From Gemmata palustris (GTDB lineage Bacteria > Planctomycetota > Planctomycetia > Gemmatales > Gemmataceae): a stretch of DNA of 64,000 bases. A model generated the notes under the pieces. The model saw only the letters and a list, made by a program, of their open reading frames with translations. It was not told the DNA's origin and ran no database searches. The translations under genes and the position numbers were made by a program. Positions 1-64,000 of the stretch are shown in pieces. Within the stretch, counting starts at the first letter, position 1. Every line of letters begins with the position of its first letter. Where the stretch lies: assembly GCF_017939745.1 (NCBI RefSeq), contig NZ_JAGKQQ010000001.1, positions 7,455,299 to 7,519,298 on the forward strand, given 5' to 3'.

Positions 1-369
1 GACCAGCCCATCGCGGCGCTACTCGAAGACCTCGCGCGCAAGGGACTGCTCGACAGCACGCTGGTCATCTGGGGCGGCGAGTTCGGGCGGCTTCCCATTG
101 TCCAGAAGGGCAACAACGGCCGCGACCACAACCCGCACGCGATCACGTACTGGATGGCCGGCGGGGGAGTGAAGGGCGGAACGAGTTACGGTGCGAGCGA
201 CGAGATCGGCTTCAAGGCCGCGGAGAACCGCGTGAGCGTCAACGACTTCCACGCGACCGTGCTTCACCTGATGGGGCTCGATCACAAGAAGTTGACGTAC
301 CGCCACAACGGTCGCGACTTCCGGCTCACCGACGTAGCCGGCACCGTGGTGAAGGACATCTTGGCTTAG
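1..369 (+). CDS. DUF1501 family protein, C-terminal fragment
   Basis: The reading frame is open from the first base and ends at a TAG at 367-369, so only about 122 C-terminal residues are visible and the start lies outside the window. The visible part has [12 protein letters not shown], then [18 protein letters not shown], then [20 protein letters not shown]. This order is typical of the end of DUF1501 (sulfatase/alkaline-phosphatase-like) proteins, which planctomycetes carry in large numbers, usually beside a DUF1549/DUF1553 cytochrome-type partner. Members are normally Tat-exported; the signal would be outside this window. The substrate is unknown. Confidence 0.85.
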
Positions 370-393
370 ATCAAGAAGAAAAGCCGGAAGAAT

Positions 394-635
394 CAGCCGC
401 AGATCAACGCGGATGAAGACACGATCAGACAAAAATGAAGAAGAGAAAATTCAGCCACGGATGAGCACCGAAAACACGGATCAGAACAGGAGAGGCAAGA
501 TCGAAATTCAGAACTGTGTTGATCCGGCTACCTGCCGAAACTCTCCTATTCTGTTCTGATCCGTGTTTTCGGTGCTCATCCGTGGCTCTTCTTGGCTTGT
601 TCGGATCGTGTTTTCATCTGCGTTGATCCGCGGCT
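394..635. repeat. Nested inverted repeat, ccacggat/acacggatc family
   Basis: An inner inverted repeat has 36-nt arms at 454-489 and 551-586 that match perfectly, around a 61-nt centre. An outer, imperfect pair lies at about 394-428 and 600-635 (left reads agccgcagatcaacgcggat; the right arm is its near complement). The same word set (gccacggat, acgcagat, acacggatc) recurs at 29055-29220. The right outer arm overlaps the 3' end of the desaturase gene and supplies its stop codon. The element fills the gap between the DUF1501 gene and the convergent desaturase, and the RNA hairpin could act as a terminator for both. Confidence 0.9.
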
Positions 636-1483
636 AATTCTTCTGTTGCCTCTTCGGGTTCGAGCACTTTGCTGTTCAGCGCCTTTTCGGTTGGTTCGCG
701 GATGTCCCACACCAGTCCGACCACGCCCAGCGCGCGGATGATGTAGTAGCTCATGTCGATTTCCCACCACTTGAACCCCTGGCGGGCGCAGCTCTGGTAG
801 TGGTGGTGGTTGTTGTGCCAGCCCTCGCCCATCGTCAGGAGCGCGGCCCACCAACAGTTCTTGCTCTGGTCGGTCGTTTCGTACCGGCGCGTCCCGAACA
901 GGTGGCACGCGGAGTTTACCAGGAACGTCGCGTGGTACAGCAACACGGTACCGACGAGGAAGCTCCACACCACGCCGCTCCAGTCGGCGAGGGCGTAGCA
1001 CAAGACCGCCAGAGCCAGGCCCGGCACCCAGGTAAAGAACGTGTCCAGCACGCGCAGTTCGGGGTACCGTTCAAAATCCTTCATCGCGGGAGCGTCGCGG
1101 AAGCGGCCGGAGATCACCCACCCGACGTGCGCCCACCAGACCGTGCGCACAATCGGCGAGTGCGGATCGTCTTCCTGGTCGGAGTGCTTGTGGTGGTGCC
1201 GGTGGTGCCCGGCCCACCAGAGCGGCCCCTTCTGCATCGCGGCGCAGCCGATCCACGCGAGCACGAACTGGAACCACCGACTCGTTTTGTAAGCGCGGTG
1301 CGCGAAGTACCGGTGGTACACGCCCGTGATGCCGAACATCCGCACGACGTAGAACAGCAGCCCCAATCCCACGGCTTCCCAGGTGATCGGCACGAAGAAC
1401 GGCGTCACCACCGCCGCGACGTGCAGCAAGATGAACGGGACGGCCCGCAAGCGTGCGTACCAGCCGACCGGTGGGCGCGGCAA
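614..1483 (-). CDS. Acyl-CoA / fatty-acid desaturase
   Basis: Integral-membrane di-iron desaturase of the stearoyl-CoA/DesC type, introducing a double bond (probably delta-9) into an acyl chain. All three histidine boxes are present: HRYFAHR near residue 57, HRHHHKH near residue 93 and HNNHHHY near residue 222. Hydrophobic stretches lie between them, as in the family. The length of 289 residues is slightly short. The start is uncertain: the coordinate given uses a TTG, and no ATG or GTG occurs between it and the upstream in-frame stop near 1616. The frame stays open further upstream (translating STAAPQSG...), so translation may begin at a rarer codon up to about 1543. The last residues, LAADQRR, and the stop are encoded by the adjacent repeat. 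Confidence 0.9.
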   Translation of the reverse strand: MPRPPVGWYARLRAVPFILLHVAAVVTPFFVPITWEAVGLGLLFYVVRMFGITGVYHRYFAHRAYKTSRWFQFVLAWIGCAAMQKGPLWWAGHHRHHHKHSDQEDDPHSPIVRTVWWAHVGWVISGRFRDAPAMKDFERYPELRVLDTFFTWVPGLALAVLCYALADWSGVVWSFLVGTVLLYHATFLVNSACHLFGTRRYETTDQSKNCWWAALLTMGEGWHNNHHHYQSCARQGFKWWEIDMSYYIIRALGVVGLVWDIREPTEKALNSKVLEPEEATEELAADQRR

Positions 1484-1706
1484 TTTGAGCGCGGAGAGGT
1501 GCAGAGCGGGAACGACGCCCGATTGCGGTGCGGCGGTCGAAATGGGAGCGGCTCCGTGGTGTCCGGGCGTAAGGGCGCTTCGTGTCCAAAATAGGACTCA
1601 AAGTCGCCAAATGCTCGCACGAAATCTGGAATTGTGCAACGCGGATACAATGGGCGAAATACCGGCGGGCGCTTCACCCGCGCGGGCCATTTTCCGCGAG
1701 CACCCC

Positions 1707-2153
1707 ATGATTCACTTTGAAGGCGACAAGATCATTCCCCTTCCCGTTGCCGAGGTCGCGGCCAAGCTTTCCGACGCCGGGTTTCTCGCGAACTGTGTAC
1801 CCGACGCGCAGGTGTCCGAAGCGACCCCGGACCGCGCGGTGGGTAAGATCAAACCGAAGTTATCCTTCCTCACGGGAAGCCTGACACTCGACGCGACCGT
1901 AACGGCGCGCGATTCCGGCAAGTCGGTCGCGTACAAGATCGACACGAAGACGATGGGCGCGAGTAGCACCGTGGAGACGAAACTGGAATTCAAGGACGGC
2001 GAGGGCGGCGGAACGCTCATCCACTGGACCGGCGAGTTAGTGGCCGTCACCGGACTGCTGAAGATGGTGCCGAAAGGATTACTCGAGGGCACCGCGAAGA
2101 AGGTGATTGATGACGTGTGGACCGCGGTCGCGGCGCGCCTGACGGCGGGGTGA
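1707..2153 (+). CDS. CoxG-like SRPBCC family protein
   Basis: A 148-residue soluble protein starting MIHFEGDKIIPLPVAEVAAK. It fits the carbon monoxide dehydrogenase subunit G (CoxG) branch of the START/SRPBCC hydrophobic-pocket fold. The family pattern is visible: an N-terminal strand, a helix with LANCVPDAQ, an alternating strand region around KPKLSFLTGSLTLDATV, and a long C-terminal helix. No CO dehydrogenase genes are nearby, so it is probably a stand-alone lipid or ligand-binding protein. The ATG at 1707 is preferred to upstream in-frame codons because homology-like sequence begins there. It is divergent from the desaturase with a gap of about 220 bp. Confidence 0.8.
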   Translation: MIHFEGDKIIPLPVAEVAAKLSDAGFLANCVPDAQVSEATPDRAVGKIKPKLSFLTGSLTLDATVTARDSGKSVAYKIDTKTMGASSTVETKLEFKDGEGGGTLIHWTGELVAVTGLLKMVPKGLLEGTAKKVIDDVWTAVAARLTAG

Positions 2154-2171
2154 ACGCTTCAGATTGGGGAT

Positions 2172-2249
2172 TGCAGATGTGCGATTTCCGATCGGATAAT
2201 CGGCGGCCGTAACGCGGCTTTACCTTCAATCCGAAATCGCACATCTGCA
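2172..2249. repeat. Inverted repeat between convergent genes
   Basis: Arms at 2172-2187 and 2234-2249 read tgcagatgtgcgattt and its exact complement, and extend a few more bases with one mismatch. They sit between the CoxG-like gene and the convergent thioredoxin-fold gene. The loop of 46 nt is long for an intrinsic terminator. It resembles the other intergenic inverted repeats of this window in position but not in sequence. Confidence 0.8.
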
Positions 2250-2258
2250 GTCACAAAA

Positions 2259-2870
2259 TTAACGTGCTGCTTCGTACCGCACCGCCTGGACCGCCTTCAC
2301 GAGTTTGTCCATTGCGGGCTGGTCGAGGGTGCCGTTGATCTTCAGTCGCAGCTTGCCACTTGCGTCGATGACGACCACGTTCGTTTCGCCCGCAGTCAGG
2401 CCGAATCCCTCTTTCATTTTGTCCGCGAAGTCGAGCCACACCACGACGTCCGGCGACCCCTTTGCGATCTGCTTACTGATGGCCGGGCGGATCGCAGCGG
2501 GCACCTTCCCGCAGCACGCGACCGGCACCACGATCACGTTCGGCGCCACTTGCCCCGGCTTCAACCCCTCGAGCGGCACCACCGGTGCGGCCTGAGCTTT
2601 CGCAGGCGTTTGACCCTTCGCGTCCGGGTGCCAGTACACGTGGAGTTGTTCGCCGAGGGTGCGGCACGCTTCGTTCCCCTTGCGGTCGCCGAACACCATG
2701 ACGACCACATTGCCGCGCAGGTCGGCGATGTTCGTTTTCCGATCGAACTGGTCTTCCAGCGCGAGCTCGACGGCTTTCGGGGCCGGCCCCGGCATCGCGG
2801 CGGGCGGTTGCGCACGAACCGACGCGACGGCGATCAGGGCGACGAACCCGGTCCACATCAATCGCTTCAT
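2259..2870 (-). CDS. Exported thioredoxin-fold protein
   Basis: A 203-residue protein with a clear signal peptide (MKRLMWTGFVALIAVASVRAQ) followed by an AhpC/TSA-like or thioredoxin-like fold: FDRKTNIADLRGNVVVMVFGDRKG, then a helix, and near the C-terminus TNVVVIDASGKLRLKINGTL. The classical CxxC is absent; a CC pair lies in the middle (PVACCGKVP), and a lone Cys occurs in GNEACRTLG. It is probably a periplasmic redox-fold protein with a modified or lost active site. The ATG at 2870 is directly followed by the signal sequence. It lies 13 bp downstream of the ABC permease stop and may be cotranscribed, although the functions do not obviously match. Confidence 0.7.
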   Translation of the reverse strand: MKRLMWTGFVALIAVASVRAQPPAAMPGPAPKAVELALEDQFDRKTNIADLRGNVVVMVFGDRKGNEACRTLGEQLHVYWHPDAKGQTPAKAQAAPVVPLEGLKPGQVAPNVIVVPVACCGKVPAAIRPAISKQIAKGSPDVVVWLDFADKMKEGFGLTAGETNVVVIDASGKLRLKINGTLDQPAMDKLVKAVQAVRYEAAR

Positions 2871-2883
2871 CGGGCTTCTCCCG

Positions 2884-4068
2884 CTAGATTTTTCCTTGTC
2901 GCAGACGCAGTTCCGCGAACTTCAATCGCACCGCCGCCATCGTTAATAGCGCCAGTGCGAAACCCGCAACGGCCACGATGCTGGGCAACACGGCCCAAAA
3001 ACTCCCGGCTTGCCAGGTGGCCGTCTCGAATCCGCGTAGCGCCCACGTCGTCGGGAGCGCCAGCGACACGTCGCGTGCCCAACCGGGCAGCAGAAAAGCC
3101 GGCACCCACAACCCGCCGAGCATCGACACGCCGAGGATCACCAAAATGCTGACGTTCCGCGCACGCGCCTCGGTTCCGCCGAGCGCGGCGACGAGCAACC
3201 CGGTCGCCGCCGCGAGCCCGCACGCGGTCACGGCCAGGAGCGCGAAGCCGATCACGGAGCCATCGATCGTCACGCCGAACGCGAGATAACCGACGCCGAA
3301 CGTGACCAGCACCTGCAACAGCGCGATGAACCCGGTCGCGAGTGCTTTACCCGCAATCACGCAGGAGAGGGGGAGCGCCGCAGCGCGCACGCGGGTCCAC
3401 ACGCTCCGCTCGCGCTCGCGGAGCAAGAGGAGCCCGCTCTCCATGCCCCAGAACAGCAGGTACTGCAACGTCATTCCGCAGAAGCTGTGCGCGTAGGCGT
3501 TGAAGTGCGCGCCCGCGTGCAGCGACACGGCCGCGGTTTCGATCTTGAACGGCGGCGCGAGTGCCTCGTCGGTACCGTCTTTCAGCACGTCGCGGAACGC
3601 CTCGCGCGTGACCCGCTTCATCACCGCTTCGGTAACGAGTCCCTGGGTCATCTGCCGCTCGGCGGTCGCGTTCGGGTGGCAGAGCAAAAGGAGTTCGGGC
3701 TGTTCGGTCGTGACGCCGGGCTGCCAGTTCTTGAGGCGCTCGAAGCCCGGCGGGAGCACGATCGCCACGACCTTGCGGTCGGTGACTGCGGATTCCGCTT
3801 CCGAGCGAGTGACTTCCTTCGCGTCAAATCGCGGGGACGCGAGGAGCTCGTCCGCCACCTGGCGCGTGAACGGGCCGGCGTCTTCGACCACCACGACAAC
3901 GGGCAATTTCGTCGCGGCGCCGGACGTCGGGCGGGAGAAGATCGTGCCGAATACGGACGCGAGCAGCACCGGCACGATGAAGCACAGAGCGGCCGCGCGC
4001 CGGTCGGCCCAGAAGAGCCACCAGTCCTTGCGGGCGAGCACCAGTGCCAGTGATACCTTGCTCCTCAC
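2884..4068 (-). CDS. ABC-2 type transporter permease
   Basis: A 394-residue membrane subunit of an ABC exporter (NatB/YhaP-like). It has one N-terminal membrane segment (AAALCFIVPVLLASVFGTIF), a large external domain of about 150 residues, and then about five membrane segments ending near the C-terminus. The frame is open much further upstream, but that region overlaps the ATPase gene in another frame. The GTG at 4068 forms a 4-base GTGA overlap with the ATPase stop, which is typical of translational coupling and gives a protein starting VRSKVSLALVLARKDWW. The substrate is unknown; efflux is inferred from the ABC-2 architecture. Confidence 0.88.
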   Translation of the reverse strand: MRSKVSLALVLARKDWWLFWADRRAAALCFIVPVLLASVFGTIFSRPTSGAATKLPVVVVVEDAGPFTRQVADELLASPRFDAKEVTRSEAESAVTDRKVVAIVLPPGFERLKNWQPGVTTEQPELLLLCHPNATAERQMTQGLVTEAVMKRVTREAFRDVLKDGTDEALAPPFKIETAAVSLHAGAHFNAYAHSFCGMTLQYLLFWGMESGLLLLRERERSVWTRVRAAALPLSCVIAGKALATGFIALLQVLVTFGVGYLAFGVTIDGSVIGFALLAVTACGLAAATGLLVAALGGTEARARNVSILVILGVSMLGGLWVPAFLLPGWARDVSLALPTTWALRGFETATWQAGSFWAVLPSIVAVAGFALALLTMAAVRLKFAELRLRQGKI

Positions 4069-5018
4069 GCCCGCTCCCCCGTTCCGCACTCGTCCGAACG
4101 GAGCGCCCGCTCCAGCGCGCCGGCCGGCGTGCGGAACGATTCCAGTTCGATCCCCTCTGCGAGCAGTGTCGCGAGTGTTTCGCCGAGCTGTTCGCTCGTG
4201 TTCGCCGAGAGCCGCAATCGGCGCCCGGTGATCTCCAGTTCCGCACTCGCGCTGAGGCGCTGGCGGATCGCGCGTTCGAGGTATTTGGGCGGGCGCGTGC
4301 GGAGGTGGCCGTAGAGCACGGCGCGATCGGTTCGGCGCGTGTGGAGCAGTTCCGCTGGCGGACCGTTCGCGACGAGCCGGCCCCCCTCCAAAACCGCGAT
4401 GCGGTCGCAGCCCGCTTCGGCTTCGTCCATGTGGTGCGTGGTGAGCAGGATCGCGTGGCCGTCGTCGCGGAAGCGCGTGAGGTCGGCGAAGAGAGCGTCG
4501 CGGCTCGCGGGATCGAGTGACGCGGTCGGCTCGTCGAGGAGCAGCACGGGCGGGTCGTGTAACAGCGCCGCAGCGAGGTTGAGGCGCTGCTTCATGCCGC
4601 CGGAGAATGTGGATACGCGGCTCTGGGCACGATCGGTGAGTTTCACGCGGGCCAGCGCTCGCGTCACTCGCCGGCGCAGGTCGTGGCCCACCAGACCGTA
4701 CAGTTGGCCGAAGAACGTGAGATTGGCCACGGCAGTGAGTTCGTCGTAAACGGCCGGCTCTTGCGGCACCAGCCCGATGTACTGCGCGAACGCAGCCGGG
4801 TTCGTGGCCCGCGAACACCCTTCGGCGGTGACGGTCCCGCACACGGGGTCGAGTACCCCCGCGGCGACCGCGAGCGTGGTGCTCTTCCCGGACCCGTTTG
4901 GGCCGAGTAACCCGACGATTTCCCCGCGCCGCACGTCGAGTGACACGCGCTCGATAGCGGTGCGCGCACCGTAGCGCACGGTCACGTCAACGAGGCTGAG
5001 GGCCACCGGCAGCGGCAT
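4065..5018 (-). CDS. ABC transporter ATP-binding protein
   Basis: A 317-residue ATPase with Walker A GPNGSGKST at residues 39-47, a Q-loop (VPQEP), the ABC signature FSGGMKQRL, Walker B with LLLDEPTASLDP and the switch histidine in LLTTHHMDEAE. About 90 residues follow the nucleotide-binding domain, as in the CcmA/NatA-type drug or sodium exporters. It is the first gene of the two-gene transporter operon and overlaps the permease gene by four bases. Confidence 0.92.
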   Translation of the reverse strand: MPLPVALSLVDVTVRYGARTAIERVSLDVRRGEIVGLLGPNGSGKSTTLAVAAGVLDPVCGTVTAEGCSRATNPAAFAQYIGLVPQEPAVYDELTAVANLTFFGQLYGLVGHDLRRRVTRALARVKLTDRAQSRVSTFSGGMKQRLNLAAALLHDPPVLLLDEPTASLDPASRDALFADLTRFRDDGHAILLTTHHMDEAEAGCDRIAVLEGGRLVANGPPAELLHTRRTDRAVLYGHLRTRPPKYLERAIRQRLSASAELEITGRRLRLSANTSEQLGETLATLLAEGIELESFRTPAGALERALRSDECGTGERA

Positions 5019-5096
5019 GTACGAACCCCCGGCTTAAAAGCTTGATGGCCGGGGAATAGCGACGGGTCCGAAGCGTTGCAAGCCGAACGGCGCCGG

Positions 5097-5672
5097 TCAG
5101 CGCTTGAGTTCTTCGACCCGCACGCGAATGTCCTTGAATTGAGCATCCTGTTTGTTGGGGACGACCTCAACGACCACCTCGCGGAACCCGGCCTTTTCGA
5201 GCTTGGTGCGAGTCTCTTCCAACACGGGGTAGCGCAGCACCTCGCCGGGGCGAATGCCGATCATGTCGAGGATTTTCTTCTCATCATTCTCCGCGGTCCC
5301 CTCAAGGATGATGCGACCCACCCGATCCGGCTCTGCGGGCTTCGGCGCGACGCCCAACTTCTGAAGACGCTCGGTCTGCAACTGGACCTTCTTGCGGAGG
5401 AGCGTTTTTAGCTCTTGTTCTTTTTTCTCCAGTTCGGCCTTCTGCGCGCTTAGGTGCTCCAACTCGGCGATCAGGTCATCGACCGATTTCTCTCGTGGAA
5501 CCGGAGGCACTGTAGGTGAAGGGAACGTCGGATTTCCGGGCACCGGGAGCCCGGGCGAAGGGATCAGTGATCCGCCAGGATTGGGGACGGGCTGCGGGAC
5601 CGGCTGCTGCGCGTGCAACGCGCCGCAGAAGCCCAGCAGACCGGCTGATGCGAGTAACAGTCGGATGCGCAC
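5097..5672 (-). CDS. Exported POTRA-like protein
   Basis: A 191-residue exported protein: signal peptide (MRIRLLLASAGLLGFCGALHA), a proline/glycine-rich linker to about residue 60, a charged coiled-coil stretch (SVDDLIAELEHLSAQKAELE onwards) and a C-terminal domain. The last domain, from VGRIILEGTAENDEKKILDM through RYPVLEETRTKLEKAGFREV to IRVRVEE, has the beta-alpha-alpha-beta-beta pattern and spacing of a POTRA module. POTRA modules normally sit in BamA/TamA-type outer-membrane proteins; here the barrel is absent. A role in envelope protein handling is inference. Confidence 0.7.
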   Translation of the reverse strand: MRIRLLLASAGLLGFCGALHAQQPVPQPVPNPGGSLIPSPGLPVPGNPTFPSPTVPPVPREKSVDDLIAELEHLSAQKAELEKKEQELKTLLRKKVQLQTERLQKLGVAPKPAEPDRVGRIILEGTAENDEKKILDMIGIRPGEVLRYPVLEETRTKLEKAGFREVVVEVVPNKQDAQFKDIRVRVEELKR

Positions 5673-5831
5673 GATTAAACTCCTCGGTTAGAGCGCGCGG
5701 AGGTTAATCGTGCGCGAGGGAGACGGTCAAGTGCGACCCGGTAGAAGCGCGGAGCGCGGAGTTCGGAACGCGGAACAGAAGACGGGGAAAGAAGCGGAAT
5801 CGACTCGGTGTTCCGCGCTCCATATTCCGCG

Positions 5832-6230
5832 TTACCCGAACGGGTCGGGGTTGTCGTCGAACCGTTCGAGGTCGCGATCGGACCAGCCGAAGTGGTGGGC
5901 GATTTCGTGAATGACCGTTTTCCGAATCTCGATGCGCAACTCGTGTGGGTCGGGGAAATCGTCCTCGAGCGGGTTGCGGAAGATCAGGATGCGGTTCGGG
6001 TTCTCTAGCATCTCGCTCGCCGCGGCACCCTCAAGGGGCATGAAGTAACCGTACAGCGAATCGCCGTCCTCGATCTCTTCGTCCGTGAAGCCGGCCTCGC
6101 GCAGGAACTCGTCCGACGGCTCCTCCTCCACGTCGATGACGACGTTTTCGAGGTGCCGCTTGATCTCGTTCGGCAGCGAATCAATGGCGCTGCGGACGAC
6201 GCCCGCGAACTTCTTCATGCTCATGCCCAT
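5832..6230 (-). CDS. Small zinc metallopeptidase (HExxH) family protein
   Basis: A 132-residue protein of the minimal zincin group (PF06262-like). The motif HEIAHHFG, with HExxH at about residues 108-112, lies close to the C-terminus and is followed by an acidic tail (SDRDLERFDDNPDPFG). The glutamate-rich N-terminal half fits the family. Three ATGs occur close together (6230, 6224, 6218); 6230 is chosen because AAGG lies just upstream. Physiological substrates of the family are largely unknown. The gene follows the LRR array on the same strand, 31 bp after the first-listed LRR gene ends. Confidence 0.85.
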   Translation of the reverse strand: MGMSMKKFAGVVRSAIDSLPNEIKRHLENVVIDVEEEPSDEFLREAGFTDEEIEDGDSLYGYFMPLEGAAASEMLENPNRILIFRNPLEDDFPDPHELRIEIRKTVIHEIAHHFGWSDRDLERFDDNPDPFG

Positions 6231-6261
6231 GACCTTATATTCGCGGAAGCGCGGGCACAGG

Positions 6262-7521
6262 TCAACCGAACGGGTCGGGCACAACGAACACGACCGCGTC
6301 GCCGAATTTCTTCACCAGCGCGGCGCGACTTTCCGGGCCGAACGTGTCACGATCGAGCACGAGCGCGGTGAGGTCCGGCGGCACTGGGGCGTTGAGGAGG
6401 TGTTTCACGCCGACGTGAGAGAGTGAGTTTCGCTGCAAAACCACTTCCACTAAATTGTGCCACCACTTCGCCTGTGTGATGTGCCGGACGCCCTTGTCCC
6501 CGATGTGACACCCGGACAGGTCGATCGCGCGCAACGCGGTCAACGAGTGCGTCAGTGAGAGTACCTTGACCGCCCGCGGGGTGAGCGCGTTGCCGGGCAG
6601 TTTCAGCCGGCGCAGGTTCGTGAGGCGGTCGCTGCGCGCGAACACCTCCAACCCGTCCGCGCGCATCCCGACGCTCACCAACGTGAGATCGCGGAGCCCG
6701 GGGGGAAGTGTTTCGGCCAACACGCGCAGCCCGTCGTTCGCGAGCGGTTCGTTGATGAAGTGCAGTTCGTCCAGCGCGTTCGCGGCCGGGCCGCCGAACA
6801 AGCGGTGCAGGGAATCCGCCGAGAGCCCCATAACCGAGAACGAGAGCCGCTCGAGCGGGGCACCCGTATTGATCGCGTCGAGGATCGCGTCGCGCGATTC
6901 GTATCCCATGTGGAAGTGCAGGCCACGAACGACCCGACCAAGGTACGAGCGGAACAGGTCTTCGATCACCTCCGGCATCCCGGCGCCACTCGCGCGGTTG
7001 AAGTGCAGGTCGGTGACGCGCTCGACCCCGTTCGCGTCGCGCAGCGCGAACAACGGCTCGATCGGACTCGTAGCGAACGCGATTTCCCGCAAACGGCCCA
7101 ACCGATCGGACCCGGCCACGCGGCGCCAATCGTCGAGGGGGGCCACCCGAAAAGTCACTTTCCCGATCGGCGCGCGATCGAACAGCGGGGCGATGCGCGC
7201 GTCCCACTCCGACGCCATGATAACATCGAGCCACCAACCGAACCCGCGGCGAAACGGCGCCGGCGCCCACTCAATGACCCCCGCGAGCGTCGGGAGCGTG
7301 GAACGAAAGGCTCGGCCGCTTAGCACGTTCGGTTCGCGCCATTTGCACCGCACCGCGAACGGCTCCCACGGTGGCGTGCGCGCGAGTGCCACCTGCGCGC
7401 GGATGAACGCAGCGTGTGCGGCCTCGTCGTGTTCTTCGAGGTAGTCCGCGAACACGAGCCGCGGGGTGTCCTCATCGGGCTGATCGCAGATGGCGCTCAC
7501 GAGCGCGTCACGGTCGGACAT
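6262..7521 (-). CDS. TIGR02996-domain leucine-rich-repeat protein 1
   Basis: A 419-residue protein. Residues 1-50 (SDRDALVSAICDQPDEDTPR then LVFADYLEEHDEAAHAAFIR) are the TIGR02996 repeat-companion domain, found mainly in Gemmata-type planctomycetes. The rest is a series of ribonuclease-inhibitor-like leucine-rich repeats, for example LRRLKLPGNALTPRAVKVLS and LRAIDLSGCHIGDKGVRHI. It lacks a signal peptide and is probably cytoplasmic. It is the downstream-most of four tandem paralogues. LRR solenoids bind proteins; the partner is unknown. Confidence 0.9.
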   Translation of the reverse strand: MSDRDALVSAICDQPDEDTPRLVFADYLEEHDEAAHAAFIRAQVALARTPPWEPFAVRCKWREPNVLSGRAFRSTLPTLAGVIEWAPAPFRRGFGWWLDVIMASEWDARIAPLFDRAPIGKVTFRVAPLDDWRRVAGSDRLGRLREIAFATSPIEPLFALRDANGVERVTDLHFNRASGAGMPEVIEDLFRSYLGRVVRGLHFHMGYESRDAILDAINTGAPLERLSFSVMGLSADSLHRLFGGPAANALDELHFINEPLANDGLRVLAETLPPGLRDLTLVSVGMRADGLEVFARSDRLTNLRRLKLPGNALTPRAVKVLSLTHSLTALRAIDLSGCHIGDKGVRHITQAKWWHNLVEVVLQRNSLSHVGVKHLLNAPVPPDLTALVLDRDTFGPESRAALVKKFGDAVVFVVPDPFG

Positions 7522-7555
7522 GGCGGCATTTTACGGGCGGCGCCGGCCACAAGAA

Positions 7556-8806
7556 TCACAAGCGCACGCGATCGCCCATTTTCGCTTTGAGCAGCTCCTT
7601 CGTCTCCGCGGACGCGGGCGATCCGGTCAGATCGAGGAGCACCAATCCGGCGGCGAGCGGGGATTCGAGGAGTGCCAGAATCCCCTCGTCGCCGACCATG
7701 CAGTAACTGAGGTTGAGGACGAGCAGGCCCGCGAAGTGCGGCGACCGGGCGATCGTGCTCACTCCGGTGTTCCCGATGGCGTTCGAGGTGAGGTCGAGCA
7801 CGCGCAGGGTGCTCACTTCGTGGCAGGTCGCGAGTTCGGCAACGAGTGCCGCAGTTACGCCGTTCTGACGGTACGCGAGCCGCTTCAACCGCGACAGGGT
7901 GAGAGACGTCGACAGCACACGCAGCCCGGCCGGGCCGGACGCGGTCTCGCTCAGGTCGAGGTCGTACAGGCGGTCGAGCGGTAGCCGGGCGATCGCTTCG
8001 TGCAGTGCGAGCGTGCCGGACCGATTGCCGGTCAGCCGCAAGCGCTCGACTCCAGCGACCGCATCTGTGGTGAGCAAACGTCGGACGTGCTCGCCAGTCA
8101 GTCCGGTGCGCGCGAGTGACAGGTCGCGGAGGCAGTTAGGGCCGGCGAAGTCGGCAATGGCACGAACGACGCCCGCGACACCGGTCACGCCACCCAAATC
8201 CAGGCGCGTGAGCCGCGGGAATAGGGGGGATCGCAGGAGCGCGCCGACCGCGTCCGCCGACAGCCCGTTGTCGCTCGCGTTCAGTTCTTCGAGCACCGGT
8301 GCGTCCGCGAGCCGAGCCGCCACCCGCTCGGGTAGGTGGGTGCGGTGTACGCGCAACCCCCGCAATCGGGCGAAGTACGGCGACCGGAACAACTCGTCGG
8401 TCGCACCGTCGTTGCTGGCGAACGCGAGCGTTGTGACCGGCACCTGGGCGAACAGGCGGTCGGCGTGGGTCAGAAATTGCCGCGGGTTCAGTCGGATGCC
8501 CCACGGGAACCCGCGGCGCAAGAGCGGCCCGTTCAGCAGTTCGGTAACCCACGGGAGGCGCTGGACCCACCCGTCCCCGTCGCGGCGGGGCTTCTCGATC
8601 AGTTCCCACCGGAGGCGCTCGGGCGCGAACTCGTCGAGGCGCGACACCGCGATGTCGTCGCGGATGAACGCGGCCCGCGCGCGCACGCCGGCTGGGTCCG
8701 GGAGTACGTCGGCGTTCTCGTCGAGCCAGTCCGCGAACACGAGCCGCGGCGTGTCGTCGGCCGGGTTCTCGCCGATCGCGCGCAATAGGGCGTCGTGGTC
8801 GGTCAT
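7556..8806 (-). CDS. TIGR02996-domain leucine-rich-repeat protein 2
   Basis: A 416-residue paralogue of its neighbours. It opens with MTDHDALLRAIGENPADDTP and RLVFADWLDENADVL, the TIGR02996 domain. It continues with LRR units such as VERLRLTGNRSGTLALHEAI, LRVLDLTSNAIGNTGVSTIA and LLVLNLSYCMVGDEGILALL. There is no signal peptide or membrane segment. It is 34 bp from the preceding and 22 bp from the following paralogue, consistent with one transcript. The central repeats differ more between paralogues than the N-terminal domain does. Confidence 0.9.
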   Translation of the reverse strand: MTDHDALLRAIGENPADDTPRLVFADWLDENADVLPDPAGVRARAAFIRDDIAVSRLDEFAPERLRWELIEKPRRDGDGWVQRLPWVTELLNGPLLRRGFPWGIRLNPRQFLTHADRLFAQVPVTTLAFASNDGATDELFRSPYFARLRGLRVHRTHLPERVAARLADAPVLEELNASDNGLSADAVGALLRSPLFPRLTRLDLGGVTGVAGVVRAIADFAGPNCLRDLSLARTGLTGEHVRRLLTTDAVAGVERLRLTGNRSGTLALHEAIARLPLDRLYDLDLSETASGPAGLRVLSTSLTLSRLKRLAYRQNGVTAALVAELATCHEVSTLRVLDLTSNAIGNTGVSTIARSPHFAGLLVLNLSYCMVGDEGILALLESPLAAGLVLLDLTGSPASAETKELLKAKMGDRVRL

Positions 8807-8828
8807 GTGGTGCGAGGCGAACCAAATG

Positions 8829-10073
8829 CTAGAGGAAAACGCGGTCGCCGAAGCGTTTCCGCACGCGCCCCGTGGTGGCGGGGGCGATCGCGTTGCCGTA
8901 CAGGTTGAGGTACATCAAGTTGCTCAGGTGTTCGCTGCGAGCTAGTGCTTCGGCGCCCGCGTCTCCGATGTGCGATTCCGCGACATCGAGCACCAGCAGC
9001 CCCGTGAGGTTCGCACTTTTCGCGAGCGATTCCGCACCACGGTCGCCGACGCGGTTGTCGTGCAAACTGAGGACGCGAAGGTTCGCGGTTGGCGCCCCCG
9101 CGATCCACGTAGCCGCCGTCGAAGCGAGATTATTGCCGCCCAGTGAAAGGCTCCGCAGTTCGGGGAAGAAGCTCGCCCCGACCAGCGCCGCGACGCCCTC
9201 GACGGCTGGAGCGGTTTGCAGAAGGTGTAGGATGCGCAGGTTCGGCAGTGTGGCGCCCGCGAGCGCGGTCAGCCCTTGCGCGCGGAGGCTATTATCGTTC
9301 AGGTCGAGTTCTTCGACCGACCGCACTGCAGCCGATGTGACCAACAGACCTAGCGATTCCGCAGAGAGCCGGTTGCTGGAGAAATCGAGTTTCTTCAATC
9401 GTGGTGGGTTCGGCAATCGGGCCAGCGCGCTAATGAGCGATCCGGCACCCGGTCGGTCCTCGCGGGCGCTCAGTCCAGTGAGTCGTGCGAACACGCGACT
9501 CCGCACGACCGCGGTAACGGCCGCCGGGGTCGTCAGTTGCGAACCGAGGTGCAGCTCGGTGAGGCGCTCGAAGTGCTCCGAATCAAATAGTCGTTGAATC
9601 GTTGGCCGGCCGGCGCCTTGCGCAAGCGAAAGGGATCGCAACCGATTCAGCCAGGGGCACGCGGCGATTGTGGCCGCGTCCGCGATCTGCGCGTTCTTGA
9701 GCTCGAGCGATTCAATAGGGTACTGCGCGAAAAGCTCGTCGGCGTGAGCGACGAACGAGGCCCCATCTTCCGCCTGGATCGCCCCCAACATCCCGCGGCG
9801 GAACGGATCGCGGCCCCATGAAAGTCCGTTTGGTAGTGGGGGAAGTTCGGCGATCCACCGCCCGCCGGCCGATTTTTGCTTTTTATCGTAATACCGCGCG
9901 CGGATGGAAGCCGGGTCGTACTCCGGGATGCGGCTCAGTTCGACGTGCGTGCGGACGAATGTGGCCCGGCGCGGGTCGCCGCTCTCTTCGAGTGCGTCCG
10001 CGTAAACTAGGCGCAGCGTGTCGTCGTCGGGGTTGTCGAGAACGGCACGGTAGAGTGCTTCGCGATCGTTCAT
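8829..10073 (-). CDS. TIGR02996-domain leucine-rich-repeat protein 3
   Basis: A 414-residue protein of the same tandem family, starting MNDREALYRAVLDNPDDDTL and followed by RLVYADALEESGDPRRATFV. The C-terminal units (LRVLSLHDNRVGDRGAESLA, LLVLDVAESHIGDAGAEALA, LMYLNLYGNAI) closely match those in the next gene upstream, so these two may be the most recent duplicates. No export signal is visible. Confidence 0.9.
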   Translation of the reverse strand: MNDREALYRAVLDNPDDDTLRLVYADALEESGDPRRATFVRTHVELSRIPEYDPASIRARYYDKKQKSAGGRWIAELPPLPNGLSWGRDPFRRGMLGAIQAEDGASFVAHADELFAQYPIESLELKNAQIADAATIAACPWLNRLRSLSLAQGAGRPTIQRLFDSEHFERLTELHLGSQLTTPAAVTAVVRSRVFARLTGLSAREDRPGAGSLISALARLPNPPRLKKLDFSSNRLSAESLGLLVTSAAVRSVEELDLNDNSLRAQGLTALAGATLPNLRILHLLQTAPAVEGVAALVGASFFPELRSLSLGGNNLASTAATWIAGAPTANLRVLSLHDNRVGDRGAESLAKSANLTGLLVLDVAESHIGDAGAEALARSEHLSNLMYLNLYGNAIAPATTGRVRKRFGDRVFL

Positions 10074-10125
10074 AGTGAGACGGAAGATATTTCGACAGAA
10101 TCCGCAGGGGTGAGAGAGGTCGGTT

Positions 10126-10163
10126 TCCTGTCTCGATCCTGTTTATCCTGTAAATCCTGTCAA
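10126..10163. repeat. Short repeat of the gacaggatt/acaggat type
   Basis: The stretch reads atcctgt four times with short spacers (clear units at 10136-10161) and ends in tcaa. It lies in the only larger gap (about 100 bp) within the LRR gene array. The complement (ttgacagga...) recurs at 29103-29131, and a variant at 34025-34054. No function is known to me; it is one of the interspersed repeat words of this genome. Confidence 0.75.
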
Positions 10164-10176
10164 CAATTCTTCTGTC

Positions 10177-11442
10177 TTACAAGCTGACGCGGTCCCCGAA
10201 CCGCTCGGTCAGTGCGGCGCGGGCGGTATCGCTGAATCCGCGGCCGGCGCGGGTGCGGAGGTCGAGCCGAATCAGGTGGTTCAGGTGCGGCGATTCGGCC
10301 AGCGCAAGGGCGCCCGTGTCGCCGATATCTGTTTCGCACAGATCGAGTTCGAGGAGTCCCGCCAGCGCACTCGACCCGGCGAGGCTCACGGCCCCGGAGT
10401 CGCGCACGTAGTTGTTCGAGAGGTTCAGCACGCGCAGCCCGCGGAACCCGCCGCACGCGGCCACCGCTCTCACGGCCGCCGGCCCCAGTGCGTTATTCGA
10501 GAGATCGAGCATGCGCAGCCCCGCCAGCCCGCCGGCTTCGGTCAGCGCCTTTACCCCCGGGCCGCCGGGCCGCGTCCGGCTCAGGTGCAGTGTGCGCAAC
10601 CCGCGAACGATTCCGCTCTCGGCGAGATCCCTGATCCCCTCCCCGGCGAGTGGGTTGTCACTCATGTCCAGGTGTTGAAGATCCTGGAGCGCGGGGAGCC
10701 GAAATAGAGCTTCGGCGTCGTTGCGGCCCACGCGATTGTTCGGGAGCGACAACCGCGACAACGCGCCCGAGCCCCGGGCGGCACCGAGTGCGTCGATCAG
10801 CAGCGCGGGCGGGAACGCATTCGAGCTCAATTCGAGCGCCTTCAGGCGATTGAACAGCGGCGCCGCGGCCAGCGTACTCAATCCCTCCGGGGAGATGCTC
10901 TCGAACTCGAACCCGAGTTCCGTGATGTTGCTTGTGTGCGGGGATTCGGCGAGCCGAGCGATATCGGCCGGGTCGAACCAGCCGGTAGAAAACGTGAGCC
11001 GGTGCAGTCGGGCCAGGTGGGGCCATTCGGCGAGCGAGGCGAGATCGGGGCGATCGCGCTGGTCCAAATCAATCGCCTGAATCGGGGCGGTGTCGAACAC
11101 CGCGTCGCCACTTTCGAGGAACGCGGTCAGCGACAACACGCCGATCTTCCACGGGAACCCGCGGCGGAACTCGAACCGGGTCCACTCGCACCCGGGGGGC
11201 GGTGGTTTCGGGAGTTGCTCGGTCATGCACCAGCCGGTCGCCGCATCGGGATCGTGTTGGCGCACGCTCACCCAGCCCGGGTCGTAGACGGGAAGCCGAG
11301 CGAGTGTGATCTGCGTGCGGATGAACGCGGCGCGCCGGGGCTCGCCGTTCTCTTCAATGAGATCGGCAAAGGCGAGGCGGGGTGTGTCCTCGTCCGGGTG
11401 CGCGCAGATAGCGCGGTACAGTGCGTCGTGCGAACTGGTCAT
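10177..11442 (-). CDS. TIGR02996-domain leucine-rich-repeat protein 4
   Basis: A 421-residue protein and the first gene of the array. The ATG at 11442 (MTSSHDALYRAICAHPDEDT) is preferred to a GTG four codons upstream because it aligns with the starts of the other three paralogues. The N-terminal TIGR02996 domain is followed by about ten LRR units, for example LRTLHLSRTRPGGPGVKALT, LRMLDLSNNALGPAAVRAVA and LRVLNLSNNYVRDSGAVSLA. A promoter for the array is expected in the 370-bp gap upstream, but no clear -35/-10 pair was recognised. Confidence 0.9.
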   Translation of the reverse strand: MTSSHDALYRAICAHPDEDTPRLAFADLIEENGEPRRAAFIRTQITLARLPVYDPGWVSVRQHDPDAATGWCMTEQLPKPPPPGCEWTRFEFRRGFPWKIGVLSLTAFLESGDAVFDTAPIQAIDLDQRDRPDLASLAEWPHLARLHRLTFSTGWFDPADIARLAESPHTSNITELGFEFESISPEGLSTLAAAPLFNRLKALELSSNAFPPALLIDALGAARGSGALSRLSLPNNRVGRNDAEALFRLPALQDLQHLDMSDNPLAGEGIRDLAESGIVRGLRTLHLSRTRPGGPGVKALTEAGGLAGLRMLDLSNNALGPAAVRAVAACGGFRGLRVLNLSNNYVRDSGAVSLAGSSALAGLLELDLCETDIGDTGALALAESPHLNHLIRLDLRTRAGRGFSDTARAALTERFGDRVSL

Positions 11443-11816
11443 TGGGTGCGGCACGTCCTCCGTGGCGATTCCACCCGCGCAGTTTACGCGGGCCGTACCG
11501 CCCGCGCCTATGCCAGTGGCGGAACCGGTTCCGCGCGCCGGTCGAGACGGGTATCCGATCGATTTTTGGCAGTAACCGCTCGGAGTTACTGCTCTCCGCA
11601 GTGAGTATTAGCGCCGGCCGGCACGATCGGTTAGTCTTTTAACAGGCGTTTCCTCTCGCACGCCCGTGTTTCGGTCACCCCGCCCCGCGCGGATAGAATA
11701 CTCAGCGTTCGTGACCGCGGTGTGCGGTCCCGGCGCGCTTCAAGATCAAGGAAACCTCCAAAGTGGTTGCGTGGTCCGCGGATTCTCTCGCGCTTCTGGC
11801 CAGTGCCGAGGGCGAG
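11443..11816. other. Intergenic gap upstream of LRR array and CNNM gene
   Basis: This divergent gap holds no convincing gene. It contains a hairpin-forming sequence at 11569-11592 (arms gcagtaac and gttactgc, loop of 8) and several GC-rich imperfect palindromes near 11515-11545. It should contain the promoters of the minus-strand LRR array and the plus-strand CNNM gene, but I could not assign them. Confidence 0.5.
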
Positions 11817-12974
11817 ATGAGCCAGACGCTCCTGATCGTGGGATTGGTCGCGATTCCGCTATTAGTTGCGATCAACGGGTTCTTCGTTGCGGCCGAGTTC
11901 GCTCTGGTCGCGGTCCGCAGAACGCGGGTGGAAGAACTGGTGAACCAGGGGCTCCCGGGTGCGTCCGCCTTACTCGCGGCGCTGAACGACCTGAACCGGA
12001 GCGTGGCCGCGTGCCAGCTCGGGATCACGGTCGCCAGCCTCGCACTCGGGTTCGTCAGCGAACCGGCCATCCACCGGCTCATTCACCCGCTCCTGTCCGG
12101 GTTCCCCGTCGAGTGGGCGCGGGTGCTCTCCATTCTCATCACGCTGTCGCTCATCACGTACATGCACGTCGTGTTCGGCGAGCAGATGCCGAAGCTCGCT
12201 GCGCTGCAAGAGAGCGAGCGGGTCGGGCTGTGGGTGGCGCGCCCGGTGTACCTGTTCGGCCGGGCGACGGCACCGCTCATCCAGCTCATGAACGGGTCGA
12301 GCGGGTGGTTCCTCCGGCGCCTGGGCTACCGCGGGGACGGCGAAGAGGGCGAGGTTCACACCGTGGACGAACTGCGCCTGCTGGTGGAGGACAGTGAAGA
12401 GGCGGGCGAGATCGACCCGGACGCGGCGGACATGGTGCTGGGCGTGTTCGCCCTCGCGGACAAGGTGGTGCGCGACTGCATGGTGCCGGCCGAGAAGATG
12501 GCCGCGCTCGACGTGTCCACTTCGCCCGACAAGGTGCTCGAAATCGCCCGGCTCGGCGCCCACACGCGGATGCCGGTGTTCGACGGCACGCCGGACAAGA
12601 TCGTCGGCATCGTGAACACGAAGGACTTGTTCTTCCTGTTCAGCACGTCCGGCGCGGTGGTGCTCGAAGACGCGCTGTACCCGGCCACGTTCCTCAGCCC
12701 CGAAGAACCGGTCGCGAATGCGTTCCGCCTGTTCCGCAAGTCGCACCGCCCGATGGCGATCGTGCGCGACGCGGGCGGAAAAGTGTTGGGGCTCATCACG
12801 CTCGAAGACGTGCTGGAAGAGATCGTCGGCGACATCGAAGACGAGCACGACGTACCCGTGCCGAAGCTGAAACTCGCGCGCCGGCGCGCGGTCGGGCTGC
12901 CGAGCAAGTCCGGCACCCACCAGCCGTTGAAACCGCGCCCCCCGGAGTCGCGCGACAAGCCCACGGGAAGTTGA
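11817..12974 (+). CDS. CNNM/CorC-type DUF21-CBS membrane protein
   Basis: A 385-residue protein. The N-terminal DUF21 (CNNM transmembrane) domain starts MSQTLLIVGLVAIPLLVAIN and contains NGFFVAAEFALVAVRRTRV, the family hallmark, plus about three membrane segments. Two CBS motifs follow (MPVFDGTPDKIVGIVNTKDL and PMAIVRDAGGKVLGLITLED). The protein ends about 45 residues after the second CBS, so the usual C-terminal CorC/HlyC domain is missing. Relatives are linked to magnesium or other cation efflux. The ATG at 11817 follows a purine-rich stretch; a GTG at 11763 would add 18 residues. Confidence 0.88.
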   Translation: MSQTLLIVGLVAIPLLVAINGFFVAAEFALVAVRRTRVEELVNQGLPGASALLAALNDLNRSVAACQLGITVASLALGFVSEPAIHRLIHPLLSGFPVEWARVLSILITLSLITYMHVVFGEQMPKLAALQESERVGLWVARPVYLFGRATAPLIQLMNGSSGWFLRRLGYRGDGEEGEVHTVDELRLLVEDSEEAGEIDPDAADMVLGVFALADKVVRDCMVPAEKMAALDVSTSPDKVLEIARLGAHTRMPVFDGTPDKIVGIVNTKDLFFLFSTSGAVVLEDALYPATFLSPEEPVANAFRLFRKSHRPMAIVRDAGGKVLGLITLEDVLEEIVGDIEDEHDVPVPKLKLARRRAVGLPSKSGTHQPLKPRPPESRDKPTGS

Positions 12975-13013
12975 TCCCCGCGCGGCACTCGACCCTTCGT
13001 GTACCAGTGACGG

Positions 13014-13457
13014 CTACCAACCGGCGTCCTCGTCGTCGTAGAGCGACGGGCGCTCGTCGATGGCGGCGAAGCTCGCCCCGAACACCCCGACCTTGACCCC
13101 GTGTTTGCGTAGCTCGGTCGTCGCGTACCCGCTCACCATTGTGAGGATGAGTAATCCCATACAGGGCACGACCGTCGCGAGGCCGAAAACCAGCGCGGCG
13201 AAGGCCCCGCGCAGTTCCCACGACAGCAGAAAGACGAAGATCCCGCCGACGGCGCCGAGGATGAGCGTGAGGACCACCGGGAACTGCATGTCCGGCTCGC
13301 GCCCCCGGCCCAGGATCGTCAGCGCGATAAATCCGGCCCACAGCGCCAGTTGTGCCAGCACGACCGCGATCAGCCAGCGCTGGTAGCGGGCGACCCGCTT
13401 CAGGCCCTCGATCGGGCGCTCGTAGCTCGGCCGGTCGAACTCGTCCCACGCGGCCAT
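13014..13457 (-). CDS. Uncharacterised four-helix membrane protein
   Basis: A 147-residue protein that I do not recognise. After an N-terminal soluble stretch (MAAWDEFDRPSYERPIEGLK) come about four hydrophobic segments: WLIAVVLAQLALWAGFIALT, FPVVLTLILGAVGGIFVFLL, then AFAALVFGLATVVPCMGLLI and the following TMVSG region. The tail is acidic (DERPSLYDDEDAGW). The ATG at 13457 is preferred to one five codons upstream. It converges on the CNNM gene with a gap of 39 bp that has no obvious terminator. Confidence 0.65.
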   Translation of the reverse strand: MAAWDEFDRPSYERPIEGLKRVARYQRWLIAVVLAQLALWAGFIALTILGRGREPDMQFPVVLTLILGAVGGIFVFLLSWELRGAFAALVFGLATVVPCMGLLILTMVSGYATTELRKHGVKVGVFGASFAAIDERPSLYDDEDAGW

Positions 13458-13571
13458 GTCCGCTCCCCGCATTGCGATCCCCTAATTTGGCGACAAGGGG
13501 CGGCAGCACCCGCTGAACACACATCGGAGGGGACGGTCGCAACAACCAACGCCCCGTACACGAACCGAGCG

Positions 13572-14567
13572 TTACGCTTTTCGCTGCACCAAGAGCCGCG
13601 CGCACCCCGCAGCGCCGATGAATCCCGCGTCCGAGCCGAGGCTCGCGAACCCGATCTTTACGGATTTCGTCGGGAACGGGAGCCCGAAGCGCTTGACGTA
13701 AGCATCAATCTTCGACCGGAACCATTCGCCCGCCGCGACCATGCCGCCGCCGAACACGATCATTTCCGGGTCCACGGCCGCGATCACCGCGCACGCCCCG
13801 AGGGCCAGATAGTACGCGGTGTCGTCCACCACCTTCTGGGCCAACTCGTCGCCCTCGGCCGCGTGCCGGAAGATCACCTTCGCGGTGAAATCGTCGTCGT
13901 TGGCCGTGTAGTAGTCGCGGAGTTTGGTGGCCGGTCCGCGCCAGCACGCCATATCCTCGCGCGCCCGGCGGACGACGTTGGTCGCGCTCGCGTAGGCTTC
14001 CAAACACCCGCGGGCACCGCACCCGCACTGCCGACCCGTGTCGGGCATCGCGATCCGCAGGTGCCCCAGTTCCCCGCCGTGACTGTGTTCGCCCTCGATA
14101 ATGGTGTCGTCGAGGATGATCCCGCCGCCGACGCCGGTCCCCAGGGTGAACAGTACCATGCTTTTCGCGTCACTGGCGGCCCCGACCCAGAACTCGCCGT
14201 AGGCCGCGGCGTTCGCGTCGTTCTGGTACGCGGTCGGCTTGTTGAACGCATGCGCAACGTGGTCCCGCACCGGAACGTTTTTCCACGGCTTCAGGTTCGG
14301 CGGGTCGAGGATCAGGCCCGCCTTGATGTCCATCAGGCCCGGCGTTGCGACCCCGATCGCGGTGATGTCCGCAAGGGTGAGGCCGGCGGCCTCGATCGCC
14401 TTACGGATCGTCGCGCACATTGTTTCCAGTCCCTCTTCCTGCCCGCGCTCGGGATTGGTGTCCATTACCACTGGCGCGGACAGCGGGCGCCCGTCGTTCG
14501 TCACAACGGCGGCCTTCATCGTGGTTCCGCCCACATCTAAACCGACGAAATTTTCCTGTGCGGCCAT
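13572..14567 (-). CDS. ROK family sugar kinase (glucokinase-like)
   Basis: A 331-residue ROK protein that probably phosphorylates glucose or a related hexose with ATP. The N-terminal phosphate motif is GLDVGGTTMKAAVV (residues 9-22). The zinc-binding ROK signature CGCGARGCLEAYAS is present, as are GTGVGGGIILDDTI and the catalytic-region ENDANAAAYGE-like segment (QNDANAAAYGEFWVG). Length and motif order match bacterial ROK glucokinases; a regulator is unlikely because there is no N-terminal helix-turn-helix. Substrate choice cannot be read from the sequence. Confidence 0.9.
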   Translation of the reverse strand: MAAQENFVGLDVGGTTMKAAVVTNDGRPLSAPVVMDTNPERGQEEGLETMCATIRKAIEAAGLTLADITAIGVATPGLMDIKAGLILDPPNLKPWKNVPVRDHVAHAFNKPTAYQNDANAAAYGEFWVGAASDAKSMVLFTLGTGVGGGIILDDTIIEGEHSHGGELGHLRIAMPDTGRQCGCGARGCLEAYASATNVVRRAREDMACWRGPATKLRDYYTANDDDFTAKVIFRHAAEGDELAQKVVDDTAYYLALGACAVIAAVDPEMIVFGGGMVAAGEWFRSKIDAYVKRFGLPFPTKSVKIGFASLGSDAGFIGAAGCARLLVQRKA

Positions 14568-14897
14568 TATTGCCTCAGTCGATTGCGTTTATGTGGATAC
14601 TTCGTGTTCGACATTTCATGCGGGGCCTTCACCCCGCGCACCAGAAGGCGCAAGGCGAAGCACAAACCACGGGGCACGAAATAGCAAACACTTTCCCCAA
14701 GTTGTACCAACGGCGCCGGGTTGTGACAGGTGAAGGTGTTAACGTGCGTTAGCGCCGGCTCGTGAGTGTTAACGACTCGCGCGGGGGGGCGCAAATCGGC
14801 CGAGTCGGGCGAACTTTCGTGCGGCAGTGATCTACGGTTACAAGAAGGAACATCCCCTGCGATCGCCCGCTGGTCGCCCCGCCCAGAAGCGCACATT
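14568..14897. other. Intergenic gap between ROK kinase and HEAT-repeat genes
   Basis: No gene seen. It contains a small hairpin at about 14621-14638 (gcgggg...ccccgc) and two copies of gtgttaacg about 30 bp apart (near 14737 and 14767), the second inside an imperfect palindrome. The region separates divergent genes and should hold both promoters. Confidence 0.45.
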
Positions 14898-15566
14898 ATG
14901 GAACCGCTCACACCGCAAGTGATGCACAAGTTGGTCTTCACGATCCTCGTCCACGGGCTGCCGGACGCGCAGACGAACGTGGCTTACGAGGTGCTGCTGG
15001 AGGCCCAGAACAACCCGAACCCCCAGGTCCGCGAACTGGCCGTGGTCGCCCTGGCCGAACTGCCGGTGCCCGCCCCCAAGCGGGTCGGGGCTCTGTCCAA
15101 GGGGTTGCGCGACGCTTCGGCCCGCGTTCGGCGCCGCGCGGCCCGGGCGCTGGGCGATTTTGGCGTTCAAGCCATTCCCGCCGTTCCCGCACTCGTGACC
15201 GGGTTGAAAGACAGCGACACCAGCGTGCGCCGCGACTGCGCCGGGACGCTCGGGCGCCTCGGGCCGGCGGCCGGGCCGGGTGCTCAGGGGCTGGTGAACC
15301 TGCTGTCCGAACCAGAAACGCGCAGTCGCGTTGTGGCCGCCACCGCGCTCAAGCGCATCGGCGGCGACGCGGTCCCCGTACTCTTGGTCGGCCTGCGCAA
15401 CGCGGACAGCGATTTCCGCGCCCGGTGCGCGCGGTTGCTCAGCCAGATCGCGCCCGACGACGGCGAGGTGAGCGAAGCGATTCGCGTGGCCGCGATCGAG
15501 GACGAGCGCTGTCGCGAACTGGCCGCCACGGTCGAATTTATCCCGCTCGCGATGGCCGTGAACTGA
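14898..15566 (+). CDS. HEAT-repeat protein
   Basis: A 222-residue helical solenoid starting MEPLTPQVMHKLVFTILVHG. At least four HEAT/PBS-lyase-type repeats are visible: NPQVRELAVVALAELPVPAP, ASARVRRRAARALGDFGVQA, DTSVRRDCAGTLGRLGPAAG and ETRSRVVAATALKRIGGDAV. There is no signal peptide. Such proteins act as protein-binding scaffolds; the partner is unknown. An upstream in-frame start would extend into the gap without repeat-like sequence, so the ATG at 14898 is used. Confidence 0.85.
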   Translation: MEPLTPQVMHKLVFTILVHGLPDAQTNVAYEVLLEAQNNPNPQVRELAVVALAELPVPAPKRVGALSKGLRDASARVRRRAARALGDFGVQAIPAVPALVTGLKDSDTSVRRDCAGTLGRLGPAAGPGAQGLVNLLSEPETRSRVVAATALKRIGGDAVPVLLVGLRNADSDFRARCARLLSQIAPDDGEVSEAIRVAAIEDERCRELAATVEFIPLAMAVN

Positions 15567-15570
15567 ACCT

Positions 15571-15603
15571 CCAGGGTGCGCCCGCGTTGCGGGCGCATCC
15601 TGG
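15571..15603. terminator. Bidirectional terminator hairpin
   Basis: A stem of about 15 bp with one G-U pair: ccagg at 15571-15575 and tgcgcccgc at 15577-15585, a three-base loop, then gcgggcgca and cctgg to 15603. It lies between the convergent HEAT-repeat and SDR genes, five bases after the HEAT stop. No T-run follows, as is common in high-GC genomes. Confidence 0.75.
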
Positions 15604-15629
15604 GATAAACAGTCACATCCCGGAAAACT

Positions 15630-16427
15630 TCAAAGCCGCCGACTCATCATCCACTTCACCGCGCGAAGCACCACGGCCCGCGGCAGGAACCGCTCCAAAA
15701 ACAGCATCACTTTGTTCCGCCAACCGGGAACGGTCATCCGCCGACCCGCCTTCATTGCGTTCAGGCCGGCTTCGGCCACGGGGCGCGGACCCATCGCTTG
15801 CCCCGCACTGAACACGCGCGTCACCTGCATCCCCGAAACCGCCGCGAACTCGGTCGCCACCGGTCCCGGGCATAGCACCGTTACCGTGACGCTGGTTTTG
15901 CGTAGTTCGCAGTGGAGCGCTTCCGAGAACGAGTTCACGAAGGCTTTCGTCGCGTAGTACACGGCCATGAACGGCCCGGCCTGGAAGCCCGCGATGGAGC
16001 CCACGTTCAGGATGCGCCCGCGGTTGCGCGCGACGAATTCGGGCAGGAACAGTCCCGTCAGTTCGGTTAGCGCGGTGATGTTAACTTGAATCATCCGTAG
16101 TGCTTTACCGAGATCCGATTTCACGAACGGGCCGAGGTCGCCGAATCCGGCGTTGTTCACCAGCACATCGATCGTGATCCCCGCTCCGTGAACGGCGTCG
16201 AACAACTTGCGCGGCGCGTCCGGTTCCGCGAGGTCTGCGGGGAACACGTGGCACGTCGCCCCGTGCTTCTGCTTCAACTCGTCCGCGAGTGTGCGGAGTT
16301 GATCGGCCCGGCGTGCGGTGAGAACGAGGTCGTGATCGACCGCGAGCAGGTGCGCGAGTTCGACGCCGATTCCGGCGCTGGCCCCGGTGACGAGCGCGAC
16401 CGGCCGCGGGGACGGTGACGTGGACAT
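15630..16427 (-). CDS. Short-chain dehydrogenase/reductase
   Basis: A 265-residue SDR. The NAD(P)-binding motif TGASAGIG is at residues 14-21, NNAGFGD is in the middle, and the catalytic pair is in YYATKAF with the usual preceding serine (NVGSIAGF). The sequence resembles the DltE/YqjQ-type branch that reduces acyl-like ketones. The C-terminal stretch (NKVMLFLERFLPRAVVLRAV) is hydrophobic and may touch the membrane. The ATG at 16427 is used because the extra 24 residues upstream lack SDR-like sequence. Confidence 0.88.
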   Translation of the reverse strand: MSTSPSPRPVALVTGASAGIGVELAHLLAVDHDLVLTARRADQLRTLADELKQKHGATCHVFPADLAEPDAPRKLFDAVHGAGITIDVLVNNAGFGDLGPFVKSDLGKALRMIQVNITALTELTGLFLPEFVARNRGRILNVGSIAGFQAGPFMAVYYATKAFVNSFSEALHCELRKTSVTVTVLCPGPVATEFAAVSGMQVTRVFSAGQAMGPRPVAEAGLNAMKAGRRMTVPGWRNKVMLFLERFLPRAVVLRAVKWMMSRRL

Positions 16428-16495
16428 AGCGGTACCCGTTGTAGTGCGACGAACGATGTTCGAGTGGCCCGCCACGCGAAAGCGGGCGATTTCGT

Positions 16496-17251
16496 TCAAG
16501 ACAGGATAGGATCTGCGGTCGGCTCGCCCTCTGCCGGGGCGTCTGGAAGGGTGACGAGGAAGATGGCGCCTTCGGGCTCGGGCTGCTCCAGGCCCAAACC
16601 GCGGTGCCGGATCAGTTCAAGTACCGCGAGGAAGATGCCGATCAGTCGCGCCTTGTAGTGCGGCGCCGGGAACGCCTCGCGGAACAGCAAGCGCCCGCCG
16701 GACGCGGTCACGCGCTCCATGAGTTGCGCTTCGTAAACGTGTTGCGGCGTATCGTCCACCGCGATCGTCGTCGGCTGGAGCGACTGGGTTTCGCGCATGA
16801 GGCGCGCGAACGCGCTGACCAAGTCCCACAACTCGACCGGGCGCACCTTGGGCTCATGTTCGCGTGCCGGTTCGGGCGGCTCCTGGCGCGCGACCCGCGT
16901 GCCGGCCTCCTCTGCTTTCGCTTCGAGCGCCGCCGCCGCGTCTTTAAACTTCCGGTACTCGAGTAACTGCCGCACGAGCTCGCGCCGCGGGTCCGGCTGA
17001 TCGTCGCTGGTGGCGTGCTCGTCGGCCGGGAGCAGCGAGCGGACCTTGATCTCCATCAGGGTGGCAGTCATTACCAGGAACTCGCCCGCGGCCTCGATGT
17101 CCAGTTCCTTGACGGCCAGGACGTAAGCGAGGAACTGGTCAGCAACTTCGGCGATGGGAATGTCGAGAACGTCCACCTCGCTCCGCTTGACCAGATAGAG
17201 GAGCAGGTCGAGCGGGCCGTGGAAAGCGTCGAGTGCGACGAGGTGTGACAT
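16496..17251 (-). CDS. scpA: Segregation and condensation protein A
   Basis: A 251-residue ScpA (kleisin subunit of the Smc-ScpAB condensin). It has the N-terminal signature FHGPLDLLLYLVKRSEVDVL followed by DIPIAEVADQFLAYV, a central linker rich in Glu and Arg, and the C-terminal winged-helix region (FLAVLELIRHRGLGLEQPEP). It acts on the chromosome by bridging the Smc heads. scpB and smc are not in this window. It is immediately upstream of the SDR gene on the same strand and divergent from the HtrA-like gene. Confidence 0.92.
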   Translation of the reverse strand: MSHLVALDAFHGPLDLLLYLVKRSEVDVLDIPIAEVADQFLAYVLAVKELDIEAAGEFLVMTATLMEIKVRSLLPADEHATSDDQPDPRRELVRQLLEYRKFKDAAAALEAKAEEAGTRVARQEPPEPAREHEPKVRPVELWDLVSAFARLMRETQSLQPTTIAVDDTPQHVYEAQLMERVTASGGRLLFREAFPAPHYKARLIGIFLAVLELIRHRGLGLEQPEPEGAIFLVTLPDAPAEGEPTADPILS

Positions 17252-17400
17252 GGGAACCGGACCGCGACTTTCGGGCGTTCACGCGCACGGAGTATAGCGG
17301 GGGGCGGAAAAGAAACCTAGCCGGGTAGGACGGCGGTACGCAGCCTGCCCCTTGCCTCCCCGGGATAGAATGGGCACCTCGAACGAGAAAGGCCCGTGCC

Positions 17401-18423
17401 ATGTCGCGGTTCTGGCAACACTTCATTACGAACGGCGGGGAGGGCACCGGCGCGCCCGGCGAACCGAAGCGCGAGCCCGCTCCCGAGCCGGAAGACGTAC
17501 TCGATGCGTTCTCGCGCGCCGTCGTCGGCGTCGCGGACAAACTCCGCCCGGCCGTCGTCAATCTCAGGGTCGGCAAAGGTATGAGGGGCGGGAGCGGGTC
17601 CGGCGTGCTGTTCACGCCGGACGGGTTCCTGCTCACGAATCACCACGTCGTGCAGGGGCACGATAAGGTTCGCGTGCGCCTCAGCGACGGCACCGAGATG
17701 AGCGGGCGCGTGGTCGGCAACGACCCGTGGACCGACCTCGCGGTGGTACAAGCCGAGGGCGCCACGTTCCCATTCGCGACGTTCGGCGATTCGGCGAAGA
17801 TCAAGGTCGGCCAGCTCGCGGTCGCGATCGGCAGCCCGCTCGGGTTCGAGTCGACCGTGACCGCGGGCGTGATTTCCGCACTCGGGCGCACGCTCCGCAG
17901 CGTGTCCGGTCACTTGGTGGATAACGTCATCCAAACGGACGCGGCCCTCAATCCCGGCAACAGCGGCGGCCCGCTCGTCGATTCGCACGGCCGCGTGATC
18001 GGCATCAACACCGCAGTAATCCAGCCCGCGCAGGGCATTTGCTTCGCGGTGCCGATCAATACCGCGAAGACGATCCTGCCGCAACTGCTGAAGCACGGGC
18101 GCGTGATCCGTGGGTATTTGGGGCTGCACGTGCGCCAAGTACCGGTTGCCCCGGAACTGCGCGAGAAATTCGAGCTGGACCAAAAGAGCGGCGTTGAAAT
18201 CCTGATGCTCGAAGAGGAAGGCCCGGCACAGAACGCGGGCTTGTGGATCGACGACATCATCATCGGTTTCGGCGGCACACCGGTGACGAGCGTGGACGAT
18301 TTGCACCGCGCGCTCACGCAACTGCCGGTCGGCTTGCCCGCGAAAGTCGCGGTACTACGCGAGGGGCGCCGGGTGGAACGCGCTGTGGTTCCCGGAGAGT
18401 ACCCGAGCCCGGTGCGGGGGTAG
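17401..18423 (+). CDS. HtrA/DegP-like trypsin-type serine protease with PDZ
   Basis: A 340-residue protease with the catalytic triad visible: H82 in LTNHHVV, D112 in DPWTDLAVV and S188 in NPGNSGGPL. One C-terminal PDZ domain (about residues 240-325) contains GPAQNAGLWIDDIIIGFGG. No signal peptide or N-terminal membrane segment is seen; residues 1-35 are a polar, proline-rich leader. It may therefore be cytoplasmic or use an unrecognised export route, unlike classical DegP. Likely role: protein quality control. Confidence 0.9.
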   Translation: MSRFWQHFITNGGEGTGAPGEPKREPAPEPEDVLDAFSRAVVGVADKLRPAVVNLRVGKGMRGGSGSGVLFTPDGFLLTNHHVVQGHDKVRVRLSDGTEMSGRVVGNDPWTDLAVVQAEGATFPFATFGDSAKIKVGQLAVAIGSPLGFESTVTAGVISALGRTLRSVSGHLVDNVIQTDAALNPGNSGGPLVDSHGRVIGINTAVIQPAQGICFAVPINTAKTILPQLLKHGRVIRGYLGLHVRQVPVAPELREKFELDQKSGVEILMLEEEGPAQNAGLWIDDIIIGFGGTPVTSVDDLHRALTQLPVGLPAKVAVLREGRRVERAVVPGEYPSPVRG

Positions 18424-18789
18424 CGTTTTTCTCCGGGTCCGCAGACGCCCGATCTGCGGTCCCGGAAGAAAACATTTCGGGTTCTGGCGGAATTGCTCTT
18501 TTTATTCTGCGAACGCAGTGTATTATTCCTCACACTGAGTGGCGGGTGCCCCTCAGCCCAGGAGCTACGAATCGCTTTGCTGCCATCTGCTTCGACACTT
18601 CTTGGTCTTTCGACTCTGAGCTACCCTCACAGCCTCCAAGACAGTCAAGCCAGCATCGTCGCAGAGGAACTGCGGTACGCGATCATTCTTCGTGAATGAC
18701 GTGACCTCAGCCACTCGTCAGTCCTGTCCTCAGCGCGGGGGGTTCCGCGCAGCGTTCTATCGGGCCTTCGGCCCAGAGTAAGAAGACTA
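18424..18789. other. Long leader region upstream of the RRM protein gene
   Basis: A 366-bp gap with lower GC than its surroundings. A short frame at 18493-18699 lacks any family-like feature and was not called. The last 90 bases before the RRM start are rich in short palindromes (gcggggggttccgcgc near 18736 and gggccttcggccca near 18763-18776, the second a good UUCG-type hairpin). The region is probably a long 5' untranslated leader, as is usual for cold-inducible RRM genes. Confidence 0.5.
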
Positions 18790-19182
18790 ATGGCGAAGAA
18801 GTTGTACGTCGGAAACATCTCGTTCCAGACCACCAGCGACGACTTGGTGCAAGCGTTCTCCCAGTACGGCACCGTGCTGGGCGCGCAGATCGTCAGCGAT
18901 CGCGAAACCGGCCGCAGCCGCGGGTTCGCGTTCGTCGAAATGCACGACGGCGGTGACGAGGCCATCGCGGCCCTCAACGGCGCCCAGCTCGGCGGCCGGA
19001 CCCTGACCGTGAACGAAGCCAAGCCCCGCGAAGAGCGCCCCCGCACCGGCGGTGGCGGCGGTGGTGGCTACGGCGGCGGCGGTGGTGGTGGCGGCTACGG
19101 CGGTGGCGGCGGTGGCCGCAGCGGTGGTGGCGGCTACGGCGGTGGCGGCGGCGGCCGTGGTGGTAGCGGCGGCCGCTACTAA
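18790..19182 (+). CDS. Glycine-rich RRM RNA-binding protein
   Basis: A 130-residue protein. One RNA recognition motif spans residues 3-80, with RNP2 LYVGNI (5-10) and RNP1 RGFAFVEM (44-51). A low-complexity tail of Gly, Tyr and Arg (YGGGGGGGG-type repeats) covers about residues 83-130. It matches the bacterial Rbp/cold-inducible RRM family known from cyanobacteria and planctomycetes, which binds single-stranded RNA; the Gly-rich tail could promote condensation. The long leader suggests post-transcriptional control. Confidence 0.92.
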   Translation: MAKKLYVGNISFQTTSDDLVQAFSQYGTVLGAQIVSDRETGRSRGFAFVEMHDGGDEAIAALNGAQLGGRTLTVNEAKPREERPRTGGGGGGGYGGGGGGGGYGGGGGGRSGGGGYGGGGGGRGGSGGRY

Positions 19183-19200
19183 GCTAAGTAATTGATAATT

Positions 19201-19384
19201 GCCGGGGGCTGGCGCTCACTGGCTACTGACTCCCTCCGCACCCCGCGAATTGTGCTGAACACAGTTCGCGGTGTGAGCAGGTGCCGACTTCCGGGACCAA
19301 GAAGAACGATTCTTCTTCGCCCGGAACGGATGGTACCCGCACCGCGGACGCGAGTGAGTAGTCAGCGGGGGCCAGCCCCCGGTG
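19201..19384. repeat. Large imperfect cruciform with nested hairpins
   Basis: The outer arms share ccgggggctggc (19202-19213) with its complement gccagcccccgg near 19371-19382, and continue imperfectly through ggctactgactc. Inside are a 12-bp hairpin with one mismatch at 19243-19271 (ccgcgaattgtg, complement near 19260-19271) and another with arms ttccggg at 19289-19295 and cccggaa at 19320-19326, which itself encloses gaagaa/ttcttc. It fills the gap between the RRM and hydrolase genes. Confidence 0.8.
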
Positions 19385-19482
19385 CTTTTGGGGCGGGGAG
19401 GCGGGACGGGGAGGGGCTTTCTTTTTCTCATTTCGCCGGTTACGCTCTTCACGTCTCCTACTCACCTCGGGAATCTCAACCC

Positions 19483-20529
19483 ATGTTGAAACGCATCGCG
19501 TTGCTCGCGTCGGTCGCTATCGCGTTCGCCGTTGTCGTGTACGCCTCCGCGGACAAGCCGGCCGACGAGTCGAAACAGTTACCCGTACCCGAGATGAAGT
19601 TCAACGACGTCAAAGAGATCGCGCCGGGCGTGTTCTTCCGCTACTCGTCCATCGCCGCCAACGACCCGAAGATCCCGTTCGGCGGGAGTAACCACACCTG
19701 GGTCGTTTTCAAAGACTACGTCGTGGTGATTGATGCGAACTTCCCGAAGGAAGCCGCCGACGTGATCGCGGACATCAAGAAGACCACGAAGAAGCCCATC
19801 AAGTACGTGCTCGACACCCACCACCACGGCGACCACGCCTACGGCAACACCATCTGGGCGAAGGAGGGCGCGCAGATCGTCGCACACAAGAACGCTGCCC
19901 GGTTGCTGAAGGCGAACGGCCCGAAACAGTGGGAGGATGCCGCGAAGGACCGCAAGGACATCAAGGACAACGAACTCAAACAGGTGGACATCTCCTTCGA
20001 CGACAAGTACGAGCTGAAGGACGAAACGCAGCACGTCGTCTTCATGCACTTCGGCCACAGCCACACGTCCGGCGACGCGAGTGCGTACCTGCCGAAGCAC
20101 AAGATCCTCTGCACCGGCGATGCGTGTGTGAACGGCGCGTTCAACTACATGGGCCACTCCAATTCCGCGAGTTGGATCAAGTGCCTCGACGCGATGGGCA
20201 AACTGGAAATCGATCTCATCTGCCCCGGGCACGGAAAGGTGGCCCGCAAAGACCTGCTCGCGAAGGAGACGCGGTACTTCACCGAGCTCCGCGCCGCGGT
20301 GAAGAAGGGCATTGAGGACAAGAAGTCGGTCGAAGAGATCACGAAGGGGCTGGATTTCCCCTGGTACAAGGAGTGGACCGGCGTAAACGTGGTGGAAACG
20401 GACATGAACAAGGACAGCGTGAAGCACGTGTACAACGAGTTGATGGGCAAGATCGACCACGACCGCATCGGTGCCGCCCCGTCCCCGCTCAACTGGCGCC
20501 CCGCGCCGACGGGCATCGCGGGTAAGTGA
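19483..20529 (+). CDS. Exported metallo-beta-lactamase-fold hydrolase
   Basis: A 348-residue protein with a signal peptide (MLKRIALLASVAIAFAVVVY) and an MBL fold. Metal-binding residues are visible: H113, H115, D117 and H118 in THHHGDH, H192/H194 in HFGHSHTSGD, D213 in CTGD and H250 in CPGHGK. This is a subclass-B3/glyoxalase-II-like arrangement for two zinc ions in the periplasm. The substrate is unknown; the C-terminal region resembles SoxH-like and other general MBL hydrolases rather than true lactamases. The ATG at 19483 is chosen because the signal peptide starts there. Confidence 0.88.
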   Translation: MLKRIALLASVAIAFAVVVYASADKPADESKQLPVPEMKFNDVKEIAPGVFFRYSSIAANDPKIPFGGSNHTWVVFKDYVVVIDANFPKEAADVIADIKKTTKKPIKYVLDTHHHGDHAYGNTIWAKEGAQIVAHKNAARLLKANGPKQWEDAAKDRKDIKDNELKQVDISFDDKYELKDETQHVVFMHFGHSHTSGDASAYLPKHKILCTGDACVNGAFNYMGHSNSASWIKCLDAMGKLEIDLICPGHGKVARKDLLAKETRYFTELRAAVKKGIEDKKSVEEITKGLDFPWYKEWTGVNVVETDMNKDSVKHVYNELMGKIDHDRIGAAPSPLNWRPAPTGIAGK

Positions 20530-20544
20530 CCACAGTTCGGTGAA

Positions 20545-20574
20545 CCCGCGCCCGCCCTTGCAAGCGGGCGCGGG
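20545..20574. terminator. Terminator hairpin after MBL-fold gene
   Basis: Perfect 11-bp stem with arms cccgcgcccgc at 20545-20555 and gcgggcgcggg at 20564-20574, and an 8-base loop that is itself self-complementary (cttgcaag). It starts 16 bases after the hydrolase stop. It abuts the first possible ATG of the downstream methyltransferase (20576), so the second ATG (20594) is the better start. Confidence 0.75.
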
Positions 20575-20593
20575 AATGTCCTACGTTCACTCC

Positions 20594-21376
20594 ATGACTC
20601 ACCGCGTGCTCCCCTCGGCCGCCGATCTCGCGCGGCTCTTCGCACTGAAATACGGCGATCCCACCACCACGGGGCCGAACCCCCGGCGCCGACACACACA
20701 CAACTACTTCCTGCCCGCGGACGTGTACGAAGCGACCGTCGCGAATGCCGTGTTTCCCGGCTGCGACTGGCTCGACGTCGGCGGCGGAACGAGCCCGTTT
20801 CCCGACAATCCCAAACTCGCGAGCGAACTCGCCGCCCGTGCGAACCGCTTCGTGGGGGTCGATCCCAGCGCGAACGTCTTCGACAACCCGTACACGCGCG
20901 AGAAACACCAAGCGTTCATAGAGGATTACACTTCGCCCGCGCCCTTCGATGTTGCGACGCTGCGGATGGTCGCGGAGCACGTCACGTCCCCGGACTCAGT
21001 TGTGAGCGCGCTCGCGCGCCTGGTGAAGCCGGGTGGTCTGGCGATTGTGTTCACGGTCGATTTGTGGTCACCGATTACGGTGGTGTCGCGTGTGGTCCCG
21101 TTCGACCTGCACTACCCCGTGAAGAAGCTGCTTTGGGGTGGTGAAGAGAAGGACACGTTCCCGACCGCGTACCTGATGAACTCGCGCCGAGACCTCAAGC
21201 GACTTTTCGCACGCGGCGGGTTCCGCGAATCGGAGTTCGCGTGGGTCGATGATTGCTCCGCGCTCTCGCGCTTTCCGCTCCTAAACACGGTGGAATTGGT
21301 GGCCCGGAACGCGCTGCGAAAGGTGGCGTTGCGCTATCCCGAATGCAACCTATTGGGCGTTTATTGCCGGAAATGA
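20594..21376 (+). CDS. SAM-dependent methyltransferase
   Basis: A 260-residue class I methyltransferase. The glycine-rich SAM motif is CDWLDVGGGTSPFPDNPKLA, followed by an acidic residue ending the second strand (VGVDPSANVF), a post-II motif PFDVATLRMVAEHV and motif III around LVKPGGLAIVF. The C-terminal part (SRFPLLNTVELVARNALRKV) fits type 11/12 enzymes that act on small molecules or lipids. The substrate is unknown. An ATG at 20576 would add six residues but sits against a hairpin. Confidence 0.82.
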   Translation: MTHRVLPSAADLARLFALKYGDPTTTGPNPRRRHTHNYFLPADVYEATVANAVFPGCDWLDVGGGTSPFPDNPKLASELAARANRFVGVDPSANVFDNPYTREKHQAFIEDYTSPAPFDVATLRMVAEHVTSPDSVVSALARLVKPGGLAIVFTVDLWSPITVVSRVVPFDLHYPVKKLLWGGEEKDTFPTAYLMNSRRDLKRLFARGGFRESEFAWVDDCSALSRFPLLNTVELVARNALRKVALRYPECNLLGVYCRK

Positions 21377-21503
21377 AATCGCTGGTCCGGGAATTTGACA
21401 AGCCCCCAAAGCGGTCCCAGAGTTTAGGCGGGATCGACCGCGATCATTCCTTCCGCCCCGAATGTGGGCCGCCACAACGCGCCACTGCGCGCGGAGCCAG
21501 CTC

Positions 21504-22736
21504 ATGCCGCCCGCGACAATCAAGGCCGCTCGTTTACCATCATTGGCTCGCTACGAGTTTGGTGCCGCGATCGGTTCCGGCGGCATGGGGACCGTGTACC
21601 GAGCCCTGGACCGCACCACGAAAAGTCTGGTCGCGATCAAGGTGTTGCGGAGCAAGATCTCCGAGAACCACTCCGTTCACCAGCGCCTCTTCCAGGAGTT
21701 CCGCGCCGCGACTCAACTCGAACACCCGAACATCGTTCGCGCACTCGATATCGGAATCGACGGCTCCATCAGCTACCTCGTTTACGAACTGGTCGAGGGC
21801 GCGAACCTCGGCGACCGGATTCTGTCCGCGGGCAAGATCGCGGAACCCGACGCGGTCAAAATCATCACGCAGGTGGCGCAGGCGCTCCACTACGCGCACC
21901 TGCGCCAAGTCGTTCACCGCGACATCAAGCCGGACAACATCCTCGTGCTGCCGGACGGCCGCGCGAAACTCACCGACTTCGGGCTGGCGAAGGATTACAA
22001 CAACGACCTCGACCTGACGAGCCACGCCAGCGCGCTGGGCACGCCGAACTTCATGGCCCCGGAGCAGTTCGGGAACGCGAAATGCGCCGACGCCCGGTGC
22101 GATGTGTACGCGCTGGGGGCGACGCTTTACAACGCGGTGACCGGGAAGCTCCCGTTCCACGCGAAGTTCCCGCTCGCGATCCTCGCCCGCAAAGAGAAAG
22201 AGACACTCTCGGTCCGATCCGTGGTGCCCGAACTCAGCGAACGACTCGACGCGGCGATTCAGAGCGCGCTACAAGTCGATCCGGACCTGCGGCCCCAATC
22301 GTGCCTGGAGTTCTTCAAGCTGCTCACCGTCCGGTCGAAGTTTGATGCCGACGTGCCGGACCTCAGCACGCTCCAGTACAAGAAATCGGCCGGGCCGAGC
22401 GACCGCCGCGCCTGTGTTCGGCACGTACTGGATATGGGCACGTGTGGCGTGATTGATACCTCGGCCACCGGTGAGGGGAACCCGGATAGCGAGGAGATGT
22501 GGCCGTTGGTGGTCCGCGATGTGTCGGTCGGTGGGCTCGGGGTGCTCCTCGCGCGCCGGTTCGAGCCGGGCACCGAACTGACGATCGAGTTCCTGACCGG
22601 TGCGTCGGACGTGACGCGGCTCCAGGTCCGCGTGGTGCGCATCGAGCCGGAAAGTGCCGGCCACTGGATTCACGGGTGTGCGTTCAGGAACAACTTGAGC
22701 GACGATGAACTCGAGTACCTGCTCCAGTACGCCTGA
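21504..22736 (+). CDS. Ser/Thr protein kinase fused to a PilZ domain
   Basis: A 410-residue protein. Residues 15-275 form a Hanks-type kinase with all key residues: P-loop GSGGMGTVY (24-32), K46 in VAIK, HRD at 138-140, N145, DFG at 158-160 and APE at 185-187. Residues about 300-410 look like a PilZ domain: RRACVRH at the start, DVSVGGLGVLLARRFEPGTE, and WIHGCAFRNNLSDDELEYLL at the end. There is no membrane segment, so it is a cytoplasmic kinase. Planctomycete PilZ domains often lack the c-di-GMP residues; the RxxxR and D/NxSxxG motifs appear at least partly kept here (RRACVRH and DVSVGG). It may link second-messenger sensing to phosphorylation. Confidence 0.9.
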   Translation: MPPATIKAARLPSLARYEFGAAIGSGGMGTVYRALDRTTKSLVAIKVLRSKISENHSVHQRLFQEFRAATQLEHPNIVRALDIGIDGSISYLVYELVEGANLGDRILSAGKIAEPDAVKIITQVAQALHYAHLRQVVHRDIKPDNILVLPDGRAKLTDFGLAKDYNNDLDLTSHASALGTPNFMAPEQFGNAKCADARCDVYALGATLYNAVTGKLPFHAKFPLAILARKEKETLSVRSVVPELSERLDAAIQSALQVDPDLRPQSCLEFFKLLTVRSKFDADVPDLSTLQYKKSAGPSDRRACVRHVLDMGTCGVIDTSATGEGNPDSEEMWPLVVRDVSVGGLGVLLARRFEPGTELTIEFLTGASDVTRLQVRVVRIEPESAGHWIHGCAFRNNLSDDELEYLLQYA

Positions 22737-22738
22737 GC

Positions 22739-22775
22739 GATACGCGCCTCCGCGTCGCACCGAGGGGCGCGTATC
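22739..22775. terminator. Bidirectional terminator between kinase and UDG genes
   Basis: Arms gatacgcgcc at 22739-22748 and ggcgcgtatc at 22766-22775 match exactly around a 17-nt loop. They lie between the convergent kinase and uracil-DNA glycosylase genes, and the sequence ttattt follows on the plus side. Confidence 0.65.
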
Positions 22776-23537
22776 TTATTTCGCGCCCGGCACCGGCTTG
22801 CCCATTGTGCGCAGTAGCAGCTTCATGTCTTCCCACGTCTCGCGCTTAACCCGATCGGTCGTGTCCTTCTCGATGTCGTTCGGGTGGTGCGTGCAAATAA
22901 GCGGTACCCCGCGGTACTCGTGAACCTGTCCGCGCAGGGCACTCATCGCAAGGCTCTTCCCCGTGAGCAATTTCGAGGCAGTGAGCCCCAGCGCAACAAG
23001 GTATTTGGGCTTTACGGCCTCGAACTGTCGGCGGAAGAAATCGCGACAGTTGGCGCATTCCGCCATTGAGGGGGCACGGTTCTTCGGTGGCCGGCACTTG
23101 ATGATGTTGAGCAGGTACTCTTGCGAAGAGGGCAACTGGCACGCGGCAATGATGCGCCGCAGTAGTTGCCCACCCTTGCCGACGAACGGCTCGCCCTGCG
23201 CGTCTTCGTCGGAACCCGGCGCGTCACCCACGAACGCGACTTCCGGGTCGAGCGGCCCGGTTCCGAACACGGGCTGCGTGCGGGTCGCGAACAGTTCGCT
23301 GCACTTGTCGCAGCCTTCGACTTCTTTCGCGAGAACGGTAAGTTCTTGGCGCCGAGTTTCGAGCGGGTCGGGAGCTTCTGGCGCGACCTCGACGGGCGCA
23401 GTAAACGAGGGCTGTGCAGCAATTCGGCGCGGCGCGATACGTTCACCGCGCGGCGCGAACAGCACCCCGGCCGCGTGGAGCGATTCTAGGTGTGCCCGCA
23501 CTTGCTGAACGAGATCAATCGTGCCATCCGCCGACAT
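22776..23537 (-). CDS. Uracil-DNA glycosylase, family 4 (Fe-S)
   Basis: A 253-residue base-excision-repair enzyme that removes uracil from DNA. The four iron-sulfur cysteines are visible: C76 and C79 (CDKC), C148 (IIKCRPP) and C164 (CANC). The active-site motif is [20 protein letters not shown], and the C-terminal HHPND replaces the usual HPS/HPA motif. About 60 N-terminal residues of Pro/Ala-rich sequence precede the domain. The ATG at 23537 (MSADGTIDL) is used; an upstream in-frame start would add eight residues. Confidence 0.9.
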
Positions 23538-23557
23538 GCAACCACCCTTCAGCGCGT

Positions 23558-24412
23558 TCAAGCTTTGCCCAAGAGTACCTGAAGCACCCAGGCGCCATCA
23601 ATGTCGGGGTCGCCCGTGCGACACGAGTCAAGCAGGTCCGCGTTCGTGCAACCCGCTTCTTGGAGTGCATCGGCTAGAATGGGAAACGCCTCCGTGCGGC
23701 CCTCGTTTCGGATCGAACGCGCGAGGTCACGGACCGTGTGATTGCTGAATGAGAGCAACAGGGGAATGTCAGATTGCTCTGGCGCTTTTTTAGGTGGCGG
23801 CAGAGAATGCCTCGCGTAGTACATCGGATTTGGGTGAACCGAATCGGGCTTGAAAACAGGTGGGAATTCCGGCTCTTTGGGATCTTCCTCTTCTTCCCGC
23901 TCGAATCGGTAGTGTTCATCGATCCAAAGTAACCACTCACCGAAAGATGTCGCGATGGGCGTCGCGTCCATCGATCGATTCACGTCGTAGATGCGGTACT
24001 CTCCGAAATCCGCATTTGTCACATCAAGCGGGTCAAAAACCCAGTAGTGGTAGCCAGAATCTATCGCAAACACCACAACGCGACGAAGAAAAGTGAGAGA
24101 TTCAGCGTCGCACCTCCACTCATAGGTACGAAAAAAATGACTGGCGCTTACGACGGAACGCCACCATTCATCCTCTGTCTCGGACTCCCGCAGAGTCAAC
24201 GGAAGCACATTCGGCAGTCCTCCGTGAAGCTCACCGTCCAAGCCAAACTCTTGCGCAAAAGCGCGGTAGCTTACGGGGAACTTGAAACTGAGCTTTTCTT
24301 CAGCAGCATCCAGTTCAGCTACCGTCTCTCTCGGAGGATACCGATACTCGGGCGAATAAATCGCCCGTACTCGCCTAAACGCCGATTCCCACGGTTTTTC
24401 GGTCTCCGCCAC
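23558..24412 (-). CDS. SMI1/KNR4 family protein
   Basis: A 284-residue protein with the SMI1/KNR4 (SUKH) core: ELDAAEEKLSFKFPVSYRAF, then EFGLDGELHGG, later VVFAIDSGYHYWVFD and SFGEWLLWIDEHY. SUKH proteins are often immunity proteins of polymorphic toxins; no toxin gene is adjacent. The C-terminal module (ILADALQEAGCTNADLLDSC then GAWVLQVLLGK) recurs in Gemmata-type proteins and resembles a TIGR02996-related tail. Its GC content is visibly lower than that of neighbouring genes, which may indicate acquisition. It lies 16 bp after the reductase gene ends and is read in the same direction. Confidence 0.8.
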   Translation of the reverse strand: MAETEKPWESAFRRVRAIYSPEYRYPPRETVAELDAAEEKLSFKFPVSYRAFAQEFGLDGELHGGLPNVLPLTLRESETEDEWWRSVVSASHFFRTYEWRCDAESLTFLRRVVVFAIDSGYHYWVFDPLDVTNADFGEYRIYDVNRSMDATPIATSFGEWLLWIDEHYRFEREEEEDPKEPEFPPVFKPDSVHPNPMYYARHSLPPPKKAPEQSDIPLLLSFSNHTVRDLARSIRNEGRTEAFPILADALQEAGCTNADLLDSCRTGDPDIDGAWVLQVLLGKA

Positions 24413-24428
24413 GGGCGATTCCTCCGGG

Positions 24429-26141
24429 TTACGCCGGCGCGCCGAGCAGTTCCTTGAGCTTCGGCAGGCCCACGCGCGAGCAGAAGTCGCCGAACAGCTC
24501 GCCCTTCGTGCGCTCCGAGGCGAACGCCGCGAACACCTTACCCAGCTTCGGCGCGATCTGGTCGATCGGCACGCCGTCCTGGATTTCGGTGTTCAGGCGC
24601 CGACCGTAGCTGTCGCCGCCGATGTACAGCGTGTACTTCGTACCGCCGCGCCCGACGATCCCGACCTCACTCTGGTACGGCCGGGCGCACCCGTTCGGGC
24701 ACCCCGTCATGCGCACGCTGATCTGCTCCTCGGCCAAGCCGAGGTCCGTGAGCACGCCCGCGAGTTGACCGACCAGCCCCGGCAGCGCCCGCTCGCTCTC
24801 GGTGATGGCCAGCGGGCACGTCGGCACCGCGGGGCACGCCATGCTCCAGCGCTGCACTTGCGAGAGCGTTTCGGGGCGCGGAATACCGTACTCGCTCAGC
24901 ATCGAATCGACGCCGGCGCGATCGTCCATCGTCAGCCCGCACAGCATGATGTCTTGCTGCGCCGTGATGCGCACGTCCGGGCGGTACTTCGCAACAATAG
25001 CTCGGAGCCCCGAGCGCAGCCGGATCGCGCCATCGTCCTTGATGCGGCCGTTCTCCACGGACAGGCCCAGGAAGAGCTTCCCGCCGCCCATGCCCTGCCA
25101 GCCGTGGTGCAGGTCCAGGCCGGTGATCTCCGCGTCGCGCGTTGCGCGTCGTGCCCCGGTGAAGTAGTCGCGGTAGAACACGTCGCGGAACTTCTCCACA
25201 CCCCAATCCTTCATCACGTACTTGAGCCGCGCCCGCTTGCGGTCGGTGCGGTTGCCGTGGTCGCGGAACAGCTTGATGATGCCCTCGGACGCCGCTCGCA
25301 CTTCATCAGGTTCAATGAACCCCACCGGCTGCGCGAGCAGCGGGTACGTGTCCGGCTTACTATTGGTCTGGCCCTGCCCGCCGCCCGCGAACAGGTTGTA
25401 GCCGACCGGATTGCCGTTCTCGGTGATCGCGAGGAACCCCAGGCACTGTGCGAGCAAATCCGTGCAGTTGTCGTGCGGCAGCGCGAACGCCACCTTGAAC
25501 TTCCGCGGCAGGTACGTTTTGCCGTAGATGGGCTCCGCGACGCTGGCGTCATCGGGGAACTGCGCCGGCTCGCCGTTCAGCCAGATTTCGTGATAGCTCT
25601 GCTTCCCGGCCTTCGGCGCGAGGTGCTCGGCGACCGCGACGCAGTCGGCCATCATCCGCGCGCGGGTCGGGTCCGGGAGCGGCGCCGGGCACGACAGCAC
25701 GTTGCGGTTCACGTCGCCGCACCCGCCGAGCGTGGTCACGAGCGATGCGTTGATCGCCGCCATCGTCGCCTTGAGGTTGCCCTTCAGCACGCCGTGGAAC
25801 TGAATGCTTTGCCGGGTCGTGAGCCGGAGCGTGCCGTTCGCGAACTCTCCCGCGATGTCGTCCAGCGCGAGGTACTGGTCCGCCGTGAGCTTCCCGCCCG
25901 GGAGCTTGAGGCGAATCATGAACATGTACGCCTTGCCCACGCCGGCCTTACCGCGGTTCTTGCGGGCGTCGCGGTCCTCTTGTTCGTAGCTGCCGTGGAA
26001 CTTGATGAGGCTCTTGTTGGCGTCGCTCAAGTGGTCGATCGCGGGATCGGCCAGTTCTTCCGGGAGCGTACCGCGGAGGTAGCGGCCCTCGACCTTGTGC
26101 CCTTCGACCGGGGACAGTTTCGGTGCAGTTTCGTCAGACAT
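24429..26141 (-). CDS. Siroheme-dependent sulfite/nitrite reductase hemoprotein
   Basis: A 570-residue assimilatory reductase that carries siroheme and a 4Fe-4S cluster. The cluster and siroheme cysteines are in two groups, C436 and C442 (CPAVPTC) and C481 and C485 (CPNGC), the standard C-x5-C and C-x3-C spacing. Both ferredoxin-like half-domains are present, as is the substrate-binding arginine region (TLRLTTRQSIQFHGV). It resembles CysI/ferredoxin sulfite reductase more than NirA in its N-terminal part (DLSDANKSLIKFHGSYEQ-like). A flavoprotein partner (CysJ) is absent here, so the electron donor is unknown. Likely role: reduction of sulfite to sulfide for cysteine synthesis. Confidence 0.9.
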   Translation of the reverse strand: MSDETAPKLSPVEGHKVEGRYLRGTLPEELADPAIDHLSDANKSLIKFHGSYEQEDRDARKNRGKAGVGKAYMFMIRLKLPGGKLTADQYLALDDIAGEFANGTLRLTTRQSIQFHGVLKGNLKATMAAINASLVTTLGGCGDVNRNVLSCPAPLPDPTRARMMADCVAVAEHLAPKAGKQSYHEIWLNGEPAQFPDDASVAEPIYGKTYLPRKFKVAFALPHDNCTDLLAQCLGFLAITENGNPVGYNLFAGGGQGQTNSKPDTYPLLAQPVGFIEPDEVRAASEGIIKLFRDHGNRTDRKRARLKYVMKDWGVEKFRDVFYRDYFTGARRATRDAEITGLDLHHGWQGMGGGKLFLGLSVENGRIKDDGAIRLRSGLRAIVAKYRPDVRITAQQDIMLCGLTMDDRAGVDSMLSEYGIPRPETLSQVQRWSMACPAVPTCPLAITESERALPGLVGQLAGVLTDLGLAEEQISVRMTGCPNGCARPYQSEVGIVGRGGTKYTLYIGGDSYGRRLNTEIQDGVPIDQIAPKLGKVFAAFASERTKGELFGDFCSRVGLPKLKELLGAPA

Positions 26142-26553
26142 CTCGGAACCTGTGCGGTGATTTTCGCGGGATCTATACCTGTTGTTTTACTTCTTATCGG
26201 CCGATTCGGAAGCCCACTTTTCGGCGAACGTTCATTCGCGAACTGACTGATTCGCGCTGCTCTTGCGGGAGCACAAGTACCCGATCGGCTTGAATGAATC
26301 ACTACCGTTCACTCCCGGATTGCTCATTCGGGCGCCCGCAGAAATGCTGCAGTCGGGACGCTCGCGGGTCGCGTGGCGGCACATTTCAACGTTCATCTGG
26401 GCGCACTTGATAAGTTGCGCAACCGGTTCCGGCTGCCGCGCCTGAAAGGGCACCATTTACCCCACTCGGCGCGAACCAGCATAAACCGCGCACGCGCTTC
26501 GCGCCGATGTGGGGGGTGCCACATGGTATCACTCACTGTCAGGACCGCTCACC
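26142..26553. other. Intergenic gap upstream of the reductase and helicase operon
   Basis: About 410 bp between divergent genes. No gene, strong hairpin or known riboswitch was recognised. Its first 150 bases are less GC-rich than the coding regions, consistent with promoters for both directions. Confidence 0.4.
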
Positions 26554-27102
26554 GTGACACAACAGGCCGCACCACCCAAACCTCCCGGTTCGCTCGCGCT
26601 CGGCTTCCTCGCGGTGCTCCAAGACCAAACCGGCTGGCTCGGCGGGTATCTGGTTACCAACGGTTGGGGTCGACCGCTCGAATTCCGGCTCACGACGGCG
26701 GTGCAGCCGAACCGGGTGCAAACCGCCCTCTACGGTCCCACGTTAACGGAATACATCCATGCCGACGTGATCGGAAAGACGCTAGTAGAGAAGACGGGCA
26801 CGAAACCCGATCTAATCGTCACAGACTCACCGTCCGTGCTGGCGCTGCGGTCGCGAATCGACATTCCGGTGGTCGCGATTTCGGCTCAAGGCGCCACACT
26901 AGCACCGGACGCCATCCCGTTCCCTCACGCGCGCACCCCGGGCGGGTTGTTCCTCCCGGCGCGGTCCGCGGCGGACCGAGATTTGGTGGCGCAGTTGCTC
27001 GAGCGAGTCGATTCGGCGGTCGATCTGACGGAACCGTTCGCGCGCATTCGCGAGGCCGTGGGCGAAGCCCGGAAAATGGGAGTGACGAACCGTGCGGCTT
27101 GA
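26554..27102 (+). CDS. Unknown protein encoded with an SNF2 helicase
   Basis: A 182-residue protein starting at a GTG (VTQQAAPPKPPGSLALGFLA). I do not recognise a named family. The centre, GGYLVTNGWGRPLEFRLTTA then VQPNRVQTALYGPTLTEYI, is a compact alpha/beta region, followed by a Rossmann-like stretch (LIVTDSPSVLALRSRIDIPV). There is no signal peptide or membrane segment. The gene overlaps the next gene, an SNF2-type helicase, by 11 bp, implying translational coupling and a shared job. A frame upstream to 26509 looks non-coding. Confidence 0.7.
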   Translation: MTQQAAPPKPPGSLALGFLAVLQDQTGWLGGYLVTNGWGRPLEFRLTTAVQPNRVQTALYGPTLTEYIHADVIGKTLVEKTGTKPDLIVTDSPSVLALRSRIDIPVVAISAQGATLAPDAIPFPHARTPGGLFLPARSAADRDLVAQLLERVDSAVDLTEPFARIREAVGEARKMGVTNRAA

Positions 27103-29035
27103 CGCGGAACGCGCAGAACCTACCCCCCTGTCCCCCATACCTGAAGGGAAGGGGGAGCTGGCGCGCGCGCCCATTGTGCTTGAAACCGCGTTACCTAACC
27201 CAGAGAACTCTTTCTCCCCCTTCCCTTCAGGTATGGGGGCGGGGGGGGTAGGTTCTGCGGACGCTCCCTTCCCTTCAGGGAGGGGGGACGGGGGGCTAGG
27301 TCTTCTCGATCTCCCCGTCACCTTCGATCTGGAAACCCGCGACCTACCGAAGCTCGATCACCCGCTCGAACCGAGCGTGCGCGAAGCGAGGTTGCTCACT
27401 GAGGCGCCGTGGGTACGGTCGCTCGGGCGGTTGGACCTGATCGTGACCACCGAGGGCTGGAAGTTCCCCGCACCGCCCGCGGAGTACACCCCGCCGCCTC
27501 GCACCGCGACCGAGCCGAAAGTCGGGCGCCATTCGGTGAATCTCCCGGCGCCCGCATTGCCCGACAACCAGGAGAGCGCGAAAGCACGCATCCGCCCCAA
27601 GCCCACGGCGGACACGGTGCTCTTCAAAGACCGCTTGCTCTACCTCCTTCAGCCGCCGCTCGACGGGCTGTTCGATGGGAAACAACTCGAAGTGCCGTTC
27701 GAGCCGTACCCGTACCAGCTCGAGGGTATCGCGTTCCTGATGCCCCGGCATCACGCGCTCCTCGCGGATGAAATGGGCCTCGGCAAAACGGCCCAGGCGA
27801 TTCTCACGTTGCGCCTGCTGTTCCACTCGGGCGAAATCAAACAGGCCCTGGTGGTGTGCCCGAAGCCGCTCATGCACAACTGGGGGCGCGAACTGAAGAT
27901 GTGGGCGCCGGACGTACCGTTCGAGACGTTTGATGGCGACCCGGACCAGCGCCGCAGTACGTGGCTCGTTTCCAACTGCCCGCTGAAGCTCATTAACTAC
28001 GAAACACTTACACGCGATTGCGATCTCGCTTCGGACAAGCGCATCTACTTCGACGCAGTCGTGCTAGACGAGGCGCAGCGCATCAAGAACAAGGACTCGA
28101 AGACGGCCCAGGTGGTCCGCTCGCTGAACCGCGGACGGAGCTGGGCGCTCACGGGAACGCCGATCGAGAACCACCCCGACGACCTGGTGAACATCTTCAG
28201 CTTCGTCGATCCCGATCGTATTCCCTCGGGCACGCCGCCGCGCCGCATCCCGCAGTACACGTCCGATTCGATCCTGCGCCGCACGAAGGACGACGTGCTC
28301 ACGGACATGCCGCCGAAAATGGTCCGAGACCTTGAGGTGGAACTCACCCCGGCTCAGCGCGCGGCATACTCGCGTGCCGAAGACGACGGCGTCGTTCACC
28401 TGAACGAACTCGGCGCCACCATCACCGTGCAGCACGTGTTCCAGCTCGTGATGCGCCTGAAGCAGATTTGCAATTTTGATCCGCTCACCGGCGAGAGTGC
28501 GAAACTGGAGCAACTGCTCACGGACATGGAGGAAGTGGCGGAGAGCGGGCGCAAGGCGATCATCTTTTCGCAGTGGGTCGAGCCGCTCGAAGTGCTGGCC
28601 AAGGCGCTGTCGCGGTACAACCCGCTGCAGTACCACGGGAAGATCCCGCAGAACCAGCGGACGCCAATCCTGGACCGCTTCAAGGCCGACCCGGACGCAC
28701 ACGTGCTCCTCATGAGCTACGGCACCGGGAGTGTGGGCCTGAACCTCCAGTTCACGAACTACGTGTTCCTGTTCGACCGCTGGTGGAACCCCGCGGTCGA
28801 GGACCAGGCGATCAACCGCGCGCACCGGCTCGGCCAAAAGCACCCCGTCACGGTCACGCGGTTCCTCAGCGGCGGCACCATTGAACAGCGCATCGCGGAT
28901 ATCCTCGACGCGAAGCGCCAGGTGTTTAACGACCTGCTCTCGCAAGCCGAAAAGCCGGCCTCGCTCGGCCTCAACGAGGACGAAATCTTCGGGCTCTTCG
29001 ATATCAAGGCGCGCCCGAAACGCGAGAAACATTGA
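27092..29035 (+). CDS. SNF2-family DEAD/DEAH helicase carrying an in-frame repeat
   Basis: A 647-residue Swi2/Snf2 ATPase that remodels or translocates on DNA or protein-DNA complexes. Helicase motifs: I (ADEMGLGKTAQ), II (VVLDEAQRIKN), III (ALTGTPIEN), IV-V (MSYGTGSVGLNLQF) and VI (QAINRAHRLGQ). Residues about 8-72 are encoded by three copies of an interspersed repeat (27115-27304) and read PTPLSPIPEGKGE... and SPFPSGMGAGGVG. The GTG at 27092 overlaps the upstream gene by 11 bp, supporting it as the ancestral start. If the repeat blocked that start, initiation could move to TTG 27431 or GTG 27443. Confidence 0.88.
   Translation: MRLDAERAEPTPLSPIPEGKGELARAPIVLETALPNPENSFSPFPSGMGAGGVGSADAPFPSGRGDGGLGLLDLPVTFDLETRDLPKLDHPLEPSVREARLLTEAPWVRSLGRLDLIVTTEGWKFPAPPAEYTPPPRTATEPKVGRHSVNLPAPALPDNQESAKARIRPKPTADTVLFKDRLLYLLQPPLDGLFDGKQLEVPFEPYPYQLEGIAFLMPRHHALLADEMGLGKTAQAILTLRLLFHSGEIKQALVVCPKPLMHNWGRELKMWAPDVPFETFDGDPDQRRSTWLVSNCPLKLINYETLTRDCDLASDKRIYFDAVVLDEAQRIKNKDSKTAQVVRSLNRGRSWALTGTPIENHPDDLVNIFSFVDPDRIPSGTPPRRIPQYTSDSILRRTKDDVLTDMPPKMVRDLEVELTPAQRAAYSRAEDDGVVHLNELGATITVQHVFQLVMRLKQICNFDPLTGESAKLEQLLTDMEEVAESGRKAIIFSQWVEPLEVLAKALSRYNPLQYHGKIPQNQRTPILDRFKADPDAHVLLMSYGTGSVGLNLQFTNYVFLFDRWWNPAVEDQAINRAHRLGQKHPVTVTRFLSGGTIEQRIADILDAKRQVFNDLLSQAEKPASLGLNEDEIFGLFDIKARPKREKH
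27115..27304. repeat. Three-copy palindromic repeat inside a coding sequence
   Basis: Copy A (27115-27157) and copy B (27214-27256) are 43-nt inverted copies with 40 of 43 positions identical, separated by 56 bp. Copy C (27264-27304) is a shorter direct copy of B beginning ctcccttcccttcaggg. A further copy in an intergenic gap is at 45521-45560 (ctccccttccctttaggg...). The consensus core is ctcccccttcccttcagg followed by a G-run and taggttct. In the helicase gene all three copies are read in frame with no stop codon. Confidence 0.92.
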
Positions 29036-29054
29036 GGAAATTAAGTAAGAATTA

Positions 29055-29220
29055 GCCGCGGATATACGCAGATAACACGGATCAAGACAAGGAGAAGAGT
29101 TTTTGACAGGATTAACAGGATCAACCGGATTAAAATTCAAATCTTGTTGATCTTGTCGGCCCTGTCGAATGCTCTTTCTTTCTTCGGTTTTGATCCGTGT
29201 CATCTGCGTTTATCCGTGGC
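29055..29220. repeat. Inverted repeat, gccacggat/acacggatc family
   Basis: Arms at 29055-29085 and 29190-29220, 28 of 31 positions complementary; words gcggat, acgcagat and acacggatcaa are shared with the 394-635 element. The interior contains ttgacaggattaacaggat (29103-29121), the same word as at 10126-10163, and a partly complementary cttgtcggccctgtc. It lies between the convergent helicase and phosphodiesterase genes and may serve as a terminator. Confidence 0.88.
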
Positions 29221-29228
29221 TCTTTCTT

Positions 29229-30038
29229 CTATTTCCCCGTTCCCCTCAAGAACTTCTCCAGGTCCGCGAGGTTATCGGTGTTCAGGAAGTCCACGTCCGC
29301 GGCGAGCAGTTCCTTCCACACTTCGATTTTCTCTGGTGTGGCCCAGAACCGGACCTTGCGCCCCTGTTTGTGTGCCTTCGCGACGAGTTCGCGGAGCTTC
29401 TTGCGCTCCTCGTCGGGCATCGCACCGGTGCCGTCCCATTTGAACAGCACACGCCACGACTCGCTGACCCACGGCACGAGCGCGGCCGAAGTGTCGCCGT
29501 TGAGGTCGGCCGGGCGCCCGTCGAGCGCGGCGAATCGCGTTTTCTGCTCGGCGACCGCTTTCGCGTCGCGGTTCCCGCTGATGACAATCGTCACGGCCTT
29601 CACCTCGGTCTTGCCGTCGCGCGTGACCGTGAGCAGGTCCGCGTAGTTCTCCAGTACCTTCGCGAGCGCGGTGAAGGTTTCTTTCGCGTCCGTCTTGATG
29701 TCGATCATCAGGTAGAACGCCGGTCCCTTGGGGTACACCTTCCCGTCGTTGGCCTTCGCCCGCGCGCGGAGCGGATCGAGGTAGAGTTTTTCCAACGTGC
29801 GCTCCGGCTTGAGTTGGAACGGCGTGTGCCCGACCAGCAACTCCCCCTTCACGAGCCAGATGTCGGCTTCCACGCTGCAAAAGCCGCAATCGAGAGCGTC
29901 AAACAGCGGCCGCTTGTGCTCGTAGTCGTTGTGCGCGTGCGCTCGAGCCAGCGGCACAACCGCCTTTTTAGGCGGCTCGTCGGCCCCGGCCGGCGCAGCG
30001 AGCAGACCGGCGCAGGTCGCCAAGTAGAATAGAGTCAT
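29229..30038 (-). CDS. Exported GDPD/PI-PLC-like phosphodiesterase
   Basis: A 269-residue protein with a signal peptide ([19 protein letters not shown]). The TIM-barrel signature [20 protein letters not shown] with [17 protein letters not shown] contains the catalytic HxxN, ExD and H elements of the glycerophosphodiester phosphodiesterase/PI-phospholipase C superfamily. Near the C-terminus, [20 protein letters not shown] and DFLNTDN fit the barrel end. It is likely periplasmic, cleaving phosphodiesters such as deacylated lipids. It is divergent from the YyaL-type gene with a gap of 67 bp. Confidence 0.85.
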
Positions 30039-30105
30039 GGGAACTCACGGGTCAGGAGGTGCGGTTTCGTACAATCCTATCGCCCGACGCACCACGAGAC
30101 ACGCC

Positions 30106-32184
30106 ATGTCATCCGCGCGCACACCGAACCGTCTCGCCGCCGAGACGAGCCTCTACCTGAAGCAGCACGCCAATAACCCGGTTGACTGGTACCCCTGGGG
30201 ACCGGAGGCACTGGCTCGCGCGAAGGAACTCGATCGCCCCATTTTTCTCTCGATCGGCTACTCGGCGTGCCACTGGTGCCACGTCATGGAGCACGAGAGC
30301 TTCGAGGACGAGGCTACCGCGGCGGTGATGAACTCACACTTCGTGTGCATTAAGGTCGACCGCGAGGAGCGCCCGGACCTCGACACGATCTACATGAACG
30401 CGCTCCACATGCTCACGCGCGAGGGCGGCGGTTGGCCGCTGTCCGTGTTCCTGGCGCCGGATCTCAAGCCGTTCTTCGCGGGCACGTACTACCCGCCGGA
30501 CGATCGGTACGCGGCCCACGGGCGACCGAGCTTCAAGCAACTGCTCGCGGGGATTCACAACGCCTGGCTCACCCAGCGCGACCGCGTTCACGAGATCGGG
30601 AGCAGCATCGTTGCGGACCTGCAGCGAATGGGCGGGCTGGAAGCGAGCGACGCCACGGTGTCACCGGAATTGCTGTTCGGCGCGCTGAACGCGCTCCGCC
30701 GGAGTTACGATCCCAGGTACGGTGGCTTCGGCTCCCAGCCCAAGTTCCCGCACGCGCTGGAGCTTAAGCTACTCCTGCGCCTTTCCGCTCGGTTCAACGA
30801 CCCCGTTGCACTGGACATGGTGAAACACACGCTCGCGATGATGGCCCGCGGCGGGATGTACGACCAGGTGGGCGGCGGGTTCGCGCGCTACAGCGTCGAC
30901 GCGAAGTGGCTGGTACCGCACTTCGAGAAGATGCTCTACGACAACTCGCTGCTCACGAGCGCGTATGTGGAAGCGTTCCAGAAAACCCGCGACCCGTTCT
31001 TCGAGCAGATCGTGCGCGAAACGCTCGACTACACTCAGCGCGAGATGACCGCGAGTACCGGCGCGTTCTTCTCAACTCAAGACGCCGACAGTGAGGGCGA
31101 AGAGGGCAAGTTTTACGTCTGGAGCATGGACGGGCTGCGCGCGGTGCTCGGCGCTGATGACGCGGAGTTCGCGTGCAAGGTCTGGGGCGTAACGCGACAG
31201 GGTAACTTCGAGGGGCACAACATCCTGTTTCGCACGTTATCCGATGAGGACGAGGCGAAGTCGCACGGGCTGTCGCTCGCGGACTTCCAGGCGAAACTAA
31301 AGAGTGTGAAAGAGAAACTCTACGAAGCGCGATCGAAGCGCGTGTGGCCCGGTCGCGACGAGAAGATTTTGACCGCGTGGAACGGGCTGATGATCGCCGC
31401 GTTCGCCCAAGCGGGGGCCGCGCTCGGCGAGCCATCGTACCTTCGCAGCGCCGCACGCGCCGCGGATTTCATCCTGGACAACATGCGTACCCCCGACGGC
31501 CGGCTCTATCGCACCGCGGGGGTGGGCCAACCGCCGAAGCTGACTGGCTATCTCGAAGACTATGCGTTCCTTGCGGACGCGCTCGTCGCGCTCTACGAGT
31601 CCACGTTCAGCGTGAAGTACCTGCGGGCGGCAATCGAACTCGCTGAGGTGATGCTGAAGCACTTCGCGGACAAGGACGGGCCGGGGTTCTTCTTCACCGC
31701 GGACGACCACGAGCAGCTCATCGCGCGCACGAAGGACTTGCACGACGGCTCGACGCCGAGCGGCAACGCGATGGCCGTCACCGTTCTCCTGCGGCTCGCG
31801 GCGCTCACCGGCCGGCGCGACCTCGCGGAACCGGCCGAGCGCGCCCTGCGCGGGTACCGCGAGACGATGGCCGAGCACCCGGCCGCATCCGGGCAGATGC
31901 TCGTTGCGCTCGACTTTTTCCTGGGGCCGGTTCAGCAAATCGCGATCGTCGGCCCGCCACAGGACGCGGAGACGGGCCGGGCACTCGCCGCGATCTATGG
32001 CCGATTTATCCCGCACCGCGTGATCGCGTTCCACGACCCGGCGGACGGCTCCCCGCCCGCACAACTGGCCCCACTATTCGAGGGCAAGGAAGCCGCGAAC
32101 GGCACGGTAACGGTGTTCGTGTGTGAGAATTTCGCCTGCCGAGCGCCGCTCCTGGGCGCCGAAGCGGTTGCCCAATGGCGCTGA
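30106..32184 (+). CDS. YyaL/DsbH-type thioredoxin-domain protein
   Basis: A 692-residue protein. Residues about 5-170 are the Thioredox_DsbH domain with [12 protein letters not shown] (a CxxC) and the family opening [20 protein letters not shown] followed by WYPWG. The rest is an alpha/alpha six-barrel like N-acylglucosamine 2-epimerases and glycosidases (SPERMATOGENESIS-associated protein 20/YyaL family). The [13 protein letters not shown] and [18 protein letters not shown] motifs are characteristic. No signal peptide is present. The biochemical role of the family is poorly defined. Confidence 0.92.
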
Positions 32185-32529
32185 TTCTCTCGATGGATCG
32201 CGCGTCTGTTTTTAAGTGGTAAAAGCGGTCAATTTAAGCTCTTGCGGCGTTCACGTCAACCGATTTCGGGGCCAATCAAGCTCCCAAAAACGGTTAACGT
32301 GAACGCCGCTTTCACATTCTCACAAATCGCAGTCAATACCAAATCTGCACGCGGAGACATTAAACGCAGCTATGATGAGCGACACATGAGTTTCTGTAAA
32401 AACCAGGTAGAACAGACACATCGTATCGTGTAAATAGGGTGAGGAGCGAGTGTGTTTCTCCTGTTTCAATCGTCACACACTGCTCGGCCAAGGTTTAGTT
32501 GGTCGGTACTCTCTCTTTAAGGGTCGTTC
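32185..32529. other. Intergenic gap with AT-rich promoter-like region
   Basis: A 345-bp gap. It includes an inverted repeat (32244-32309, listed separately) and an AT-richer stretch from 32310 to 32450. A 63-codon frame at 32242-32433 overlaps the repeat and shows no recognisable feature, so it is not called. The promoter of the DUF1559 gene presumably lies in the AT-rich part. Confidence 0.45.
32244..32309. repeat. 19-bp inverted repeat after the YyaL-type gene
   Basis: Arms gcggcgttcacgtcaaccg at 32244-32262 and cggttaacgtgaacgccgc at 32291-32309 pair at 18 of 19 positions around a 28-nt loop. The 60-bp distance from the upstream stop suggests a terminator or a regulatory RNA structure; no T-run follows directly. 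Confidence 0.8.
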
Positions 32530-33558
32530 ATGTATCTCTCCCCTCTCCCGCGCTCGCGGCGTGGATTCACGCTGATCGAGCTGTTGGTGGTGATCGCGAT
32601 CATCGCCATTTTGATCGGGCTCCTCCTGCCCGCCGTTCAGAAGGTGCGCGAGGCCGCCTCGCGCATGAAGTGCAGCAACAATTTGAAGCAACTCGGCCTC
32701 GCGATGCACACGTACCACGACGCGAACGGGAAGTTCCCGCGGAACTACCGCCAGGTCGGGGGCAACGCGTGGGAAGCGACCAGCGCCCACGTCGAGGTGC
32801 TGCCCTACGTGGAGCAGGACAACCTGTACCGCCTGTTCGAGGCGAGCCGCGCGGACTGGGGCACCACGTACAACACGCTCATGAACACGAAGTTATCGGT
32901 GTTCCTGTGCCCGTCGTCGCCGGCGGCGCCGGCGCGCGGGAGCAACCCCGCGGGGTGGGACGGCCCGGGGTCCAACTACGGCTGGTCCACGGGTAGTTCG
33001 GTCGAGACGGTGTGGGCCGGCGACCGGTTCAACGGGATGGTGTCCTACCAGAGCGACCGGAAATTCGGGGACGTAACCGACGGGCTGTCGAACACCCTGC
33101 TGGCCTCGGAACTGCTGTCCGGATCGAACGCGAGTGGTACCGCCGGTAAGTACCCCTACGACGTGTTCTACACCAACAACGGCGTGTTCGATTCGGTCGC
33201 GAACAAGAACTTCCCCACAGCGTCCGAACTGACCGCCATCGGGAGCTTGGCGCAATCGTCCCCGAGCGGCATGCGGTCGAACAACGGCACCATGTGGGCG
33301 TGGTACTCCGCCGGCCAGTCCACACTCAACACGGCCGCCACACCGAACTGGCAGTACCCGACCGCGGGCGCGGACTGCTGCCCGGGCGGCGCGCACGACT
33401 GGGGTTACGGCATCGTTCCGCCCCGCAGCATGCACACCGGCGGGGTGAACGGGCTCCTCGGCGACGGCTCCGTTCGGTTCCTGAACAACAGCATCGACCT
33501 CATTACGTTCCAGCGCCTCGGCAACCGGTCCGACGGCCAAGTGCTGGGTAACTTCTAA
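32530..33558 (+). CDS. DUF1559 pseudopilin-like protein
   Basis: A 342-residue member of the large planctomycete DUF1559 family. The N-terminus carries a type IV prepilin-like cleavage/methylation motif, RRGFTLIELLVVIAIIAILI, with cleavage expected after G12. The conserved KVREAASRMKCSNNLKQLGL and MHTYHDANGKFP follow, and near the C-terminus is the H-x9-DG motif (MHTGGVNGLLGDGSVRFL). Such proteins are anchored by the hydrophobic helix and assembled or displayed at the envelope; the exact role is unknown. The GTG-started lipoprotein gene follows 17 bp downstream. Confidence 0.93.
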   Translation: MYLSPLPRSRRGFTLIELLVVIAIIAILIGLLLPAVQKVREAASRMKCSNNLKQLGLAMHTYHDANGKFPRNYRQVGGNAWEATSAHVEVLPYVEQDNLYRLFEASRADWGTTYNTLMNTKLSVFLCPSSPAAPARGSNPAGWDGPGSNYGWSTGSSVETVWAGDRFNGMVSYQSDRKFGDVTDGLSNTLLASELLSGSNASGTAGKYPYDVFYTNNGVFDSVANKNFPTASELTAIGSLAQSSPSGMRSNNGTMWAWYSAGQSTLNTAATPNWQYPTAGADCCPGGAHDWGYGIVPPRSMHTGGVNGLLGDGSVRFLNNSIDLITFQRLGNRSDGQVLGNF

Positions 33559-33575
33559 CTCGGAGGAGGCACATA

Positions 33576-33914
33576 GTGCGCTATCGCAATACCGTAGCCG
33601 CCCTCCTCGCGGCGGCCTGTAGCCCAATTGGGTGCGGGCCGTCCGGCCGGGTGCAGGAGCAGTCCATTGAGGTCAAGGAAAACAGTGCCCTGGAACAGGC
33701 CAAGCAGTACCTCAATAATTACGCCAAGGGGCAAGCTCTTGGCAGCGAGGTAACCTCGTTCACCCACATCATCGAAGAGGTTCGCAAAACCGACCCGGCG
33801 CGGGCCAAGATCCTGGAGCAAGGGTTCGCCGAGTTACAGAAGCCGAAGGCCAAGACCGCGGCCAAGGCGAAAGAGCTCCTCAAGCAGTTGGAGCCGAAGC
33901 AAACGGCCGGCTAA
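33576..33914 (+). CDS. Small putative lipoprotein
   Basis: A 112-residue protein starting at GTG. GGAGGAGG (33562-33569) lies 6 nt upstream of the start, one of the best ribosome-binding sites in the window. The N-terminus is a short signal with a possible lipobox (AACSPIGCGPSG, Cys at about residue 20). The mature part is a charged helix (ALEQAKQYLNNYAKGQALGS, later KPKAKTAAKAKELLKQLEPK). Small lipoproteins of this kind commonly follow DUF1559 genes in planctomycetes. The function is unknown. Confidence 0.75.
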   Translation: MRYRNTVAALLAAACSPIGCGPSGRVQEQSIEVKENSALEQAKQYLNNYAKGQALGSEVTSFTHIIEEVRKTDPARAKILEQGFAELQKPKAKTAAKAKELLKQLEPKQTAG

Positions 33915-33938
33915 CGGCACTCGGCGCAAATGATCTCA

Positions 33939-33970
33939 GCGTGCGCGGCACCTCGTTGTGCCGCGCACGC
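33939..33970 (+). terminator. Terminator hairpin after the lipoprotein gene
   Basis: Perfect 13-bp stem: arms gcgtgcgcggcac at 33939-33951 and gtgccgcgcacgc at 33958-33970, loop of 6. It starts 25 bp after the lipoprotein stop. No T-run follows. Confidence 0.75.
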
Positions 33971-33981
33971 CGCTCTGTCGA

Positions 33982-34021
33982 ACGCCTCCAACCGCTCGTT
34001 GGCACGCGCGGTTGGAGGCGT
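33982..34021. repeat. Second hairpin in the gap upstream of kbl
   Basis: Arms acgcctccaaccg at 33982-33994 and cggttggaggcgt at 34009-34021 match perfectly (13 bp) around a 14-nt loop. It follows the terminator hairpin directly, giving two strong consecutive stem-loops before the kbl gene. The next bases carry the tcctgt repeat words (34025-34054), and 34085-34103 is a 19-nt match to the repeat at 39368-39386. Confidence 0.75.
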
Positions 34022-34184
34022 CTAAATCCTGTCGGTCCTGTTAATTCTGTCAAATATCTTCTTGGTTTCACCGGCCGACGGACGCCGGCCGTTCGCCGGG
34101 CTCTACTCACCGGCGAGTCACTCCACACGACCTTTCGCGGTTCCGCCGATACAATTCCGGCATTCCACACGAGGAGTTTCGGAC

Positions 34185-35375
34185 ATGCCGGCCGACGACA
34201 TCAATGCGTTCCTTCGCACACAACTCGACGATCTCAAAACGAAGGGACTGTACAAGGCCGAGCGCCGAATTTCCTCGCCGCAAATGTCGAGCATCACGGT
34301 GAACGGCGCGGAGGTCGTCAACTTCTGCGCGAACAACTATCTCGGCCTCGCGAACCATCCCGAAATCGTGGACGCGGCCCAGGAAGGGCTGAAGAAGTGG
34401 GGCTATGGCCTCTCCAGCGTGCGATTCATTTGCGGCACGCAGGACATCCACAAGCGCTGCGAACAGCAGATCGCCCGCTTCTTCGGCAAGGGCGACAGTA
34501 TCCTCTACATTTCGTGCTTCGACTCCAACGGCGGGTTGTTCGAGCCGCTCCTCACGGAACAGGACGCGATTCTTTCCGACGAACTCAACCACGCCTCCAT
34601 CATCGACGGCGTCCGACTCTGCAAGGCCCAGCGCTTTCGCTACAAGCACAACGACATGGCGGACCTGAAGGCGAAGCTGGAAGAAGCGAAGAATTGTCGC
34701 TTCAAGATGATCTTCACCGACAGCGTGTTCAGCATGGACGGCGACCTCGCCAAACTGCCCGACATCTGTCAACTCGCCGACCAGTACAAGGCCGCGGTGG
34801 GGATCGATGACTGCCACGCGACCGGGCACCTGGGCGCAACGGGGCGCGGGGGCGCGGAAGAGTTGGGCGTGCTGGACCGCATCGACGTCATTACGGGTAC
34901 GCTCGGCAAAACGCTCGGCGGCGCGAGCGGCGGGTTCACTGCGACCAGCGCCGAAATCGTGGACTGGCTGCGGAACCGGTCGCGGCCGTACCTGTTCTCG
35001 AACAGCGTGCCGCCGGCACTGGTCGCGGCCGGGATGAAGGCGCTGGAACTGGCCGAAAACGCGACCGAGTTGCGCACGAAGCTCAAGGCAAACACAGCTC
35101 GCCTCCGCAGCGCCCTCGAAGCGGCCGGGTTCACGATCAAGCCCGGCCCGACCCCGATCCTTCCCGTGATGCTCGGCGACGCGGCCGTCGCAACGAACAT
35201 GGCGAACGAGTTGCTGAAACGCGGTATTTACGTGATCGGCTTCAGCTATCCGGTGGTGCCGCACGGCCAGGCGCGCATTCGGATGCAAGTGTCCGCAGCG
35301 CACACGACGGAGCAAATCGACCGCGCGATCGCCGCGTTCACGGAAGTCGGCAAGCAACTCGGCGTGCTGAAATAA
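34185..35375 (+). CDS. kbl: 2-amino-3-ketobutyrate CoA ligase (glycine C-acetyltransferase)
   Basis: A 396-residue PLP enzyme that splits 2-amino-3-ketobutyrate with CoA into glycine and acetyl-CoA in threonine breakdown; the length matches the family (about 398). The PLP lysine is in [14 protein letters not shown]. Other signatures are [46 protein letters not shown] and [16 protein letters not shown]. The KBL identity is favoured over AONS (BioF) or ALA synthase by these segments. GAGGAG at 34171-34176 precedes the ATG by 8 nt. The partner threonine dehydrogenase (tdh) is not in the window. Confidence 0.9.
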
Positions 35376-35378
35376 AGA

Positions 35379-35594
35379 GGATTGGCCACAAAAAAGCACA
35401 AAGGGCACAAAAGAAGGCAGAGATCAGAAGACAGAGAGCAGAGATCAGAAGGCGAAGAACAGAGTTTGTTTGGAGCCCCTCACGGGGCTAACCAAGTACG
35501 CCTTCTGTTGTCCGATCCGCGTAATCTGTGTTATCTGCGGTTCTGCCTTCTGCCTCTTCTTTTTGTGCCCTTTGTGCCTTTTTGTGGCCAATCC
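35379..35594. repeat. Long inverted repeat after kbl
   Basis: Left arm 35379-35421 (ggattggccacaaaaaagca...) pairs with the right arm 35549-35594 (ending ttttgtggccaatcc) with only a few differences. The centre contains a small hairpin at 35474-35489 (agcccc/ggggct), a purine-rich run of gatcagaag words, and ctgtgttatctgcgg, which echoes the 29055-29220 family. It fills the gap between kbl and the convergent gene. Confidence 0.88.
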
Positions 35595-35617
35595 GTCTTC
35601 CCTCTGCCATCTACCAA

Positions 35618-37102
35618 TCACCCTGCGCGGTCCAGTGACCGCAGGCGGTCGCCGACCTGAGCGAGGATCTGGTGGGCGATCTGGTTCGGGTTGTAACCGC
35701 CGGTGAGGTACACCATCGGTTTGCCGTACTTTTCGCAGTAGGCCTTAACGTCGCCGTAACTGTGACTCGCCCAGCGGATCGCGAGCAGCACCACGGCTAC
35801 CTCCGGGCGCGCGACAGCGGGTTCAAAGATGGTGACCGATTCGTGCGGGCGCGTGGACACCCAGTTCAGTTCGTTCAGCCCAAAGGCTTGCTCGATGGAG
35901 CGCCGTGCCGCGTTCCGTTCGACCCCACCGATTAGCACCGCTTGCCGACCGCGGAGCAGTTCGGCCACGGCGCAAATCTCCGCCGCCGGCTTCTCCGTTC
36001 CCGTATCGTCCGCTGGCGCGGGTCGCGTCGCGAGGTACTCGTTGACCGCGCTGAATACCCGTTCCGCATTCGGGCCCGGCTCCTGATCTTCCGGCAGCGT
36101 GTCCAGCACCGGGAGCAGTAACTCGCGGATGTCGGCGTTGCTCGCGGGTACGCCGGCCGATACCACCCCCTCCAGCAGTTCCAAAACACGGGGCCATTCC
36201 GGGGCCGCGCTCGCGGGCGCTTCGGCCATCTTTCGCAACTTGTACTTGAGGTTGGTGAGCCCCTTATCGCGGGTGCGCGCCTTGCCGCGGGCCTCGGCCA
36301 GCGCGTCGCGCAGCACCGCGAGCCGGCTCAGTAGGTCCGGCCACTGGTCCGCGGACACCCGGTCTTCCTTCTTCAGATACCGGTTGATGTAGATCTGGGA
36401 GTTGCGAGCGAACTCGCGGACGTGGACGAACAGGTGAACCTGATCGTTGTCCACGCGCCGGTGAACATCGAGTACGCCGGCCCACATCAGTGCCTGGGCT
36501 TCGGCCCCCGCGTACAGGACGCGCTCGCGGTGCCGCTCGGCGAGCGCGTCGGGCAGGGTTTGGAGGATCGCGAGCAAGTTGGCCGCTTCCGCGCCGACGG
36601 CGAACGCTCCCCCCAAATCCTCCCACGCCTTCGGCGCGTCCACGTAGTCACCGGGGTGCAGCATCCACAGGTCGCAGTCGGGGAGTTCGTTAGCCAGGCG
36701 AACGAGGTCATCGGGCGCGGGCGCCGTGCCCCCGCGCTTGCGGGCGGCGACAACGCGCGCGGCTTCGGCCTTCAGGTGGCACCGGCGCGCGATAACGGGG
36801 AGATCGACGGGAACGAGCCCGCGACCCTCGTCGTCGGCGAACACGAGCGGGCGGATCGGGGCCGGCGGGCGCGCGAGCGAAAAGTCCGCGGGGATAACGA
36901 CCGGAGGGGGCGGCAGAACCGCGCCCGCGGGGTCAGCCTGCTCGACAACATGAGTGGTAGGGGCGGGGGCGAACTGGTCGGCCCAGGTCGCGATGGCCCG
37001 CCCCAGACCGTGGACCGCGTCGCGCAGGTGCGGGTCCGAGCGGACATACGGCCCGAGGCGCTCGAACAGTGCGACCAGCGCCTCGGCCAATTCGTCCGTC
37101 AT
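35618..37102 (-). CDS. Uncharacterised protein with DUF2325-like C-terminus
   Basis: A 494-residue soluble protein that I cannot name. The N-terminal half is alpha-helical (AEALVALFERLGPYVRSDPH) with a Pro-rich linker (VLPPPPVVIPADFSLARPP). The middle includes a long helix (RLAVLRDALAEARGKARTRD). The last 100 residues (QAVLIGGVERNAARRSIEQA, then VVLLAIRWASHSYGDVKAYC and GKPMVYLTGG) match the layout of DUF2325 domains, Rossmann-like modules with no proven activity. The ATG at 37102 is used; an upstream in-frame start adds 17 residues. Confidence 0.65.
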   Translation of the reverse strand: MTDELAEALVALFERLGPYVRSDPHLRDAVHGLGRAIATWADQFAPAPTTHVVEQADPAGAVLPPPPVVIPADFSLARPPAPIRPLVFADDEGRGLVPVDLPVIARRCHLKAEAARVVAARKRGGTAPAPDDLVRLANELPDCDLWMLHPGDYVDAPKAWEDLGGAFAVGAEAANLLAILQTLPDALAERHRERVLYAGAEAQALMWAGVLDVHRRVDNDQVHLFVHVREFARNSQIYINRYLKKEDRVSADQWPDLLSRLAVLRDALAEARGKARTRDKGLTNLKYKLRKMAEAPASAAPEWPRVLELLEGVVSAGVPASNADIRELLLPVLDTLPEDQEPGPNAERVFSAVNEYLATRPAPADDTGTEKPAAEICAVAELLRGRQAVLIGGVERNAARRSIEQAFGLNELNWVSTRPHESVTIFEPAVARPEVAVVLLAIRWASHSYGDVKAYCEKYGKPMVYLTGGYNPNQIAHQILAQVGDRLRSLDRAG

Positions 37103-37283
37103 GGCAGTACCCGGTGCGGGTTCCCACGAAGGCGACTCGTTCGTTGTAGGCACCGATAACGGTCGCGGTCAAGGCGCGCGGGCGCGCCGGGCCGATTCGC
37201 CGTTTCCAACGCGCGCGGCCCGGCGTAAACTGTCCGCTGCGTTCCCGCTCACCACCAGATATTCATTTGAGAGAACGGCCCCC

Positions 37284-37712
37284 ATGAAACGCTTCGCTGG
37301 CGCCCTCACGGTACTGGCTCTCGCGCTCGTCGGCGCGGCTTCCGCCGACGAGAAGGCCATCAAGGAACTGGAAGGAACGTACAAGATGACCGTCGCCGAG
37401 AAGGGCGGCAAAGCGGCCCCGAAGGAGCTGACCGACACGGCCACCGTGACGATCAAGGGCGACGAACTGACCATCGCCTTCGGCGCGGACGACAAGAAAG
37501 TGGCCAAGATCAAGGTCACCGCGGACGCCAAGCCCGCGACCATCGACCTCAGCCCCACCGAGGGCGCCGAGAAGGGCAAGACGTTCCCCGGGATCTACAA
37601 ATTCGAGAAGGGCGAACTCACGCTGGCGTTCACCGAGAAGACGGACCGGCCGAAGGAGTTCAAGTCGGACGAAGACGTGATCCTGCTGAAACTCAAGAAG
37701 TCCGAGAAGTAA
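37284..37712 (+). CDS. Exported TIGR03067-type protein 1
   Basis: A 142-residue exported protein: signal peptide MKRFAGALTVLALALVGAAS, then KAIKELEGTYKMTVAEKGGK and a lipocalin-like series of strands ending in GIYKFEKGELTLAFTEKTDR and DVILLKLKK. This fits the planctomycete TIGR03067 family (unknown function, probably a small beta-barrel). It is followed after 60 bp by a paralogue in the same direction. Confidence 0.8.
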   Translation: MKRFAGALTVLALALVGAASADEKAIKELEGTYKMTVAEKGGKAAPKELTDTATVTIKGDELTIAFGADDKKVAKIKVTADAKPATIDLSPTEGAEKGKTFPGIYKFEKGELTLAFTEKTDRPKEFKSDEDVILLKLKKSEK

Positions 37713-37772
37713 TCGCCCCGGTCACGAATTCGTTCGCGACCGCCCCACGCACCCCGACCGGAGTACCAACCG

Positions 37773-38210
37773 ATGCGCCCACTGGTAGCTGTTGTGGTTC
37801 TCGCGCTCGCCGGTTTCGCGACCCGGGCCGCGGACGAGCCGAAGGACGCGGCCAAAAAGCTCGAAGGCACCTACGAGGTGGTGGACGTCCTCGTCGGCGG
37901 GAAACCCGACGCGAAGAAGGACGAAGTGAAGGTGTTCGAGATCAAGGACGGCGAGATCATCATCAAAATGGAGAATCGCAACGAGGTCGCGAAGTTCACG
38001 CTCGATCCGTCCAAGAAACCGGCCCACATCGATCTCACGGCCAAGAACGACATGAAGGTCGAGGGGATTTACGAAGTGAAGGAAACGGACAAGGGGCTGG
38101 AACTCACCATCGCGTTCACGCGGGGCGGTAACGGCAAGGGCGAGCGCCCGAAGGACTTTAAGGGCCAGGGCGAAGACGACACGGTCATCAAACTGCTCCG
38201 CAAGAAGTGA
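37773..38210 (+). CDS. Exported TIGR03067-type protein 2
   Basis: A 145-residue paralogue of the preceding gene: signal peptide MRPLVAVVVLALAGFATRAA, then KKLEGTYEVVDVLVGGKPDA, a central IIIKMENRNEVAKFTLD, and IYEVKETDKGLELTIAFTRG with a basic tail. The shared pattern LEGTY...DGEL/GLELTIAFT marks tandem duplication. A 28-bp perfect hairpin 25 bp after the stop probably ends transcription. Confidence 0.8.
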   Translation: MRPLVAVVVLALAGFATRAADEPKDAAKKLEGTYEVVDVLVGGKPDAKKDEVKVFEIKDGEIIIKMENRNEVAKFTLDPSKKPAHIDLTAKNDMKVEGIYEVKETDKGLELTIAFTRGGNGKGERPKDFKGQGEDDTVIKLLRKK

Positions 38211-38235
38211 TCCGGGATGGAGGAATCGCAGTTGG

Positions 38236-38294
38236 ACGAGCCGCGACCGCAAGGGAGCGGAAGCGCCTTCCGCTCCCTTGCGGTCGCGGCTCGT
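38236..38294 (+). terminator. Perfect 28-bp hairpin after the TIGR03067 pair
   Basis: Arms 38236-38263 (acgagccgcgaccgcaaggg...) and 38267-38294 match at all 28 positions around a 3-base loop (cgc). The strength and position suggest a terminator, but the arm sequence (gagccgcgaccgcaagggag) also looks like an interspersed repeat. Confidence 0.85.
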
Positions 38295-38302
38295 TACAGG
38301 AG

Positions 38303-38448
38303 GCACAGGGCTCCCTGTGCTACGGAAGACGGCCCCTCCGGGGCGAAGACTAACACCTTCAATGCCTTTCACGCCGCGGAGCGGCCGGCGTTTTTAGCAC
38401 AGGGCGGGAATCCTGTGCCCCTTTAACACGGGGTGGGAACCCCGTGTT
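38303..38448. repeat. Chain of short hairpins upstream of the DedA gene
   Basis: Three separate perfect stems: 38303-38320 (gcacaggg/ccctgtgc, 2-nt loop), 38397-38418 (gcacagg/cctgtgc, loop gcgggaat) and 38425-38448 (aacacgggg/ccccgtgtt, loop tgggaa). The last two share a G-rich loop and are separated by 6 bases. They look like members of one small family of stem-loops. Confidence 0.8.
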
Positions 38449-38480
38449 TGTGTGATTCACCATTCGGGACACCGCGCGAC

Positions 38481-39326
38481 ATGGAAGAGTTTTTCTCGCA
38501 GGTCGGCCAGTTCTTCGTGCAAGTCTGGAACATTGTTCTGGTCGTCGCAGACCCGCGAAACCTCCGCGATCCGGACCGGTTCCGCGCCGCGTTTGCAGGG
38601 GCCGGCGTGTTTTGGGTGGTGCTGTGTGCGGTCGCGCTAATCGTGTTCACGGAAACCGGCCTGCTGATCGGGTTCCTGCTCCCCGGTGATTCGCTTCTGG
38701 TGGTGCTCGGTATTTTCGTTCACCTGACCGGGTGGAACCTGTTGCCGTTCCTCGTGTGCCTGAGTGTCGCGGCGGTTGTGGGCGACGCGGTCGGCTATTG
38801 GATCGGGAAGCGTGCGGGACCGGCGATCTTTAATCGGCCGTCGAGCCGCTTCTTCAAGCAGGAGTACCTCCTCCGAGCGAAAGCCTTCTACGAGAAGCAC
38901 GGCGGGAAGACGATCATCATCGCGCGGTTCGTGCCCATCGTTCGGACGTTCGTACCGGTCGTGGCCGGGGCGACGAAGATGGAGTACCGCACGTTCCTCC
39001 TCTACAACGTGTTCGGCGGGATCGGGTGGGTGGCGAGTATGCTGTTGATCGGATACTATCTTCTGCCGTTCGCCGACCCGCTGTGTCAGAAACTCCTCGG
39101 CGACCCGAACTTCACTTGGGCGAAGCACATCGACAAGGTGGTGGTGGTGGTCGTGTTCCTGTCGATCCTGCCCATCGTGTGGAAGGGGTTCAAGCACTGG
39201 CGTGACGGGCGGAAGGCGCCCGACGCAGCGGTCGCGGCCGTGACCGCCGTTCCGCCGGCGGGAGCACCCGCGGCTGAACCGCCGGCCCCCGTTACGTCGG
39301 CTGCGAGCGCGGCGCCAACCAAGTAG
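38481..39326 (+). CDS. DedA/VTT family membrane protein
   Basis: A 281-residue member of the DedA (SNARE-associated/VTT) family. Landmarks are TGLLIGFLLPGDSLLVVLGI, VVGDAVGYWIGKRAG, FYEKHGGKTIIIARFVPIVR and FVPVVAGATKMEYRTFLLYN, including the conserved Arg in the re-entrant loop. DedA proteins are thought to move lipids or maintain proton-motive force. The C-terminus is an Ala/Pro-rich tail (AAVTAVPPAGAPAAEPPAPV). The start MEEFFSQVGQ at 38481 is chosen; 16 more codons upstream overlap hairpins. Confidence 0.9.
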   Translation: MEEFFSQVGQFFVQVWNIVLVVADPRNLRDPDRFRAAFAGAGVFWVVLCAVALIVFTETGLLIGFLLPGDSLLVVLGIFVHLTGWNLLPFLVCLSVAAVVGDAVGYWIGKRAGPAIFNRPSSRFFKQEYLLRAKAFYEKHGGKTIIIARFVPIVRTFVPVVAGATKMEYRTFLLYNVFGGIGWVASMLLIGYYLLPFADPLCQKLLGDPNFTWAKHIDKVVVVVVFLSILPIVWKGFKHWRDGRKAPDAAVAAVTAVPPAGAPAAEPPAPVTSAASAAPTK

Positions 39327-39345
39327 CGTTACCAAGCGATCGCCT

Positions 39346-39627
39346 GCTCGTGGCCTCGCGGTTCCAGGAGCCCGGCGAACGGCCGGTGTGAGCCGGCCGG
39401 TGGAACATGCGGTGGCCGGTTGTTGCGCGTGTGTCGAGGCGTCGTGACCCCGCCCGCAAGGGCGGTGGTCGTTCGATCCCCACCTTGCTCGGTGATTGCC
39501 CCTCGTGTTCTCACCCGCTCTTGCGGGGTTCACCAAATTGGCTCCGTGGTTGGTTTTGAGCTTACACCGGCCGGCTCACACCGGCCGTTCGCCAAGACAT
39601 CTCCGGGCGAACCGCGAGGCCACGAGC
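39346..39627. repeat. Two-part inverted repeat (27 + 19 nt arms)
   Basis: Two sets of perfect arms: 39346-39364 with 39609-39627 (gctcgtggcctcgcggttc) and 39374-39400 with 39567-39593 (ggcgaacggccggtgtgagc...). They enclose a central region at 39401-39566 that carries gcggtggtcgttcgatcc. A 19-nt piece (39368-39386, gagcccggcgaacggccgg) recurs as its complement at 34085-34103. It occupies almost the whole gap between the DedA gene and the convergent AlaRS gene and looks like a MITE-like element. Confidence 0.92.
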
Positions 39628-39640
39628 GGGTGAACCAATC

Positions 39641-42343
39641 TTACTTCGCCAGCAACTCGCGCCCCAAGCGGTCAGCTTTCTGGAGCGCTTCGGACAGCTT
39701 CGCCGGCTCCTTACCGCCGGCTTGAGCCATGTCGGGTTTACCGCCGCCGCCCCCGCCGATGACCGGGGCGACTTGCTTCACCACGTCGCCGGCTTTCAGC
39801 CCCTTCTTCACGAGATCCGGCGTGACCGCGGCGATGATGGAGGCGTTGTCCGGCCCCTCGGACCAGCCGAACACCACGAACGCCGATCCGCACTTCTGCT
39901 TCACGCGGTCGATCTGCGTGCGCACGGTTTCGTTGCTCGCGCCGTCGGGCAGTTTCGCGACCACGACCTTCGCGCCGCCCACTTCTGGCGCGGACGCGAT
40001 CAGTTCATCTACCACTCCAGTAAGTGCTGCGCCGACGGCCTTCTTCAGTTGAGTTTGAAGCGCCTTCACCTGATCCTGAAGGGCGCTCACGCGCGTTTGG
40101 AGTTCGTCGGGCCGGCACTGGAACGCTCCGGCGAGTTCGTCCACGATCGCGCTGCGGGTCTGGACATCGTCGTAGGCCGGCTTGCCCGTGACCGCGGTGA
40201 TGCGCCGAATGCCCTTCGCGACACCCTCTTGGGCCGAGATCTTGAAGTACCCGATGAGGCCCGTTCTCGGCAGGTGCGTGCCGCCGCAGAACTCCACGGA
40301 GTTGTCCTGTTTCAGCTTGTCCGGCGATTCGGCGCCGATCATCACCACACGAACCGGGTCCGGGTACTTTTCGCCGAACACCGCGCGCACGCCGGGCAGT
40401 TTCTGCGCCTCCGCGAGCGGCAGCACGACCGCAGCCACGGGCTGATCGAGCACGACCTGCCGGTTGACCCGGCGCTCGATCTCCTGGAGTTGTTCCGCCG
40501 TGACCGGTTTGTCGTGGCTGAAGTCGAAGCGCGTCTTGGACTCGTCCACGAGTGAGCCCTTTTGCTCAACGTGGTGCCCCAGAACCTCACGCAGTGCGAG
40601 GTTCAACAGGTGCGTGGCGGTGTGGTTCCGCATGATGTCGATGCGGCGCGAGGTCGTCTGCATGGCCTCGACCGTGTCCCCGACCGACAATTCGCCCTCG
40701 TGCAGTGTCCCGATGTGCAGAACCGTGTCACCGAGTCGCTGAGTCTTTTCCACCTCGAAGTCGGTGCCCGCCGAACGAACCGTACCCGTATCACCGACCT
40801 GTCCGCCCTGTTCGCCGTAGAAGCATGTGCGGTCGAGCAGCAGCGCGACGTTTTCGCCCGCGGCAAGCTTGCCGGACGTCACCACCGCGTTGTCCTGTAC
40901 CCAGCCGAGTACCTTCGCACTCACGGGAGCGTTACCGAACTTGGGCAGATCGTCCGTTGCGGGCAAATCGCCCTGCACGGCCGTCACCACGAACTCCTTC
41001 CCACCCTCGCGCGACTTGATCTTGGCATCCTCCATCTCCTTCTCGAACCCGGGCACGTCCACCGTCAGCCCCTGCTCTTGAGCCATCTGCTGCGTGATAT
41101 CGATGAGCACGCCGTAGGTGTCGTGGAGCTTGAACGCTTCCTTGCCGCTTACCTGTGTGCGGCCGGTCTTCTTCATCTCCCCCGCGATGCGGTCGAATAG
41201 CGTGATCCCGCGGCGTAGCGTGCGCAGGAACGCCAGTTCCTCATCGCGAATCTGGTCGATGACCTTGTGCGGGTTCTTCTTCAGCTCCGGAAACGCATCG
41301 CCGAAGTGCTCGACCACCGTCGGCACGAGCTGGTACAGGAACGGTTCGGTCGTGCCGAGCACCTGGTAGCCGTAGCGCTCAGCCCGGCGCAGGATGCGCT
41401 TCAGCACATAATCGCGGCCGACGTTACCGATGGTCGCGCCGTCCGTGAGCGCGAACGTGAGTGTCCGGATGTGGTCCGCGATCACGCGGTACGCGGTGTC
41501 TTTCAGGTCTTCGAGTACGCCACCGTAGGGAGTGTCGCACTTCGTCACTTTGTGGATCGCCGTGAACAGCGGCATGAACACGTCGGTGTCGTAGTTGCTG
41601 TTCTTCCCCTGGATCACCTTCGTGATCCGCTCGAAGCCCATGCCCGTATCGACGTGTTGCGCCGGGAGCGGGGTGAGGCTCTGGTCCTCGTTCCGGTTGA
41701 ACTGGATGAACACGAGGTTCCAGATCTCGATGACCTTGTCCGTTCCTCCGTTCACGAGCGGCCCGCCGCTCTTATCCGGCGTGTGATCGTAATGCACCTC
41801 GGTGCAGGGTCCGCACGGCCCGGTGTTCCCCATCTCCCAGAAGTTGTCCTTCTTGTTGCCGAGGTGAATGTGCGACTCGGGCACCCCGACCTCTTTCCAG
41901 TACCCCGCCGCTTCGTCGTCACGCGGGATGCTCGCGCCCGGGTCGCCCTCGAACACGGTGACGTGTAGTCGGGTCGCGTCGAGCTTCCATACCTGCGTGA
42001 GCAGTTCCCACGCCCACGCGATCGCTTCCTTCTTGAAGTAGTCCCCGAAACTCCAGTTCCCGAGCATCTCGAAGAACGTGTGGTGGTACGTGTCCTTGCC
42101 CACATCATCGAGGTCGTTGTGCTTGCCGCCCGCGCGGATGCATTTCTGCGTGTTCGCGACCCGGACGTGCGGCGGCTTCTCGGTTCCGAGGAAGTACGGC
42201 TTGAACTGGTTCATGCCCGCGTTGGCGAACAGCAGCGTCGGGTCGTCGTGCGGCACCACCGGGGACGACACGATGTTTGTGTGTCCGTGCTTTTTGCAAA
42301 AGAAGTCGATGAACTGCTGGCGGATTTCGCTGGAAGAGAGCAT
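39641..42343 (-). CDS. alaS: Alanyl-tRNA synthetase
   Basis: A 900-residue class II synthetase that charges tRNA-Ala and edits mischarged Ser or Gly. The N-terminal catalytic domain starts MLSSSEIRQQFIDFFCKKHG and has motif HTNIVSSPVVPHDDPTLLFA and FEMLGNWSFGDYFKKEAIAW. The editing zinc site is present as HTATH (about residue 573) and CGGTH (about 683). The C-terminal DHHA1 domain ends with a GGGGGG stretch. Length and domain order are normal (about 870-900). Confidence 0.95.
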   Translation of the reverse strand: MLSSSEIRQQFIDFFCKKHGHTNIVSSPVVPHDDPTLLFANAGMNQFKPYFLGTEKPPHVRVANTQKCIRAGGKHNDLDDVGKDTYHHTFFEMLGNWSFGDYFKKEAIAWAWELLTQVWKLDATRLHVTVFEGDPGASIPRDDEAAGYWKEVGVPESHIHLGNKKDNFWEMGNTGPCGPCTEVHYDHTPDKSGGPLVNGGTDKVIEIWNLVFIQFNRNEDQSLTPLPAQHVDTGMGFERITKVIQGKNSNYDTDVFMPLFTAIHKVTKCDTPYGGVLEDLKDTAYRVIADHIRTLTFALTDGATIGNVGRDYVLKRILRRAERYGYQVLGTTEPFLYQLVPTVVEHFGDAFPELKKNPHKVIDQIRDEELAFLRTLRRGITLFDRIAGEMKKTGRTQVSGKEAFKLHDTYGVLIDITQQMAQEQGLTVDVPGFEKEMEDAKIKSREGGKEFVVTAVQGDLPATDDLPKFGNAPVSAKVLGWVQDNAVVTSGKLAAGENVALLLDRTCFYGEQGGQVGDTGTVRSAGTDFEVEKTQRLGDTVLHIGTLHEGELSVGDTVEAMQTTSRRIDIMRNHTATHLLNLALREVLGHHVEQKGSLVDESKTRFDFSHDKPVTAEQLQEIERRVNRQVVLDQPVAAVVLPLAEAQKLPGVRAVFGEKYPDPVRVVMIGAESPDKLKQDNSVEFCGGTHLPRTGLIGYFKISAQEGVAKGIRRITAVTGKPAYDDVQTRSAIVDELAGAFQCRPDELQTRVSALQDQVKALQTQLKKAVGAALTGVVDELIASAPEVGGAKVVVAKLPDGASNETVRTQIDRVKQKCGSAFVVFGWSEGPDNASIIAAVTPDLVKKGLKAGDVVKQVAPVIGGGGGGKPDMAQAGGKEPAKLSEALQKADRLGRELLAK

Positions 42344-42652
42344 GACAGAACTCGTGGTTTGGCGCTCCGAATGACGGTCGGTCCCCGGAGCCGGTTATCG
42401 AAAAGGACACGAATTCGGAACGAAAGTTCAAGGGCCGCAACCGGAACCATCAACCGGTGGCGCGGTCTATTGGTTTGTGTAAGGGGCGGACTTTTTTCAC
42501 AGATCTGTCATTTATGAGAGAAAAAGGAGTTGTGAAAGGTCGATGAGTGGTTTACGGTAGAGCTATCAGGACGTGACCGGACGCCGGCACTCCTCCTTCG
42601 CCTGTCTTTCCCGCAATCGCGGTGGGGTTCTCGCCCCAGATCGAGGTTTCCG
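42344..42652. other. Intergenic gap between AlaRS and receiver-like genes
   Basis: About 310 bp between divergent genes. It contains an AT-rich, less GC-rich segment from about 42480 to 42560 (ttttttcacagatctgtcat...gagaaaaaggagttgtg), suggesting promoter sequence. No gene, repeat or T-box-like element was identified. Confidence 0.4.
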
Positions 42653-43060
42653 ATGAGAACGAATAGCCGAGCGATTTCTGAAGTTCGTGCCGAATCCCGG
42701 TTCGCGACTCCGCCGCGCTTGTTAGTCGTCGCGACCGATAACCGTAGCGGTGACGCCGTAGCTCTGGCCGAAGCTCTCGACGCTTACGGGGCCGAGACCG
42801 AAGTTCGGTTCGCGGGTGATATGAGTGCGGACGATCACATTCAACCGGATGCCGTGATCGTCGCCGAGCCAACAATGAGAGAAGAAAAAGAGCGTTACTA
42901 CGCACCGGGAAGCCACCCGCTCCTGGTCGCGGTAACCGACGGCGATATCCGCAAAGAGCAAGCACGCGCTGCCGGTTACGATCTGGTCGTGAGCCGAGCC
43001 GTCAGCGCGAAGTCGCTGATGGACCAGTTGGGCGAGCGCCTGCTCCGAATCCATCTGTAA
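42653..43060 (+). CDS. Receiver-like protein without phospho-acceptor Asp
   Basis: A 135-residue protein with the alpha/beta layout of response-regulator receiver domains: PRLLVVATDNRSGDAVALAE, then DAVIVAEPTMREEKERYYAP, LLVAVTDGDIRKEQARAAGY and VSRAVSAKSLMDQLGERLL. The third strand ends VIVAEP where receivers have a phospho-acceptor aspartate, so phosphorylation seems lost. The conserved Lys position is also replaced by Arg in VSRAVS. It may be a stand-alone protein-binding module. No histidine kinase is nearby. Confidence 0.6.
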   Translation: MRTNSRAISEVRAESRFATPPRLLVVATDNRSGDAVALAEALDAYGAETEVRFAGDMSADDHIQPDAVIVAEPTMREEKERYYAPGSHPLLVAVTDGDIRKEQARAAGYDLVVSRAVSAKSLMDQLGERLLRIHL

Positions 43061-43080
43061 GACCAAACTTCTGAACGGTA

Positions 43081-43134
43081 GAAACGCGACGCGGGCCGGG
43101 ATCAGATCCCGGCCCGCGTCGCGTTTCGATTTTT
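43081..43134 (+). terminator. Rho-independent terminator
   Basis: Perfect 23-bp stem: left arm 43081-43103 (gaaacgcgacgcgggccggg...) and right arm 43105-43127, followed by gattttt (43128-43134). It lies 20 bp after the receiver-like gene. This is the textbook terminator of the window. Confidence 0.9.
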
Positions 43135-43222
43135 GATGCAATGCGAGGCCGCAAATAACGACTCACGTTGTGCTGCTCGTGGCACGAGCAAAAATGAGGA
43201 CCATCAACGCAATGAGGGCCGG

Positions 43223-44122
43223 TTACGCGGCGATTCGCCCCAAATCGACTTGAGTGACCTGAAGGCGCGCGGCGAGGATGGGCTTTTTCGCTTTCAGCAC
43301 CAACACGCGGCCGATGAACCGTTCGAGGAAAATGAGCGGCAGAATGCGCCAGGCGTGCGGGAGTTCTCCGCGGCGCAGGTGGCGCTTCATGACGCGGTGT
43401 TCCCCGAAGCGGGAAAATACCCGTCGCAGTTCGCGCGCGGTGGTCTTCGGAGCGGTCGCGGGGGCCGGCGGGCACCGCCAGTAGATGCGCTGGAGCGGGA
43501 GCAGGACGTTCTGCCAGAACGCGGTATCGAAGCGCGCCGGGAACAGCCCGATCACCTTCCCACCAGGTTTCAGTACGCGAAACAGTTCATCAATGCGGGC
43601 CGAGGCCGGTTCGGTCGCGTCGTAGAGGGCGTTCCACGTCACCACATCGAACGCGCCATCGGCGAACGGCAATCGCCCGCCCGTTAGCGGAACGAAGTCT
43701 GCCGACAGGCCGTGTCGGGCAAAGTTGTCCTGAACCAAATGCGCGTGTTCGTCCGGGGTGGTCGCGATCGTAACGTTCGTGCCGGTACGGGTATAACTTG
43801 CTGCGTCGGTACCGAGTCCGCAACCGAGGACGAGGAGCGATTCGCCGGGGTGCCGGCCGAATTCCAGTGCGCGGGGCAGCCAGTGCCCGTGGCGCTGGTA
43901 CCTTTTTTGCTCTAATTCATCGAACCACGCCGCCGAATACGGTTCGCACCCGTGTCGGGTCGATCGTACCGTGTGCGGGCGGATCAGTTCGTGGGTCGCC
44001 GCGACGTGCGGGTCCGGGGCCAGTGGCGCGGCCGGCGCTGGCATGGGGAGCGGCGTGGCGTGTTCGGCCGAGCCCGAAGACTCGACCGCGAACAACTTTA
44101 AGTTCGCGAACCCGCTTTCCAT
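43223..44122 (-). CDS. SAM-dependent methyltransferase (type 11)
   Basis: A 299-residue class I methyltransferase. The SAM motif is LLVLGCGLGTDAASY; the acidic end of strand 2 is altered (NVTIATTPDEH). Motif PFADGAFDVVTWNALYDATE and VLKPGGKVIGLFPARFDTAF follow. An N-terminal segment of about 50 Ala/Pro-rich residues precedes it. The C-terminus (RILPLIFLERFIGRVLVLKA) is hydrophobic and may touch the membrane. ATG 44122 is used; a GTG three codons earlier is also possible. Confidence 0.8.
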   Translation of the reverse strand: MESGFANLKLFAVESSGSAEHATPLPMPAPAAPLAPDPHVAATHELIRPHTVRSTRHGCEPYSAAWFDELEQKRYQRHGHWLPRALEFGRHPGESLLVLGCGLGTDAASYTRTGTNVTIATTPDEHAHLVQDNFARHGLSADFVPLTGGRLPFADGAFDVVTWNALYDATEPASARIDELFRVLKPGGKVIGLFPARFDTAFWQNVLLPLQRIYWRCPPAPATAPKTTARELRRVFSRFGEHRVMKRHLRRGELPHAWRILPLIFLERFIGRVLVLKAKKPILAARLQVTQVDLGRIAA

Positions 44123-44241
44123 AGCGCGCACACCACAGTGGCTCCGGGTAAGATGACCGCACGCTGATAGCGTGGGAAGCGGAGCGGGTCAAGTGCGAGC
44201 GAGACCGCCCGGGGATTGCGTCCGGTCGAAGCGGAGGAACT

Positions 44242-45456
44242 ATGAGCCGGTTCTGGGATGCGGTGAAGCGAACGGTGACCGGCGACGCCAGTCCACCGCC
44301 GGACATTGAGGCTGCGCTCGCCAGCGCGCGTGCCAAAAACCCGGCCCCGATGTTTTGGCTCCTCGGCAAAACACAGTCCGGCAAGACGTCGCTCATTCGC
44401 TACCTGACCGGGGCCGAAGACGCCGCGATCGGGTCCGGGTTCCGCCCGTGTACCAAAACGTCCCGCCTGTACCAGTTCCCCACGCCGGACGCGCCGCTGC
44501 TCAACTTCCTCGACACCCGCGGCGTCGACGAACCGGGCTACGACCCCACCGAGGACATCGCCGCGTTCGACCCGAAGGCGCACGTCGTCGTCGTGACCGC
44601 GAAGGCGACCGACTTCGCCCAGGGCAACGTGCGGCACGCGCTCGAGCGCGTGCGCGCGGTGAGCCGGTCGCGGCCGGTCGTACTCGTGATTACGTGCCTC
44701 CACGAAGCGATCCCCCGGCAGGCGCACCCCGATCCGTATCCCTTTGGGGCGATGATCGCCGACCCCAACGCGCCCGTACCAGAGGGCGTCCCAGAACACC
44801 TCCGCGCGTGCATCGAGGAGCACAAGCGGGCGTTCGTGGGGCTGTTCGATTTGTGCGTTCCTGTGGATCTCACCAAATCCGACGACGGGTTCGCCGAACC
44901 GAACTACGGCGGTGAGCAGGTGAAGCAGGCGCTCCTGAAGGTGCTCCCGTCCGCGTATAGACAGACGCTCTTGCGCCTCAAGGACGCGACCGACGCGCTG
45001 AAAGACGCACACCAGCGCCACGCGGAGCCGATCATTCTGGGCTACACGTCGCTGGCCGGAACTGCAGGGGCGGTGCCGGTGCCGTTCGCGGACATGGTGC
45101 TCTTACCCGGCATTCAGGTCCGGATGGCGCACCACATCGGCCAGATCTACGGCCAGCCCATGACCCCGGAACGCTTGCGGGAACTAGTCGCCGCGATCGG
45201 CGTGGGCATGATCTCGCGCCAACTGGTGCGGCAGGTGGTGAAGTTCATCCCCGTCGTCGGGTCGGCGGTGGGCGCGACCGTGGCCGCGGCCTCGACGTAT
45301 GCGCTCGGCCGCGCGCTGTGCTTCTATTTTGAGGCGGTGTGCGAGGGACACGTGCCCACGCCCGACGCGCTGCGGAAGTTCTATCACGAGCACTACGACG
45401 CCGCCGAGAAGCAGTGGAAGGTCGATCACCCGAAGGGCGAGACGAAAAGCACCTAA
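44242..45456 (+). CDS. Membrane-associated GTPase 1 (Era-like/DUF697)
   Basis: A 404-residue protein. The N-terminal GTPase has the P-loop GKTQSGKTS (42-50) and G3 DTRG (91-94). The G4 specificity motif is poor: TCLHE replaces NKxD. The C-terminal half (from GYTSLAGTAGAVPVPFADMV through FIPVVGSAVGATVAAASTYA) is a DUF697-like hydrophobic region, suggesting membrane attachment. GGAGGA just upstream of the ATG is a good Shine-Dalgarno. It is followed by a second GTPase gene, and the two are likely a functional pair. Confidence 0.82.
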   Translation: MSRFWDAVKRTVTGDASPPPDIEAALASARAKNPAPMFWLLGKTQSGKTSLIRYLTGAEDAAIGSGFRPCTKTSRLYQFPTPDAPLLNFLDTRGVDEPGYDPTEDIAAFDPKAHVVVVTAKATDFAQGNVRHALERVRAVSRSRPVVLVITCLHEAIPRQAHPDPYPFGAMIADPNAPVPEGVPEHLRACIEEHKRAFVGLFDLCVPVDLTKSDDGFAEPNYGGEQVKQALLKVLPSAYRQTLLRLKDATDALKDAHQRHAEPIILGYTSLAGTAGAVPVPFADMVLLPGIQVRMAHHIGQIYGQPMTPERLRELVAAIGVGMISRQLVRQVVKFIPVVGSAVGATVAAASTYALGRALCFYFEAVCEGHVPTPDALRKFYHEHYDAAEKQWKVDHPKGETKST

Positions 45457-45520
45457 CTCTTCGACCTCCGAGGGGACGGGGAGCAGACGCAAGAAATTTG
45501 GGCTGCTCTGTCTTTGCTTC

Positions 45521-45560
45521 CTCCCCTTCCCTTTAGGGAGGGGGTAGGGGGGTAGGTTCT
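45521..45560. repeat. Intergenic copy of the helicase-invading repeat
   Basis: Reads ctccccttccctttagggag then a G-rich run and taggttct, matching the copies at 27214-27304. It sits just upstream of the second GTPase gene, with a weaker complementary stretch (ggggacggggagcagacgc, from about 45473) on the other side of a loop. Confidence 0.88.
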
Positions 45561-45583
45561 CTCGACGCGAACAGGATTCCCGC

Positions 45584-47167
45584 ATGACCCGGCTCCGCAT
45601 CGCGCTTTTAATCGTGCTCTTCGCCGCCCCGTTCGTGTTCCTCATGGGCGCGGGCGGGTACCACTTGTGGTCGACCGGGTGGGTGGTGTGGACGTGGGGG
45701 CCGATGGTGCTGTGCATCGCCCTCGCGTACTTCTTCGCGTGGCGGTGGACCAAGCGCCCCACCCTGCCGCCCACGGACGACCGGCCCGGGTACTGGACCG
45801 ATCGCGATAAGGCGGCGTGGGCGCGGGTCACCGAAAAGGCGAAGTCGTTCGAGGCAATCACCGCCAAACAACTCGAAGACCCCAAACATTACAGCGACCT
45901 CGCGCTCGACCTCGCGAAACAGGTCGCGGAGCTGTACAACCCCGGCGCGACGGACCCGTTCGACCACCTCACGCTGCCGGAAGTGCTCGCGTGCATTGAG
46001 CTCGCGTCCGCCGATCTCGATGAACTGGTGCAGAAGTACGTGCCCGGGTCGCACCTGCTCCGCATCCGCGACATCAAACGGGCGCGGAAGGCGGTGGAGT
46101 ATTACAAGGTCGGGCAGAACATCTATTGGGCCGGTGCCGCGATCGTGGACCCGCTCCAGACGGCGCTGCGCTATTTCGCTTCAAAGGCCGCCCTCGGCAC
46201 GCTGCTCGATAGGCTCCAGAGCAACGTGATTCTGTGGTTCCACACCGCGTTCATTCACCACCTCGGCCGGTACCTCGTCGAACTGAACAGCGGGCGGCTC
46301 CGGGTCGGCGTGAAGCGCTACCGCGAACTACTCGCGCAGCACCAGGCGCCGCCGATCGACGACCCGGGCACACGCCCGCCCGTTTCGCCCGAAGAGAGCG
46401 CGGACGCGACCGTCGCCGCCGCTGCCAACACTGCGACCGGCCCGAAGGCGATTACCGTGAGCATCCTCGGCTCGGTGAAAGCGGGGAAATCGAGCCTGGT
46501 GAACGCGCTCCTCGGCAAGAGCGCCGCCACCGTGGACCGACTGCCCGTGACGGCCGGGGTGCGGTACGACTACACGCTGCCGGAGGGCCAACCGGTGAGC
46601 ATCCTCGACACCAGCGGTTACGGGCAGGACGGCCCGACCGACGAGGATTTTGCTGCCGCGGTGGAGGCGTCGCGTGACGCGGACCTGATTTTGCTCGTGA
46701 CGCAGGCGACCGTTCCCGGGCGCCAGCCGGACCTCGACCTGCTCGGCCGGCTGCGGGCGTGGTTCGCGGAGAAGCCGCACCTGCGCATGCCGCCGGTGGT
46801 GGTGGTCGTTTCGCACATCGATTTACTCAGTCCGAAAGCGGAGTGGGCGCCGCCCTACGACTGGAAGACCGGCCAGCGCCCGAAGGAAGTCAACATCCGC
46901 GAGTGCCTGGACGTGGTGCGGGAGCAACTGGGCACGCACGCAACGGACGTAGTGCCGGTCTGCGGGCGCGAGGGCGAGCGGTTCGGGATCGTTGAGGGGT
47001 TGATACCCGCGGTCGTGGCTCACCTCGACCACGCGCGGGGCGCCGCGGTTCTGAAGGCGTTCGAGGACGAAGCGGGCGCGCGGAAGTACGAGAAGATCGG
47101 TGAACAGGTCATCGCCGGCGGTAAGCAGGTGCTGAACGTGCTCCGGGACGTGTTCGGGAAGAAGTAG
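45584..47167 (+). CDS. Membrane-anchored GTPase 2
   Basis: A 527-residue protein. Two N-terminal membrane segments (RIALLIVLFAAPFVFLMGAG and WVVWTWGPMVLCIALAYFFA) anchor it. A helical domain covers about 60-280. The C-terminal GTPase has the P-loop GSVKAGKSS (296-304), DTSG (342-345) and SHID in place of NKxD. Conserved helical words include YYKVGQNIYWAGAAIVDPLQ and LRVGVKRYRELL. It probably acts together with the preceding GTPase at the membrane. The exact function is unknown; dynamin- or YcjX-like roles in envelope stress are possible. Confidence 0.82.
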   Translation: MTRLRIALLIVLFAAPFVFLMGAGGYHLWSTGWVVWTWGPMVLCIALAYFFAWRWTKRPTLPPTDDRPGYWTDRDKAAWARVTEKAKSFEAITAKQLEDPKHYSDLALDLAKQVAELYNPGATDPFDHLTLPEVLACIELASADLDELVQKYVPGSHLLRIRDIKRARKAVEYYKVGQNIYWAGAAIVDPLQTALRYFASKAALGTLLDRLQSNVILWFHTAFIHHLGRYLVELNSGRLRVGVKRYRELLAQHQAPPIDDPGTRPPVSPEESADATVAAAANTATGPKAITVSILGSVKAGKSSLVNALLGKSAATVDRLPVTAGVRYDYTLPEGQPVSILDTSGYGQDGPTDEDFAAAVEASRDADLILLVTQATVPGRQPDLDLLGRLRAWFAEKPHLRMPPVVVVVSHIDLLSPKAEWAPPYDWKTGQRPKEVNIRECLDVVREQLGTHATDVVPVCGREGERFGIVEGLIPAVVAHLDHARGAAVLKAFEDEAGARKYEKIGEQVIAGGKQVLNVLRDVFGKK

Positions 47168-47191
47168 GGTGAGGCGGTGGCTACGGTTTAT

Positions 47192-47421
47192 GTAGGGTGG
47201 GTCGAGCCGGCTCTGCGGCGAAGGCCCACCACAACCGTTAACCGCGAAGGCACGTCTGGGCGCTCGACTTTCTGTGGTGGGCCTTCGCCGCAGAGCCGGC
47301 TCGACTACATAAACGGCCCCAACCACGGACCACGAAGCCCCACTTTCGGGGGCCAATCCCCGCGCTCTTTGTCGCGGGCGGTGGTGGGCCTTCGCCGCTG
47401 AGCCGGCTCGACCCACCCTAC
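47192..47421. repeat. Three-copy repeat with inverted orientation
   Basis: Copy 1 at 47192-47231 (gtagggtgggtcgagccggc...), copy 2 inverted at 47275-47308 and copy 3 inverted at 47382-47421, which matches copy 1 over its full 40 nt with one difference (gcagag versus gctgag). Copies 1 and 2, and copies 1 and 3, can form long stems. The repeat fills most of the 336-bp gap between GTPase 2 and the convergent nitrilase gene. Confidence 0.9.
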
Positions 47422-47503
47422 AAAACGGCCACACCACAACCGCCGAAGCGCCTTCCGTACCGCGGTAGGTCTTCGCCGCGAGTGGGCGACCCAACCTCCA
47501 AAA

Positions 47504-48367
47504 TCACTTGTTGAAGTGCCCGGTGAACGCGCCGGGGTTCGCGACCAGCGGGCCGTACATTTCCGGGCGCCGCCAATTCACGCGGTCGATCTCGTACTCG
47601 CCGACGCACGTCACCACGCGCTTCTGCGCCGCGGCCGTCGGGTTCACTTCGATGGTAAAGATCGCTTCCTCGCCCTCTGGGGCGAAATGCAGCACGTTAC
47701 CCAGGTAGTCCGCGGCCGAACTCAGCCCGATGTAGTGGAACCCGCTCTCGTCGCCGACGCGGTTCACCGCGAGGTAGTAGATGTGGTTCTCCCACGCGCG
47801 CGCCGCGGAGACCAGTTCGGCCATCTTGCGGGCGTTCGTGGCCCAGTTGGTCGGGAGCACGACGAGATCGGCTCCGAGGAGCGTGAGGACGCGCGCCGAT
47901 TCCGGGAAGCTGCCGTCGAAGCAGATGTTCATCCCGATCTTCAGCCCACCCAGGTCGTGGACCGCGAGCGGGCGGTCGCCCGGATCGGTGAACCGGTCCG
48001 CGCCCAGACAGGGCAGGTGTAGTTTGCGGTAACCCGCGACGAAGCCCTGCGGCCCGACGAGGGCGGACGAGTTGTAGAGCTTGCCGTCGGGCGCGGATTC
48101 GAGCAGCCCGAAGACGGCCCACACGCCTAATTCGGCGCACGCTTTCGCGACGACGTCGGTGCTCGGGCCGGGGAGCGGTTCCGCGGCAGCCAGGGCGTGC
48201 GCGCGCGACGTGAACCCGTACCCGGAGAGCACGCACTCGGGGAACACGACGAGCTTCGCCCCGCGCGCGGCGGCCCGGCGCAAGTTCGCGACGACGGCGG
48301 AGCGGTTCGCAGCGAGAGCGCCCAGCGCGCAGTCCATCTGCACGCCGGCCACGGTCCAGTTCGACAT
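47504..48367 (-). CDS. Carbon-nitrogen hydrolase (nitrilase superfamily)
   Basis: A 287-residue amidase-type hydrolase. The catalytic triad is visible: E44 in VFPECVLSGYG, a lysine near 116 in GYRKLHLP, and the nucleophilic Cys near 151 in GMNICFDGSFPE. The usual final motif follows (LVVLPTNWATNA). The protein is cytoplasmic and probably cleaves an amide or nitrile; the substrate cannot be predicted. No partner gene is clear. It lies just after the large membrane protein gene on the same strand. Confidence 0.88.
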   Translation of the reverse strand: MSNWTVAGVQMDCALGALAANRSAVVANLRRAAARGAKLVVFPECVLSGYGFTSRAHALAAAEPLPGPSTDVVAKACAELGVWAVFGLLESAPDGKLYNSSALVGPQGFVAGYRKLHLPCLGADRFTDPGDRPLAVHDLGGLKIGMNICFDGSFPESARVLTLLGADLVVLPTNWATNARKMAELVSAARAWENHIYYLAVNRVGDESGFHYIGLSSAADYLGNVLHFAPEGEEAIFTIEVNPTAAAQKRVVTCVGEYEIDRVNWRRPEMYGPLVANPGAFTGHFNK

Positions 48368-48419
48368 CGGGTACCCTCACCTGGCGCCCGCGCGGAATGA
48401 CCCCGCGCGGACCGCCGGC

Positions 48420-51400
48420 CTACGGTTTGGCGGCTTGCTTCTCGGCCCGTTCAATCAACTGCAGGTACTGCTCCGCGAGCGGCGGGCGCACCGAGGGCAG
48501 CCCCCACCCGGCGGGCGGCTTGCGGTGCGACTCCTTGAACCGCTCCTTCGCGGCCGGGATGTCGCCCTCCAAAAGGAACAGAACGCCGCGGCGGTAGAAG
48601 AAGTCGGCTTCGGAATTTAAGTTCTCGATGGCACCCCGCTGGATCATTACGCGCAGCACGTCCCACGAACTGAGCCAGAGGTACGATCGGAGCACCTGGT
48701 CGTGACCGGGCACGAGTGCGAACGGCGGGACGATCATCGTGTGTACGACTTGGGTCGGGTCTTTCGTGGGATTGGCCCCTCGAGCCGCACGGTTGATGTA
48801 ATCCCTGGGGACTTCGGGGCCGGGCGGTTTGTTTAATTTCTCCAATTGGCCGACGTCGGGGTTGAGTGCGTCCCACACGTCGCCGGCGGTCTTGTATTCG
48901 CCGGCGAGGACCGATTTTTGATACTTGAGCATTTGCACCAGTGGCACCACGTGTGCCTGGGCGATTCGGTCGGCCCTGTCCGGGTCGGTTAAAACCTTAA
49001 GTAAGTCGGCCGCGTCTTCGATTCGACCGGTCGCGAGCGCGAGCGACACCTGTAGCGCGAAAACGCGGACCGCACTTTCCCCGAACTCTTTGTCGAAATC
49101 AGCGTCTTTTAGTAGCTCCAGCGCTTCGCTGAGCATGCAGTTCCGAATAGCGCTTTGAAAGGCGGTAGACAGTTTCGGTGCCGGCCCCTTACCCGTTTCG
49201 TACCGCTCCTTGTATCGGATCAGAGTGTTCTCAATTTCCACCTTGCGATTTTCGACCTGTTTGATGTTGTTTTTTTGATCTTCGCCCGACATCTCAGCGA
49301 AATCAATCGGGGCGTATTCGAGGGCCTTCCGGAGCGCGTCGTGGGCCGCGTCGATGGCGAGCACGAACGGGACCCCGTTGTTGATCGGTACCATGTTGGG
49401 GGTCGCGCTCGCCGCTCGCGCCACCGCGCCGTTGCCGCGGTCGGCGAAGATCGGCTGGCTGAGCCCTTGCAGGATCAGTGCCGAGCCGGCGTCCACCATG
49501 AGCCCGCTGTACTCGACCATTTCCTTACCCCGTGGGTCGCGCCACCGAAGCGGGGTGCCGAGGTACGCTTCGCTCAGTTCCAGGGCCACGGCGGTCGCGG
49601 GTGCGGCAAACTGGCCGCGCTTGTACTGGTCGGGCCGCGGGAGCCGCACCAGGCACTGGCGGTACGCGGTCACCCGCCCCAAGGCCCGCTCGCCGTCGGT
49701 GAGCGGCAGGTCCGGGTCGGCCAGGGCCTGGGCGAGTGCGTAGTACCCGTCGGGGTGATCCGGGTCCTCGGCGATGGCCCGGCGCGCGGCTCGGATCGCC
49801 AGTAGGGGGATGGCGCGCATCGCGGCATCATCGGATTCGGCGCCCGCGTAGTTCGGCGCGACGTGCAGCAGTTTCGCCTGTTCCGCCGTGCGCAGCGCGA
49901 AATGGTGAAGTGCGTGCCGGTCCGCCGCCCACCAGCCGAGGGTGAGGGGCCGGACGAGTGCGTGGCGGATCCTGTCGCGCTCGGTCAGAGCGCTCTTGTA
50001 AACGAGCCACCCGATCGCCTCAGCGGCGCCGGCCGGGGCGTTGCGCGGGGTGCGCACGAACGCTTCCTCCCACCCGGCGGGGGCGAGTGGTTGTTGGAGC
50101 ACCGGCTCGGGAATTTTTTTAACCCCCGCTCCGAATGCCAGAAGGCCGGGGTCCAGGCGCAGGTTCGCGAACGAGGGCTTGCCCCCGCTCGGCCCCGGGC
50201 GCCAACCGAACACGGCGGTGCGCCCGTCCGTGTACCACGCGGACCACTCGCCCCACTGCATGTACAATCGTTGCGTGGCGAATTGGGTCAGTAACCGCAA
50301 CCTGTTAATCTCGCTGGCGCCGGAGTGGAGCGCCAGGTACTCGGCGCCGCGGCGCGCGAGCACGTCGGTCGCGTCTTGCGGCACCGGCGGTTCGTCGCCG
50401 ACGCGGATCAGCCCCAGCCCCTTGCGGATCGCGAGGTAATCCGCCAGTTCGCGGCGGTGGTGGTTGAACCGCCCGTTGAGGAGCACCTTTTCCTGCGGCG
50501 CGAACCAGGCTACGTAGTTCGCCAGGTCGGTGCTCGTGATGACCCCGCGGGCGTCGGCCGGCAGCCCGCCGTCCGTGCGCCACGTTTTGAGTTGCTCGGA
50601 CGCTTGAACCAGCGCCGGGTCGGGTTCCACCGCCCAGACCAGGCGCCGGGCGTTCGCGGGGTTGTTCGCGTCCGGGTGAACCCAGCCGGGGTACGCGAGA
50701 ACGCACAACAGGCACACCGCGAGGACCGAAAGCACGCGCCCGCCGGACGAGCCGATCAGTAGCAGCCGGGTGAGCGGGTCGCCCCAGGTCTTGAGTTCGG
50801 CGCGCCCGCTAAATGCGTTCAACTGTGATGCCACCAGTGGTACCGCGACGAGCACGAAGAACGGGATGGCGTAGATGCTCAGGAAGCTCAGCACTGCGAA
50901 GCCGAGCCACAGCGTGACGTGCGAAAGGCGGATGCGGCCGACGCCCAAGCTGCCGGCCAACCCGATGACCGTGGCGCCGAGCACCAAGAGGAGGACGTAG
51001 GCCAGCCCGTTCGCGTTGTAGCCGAGCCCCGCGTTATCGACGTAGATGTTGTCGTAAGGTGCGTAGAGCATTTGCCGCAGGCGCGGGTCCGATTCCGCGC
51101 CGGGCGCGCCGACCAGCTCGAACGGGAGCTCCCACACGCGGACGTGGTTCGGGGTCAGCGTACAAGCCAGAAGTCCGATCCCCAGGGCCTTCGCGAGGGT
51201 CGCGGTGTCGGGCAACCGGCCGAGGGTGTCGGTACCCGCGTTCCCCTCGGGCTCGTCCGGCGAATTGAACCCGTATTTCTGAATCAGGTCGCCGACGAGG
51301 ATGAGGGCCAGCGCGAGCGGCCCGATGAAGAACCACTGGTCGCAACTCGCCCACACCCAGAATGTGATTCCGATGGCGATCGGGAACTGCCACGAGTCCT

Positions 51401-52010
51401 TCTTGTGCGGCACGCGGAACAGTAGAAACAGCGTAACCGCGAGTAATAACACGGACGCGACGAACGGGCGCAGTGTGAACTGCGGGGCCGCCGCGAGCAC
51501 CCCCACGCACGCGACCGCGGCCCACGGCCAGAGCGAGAAGTTCGGCCGCCGGATCGCGATCAACAGGCCGAACGTGAGCGCGACGAGGAGCGCCTTCGCG
51601 ACCACGAGCACCACTCCATCGCCCCCGTACAGGGGGTACATGAGGGCGTCCGCGAGCCAACTGTGGTTCACCCAGGTGCGCCCCTCGGCGCTGTAACTGA
51701 ACGGGTCGCTCCCGCCGGGGAAGTATTCGCCCGCGAACAGGCGCTTGCCGGTCGCGAGGTGGACCCACAGGTCCGAGTTGCGGGCGGCGAACGATGCCGC
51801 GGCGAACGCGAGTAACAGCACCAGACCGACGAGCGCCGCGTCCACGCCACCGAACCAGTTCGGCCACGTGGCGAGCTTCGGCTGAGGGGCGGCCGCGGGC
51901 ACGCTGGAGGCGTCCGCGCTGGAGGTGGGATCGGGCTGTTCGTTCGGTCCCTCGGGGGTTCCGTCACTGGGGGGCGGTGGCGGCGGTGGCGGCGGAACGG
52001 ACAGCTTCAC
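48420..52010 (-). CDS. Large multi-spanning membrane protein with helical C-terminus
   Basis: A 1196-residue protein. A proline run (residues 6-14) and a Pro/Ser linker open the N-terminus; about 10-12 membrane segments follow to about residue 450. The opening motif NSDLWVHLATGKRLFAGEYF with DPFSYSAEGRTWVNHSWLAD recalls oligosaccharyl- and mannosyl-transferase-like proteins (GT-C type), which often have acidic residues in the first loop. From about 470 on it is soluble and helical, with TPR-like repeats (YYALAQALADPDLPLTDGER and SLALATGRIEDAADLL). Function unknown; a sugar-transferase role is a guess. Confidence 0.7.
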   Translation of the reverse strand: MKLSVPPPPPPPPPSDGTPEGPNEQPDPTSSADASSVPAAAPQPKLATWPNWFGGVDAALVGLVLLLAFAAASFAARNSDLWVHLATGKRLFAGEYFPGGSDPFSYSAEGRTWVNHSWLADALMYPLYGGDGVVLVVAKALLVALTFGLLIAIRRPNFSLWPWAAVACVGVLAAAPQFTLRPFVASVLLLAVTLFLLFRVPHKKDSWQFPIAIGITFWVWASCDQWFFIGPLALALILVGDLIQKYGFNSPDEPEGNAGTDTLGRLPDTATLAKALGIGLLACTLTPNHVRVWELPFELVGAPGAESDPRLRQMLYAPYDNIYVDNAGLGYNANGLAYVLLLVLGATVIGLAGSLGVGRIRLSHVTLWLGFAVLSFLSIYAIPFFVLVAVPLVASQLNAFSGRAELKTWGDPLTRLLLIGSSGGRVLSVLAVCLLCVLAYPGWVHPDANNPANARRLVWAVEPDPALVQASEQLKTWRTDGGLPADARGVITSTDLANYVAWFAPQEKVLLNGRFNHHRRELADYLAIRKGLGLIRVGDEPPVPQDATDVLARRGAEYLALHSGASEINRLRLLTQFATQRLYMQWGEWSAWYTDGRTAVFGWRPGPSGGKPSFANLRLDPGLLAFGAGVKKIPEPVLQQPLAPAGWEEAFVRTPRNAPAGAAEAIGWLVYKSALTERDRIRHALVRPLTLGWWAADRHALHHFALRTAEQAKLLHVAPNYAGAESDDAAMRAIPLLAIRAARRAIAEDPDHPDGYYALAQALADPDLPLTDGERALGRVTAYRQCLVRLPRPDQYKRGQFAAPATAVALELSEAYLGTPLRWRDPRGKEMVEYSGLMVDAGSALILQGLSQPIFADRGNGAVARAASATPNMVPINNGVPFVLAIDAAHDALRKALEYAPIDFAEMSGEDQKNNIKQVENRKVEIENTLIRYKERYETGKGPAPKLSTAFQSAIRNCMLSEALELLKDADFDKEFGESAVRVFALQVSLALATGRIEDAADLLKVLTDPDRADRIAQAHVVPLVQMLKYQKSVLAGEYKTAGDVWDALNPDVGQLEKLNKPPGPEVPRDYINRAARGANPTKDPTQVVHTMIVPPFALVPGHDQVLRSYLWLSSWDVLRVMIQRGAIENLNSEADFFYRRGVLFLLEGDIPAAKERFKESHRKPPAGWGLPSVRPPLAEQYLQLIERAEKQAAKP

Positions 52011-52208
52011 GACGACCTCATCAATGATGGCGCAAAGGCGGACGTGGTATCACGCTAGGCTCTCCCACATGTACGGTCAAGCAGGGGCCGTAGTTCGGTG
52101 CCGCGGGGCGGCCGAATCCCGGGCGCGCGGGCGGGCGGCTCGTGCGTGTGGCTACGGGAATGCACCCGACGTGAACGACGACACGCGGTTCGGAGCACGT
52201 TCCGCTAT

Positions 52209-52733
52209 CTACGATTCCGTCATCATGGCTTCGAGTTGGGCGGCGGTGAGGAAGAGGCGGTAGGGGCGGCCGGGGAGTTCGGTGAAGTCGAAGTGTTGGT
52301 AAAATGCTTTAGAAGTGTCGTCGATGCAATCGAGAATGACCGCGATGAAGGCGAACGTCTGCCCGGCCTGATAGCAGTCGCGTAGGGCTTGTGCGAGTAG
52401 TAACCGCCCCAACCCCTGTCCCTGTCGGTCGACCGCCACGCCGAGCCACGCCAGCACCGCAACCGGCAGCATTCGACGCGGGAGTTTCTTGGCAGCTTCG
52501 GCCGGGAGATCGCCGAAATCGACCTGACCGGTCGCGAGCGTGAAGTAGCCAGCGATGCCCCCGGATTCGTCGAGAATCACTTTCGTTGCGGAAAGGTGCT
52601 TGTCCTGGTTCTGAAGCGCCTTTGTCGCGAGCCAGTCGTCCACGTCGGTCTGACCGCTCGCGAACGCTTTTCGGGGGTGAGATTTCGCCAACCGTTCGAG
52701 CCGGAACCCGATCGGGAACCGCACATCGCTCAT
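52209..52733 (-). CDS. GNAT acetyltransferase toxin
   Basis: A 174-residue GNAT acetyltransferase starting MSDVRFPIGFRLERLAKSHP. The acetyl-CoA motif is VAVDRQGQGLGRLLLAQALR, preceded by the strand LPVAVLAWLGV. The signature FASGQTDVDDWLATKALQNQ and the C-terminal AFYQHFDFTELPGRPYRLFL match TacT/AtaT-type toxins, which acetylate the amino group of charged tRNAs and stop translation. The antitoxin gene is directly upstream, 49 bp away. The start at 52733 is chosen over 20 codons further upstream. Confidence 0.88.
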   Translation of the reverse strand: MSDVRFPIGFRLERLAKSHPRKAFASGQTDVDDWLATKALQNQDKHLSATKVILDESGGIAGYFTLATGQVDFGDLPAEAAKKLPRRMLPVAVLAWLGVAVDRQGQGLGRLLLAQALRDCYQAGQTFAFIAVILDCIDDTSKAFYQHFDFTELPGRPYRLFLTAAQLEAMMTES

Positions 52734-52782
52734 GCTCTCGACCCTTCTATTCGGAGCAGTGGGATTTTGTTGTGAAGGTGGG

Positions 52783-53067
52783 TTACGATTCACCTCGCAT
52801 GAGTTTGCCGAGCGCCTTCTGCGCCGCGGTCAATTTGACGGGAGTACTGAGCGCGGTCCAGAACGCGAGTTGTTCGTCCGGTGTCATGGCAATGGTTTGC
52901 TCGTGGGCCGCCGTAACTTCTTTGCGGGCTTGTGCAACGGTCACCTGCCGAACGTAATCACTCACGCTAATACCGCGCAGTTCCGCTGCACGGGTCAGCA
53001 CGCCTTTGCTCTCTTCATCAAGCCGAACCATGAGTGGACTGGCGGCTTTTGAATGCGCTTTTGCCAT
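52783..53067 (-). CDS. DUF1778 antitoxin
   Basis: A 94-residue ribbon-helix-helix antitoxin of the TacA/DUF1778 type: ASPLMVRLDEESKGVLTRAA, ELRGISVSDYVRQVTVAQAR. It neutralises the GNAT toxin and represses its own operon. The ATG at 53067 has GGAGG 5 bases upstream (53073-53077). A perfect palindrome at 53101-53119 upstream is a good candidate operator. Confidence 0.88.
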   Translation of the reverse strand: MAKAHSKAASPLMVRLDEESKGVLTRAAELRGISVSDYVRQVTVAQARKEVTAAHEQTIAMTPDEQLAFWTALSTPVKLTAAQKALGKLMRGES

Positions 53068-53100
53068 TGGAGCCTCCGATGGCACTGAGTCTACTCGAGT

Positions 53101-53119
53101 GTATTGCACAATGCAATAC
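53101..53119. promoter_or_regulatory. Palindromic operator of the toxin-antitoxin operon
   Basis: A perfect inverted repeat, gtattgca-caa-tgcaatac, 8-bp arms and a 3-bp spacer, 34 bp upstream of the antitoxin start. Its AT-rich sequence stands out from the GC-rich genome. By analogy with TacAT and AtaRT operons it is the likely site for autorepression by the antitoxin-toxin complex. I could not assign a promoter with confidence. Confidence 0.7.
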
Positions 53120-53256
53120 GGTACGGTCTCCGAAACGGCGTCGCGCAGTTCGGCTTGTCAACGGTCCCGGAATGGGTTCCAATCTCCATAATCTCTGAAT
53201 CCGCACGCATAGGAAAGCGCGCCCGGAATGACTCCGGGAGGGACGGAACCTTCACC

Positions 53257-56200
53257 ATGATGGCCCCGCTGCCGAATCCCGCACCCGGCGACCGGCCCGA
53301 CCTTCCCAAGGTCCGGCTCGACGCGCGCACGGGCACCGGGCGCGCGGTCAGTTACTACGAAATCGCCGGCGAAGAGTTCCTCATCGGCGGGGCCGCCGGG
53401 TGCGATCTGCGGTTGGCCGTCCCCGGCGCGCCGCCGGTCGTGGTGCAACTCACGCGTGGGCTCGACGGTGTCAGAATTCGGCGCGTCACCGCCGCAATGC
53501 CGGTGCTGCTCAACGGCGCACCGATTCCGGCCGGCACCACTTACGCACTTCAACACGCGGACACGATTCACGTCGCGGGCGTGGTGATCGCGGTTCAGAT
53601 TCCGACGCAAGCTGTTACCGAACCAGCAGCTACGTACCTCTCGCCGAAGTTCGCTTCGTTCGACGACGTGCCGCTCGCGTCCCCAATCGATGACGAACCC
53701 GAACCGTCCGCCCCCGACTTCACGGCCGAATACGAGCGCCTCGACGCGCGCAAACGGGCGCTCGACGCAGAAGAAGCCGACCGCCGGGCCGCGTGGGAGG
53801 CGCGCGACGCGGAACTCATCCGCCGGCGCCGCGACCTCGACCAATATGCCGAGGAACTCGAAGCGGACCGCGCGATCTGGCACGAGCGCCGGCGCGCGAT
53901 CGAACAGGAGCTCGCCGATCGTCGCGCGGAAGAAGCCGCGGCGCGAGAGGCCGAACTCACCCGCGCACGCGACGAACTCCTCGCGCTACGAACGCAGTGG
54001 ACGGACGAGTGCAGCAAACAGCGCGACGAACTGGCTCGCCAGGGCGAGGAGTTTCGGACCGAGCGCGACGCATTCGAGGCCGAACGCACGGCCTTTGAAC
54101 CCCAACGGCAGGCACTTCGTGACGAACAGGCCCGCACCGCAGCGCAGGTGCAGGAATTGTCGCGTCAGCGGGAGCTGTTTGCTGCGGATCGCGACATCTT
54201 CGAGCGGGCGAATGACACCTTTGAGGCCCGGCGCGCTGCGGAAACGGATCGTCTGACCTCGTGGGAAACCGATCTCAACGTGCGCGAGCAGGTGGTAACG
54301 CACCGCGAAGAACTGGTTCGCGCCGCACGCGACGAATTCGAGGTGGAACGCGCGCGCTTTCAGGACGATCTCGTCCGGCTCGAGCGCCGAATGGCCGCGG
54401 CGGAGGAGACCGATCGCGATCTGGCCGTTCGCACGCAGGAAGTGGACGCGCGGCTCGAGCAACTCCAGCGCGACGCGGCCGAGTGGGAGGAAACGGTCCG
54501 GCTCGCGGCGAGCGAACAGGAGCGCCTCCGGGCCGAGGCCGAACGGCTCGACCGCCAGAAGGCGGAACTCGATACACAAACCGCCGCACTCACCGAGCGC
54601 GGGGGGCAACTCGAAGCGCAACAGGCGGTGGTCGCAGTATTTCGCGCGAAACTTGATCGCAGCCGGCAGGACATGGAGCGCGAGGCGTGGCAACTCGCGG
54701 CCGCCCGCGCCCGCGAAGACGAGTCGATGGCCGAACTCCGCCGGCGCATTCAAGAAGCGGAAGAAGTTCGCGCCGCTCTCAACGCGGTCCAGGAGAACGC
54801 GGACCAGGAGCGCCAGCGCCTCGACGAGCGCGATTCGCTCCTGACGGCCGGGCTCGAGGAGATCCGCGTTCAGAAGGAAGCACTCGCGGTCGAAGCGAAG
54901 CGGATTCAGGAGCGCGAAGCGGAACTGGACACCCGATCGGCCGAGTTCGCGGAACAGGCCGGGATGCTCAAGGGCCGCATGACGCAGGCGGTCGATCTGC
55001 AGAGCCGGCTCGAAGCCGACCGCGTCGCGGTGCGCGAGCGCGAAGCCGCACTGTCGCAGTCCGAAGAGGCCCGGCAAGCACTTCAAGAGCAACTCCGCCG
55101 GCGCGCGGAAGACCTGAACACGCGCGGGAAGGCGATCGACGACCTGGCCCGCCAACTGGCCGCCGAGCGCGCGTCCGTGAACGAAGCCCGGGCCGCGCTC
55201 GAAGTATCGCGCCAGGCGGCCGAAGACGAACTCGCTTCGCGCCGGTTGGAGCTCGATGCCCGGACCGCGGGCGTGGAGCGCCAGGCGGTCGATTTTGCCG
55301 ATAAGGAGCTGGCCCTCGCACGACAGGTGGGGCGACTCAAAGATGTGGGCGCCGCGGTCGCCGCGGAGCGCAAGTCGCTGTCCGCCGCACGTGCGACGTG
55401 GGAGGCCGATCGCGCCGCAGCGATGCAAGCCGACCAAACCGCGCGCGAGCAGTTGGCGAACTTCCGCACGCAAGTCGAAGCGGACCTCGAAGCGTTGCGC
55501 GTGCAAGCCCCGGAACTCGACGATCAGGCGAAACTTGCCCTCGAACGGCTCGCCGGCGCGCGCGACATGCTCCGCGGGCACCTCAACGAACTGAACGAGT
55601 TCGCCCGCACGAGTCGCACCGATTTGGAAGCCGCCCGTGTTCAGATTCGCGAAGAATCCGAGCGCCTGCGCGAGAAGAACGAGGCCCTCGACCGCGCGAA
55701 GGACGAGCACCGGCTCGCGGTCACGGCGTTCCGGCAACAGTTGATCGAGTGGCAGGGCACCGTGGCCGAGATGCGGCGCCTCCTGAGTTCGAGCGAAACC
55801 CGGCTCGACGCGAAGCAAGCTGCCGCGACCGAAGCCGCGACTGCTGCCGCCGATGCGACGCAGAAGCTCGTGGAGGAAACCGACCGGCTCCGGCGCGAGC
55901 GCGAGGAGTTCACCGCGCGCCGGACGGAGATGGAGCGCCATCTCTCCGACATGCGCGAATGGTACCGGAAGAAGTTGCGGGAACTCGCTCGCGGGAACGC
56001 GGAACGCGGCACTCGTGGGGCGGAACTGGAGCCCGAGCCGACGCTCCCGCGCCTCGCGGATACGGGCGACGGCACACCGGTGGTTGCTTCTGGGGACGCC
56101 TTCCACAATTCGGGGGCAGTGCTCGAAGAACTGGAGCCGGGCGACCGGCAACTCGGCGAACTGCTGCGTTCATCGGGGTTGGTCGATCCCGACACGCTCA

Positions 56201-57141
56201 CGGCGTTGTGGGAAGACGCCACCCGACAGCGCCGCACGCTGCGCCAGGTGTTGCTCGCGAGTGGTGCCATCACGCTGTACCAACTCGCTCTCATCGAAGC
56301 GGGGACACTCGACGCCCTGATGCTCGGGCGGTTGAGAGTCATCGACCGGCTGCGCGTTTCGCAGAAAGAAGCGATTTACCGCGTTCACGACCCGAAGCGC
56401 ACGGGCGAGAAGTCCGGCGGGTTGTATCTCTTGCGACACCTCAGTGAAGCCGAGATGCAGGACGCCGTTCACCCGGACGAGTTCCGGCAGCGCTTCTCGG
56501 CCGCCCGCGACGCCGCCAGCCCGAACCTCGCGGGCGTCGTCGAAGTGCTGGAGATCAACGGTCGGCCCGCGGTACTCCAAGAGTGGCTGACGGGCTTGTT
56601 CAGCGCCGATTGGCCCGCGTTCGCCGCGCACCCGGGGTGCTGGGTCCGGCTCGCGACGATGGCCGCCAGCGCACTCGATGCGGCCCACCGCGTGGGGCTG
56701 GTTCACGGTCGACTGACATCCGATTCGTTCGTGCTCACGTCGGACGGTGTGCTGAAGGTGACCGGCTTCGGTGAGCCGTCGTGGTTGATCGGCCCGGCCG
56801 GTTCGGAAGCGAGCGAGGCCACGTCTGCGGCCGACTTGCGGGCGTTCGGGCAGGTCGCGTTCGGGTGGTCGCAGTTGGCCGGCAAGAAGCGCGTCGCGAA
56901 GACGAAGGGCTTCCCCGAATCGCTGTGGGGCGTGATCCGCCGACTGGAAGCGGACGCGGAACCACCGATGGCGGATACGGTTGCGGCCGCGCAGCCCTAT
57001 CAGTCCGCGGCGGAACTGCTCGCCGACCTTCAGCGCATCGCCCGCGACACACCCTTCAGCGACGACGCCTGGGAGAAGCTGCTGAAACACGTCGCGGACA
57101 ACGCCCCGGACGCCCCCGCGAGTCTGAAGAAGGCGGGGTAG
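53257..57141 (+). CDS. FHA / long coiled-coil / pseudokinase protein
   Basis: A 1294-residue soluble protein. Residues about 10-115 look like an FHA domain (YYEIAGEEFLIGGAAGCDLR, LLNGAPIPAGTTYALQHADT). Residues about 150-910 form an extremely long coiled coil rich in Ala, Arg and Glu. Residues about 1020-1265 resemble a protein kinase fold, but key residues are gone: HGR (1150-1152) replaces HRD, GFG (about 1170-1172) replaces DFG, and LLRHL has Arg where the ATP lysine should be. It is therefore a pseudokinase. It is probably a structural scaffold that binds phosphoproteins through the FHA domain. There is no membrane segment. Confidence 0.85.
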   Translation: MMAPLPNPAPGDRPDLPKVRLDARTGTGRAVSYYEIAGEEFLIGGAAGCDLRLAVPGAPPVVVQLTRGLDGVRIRRVTAAMPVLLNGAPIPAGTTYALQHADTIHVAGVVIAVQIPTQAVTEPAATYLSPKFASFDDVPLASPIDDEPEPSAPDFTAEYERLDARKRALDAEEADRRAAWEARDAELIRRRRDLDQYAEELEADRAIWHERRRAIEQELADRRAEEAAAREAELTRARDELLALRTQWTDECSKQRDELARQGEEFRTERDAFEAERTAFEPQRQALRDEQARTAAQVQELSRQRELFAADRDIFERANDTFEARRAAETDRLTSWETDLNVREQVVTHREELVRAARDEFEVERARFQDDLVRLERRMAAAEETDRDLAVRTQEVDARLEQLQRDAAEWEETVRLAASEQERLRAEAERLDRQKAELDTQTAALTERGGQLEAQQAVVAVFRAKLDRSRQDMEREAWQLAAARAREDESMAELRRRIQEAEEVRAALNAVQENADQERQRLDERDSLLTAGLEEIRVQKEALAVEAKRIQEREAELDTRSAEFAEQAGMLKGRMTQAVDLQSRLEADRVAVREREAALSQSEEARQALQEQLRRRAEDLNTRGKAIDDLARQLAAERASVNEARAALEVSRQAAEDELASRRLELDARTAGVERQAVDFADKELALARQVGRLKDVGAAVAAERKSLSAARATWEADRAAAMQADQTAREQLANFRTQVEADLEALRVQAPELDDQAKLALERLAGARDMLRGHLNELNEFARTSRTDLEAARVQIREESERLREKNEALDRAKDEHRLAVTAFRQQLIEWQGTVAEMRRLLSSSETRLDAKQAAATEAATAAADATQKLVEETDRLRREREEFTARRTEMERHLSDMREWYRKKLRELARGNAERGTRGAELEPEPTLPRLADTGDGTPVVASGDAFHNSGAVLEELEPGDRQLGELLRSSGLVDPDTLTALWEDATRQRRTLRQVLLASGAITLYQLALIEAGTLDALMLGRLRVIDRLRVSQKEAIYRVHDPKRTGEKSGGLYLLRHLSEAEMQDAVHPDEFRQRFSAARDAASPNLAGVVEVLEINGRPAVLQEWLTGLFSADWPAFAAHPGCWVRLATMAASALDAAHRVGLVHGRLTSDSFVLTSDGVLKVTGFGEPSWLIGPAGSEASEATSAADLRAFGQVAFGWSQLAGKKRVAKTKGFPESLWGVIRRLEADAEPPMADTVAAAQPYQSAAELLADLQRIARDTPFSDDAWEKLLKHVADNAPDAPASLKKAG

Positions 57142-57255
57142 GGGAAGGGCGGGGAAGAAAGCCGTCGGGTTTGCGTGGAGTCCGTCAGGGTTTCGCGGTG
57201 GTAGCCGTTTATGCCCTGAATTTGTCCGAGCCTCCAACGAACGTAAAATGCAGGT

Positions 57256-57312
57256 ATGCAGCCTGTTCCGCTGATTCTTGTTGAACTCTGGAACCAGGCG
57301 CCGCCTGCTGCC
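57256..57312 (+). pseudogene. Left fragment of a decayed transposase
   Basis: An ATG-started frame MQPVPLILVELWNQAPPAA stops at the IS630 insertion site. Joined to the fragment at 58475-58558 it gives an open frame apart from one TAG at the join. The combined sequence resembles the N-terminus of planctomycete IS66-type or DUF6444 transposases (LVQQYEQ, then a QALRQQVAQL coiled segment). A short remnant only. Confidence 0.5.
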
Positions 57313-58473
57313 TAGTGGAGAGTCATTCGGTTTGTTGTGAGGGGTCAGTTGGTTGCGAATAATGGTTCATGAAAGCACTGTTTCTTCGTGAGTTGACGGA
57401 ATCCGAGCGCGGGGCGCTCCGACAGGGCCTCCGCAGCCGGGAAGTTCTTACCCTCCGGCGCGCCCAGATCCTGCTGGCCAGCGCCGACCAACAAACCCCG
57501 TCCCAGATCTCGCGCCGGGTCGGCTGCGCCTCGCAAACCGTTCGCAACACGATCCATGCCTTCGAGAAGGAGGGGGCCGGCTGCTTGGCCGAGAAGAAGC
57601 GCGGACCCAAGGATGCCCAGCCGATCCTCGACGAGGCGAAGGCCGATCCGCTCAAGGGCATCCTCCACCAGTCCCCGCGCCGCTTCGGCAAGGCCCGGAG
57701 CACCTGGACCCTGGATCTGTTGGCCGAAGTCGCCTTCGAGCAGGAGTTGCCCCCGCGCCGGCTCTCCCACGAGGCCGTCCGGCAGGCGGTCAAGCGCCTG
57801 GGGCACGGGTGGAAGCGGGCCAAGCAGTGGATCACAAGTCCCGACCCCGCCTACGCGCGAAAAAAAAAAGCGCGCGACCGGCTGATCCGATTGGCGGCGT
57901 CGCACCCGGAGTGGGTGCTGGGGTACCAAGACGAGTGCTGGTGGAGCCGGTTGGCCCTCCCCGCGATGCACGCCTGGTCCGACGACCCGTTGCGGCTGGT
58001 CGAGCGCGAGGTGCCGAAGGGCGATACCGACCCGAAGGCGCTGTCGTGCTACGGGCTGTTGCGCGGGGACACGGGCCGGATGATGTTGCGGTTCGTGTCG
58101 GGCCGCCCGGTCTCGCAAGTGACGGAGGACTACTTGGGTTGGGTGTGCGAGCGGCTGAAGGCGGAGGGGAAGAAGGCGCTACTGTTGGTGTGGGACAACG
58201 CGGCGTGGCACGTCAGTAAGCGCGTGCGGGTGTGGATCAAGGGCCACAACCGGAAGGCTCGTGCGGAGGGCGGGGTTCGGATCGTGGCGTGCTTCCTGCC
58301 GGTGAAGAGCCCGTGGCTCAACCCCATCGAGCCCAAGTGGGCGCACGGCAAGAGGGCCATCGTCGAACCCGACCGCCTGCTGGCAGCAGTCGAGGTCCGA
58401 ACCCGCGTGTGCGACTACTACGGATGCGAGCACCTGGAGCCGCTCGCACAACTATCCGCCTGAAGCTGCACTA
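57313..58473 (+). mobile_element. IS630-family insertion sequence
   Basis: About 1.16 kb bounded by TA dinucleotides (57313-57314 and 58472-58473). The ends are imperfect inverted repeats: 57311-57330 (cctagtggagagtcattcgg) and 58456-58475 (complement cctagtgcagcttcaggcgg), 15 of 20 positions matching. TA target-site use is typical of the Tc1/mariner/IS630 group. The right inverted repeat overlaps the end of the transposase gene. The insertion splits an older transposase fragment. Confidence 0.8.
57369..58463 (+). CDS. IS630-family transposase
   Basis: A 364-residue DDE transposase. The N-terminal helix-turn-helix (SQISRRVGCASQTVRNTIHA) is followed by the catalytic residues D188 (YQDECWW), D276 (WDNAAWH) and E321 (NPIEPKW). 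The frame is intact from ATG to stop, so the element may still be active. A run of ten A residues (57860-57869, encoding RKKKA) is a potential slippage site, although no frameshift is needed here. Confidence 0.93.
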   Translation: MKALFLRELTESERGALRQGLRSREVLTLRRAQILLASADQQTPSQISRRVGCASQTVRNTIHAFEKEGAGCLAEKKRGPKDAQPILDEAKADPLKGILHQSPRRFGKARSTWTLDLLAEVAFEQELPPRRLSHEAVRQAVKRLGHGWKRAKQWITSPDPAYARKKKARDRLIRLAASHPEWVLGYQDECWWSRLALPAMHAWSDDPLRLVEREVPKGDTDPKALSCYGLLRGDTGRMMLRFVSGRPVSQVTEDYLGWVCERLKAEGKKALLLVWDNAAWHVSKRVRVWIKGHNRKARAEGGVRIVACFLPVKSPWLNPIEPKWAHGKRAIVEPDRLLAAVEVRTRVCDYYGCEHLEPLAQLSA

Positions 58474-58474
58474 G

Positions 58475-58558
58475 GTGGTGATGCTGGCCCTCGTTCAGCA
58501 GTATGAGCAGTGGTTGCAAGCCCTTCGGCAACAAGTCGCTCAACTGAGCGACTTGTGA
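58475..58558 (+). pseudogene. Right fragment of the decayed transposase
   Basis: Continues the reading frame of the left fragment: VVMLALVQQYEQWLQALRQQ then VAQLSDL and a premature TGA. The last 26 bases form a 12-bp hairpin (58531-58542 with 58545-58556), which may be an ancestral terminal structure. The fragment is short; family assignment rests on its coiled QQYEQWLQALRQQ pattern. Confidence 0.5.
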
Positions 58559-58577
58559 GACAGGGACGGTAACAACC

Positions 58578-59126
58578 ATGCCTCCATCGGGAACGCGAGA
58601 CGGTTACTGGTGGTGTGAGTCTGGATTAGTCCATTTACCAGACTTGCTCAAGGAGTGCCGGGCCTATTTCCACAACCAGTTTATCGCCATCACTTCATTC
58701 GACAGCGGGCCATTGATCCTGTCCGAAGACGAAAGGGAATTAGGTTGGGATTCCGAGACGGGGGTTGCATTTATCCCCCCCATGACGAGTATCCCGCCTT
58801 CGGCAGAGTGGGATGAATGGTATCTATTCCCAGCCCGCCCTGCTCCCGAACTGTTCAAAGGTCATGAGGTCTTCGTCAACTACAGCAATTTCGGCCTTTA
58901 TGATCCCGAGGAGATCGTCGGTGCAGCTAAGCCTGGGGACGATCTGGCCCAGTGGGCCGGGGCAGTGAATTGGGTGAGGGAGATGCAGAGCCGTTTTTGG
59001 GAGCAACTGGCGAGACTTAAGCCGGAGACATTTATCTCCGACGGCGGTAAACTCGTTTTCGTAACAAAGAACCGGACCATTGCTGCGAAGGTAGCCGCTC
59101 GTTGCGGAGGATCATTCGAGGCATAG
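58578..59126 (+). CDS. Uncharacterised protein downstream of the IS element
   Basis: A 182-residue protein that I cannot assign. It starts MPPSGTRDGYWWCESGLVHL and has no signal peptide or membrane segment. It contains several Trp and aromatic residues (EWDEWYLFPARPAPELFKGH, NWVREMQSRFWEQLARL), reminiscent of SUKH or immunity-type proteins but without a clear signature. Its GC content is lower than its neighbours'. Placed next to a mobile element it could be an accessory gene. The frame is intact and plausible. Confidence 0.6.
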   Translation: MPPSGTRDGYWWCESGLVHLPDLLKECRAYFHNQFIAITSFDSGPLILSEDERELGWDSETGVAFIPPMTSIPPSAEWDEWYLFPARPAPELFKGHEVFVNYSNFGLYDPEEIVGAAKPGDDLAQWAGAVNWVREMQSRFWEQLARLKPETFISDGGKLVFVTKNRTIAAKVAARCGGSFEA

Positions 59127-59474
59127 GCTCACGTGACTGCACGAACGGCCCAGGTGCTTGCTTACGAGCGGAACAACGATGACACTTCAGGCCGTGAACG
59201 AGTATTCGCGTTGCTCCACCCCTGGCGGACTTCACGCACAAACTCCCGACGCGCCTCAACGCAAACCGAAGCGCCATGCCAAAAGCGTAACTCTGCCCGG
59301 CGACGTTCGCTAGAGCGTGTTGGCGAGTAGAACGCCCCATCACCGCCCCTGGCCACTCCTTTCCGCTTGCCGTTGCGCGGCGGGCGCCGATACCATGCGT
59401 TGGTGCCCTCTCTCAGTCTCTCGGCATTTCGCCAATCGGTTCGGGTTCGGGCGTCGTCTAATTGGTAGGAGGAT
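59127..59474. other. Intergenic gap upstream of the ECF sigma gene
   Basis: About 350 bp with no convincing gene. A sequence similar to the 5' half of a tRNA (59449-59472) is present but cannot be completed. The AGGAGG at 59467-59472 is the probable ribosome-binding site of the sigma gene, although only two bases from the ATG. No ECF-type autoregulated promoter was recognised with confidence. Confidence 0.45.
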
Positions 59475-60101
59475 ATGGCCAAATCCGGCGCGGCCCCGAT
59501 TTCGCGACCGATCGCGGGCACGGACCCCGCCCCGGACGCACCCCTTGTCGGCCCGCCCCCAACGGCGGACCGGCCCAGTGACGACACGCTCGTGGCCACC
59601 TTCAACCAGGTACGCGACGAACTCGTCAGCACCCTGCTGTACCTGCTCGGGAACGCCGACGACGCCCAGGACGCGGCCCAGGAAGCGTTCCTGAAGTGCT
59701 GGCGGGCGCGGAGCTCGGTGCCCGACGTGCAGAACCTGCGGGCCTGGATCTTCCGCGTGGGGCTGAACGCCGCCAAGGACTTCCAGCGCAGCGCCTGGAA
59801 CCGCAAGAGCCGCCCGCTCCCGGAGGACGACGTGATGCTCCCCACGCGGGACGATGCGCCGGGCCAAGTCGCCGAGGACCAGGAATCCCTCGACCGGCTC
59901 CGCCAGGCCATCGCCCAGTTGCGCCAGGACGAAAAGGAAGTGTTCCTGCTGCGGCAAAACGGCGATCTAACTTACGAGCAGATTGCCGAAATTCGGAGCG
60001 CCCCTGTGGGCACCGTGAAGACCCAAATGCGCACCGCCCTCATCAAACTCCGCAAGGTACTAAACCCGGCCGGGGCCACCGAGGAAGAGCCGTGTTCGTG
60101 A
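59475..60101 (+). CDS. ECF RNA polymerase sigma factor
   Basis: A 208-residue extracytoplasmic-function sigma factor. Region 2 includes LVSTLLYLLGNADDAQDAAQ EAFLKCWR (split here), the core-binding and -10-recognising helices. Region 4 includes LRQAIAQLRQDEKEVFLLRQ, LTYEQIAEIRSAPVGTVKTQ and MRTALIKLRKVL. A Pro-rich leader of about 35 residues precedes region 2. The TGA overlaps the next gene start (GTGA). The target regulon is unknown. The large zinc-finger receptor downstream is its probable partner. Confidence 0.93.
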   Translation: MAKSGAAPISRPIAGTDPAPDAPLVGPPPTADRPSDDTLVATFNQVRDELVSTLLYLLGNADDAQDAAQEAFLKCWRARSSVPDVQNLRAWIFRVGLNAAKDFQRSAWNRKSRPLPEDDVMLPTRDDAPGQVAEDQESLDRLRQAIAQLRQDEKEVFLLRQNGDLTYEQIAEIRSAPVGTVKTQMRTALIKLRKVLNPAGATEEEPCS

Positions 60102-60514
60102 ACATAACCCGGGTCGCTTTTGCGGCCTTCTTTGTTGCACTCTCCGCCGCACCCGGAGCCACCGCGCCCGTACCGGCCGAACGTGCTAAAGCTGAGAAGG
60201 AACAGGCGGTTCTGGCCGCGAAGTTACAGGGCGAATGGCGCGGTGGGCCGTGCGAAGGCCGGCTCGCGTTCCGGGCGGACGGGACATACGAGTGGAGGGA
60301 CGTCGGCCCTGTGGCGAACGTCAGCAGTGGAAAGTGGGCGATTCGTGGAGACGCGCGGGCGCCGGTTCTGGTTTGGAAATGCACGCAAGCCGACGACGAG
60401 GAGCTCGTTGGGAAGACGGTTGAGGTGCCGCTCGTGAGGGTGGACGAGGCGCTTCTCGTGTTCAAGTGCGCGGAGCTTCCTGAGCCGCGGCGCTTCGAGC
60501 GCCTCAAGAATTAG
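60098..60514 (+). CDS. Small exported protein in the ECF operon
   Basis: A 138-residue protein starting at GTG 60098 within a 4-base GTGA overlap with the sigma gene (GTG 60092 is an alternative). A signal peptide (NITRVAFAAFFVALSAAPGA) is followed by a small beta-rich domain: LQGEWRGGPCEGRLAFRADG, TYEWRDVGPVANVSSGKWAI, VLVWKCTQADDEELVGKTVE. The layout resembles small planctomycete lipocalin-like (TIGR03067-type) exported proteins. Two Cys could form a disulfide. It may be a ligand or modulator for the receptor encoded next. Confidence 0.75.
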   Translation: MNITRVAFAAFFVALSAAPGATAPVPAERAKAEKEQAVLAAKLQGEWRGGPCEGRLAFRADGTYEWRDVGPVANVSSGKWAIRGDARAPVLVWKCTQADDEELVGKTVEVPLVRVDEALLVFKCAELPEPRRFERLKN

Positions 60515-60720
60515 TGGCACCCGCCGAGCGAAATGGTTCGCGTGTTTTAAACGGATGGTTTTCAACGGGTATCAATAACGAGCTAAGGAGTGCGCTCGGA
60601 GGTCTGCCCCGGAGGGGCCAAAATGTTAGCCAAAGTTAGCCGCTGGCGGTCGGGGGAGCCCCGCCCCAGCGCGTGATAAGGACAAAACAGACCCGACCCG
60701 CCCGCCGGGACGAGACGACG

Positions 60721-63700
60721 ATGAACTGCGAACACTGCCAAACCCTGTTGCTCGATCACCTGTACGGTCTCCTCGAAGGGGCCGAAGCCGCGGGCGTCGA
60801 TGCGCACCTCGCGAACTGCCCCGCGTGCAGCGCCGCGCGTGCCGACACCGCGCGCGTTCAGGGGTTGTTCGCCCGCGCCGCGAAGTCCGCGTTCCCGAAC
60901 ACGAAGTTCGAGCCGCCTGTTCCAGCGCCGCAGAAATCGCACACGCACACCCCGGCGCTTGCCCCGTCAATCTCGGTCGCACTCCCGGCGAATTCCGGTA
61001 CTCGTAGCGGGCGCGTTTTGCGCCGCGTCGCGGTCGCGCTCCCGTGGGCGGTCGCCGCTGCGGTGCTGCTCGCGGTCCCGGGCACCGTCGTACCGGTTCT
61101 GAACATTTTCGACCGCGCCACTGTTGCCCAGCGCGGGGCCGAACTCGCCGGGCGCGATGCCGATGACGCACGTCTTGCATTTGCCAATGTGGAGCACGCC
61201 CGCGAGAGCCGGCTGAGTGACGCGCAGCTCAAACTCACGACCGCGGAGCAAGCTCAGACCGCGCTCCTCGACAGATGGGTGGACGAGCAGAAGGCCGCAG
61301 TGCAGACGGCCGCCACCCGCAAACTCACCATTGACATCCAGAAGCCCGCGACCGTTCAGCCCGGGGCGCCCAACGATTTCCTCCTCGTCGTGCGCGACGA
61401 GCGCGACGTGTGGGCCTCGCGCCGGAAGATGGTCGCCGAGGTGCGCAGCAGCGACGCGGTCCTCTTCACCCAGGATCTCGACCACGAGAAGAAGGGGAAC
61501 ACGCACGCGATCCGGTTGCCCGCGAGCGTGTGGACGAAGGTGAAACCGGACGACGAACTGACGCTCGTCGTCGCGCAGGTGGACGAGAAGACCAACGCCC
61601 GCACGCCGCTGCAAGAAGTGCGGCTCGCCGGCCCCGTGTTCACCACGCTGCTCGTCACCGACAAGCCGTCGTACCGGCCCGGCGAGCGGCTCTTCTTCCG
61701 CTCGCTCACGCTCGATCGCGTCACGCTCCGGCCCCCGCAGCGCGAACAGATGTTCCGTTACGACCTCGTCGCCGGGGTCGGCGCGCGCGGGCGCCCCGTT
61801 CCCGGCCTCACCGCGACGGGTAGCACCGAACTCGTGCGCGTGAGCGGCGACGCGAACGGCCGCGTTGAACCGGTGCGCACCGCCGCCGGACAGCCGGTTC
61901 GCGGGGTCGGGTGCGGTGAGTTCGTGCTGCCCGCGGACCTCGCGGACGGTGACTACACGCTCGTTCTCCACGAACTCTCTTCGCCCTCGGGCGGGTTCGC
62001 GCCGACGCTCCCGATGCCGGTCACGCGCGCCGTAAAGGTCCGGGCGGGCGCGGTGGAGCACTACGGCAAACTGATCGGGTTCGCAGGGAAATCCTTCTGC
62101 CCCGGTGACACCGTGGAAGCGTGGGCGGAATTGAGCTTTCAGGAGAAACCCGTCGCGGACGCGGAAGTGACCGCGGTCGCGGTCGAAGCCGACGGCGTTC
62201 CCCTTGAGGGAGTGCAGGTGGCGCCGCGGACCGATGCGCTGGGGCGCGCGAAGGTCCGGTTCGCGCTGCCGGAAGAGTTGGCGAACGGCGACGTGCGCCT
62301 GAAGGTCGCGTTCCGTGCCGGGGGTCACAACGAAATGGTCGCGGACCGCGTGCCCGTTGTCGGCCGGCGGCTCGTCGTCGAGTTCTTCCCGGAGTGCGGC
62401 GACACGATCGTCGCGGGCGTGCCGTGCAAGGTGTACGTTCGCGCCACCACGCCCGCCGGCCAACCGGTGGACATCAGCGGGATCATCACCGACGGCAAGG
62501 AAACGCTCGCGACCGTCAAAACGCTCCGCGACGAAGGGGCGCCCGGCGCCAACCGCGGGCTGGCCTCGTTCACCTTCACGCCGCAGGCCGGAACCCGCAC
62601 GTGGTTGAAGCTCGACGCGCCGAACACGATTTACGCGCCCATCGTGGACGGCCCGGTGCGCACGGCGTCGGTCGCACTCATGGGCGGTCCCGGTGCGGTT
62701 GCGGCTCGAACCGGGTTCATGCTCCCCGCCCCGCAACTCGAGGGCGTGGTGATGAGCGTACCGGACACCATCACGGCACCGGGGCAACCGATCCGCGTTC
62801 ACCTGCACTCGGTCGGGCAGCCGCGCACGCTCGTTGTCGGGGCGTACATCCGCGGGCGGCTCTGCGACACGCAGAAGGTGGTCGTCGAACCCGAGCAACT
62901 CGCGGAAGTAAAGCTGATGGCCGGCACCGACCCGTTCACCGGCGGGCGGGGCGGGGTGGTGCGCATTACCGCGTTCGAGGAAGTGGACGCCAAGGACGTG
63001 AAAAGTGGCGAAGCGAAGCCCGACCTGAAACCGGTGGCAGAACGCCTCGTGTTCCGGCGCCCCGGTGAATTCCTCAATCTGGCGCTCGGAATCACTTCCA
63101 GCACGCAGGCCGCGACTGCAGCGCCGGCCGCGCCGCAAGGGGTACAGAAGCGCGCGACTGCCGCGGACCCTGGAGTGAGTTGCACGATCGCCGCGACCGA
63201 CGAGAAGAACAACCCGGTGGCCGCGGTGCTGTGGGCCGCGGTGGTCAACACGGGCGTCGCCCCCGGTCCCCGGGACCGGACGATGCCGACGCACTTCCTC
63301 CTCGCGGGCGACGTGAAGAGCCCCGACGAACTGGAGTTCGCCGACTTCCTACTGACCGACCACAAGCACGCGGGCGAAGCGCTCGATCTCGTGCTCGGCA
63401 CGCAGGGCTGGCGCCGGTTCGCGGAACAGGCGCGCGTGCCGAGCAAGATGTACGCAGCGCGAAGCCCGGAACTGAACCGAATGATGGTGCAGAACGGTCA
63501 GTATCAGGTGTTCGCCGAACCGACCGCGGCGCGCGAGTTCCGCAAGATCGCCGAGACCTACGCCCCACTCTACGAGGTCGCGGTTCAAGCGGTCGCGCGG
63601 GCGCGGACCGGGCTAGACATCGCCCGCGAAGAAACGCGCGACACGCTCGCGATCCGCGAGGCGGAGCAGCGCTCACGAGTCGCGGCACAGGCCGCCGACG

Positions 63701-64000
63701 AAACGCGCGAGCGCGCCGAGGCCGCACGCGGACCGGTGCGCCAGTTCCGCTCGGCGGTGTGGTACGGGTTCGCCGGGTTCGCCGGGCTCGCTTTACTGTG
63801 CGGTGGGGTCGCGCTGGCCCGCCCACAGACGCGGTTCCCGCTCGGGGCGAGCACGATCGGTTCTTTCGGGTTGGCCGCGTTCCTCTTCGTCGCCGCCGGT
63901 TGGGGGGAAGAAGCACAAGCACGGGCACAGGAAGACGCGCCGCGCGAGGTCGCGCTGGGCCTCGAGTTCGCGTCTAAAGAAGTTGCGCCCGCACCCCAAC
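60721..64000 (+). CDS. Anti-sigma-like zinc-finger / A2M-like transmembrane protein, partial
   Basis: The frame is open from ATG 60721 to the window edge: 1093 residues, C-terminus missing. Residues 1-45 have a zinc-binding anti-sigma (ZAS) pattern: CEHC near the start and HLANCPAC (HxxxCxxC). One membrane segment lies at about 101-123 (VALPWAVAAAVLLAVPGTVV). Beyond it are large beta domains with the alpha-2-macroglobulin/MG2 signature LVTDKPSYRPGERLFFRSLT, ending in DLVLGTQGWRRF. Two further membrane segments lie at about 1011-1033 and 1045-1063. It is probably the anti-sigma receptor of the ECF factor, with a huge external sensor. Confidence 0.85.
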   Translation, partial: MNCEHCQTLLLDHLYGLLEGAEAAGVDAHLANCPACSAARADTARVQGLFARAAKSAFPNTKFEPPVPAPQKSHTHTPALAPSISVALPANSGTRSGRVLRRVAVALPWAVAAAVLLAVPGTVVPVLNIFDRATVAQRGAELAGRDADDARLAFANVEHARESRLSDAQLKLTTAEQAQTALLDRWVDEQKAAVQTAATRKLTIDIQKPATVQPGAPNDFLLVVRDERDVWASRRKMVAEVRSSDAVLFTQDLDHEKKGNTHAIRLPASVWTKVKPDDELTLVVAQVDEKTNARTPLQEVRLAGPVFTTLLVTDKPSYRPGERLFFRSLTLDRVTLRPPQREQMFRYDLVAGVGARGRPVPGLTATGSTELVRVSGDANGRVEPVRTAAGQPVRGVGCGEFVLPADLADGDYTLVLHELSSPSGGFAPTLPMPVTRAVKVRAGAVEHYGKLIGFAGKSFCPGDTVEAWAELSFQEKPVADAEVTAVAVEADGVPLEGVQVAPRTDALGRAKVRFALPEELANGDVRLKVAFRAGGHNEMVADRVPVVGRRLVVEFFPECGDTIVAGVPCKVYVRATTPAGQPVDISGIITDGKETLATVKTLRDEGAPGANRGLASFTFTPQAGTRTWLKLDAPNTIYAPIVDGPVRTASVALMGGPGAVAARTGFMLPAPQLEGVVMSVPDTITAPGQPIRVHLHSVGQPRTLVVGAYIRGRLCDTQKVVVEPEQLAEVKLMAGTDPFTGGRGGVVRITAFEEVDAKDVKSGEAKPDLKPVAERLVFRRPGEFLNLALGITSSTQAATAAPAAPQGVQKRATAADPGVSCTIAATDEKNNPVAAVLWAAVVNTGVAPGPRDRTMPTHFLLAGDVKSPDELEFADFLLTDHKHAGEALDLVLGTQGWRRFAEQARVPSKMYAARSPELNRMMVQNGQYQVFAEPTAAREFRKIAETYAPLYEVAVQAVARARTGLDIAREETRDTLAIREAEQRSRVAAQAADETRERAEAARGPVRQFRSAVWYGFAGFAGLALLCGGVALARPQTRFPLGASTIGSFGLAAFLFVAAGWGEEAQARAQEDAPREVALGLEFASKEVAPAPQ

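What the first reader, a model, noticed from the sequence alone, without database searches (positions are those of the whole stretch)
59475..64000. ECF sigma factor coupled to a giant zinc-finger/A2M-like receptor
Three tightly arranged genes: an ECF sigma factor, a small exported protein starting inside a GTGA overlap, and a protein that joins an anti-sigma zinc finger, one membrane helix and at least 880 external residues with alpha-2-macroglobulin-type motifs, followed by two more membrane helices. A normal anti-sigma factor has about 200-250 residues. An A2M-like sensor directly wired to an anti-sigma domain would let the cell sense proteases or envelope damage and switch transcription. 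I know of planctomycete anti-sigma fusions, but this combination with the intervening exported protein is unusual.
Basis: partly seen in the sequence, partly recalled or inferred. Interest (0 to 1): 0.78.

Follow-up and report, generated by a model that had tools for sequence, protein, structure and literature searches.

The report
Complement-like receptor controlling a sigma factor
This bacterium encodes a very large membrane protein whose outer part is built like animal complement and alpha-2-macroglobulin and whose inner tip looks like the switch of a neighbouring gene-control (sigma) factor, so it probably turns events outside the cell into gene expression.

Summary
An ECF sigma gene (59475-60101) is followed by a giant gene (ATG 60721) that runs past the window edge, 1437 residues in full. 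Residues 3-36 are a zinc anti-sigma domain. A membrane helix continues into a helical stalk, then macroglobulin (MG) domains matching complement C3/C4/C5, CD109 and A2M, two more membrane helices, a disordered linker and a last MG7 domain.

31 of 50 type-1 loci with the gene end held carry a thioester (TED) domain; the window's clade lacks it, as do a few other lineages. One branch changed anti-sigma domain and sigma class together while keeping the A2M body.

A fixed promoter-like motif (CAATC-N17-CGTC) precedes 49 of 68 distinct sigma upstreams, suggesting autoregulation.

The small exported protein is a local insert, not core. The signal is inferred: I favour envelope or protease perturbation relayed through the stalk. 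My searches of the open-licence library found no paper on such a fusion.

The parts
59433..59458 (+). Predicted ECF-type promoter CAATC-N17-CGTC, 16 bases before the sigma start codon (candidate autoregulation)
   Evidence: Same bipartite motif at exactly this spacing in 49 of 68 distinct sigma upstreams; other spacings from 5 to 40 give 0-4, except 12 at N14, which I attribute to the repeated CGTCGTC in Gemmata; spacer columns weakly conserved over 47 sites
59475..60101 (+). ECF sigma factor, 208 aa (regions 2 and 4)
   Evidence: Pfam PF04542, PF08281 and NCBIfam TIGR02937 above cut-offs
60092..60514 (+). Small exported protein, about 140 aa; local insert, not core to the system
   Evidence: Overlaps the sigma stop by 10 bases; no Pfam or NCBIfam hit; at this place in G000, G010, G009 and G019 only, 4 of 62 family loci
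60721..64000 (+). Giant anti-sigma/macroglobulin-like receptor, residues 1-1093 of 1437; the rest lies beyond the window
   Evidence: Complete reading frame in the genome
60721..60885 (+). Class I zinc anti-sigma domain, residues 1-55 (C3, H29-x3-C33-x2-C36)
   Evidence: zf-HC2; ligands invariant in 41 aligned rows, chosen as zinc type; profile matches 3hug_B (RslA, name recalled), RsiW, RsrA; three helices, mean pLDDT 89-97 per ten residues up to residue 50
61027..61083 (+). Membrane helix 1 (residues 103-121)
   Evidence: Hydropathy; Arg-rich on the N-terminal side, so N-terminus inside (inference)
61039..61317 (+). One continuous predicted helix (residues 107-199): membrane helix 1 plus outer stalk
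   Evidence: AlphaFold2 model
61324..63198 (+). Macroglobulin-domain array (residues 202-826), complement C3 beta-chain-like
   Evidence: Foldseek best 9.3e-23, VIA Z about 12, profile hits to TEP1, A2M, C3-C5 and CD109
63763..63897 (+). Membrane hairpin (residues 1015-1033 and 1041-1059) lying between the MG block and MG7, where A2Ms carry the bait region
   Evidence: Hydropathy; at least two hydrophobic segments there in 73 of 75 ORFs; equivalence with the bait region is inference

Best explanation
The locus encodes a one-protein transmembrane switch for an ECF sigma factor. Residues 1-55 are a class I zinc anti-sigma domain that holds the sigma factor at the inner face of the membrane (identity from profile and predicted fold; binding inferred). 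A continuous helix crosses the membrane and rises as a stalk to a macroglobulin ring outside that resembles the complement C3 beta chain; the chain returns to the membrane at the place where A2Ms carry the bait region, goes in and out as a hairpin, and ends outside in a disordered linker and MG7 (fold predicted; orientation inferred). A change in the ring or cleavage of the exposed linker, most likely by a protease or other envelope disturbance, is relayed through the stalk, or followed by proteolysis of the stalk, and frees the sigma factor (inferred). The freed sigma factor then raises its own operon from a CAATC-N17-CGTC promoter (motif shown, activity inferred) and perhaps some genes for exported proteins (weak evidence). 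In thioester-bearing relatives the same protein could also trap the protease; in the window's clade that part is missing and a sensor remains.
For: N1/SW are the window-type anti-sigma domain and sigma, N2/SP those of the paralogue. Anti-sigma domain: profile hits to 3hug_B (RslA, 4.6e-6), RsiW (5.9e-5) and RsrA (3.5e-4); invariant C3/H29/C33/C36 in 41 zinc-type rows. Outer part. Gene pairing: of 80 loci, 71 have more than 700 bases held upstream: N1 with SW 56, N2 with SP 5, neither domain nor sigma 8, N1 without sigma 1 (L150), sigma with a domain the model missed 1 (L181). In the Pirellulales-like group, which was not used to build the models, all 11 loci with the 5' side held have the sigma gene. 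Partner swap: N1 and N2 are unrelated by profile comparison (0.2% probability), each with its own sigma class, yet the N2 branch is nested inside the N1 tree of MG bodies. Sigma and N-domain distances correlate at 0.72 over 58 pairs, maximum of 1000 permutations 0.32. Promoter. In a relative, MG7 is modelled at pLDDT up to 93 beyond a linker at about 30.
Against: No experiment; sigma binding and topology untested. The window protein has no TED or thioester, so nothing shows that it still meets proteases. Relatives without an anti-sigma domain and without sigma exist (8 of 71 loci), so the A2M body has work other than sensing. Genome-wide the motif is no commoner at the right spacing than at others (16 sites against about 14 per other spacing), so the regulon beyond autoregulation is weak. 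19 of 68 upstreams lack the exact motif, 9 of them in the Pirellulales-like group. The sigma-MG distance correlation (0.67) is nearly as high as sigma-N, so common descent explains much of it. Single-sequence searches are weak.
Confidence: 0.6

Rival explanations
1. Homeostatic controller: the A2M-like body is itself the working product (a structural or protective envelope protein), and the fused anti-sigma domain only tunes its own production; no outside signal is sensed.
For: The promoter motif lies on the operon itself, extra targets are poorly supported, and A2M bodies without anti-sigma domain or sigma exist.
Against: A one-polypeptide wiring through a membrane helix, kept across Gemmataceae and a Pirellulales-like group, is costly for mere feedback; in several lineages the thioester domain is missing while the anti-sigma domain is kept.
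Confidence: 0.2
2. Ligand or peptidoglycan/mechanical sensor: the MG ring binds a cell-envelope ligand or another exported protein, and proteases are not involved.
For: No thioester in the window's clade; a TIGR03000 exported protein is encoded directly downstream in 14 of the 15 window-clade loci with the 3' side held and could be a partner.
Against: 31 of 50 type-1 loci with the gene end held keep TED, and 38 of 40 TED carriers among the family loci keep the GCxEQ motif of protease-trapping A2Ms, arguing for a protease-related ancestor.
Confidence: 0.25
3. The TED-less window protein is a decaying remnant of a full receptor and no longer signals.
For: It lacks about 620-670 residues found in complete relatives, and the genome's only TED match is in the paralogue.
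Against: The short form is kept in a 21-row clade with SH-aLRT 100 (two of the rows have no held 3' end), with sigma gene, zinc ligands and promoter, and TED-less forms of separate lineages end 0-39 residues after MG7, which looks like a selected end point.
Confidence: 0.07

Closest known systems
Class I (ASDI/ZAS) ECF anti-sigma factors such as RsiW, RslA, RsrA, ChrR
   Same: Zinc Hx3Cx2C domain, predicted helical, encoded after an ECF sigma gene, followed by a membrane helix
Bacterial type I alpha-2-macroglobulins (ECAM/YfhM, Salmonella A2M)
   Same: MG array and, in the paralogue and many relatives, TED with GCFEQ
   Different: Membrane-anchored at two points and joined to an anti-sigma domain; the window protein has no TED
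Type II bacterial A2M (MagD of Pseudomonas aeruginosa; PMC5764988, passages read)
   Same: No CXEQ thioester motif yet an MG-type body
   Different: Encoded in a six-gene mag operon; no anti-sigma domain in the passages read; the window protein lacks the whole TED region
Animal complement C3/C4/C5, CD109, TEP1
   Same: Predicted MG array superposes (Z about 12)
   Different: Extracellular effectors (recalled); no link to transcription known to me

Membership tests
ECF sigma factor | Sigma-70 regions 2 and 4 only | tested here: met
   PF04542 and PF08281 above cut-off; TIGR02937 82.7 bits against 42.9
Class I zinc anti-sigma factor (ZAS) | Hx3Cx2C with an upstream Cys | tested here: met
   C3, H29, C33, C36 invariant in 41 rows chosen as zinc type; zf-HC2 above cut-off. 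Distant relatives lack the ligands
Class I zinc anti-sigma factor (ZAS) | Sequence profile relates to solved anti-sigma domains | tested here: met
   3hug_B (RslA, name recalled) 4.6e-6, RsiW 5.9e-5, RsrA 3.5e-4; single-sequence NCBIfam anti-sigma models stay below cut-off
Class I zinc anti-sigma factor (ZAS) | Helical anti-sigma fold | tested here: inconclusive
   Predicted helices 3-14, 20-32, 34-55 at high pLDDT fit, but this part was not compared with solved folds on its own (one search tested residues 209-919)
Class I zinc anti-sigma factor (ZAS) | Encoded with its sigma factor | tested here: met
   56 of 57 N1 loci with the 5' side held
Class I zinc anti-sigma factor (ZAS) | Binds and inhibits the sigma factor | not testable with these tools
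   Needs two-hybrid or in vitro assay
Alpha-2-macroglobulin/complement superfamily | Array of MG domains | tested here: met
   Family profile, Foldseek and VIA; single-sequence MG2 below cut-off
Thioester A2M (type I) | TED domain with CxEQ | tested here: not met
   None in the window protein; the genome's only TED match is in the paralogue
Alpha-2-macroglobulin | Cleavable bait region | tested here: inconclusive
   A disordered linker lies between MG block and MG7 in a relative's model; cleavage cannot be tested
Type II A2M (MagD) | mag operon partners | not tested
   Not searched

The most novel reading that the evidence does not exclude
Planctomycetes turned a complement-like protease trap into a transcription receptor: the bait-region site became a membrane hairpin plus exposed linker, cleavage there collapses the MG ring and releases an ECF sigma factor, and the trap (TED) was then discarded more than once, leaving a pure protease sensor. 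The same body was rewired once to a second, unrelated anti-sigma/sigma pair.
Probability: 0.3. Interest if true: 0.9.

Novelty: new variant of a known kind. Interest (0 to 1): 0.72.

Why it matters
Bacterial A2Ms are thought of as periplasmic protease traps. A widespread family in which the same fold is joined through the membrane to a sigma-factor inhibitor would give complement-like proteins a signalling role, offer a testable input (proteases, envelope damage) for planctomycete ECF systems of unknown signal, and show how a sensor body can be moved between two unrelated anti-sigma/sigma pairs.

Tried and rejected
Small exported protein as a core member: rejected; at this place in 4 of 62 family loci, matches in 11 of 95 genomes, several at unrelated places. 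No family was found for it and its fold was not predicted.

Genome-wide regulon: seemed to show enrichment (own genome 16 sites against 2; G010 16 against 2; G009 19 against 0), but the control there, the pattern read backwards, is unfair in composition. With other spacings as control there is no excess (98 rows over seven spacings). Sites followed by a Shine-Dalgarno-like sequence plus ATG frame of at least 70 aa: 7 of 16 against 6 of 40 control-spacing sites, p 0.028; without the sigma gene itself 6 of 15, p 0.055 (40 of about 84 control sites were fetched, in map order). Relatives keep the site in front of an exported 195-aa protein, an exported 133-137-aa protein, a 477-aa protein and a DUF4175 membrane protein (G009-G011, not every site's locus was fetched; exported judged by eye). 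One of the 7 (L194) is probably spurious, its site lying inside long frames of both strands. Kept only as a lead.

N2 as a diverged N1: profile comparison gives no relation (0.2%, against zinc-free N1: 2.2%), and no PDB hit. That N2 is an anti-sigma domain is inferred from its place and its sigma gene. A search with N2 found no other copy in the genome.

TED loss compensated by another TED gene: not always. G021, G023, G072, G073, G087 and G092 have TED-less genes and no TED match in the genome; most are draft assemblies.

Circularity: the N1, N2, SW, SP, MG, G7 and TED models were built from the family loci and many loci are the same contigs; the Pirellulales-like group was not in the training set, and there the N1 hits are weak (about 1e-3 to 1e-7).

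Tree cautions: quick LG+G4 tree of 85 rows; long branches L170 and L168 join; fewest TED changes 5, a count that cannot tell gain from loss. I read them as losses because TED is present in the outer groups and the short forms share their end point.

Phylum-wide frequency: one single-protein search worked (36 of 246 genomes at E 1e-10; most listed matches lack the N-terminal part), so I give no phylum-wide rate for the fusion.

Second model: pTM 0.68 but no inter-domain error was available, so I do not claim that MG7 docks in the ring. Foldseek on it lists the same C3/C4/C5/TEP1/CD109/A2M family.

Papers: no hits for macroglobulin with planctomycet and anti-sigma, bacterial alpha-2-macroglobulin with ECF sigma (25), macroglobulin with planctomycet and sigma factor (36), alpha-2-macroglobulin with anti-sigma factor (113). 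Unrelated by their titles: 4 for macroglobulin with Gemmata (45) and 2 with Rhodopirellula (46). Of 12 for macroglobulin with planctomycet (114) I read passages of PMC12485934 only (another cage protein). Of 10 on ECF sigma factors, planctomycetes and anti-sigma (37) I read passages of PMC7406223, PMC8103513 and PMC8999054; none of the three holds the word macroglobulin. One search listed 15 of 822 papers, of which I read passages of PMC5764988. Not held: the 2021 ECF reclassification, Jogler 2012, Wiegand 2020, Budd 2004, so the fusion may already be listed there.

Full report
What is there. The window lies in a 9.23-Mb genome of three contigs. The sigma gene (59475-60101), a small exported protein (60092-60514) and a giant gene (ATG 60721) follow one another. 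The giant gene is complete in the genome at 1437 residues. Sigma regions 2 and 4 are above Pfam cut-offs; the giant protein has zf-HC2 above cut-off and MG2 below it. Below, N1 and SW stand for the window-type anti-sigma domain and sigma, N2 and SP for those of the paralogue.

Anti-sigma end. A profile of 41 zinc-type N-termini finds, in the PDB, 3hug_B (deposited as a probable membrane protein; RslA is recalled) at 4.6e-6, RsiW 5.9e-5, RsrA 3.5e-4, DdvA 2.6e-3 and weakly ChrR 0.8. C3, H29, C33 and C36 are invariant in those rows. More distant relatives (Zavarzinella, the Pirellulales-like group) lack the ligands but keep the domain (profile comparison 99.0%, 6e-18, with rows found by the same model). 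Mixed zinc and zinc-free class I anti-sigma factors are known (PMC7406223, passages read).

Outer part. AlphaFold2 on residues 1-1093 with 58 relatives gives mean pLDDT 81.6, pTM 0.68: three N-terminal helices, one helix 107-199 that combines membrane helix and stalk, beta domains 202-826, helices 935-1072. The 50 best Foldseek matches shown are C3, C4, C5 or cobra venom factor entries (best 9.3e-23; 374 matches at or below 0.001). The VIA second look puts CD109, C3, C5 and E. coli A2M at Z about 12 (model residues 209-919 tested). A 59-row profile hits TEP1 (2.5e-11), A2M, C3, C4, C5, CD109 and, weakly, E. coli YfhM (1.8e-3).

The paralogue. The same genome has a related gene at about C1:1285.5-1291.2 kb, 35% identical over 926 aligned columns, with MG2, A2M and TED domains and the GCFEQ motif. 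It follows an overlapping sigma gene of NCBIfam TIGR02989 and starts with a different domain (N2). The window protein stops in the A2M/MG7 domain and has no TED.

Distribution. 93 of 95 genomes of the family have a match to the giant protein. I fetched 60 of those loci besides the two own ones; all 62 have their 5' side held: N1 with SW 46, N2 with SP 10, neither 6. A named collection gave 298 relatives, of which the best 80 were kept, including Gemmata sp. IIL30, Limnoglobus roseus, Zavarzinella formosa, Rhodopirellula maiorica and strains TBK1r, SV_7m_r and CA13. With more than 700 bases upstream held (71 of 80): N1 with SW 56, N2 with SP 5, neither 8, N1 without sigma 1 (L150), sigma with a domain missed by the model 1 (L181; a similar stretch is visible by eye). 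The two sets overlap, many loci being the same contigs, and the models came from the first set; but in the Pirellulales-like group, outside it, 11 of 11 loci with the 5' side held have the sigma gene. TED is present in 31 and absent in 19 of the 50 N1 loci whose gene end is held.

Evolution. In a tree of MG regions (85 rows) the window's TED-less clade (21 rows, two without a held 3' end) has SH-aLRT 100, and the fewest changes of TED state are 5. The 19 TED-less loci with the gene end held stop 0-39 residues after MG7 (18; L111, split into two frames, by its MG7 frame), against 622-669 further residues in complete TED forms. The N2 and no-domain types form one group of 17 rows (SH-aLRT 100) nested among N1 types, so the A2M body changed its anti-sigma domain and its sigma class together. 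38 of 40 TED carriers in the family loci keep GCxEQ; L099 and L100 do not.

Topology. Of 75 ORFs with both MG block and MG7, 64 have a hydrophobic segment before the MG block and 73 at least two between MG block and MG7; the linker after them has a median of 202 residues. In a model of a close relative (L102) most of the linker is at pLDDT about 30 and MG7 reaches 93. A2M_BRD is above cut-off within the MG block of TBK1r. That the hairpin sits where A2Ms have the bait region is my inference from domain order.

Promoter. CAATC-N17-CGTC occurs in 49 of 68 distinct upstreams of SW sigma genes; every other spacing from 5 to 40 gives 0-4, except N14 with 12, which I attribute to the repeated CGTCGTC in Gemmata. 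On an overlapping set of 71 upstreams, CAAT-N13..19-CGTC was found in 52, in mononucleotide shuffles in 2.4 on average and at most 8. SP sigma genes carry another fixed motif, TTCCAAT-N12/13-GTCAAC, in 9 of 10 distinct upstreams. These look like ECF -35/-10 pairs (recalled), so both systems are probably autoregulated. Evidence for further targets is weak.

Neighbours. A TIGR03000 exported protein follows the giant gene in 14 of 20 TED-less N1 loci with the 3' side held, and in 1 of 26 N1 loci with TED. Five of the six misses are other TED-less lineages; the sixth, L111, has a hit overlapping its split frame. It is a better candidate partner in the window's clade than the small intervening protein.

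Mechanism. Canonical membrane anti-sigma factors hold the sigma factor and release it, normally through regulated intramembrane proteolysis (PMC8999054, passages read). Bacterial A2Ms are cut in a bait region; MagD traps a protease even without a thioester (PMC5764988, passages read). Joining these, I infer that ring rearrangement or linker cleavage outside is passed through the stalk helix to the anti-sigma domain. Shown: domains, gene pairing, promoter motif, evolution. Inferred: sigma binding, orientation, signal, release.

Novelty. ECF/anti-sigma pairs with varied outer domains are a known kind; a complement/A2M-type outer domain did not turn up in my searches of the open-licence library, but the main ECF catalogues were not readable here.

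Noticed in passing
L010:10211-10993 (-) and about L010:4461-10214 (-): Second, TED-bearing A2M receptor of the same genome with a different N-terminal domain, a TIGR02989 sigma gene overlapping its start, and its own promoter motif TTCCAAT-N13-GTCAAC.
   Followed up: yes
L085, L086, L088, L091, L093, L096 (and L136-L138, L140, L142-L144, L154): A2M proteins of the paralogue's branch with TED but no recognised anti-sigma domain and no sigma gene found upstream: the body uncoupled from transcription.
   Followed up: partly
L009:11406-12224 (beyond the right edge): TIGR03000 exported Gly/Tyr-rich protein directly downstream, conserved in the window's clade; possible partner.
   Followed up: partly
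L010:1027-3813 (-): A 928-aa protein that begins like an ECF sigma factor and goes on with a hydrophobic segment and long, apparently repeated C-terminal domains; similar sigma-like frames lie near the paralogue in L082 and L083.
   Followed up: no
window 57369-58463: IS630-family transposase (NCBIfam 147 bits against cut-off 100) upstream of the operon.
   Followed up: no
window 53104-57141: 1345-aa protein with a long coiled coil that by eye starts like an FHA domain and ends like a kinase-related domain; not searched.
   Followed up: no
L188, L190, L193, L195, L198, L244: Genome sites with the promoter motif in front of exported or membrane proteins (one with DUF4175); conserved in relatives for four of them; candidate regulon, weak statistics.
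   Followed up: partly
L099, L100: TED-bearing relatives without the GCxEQ motif: possible thioester-free forms.
   Followed up: no
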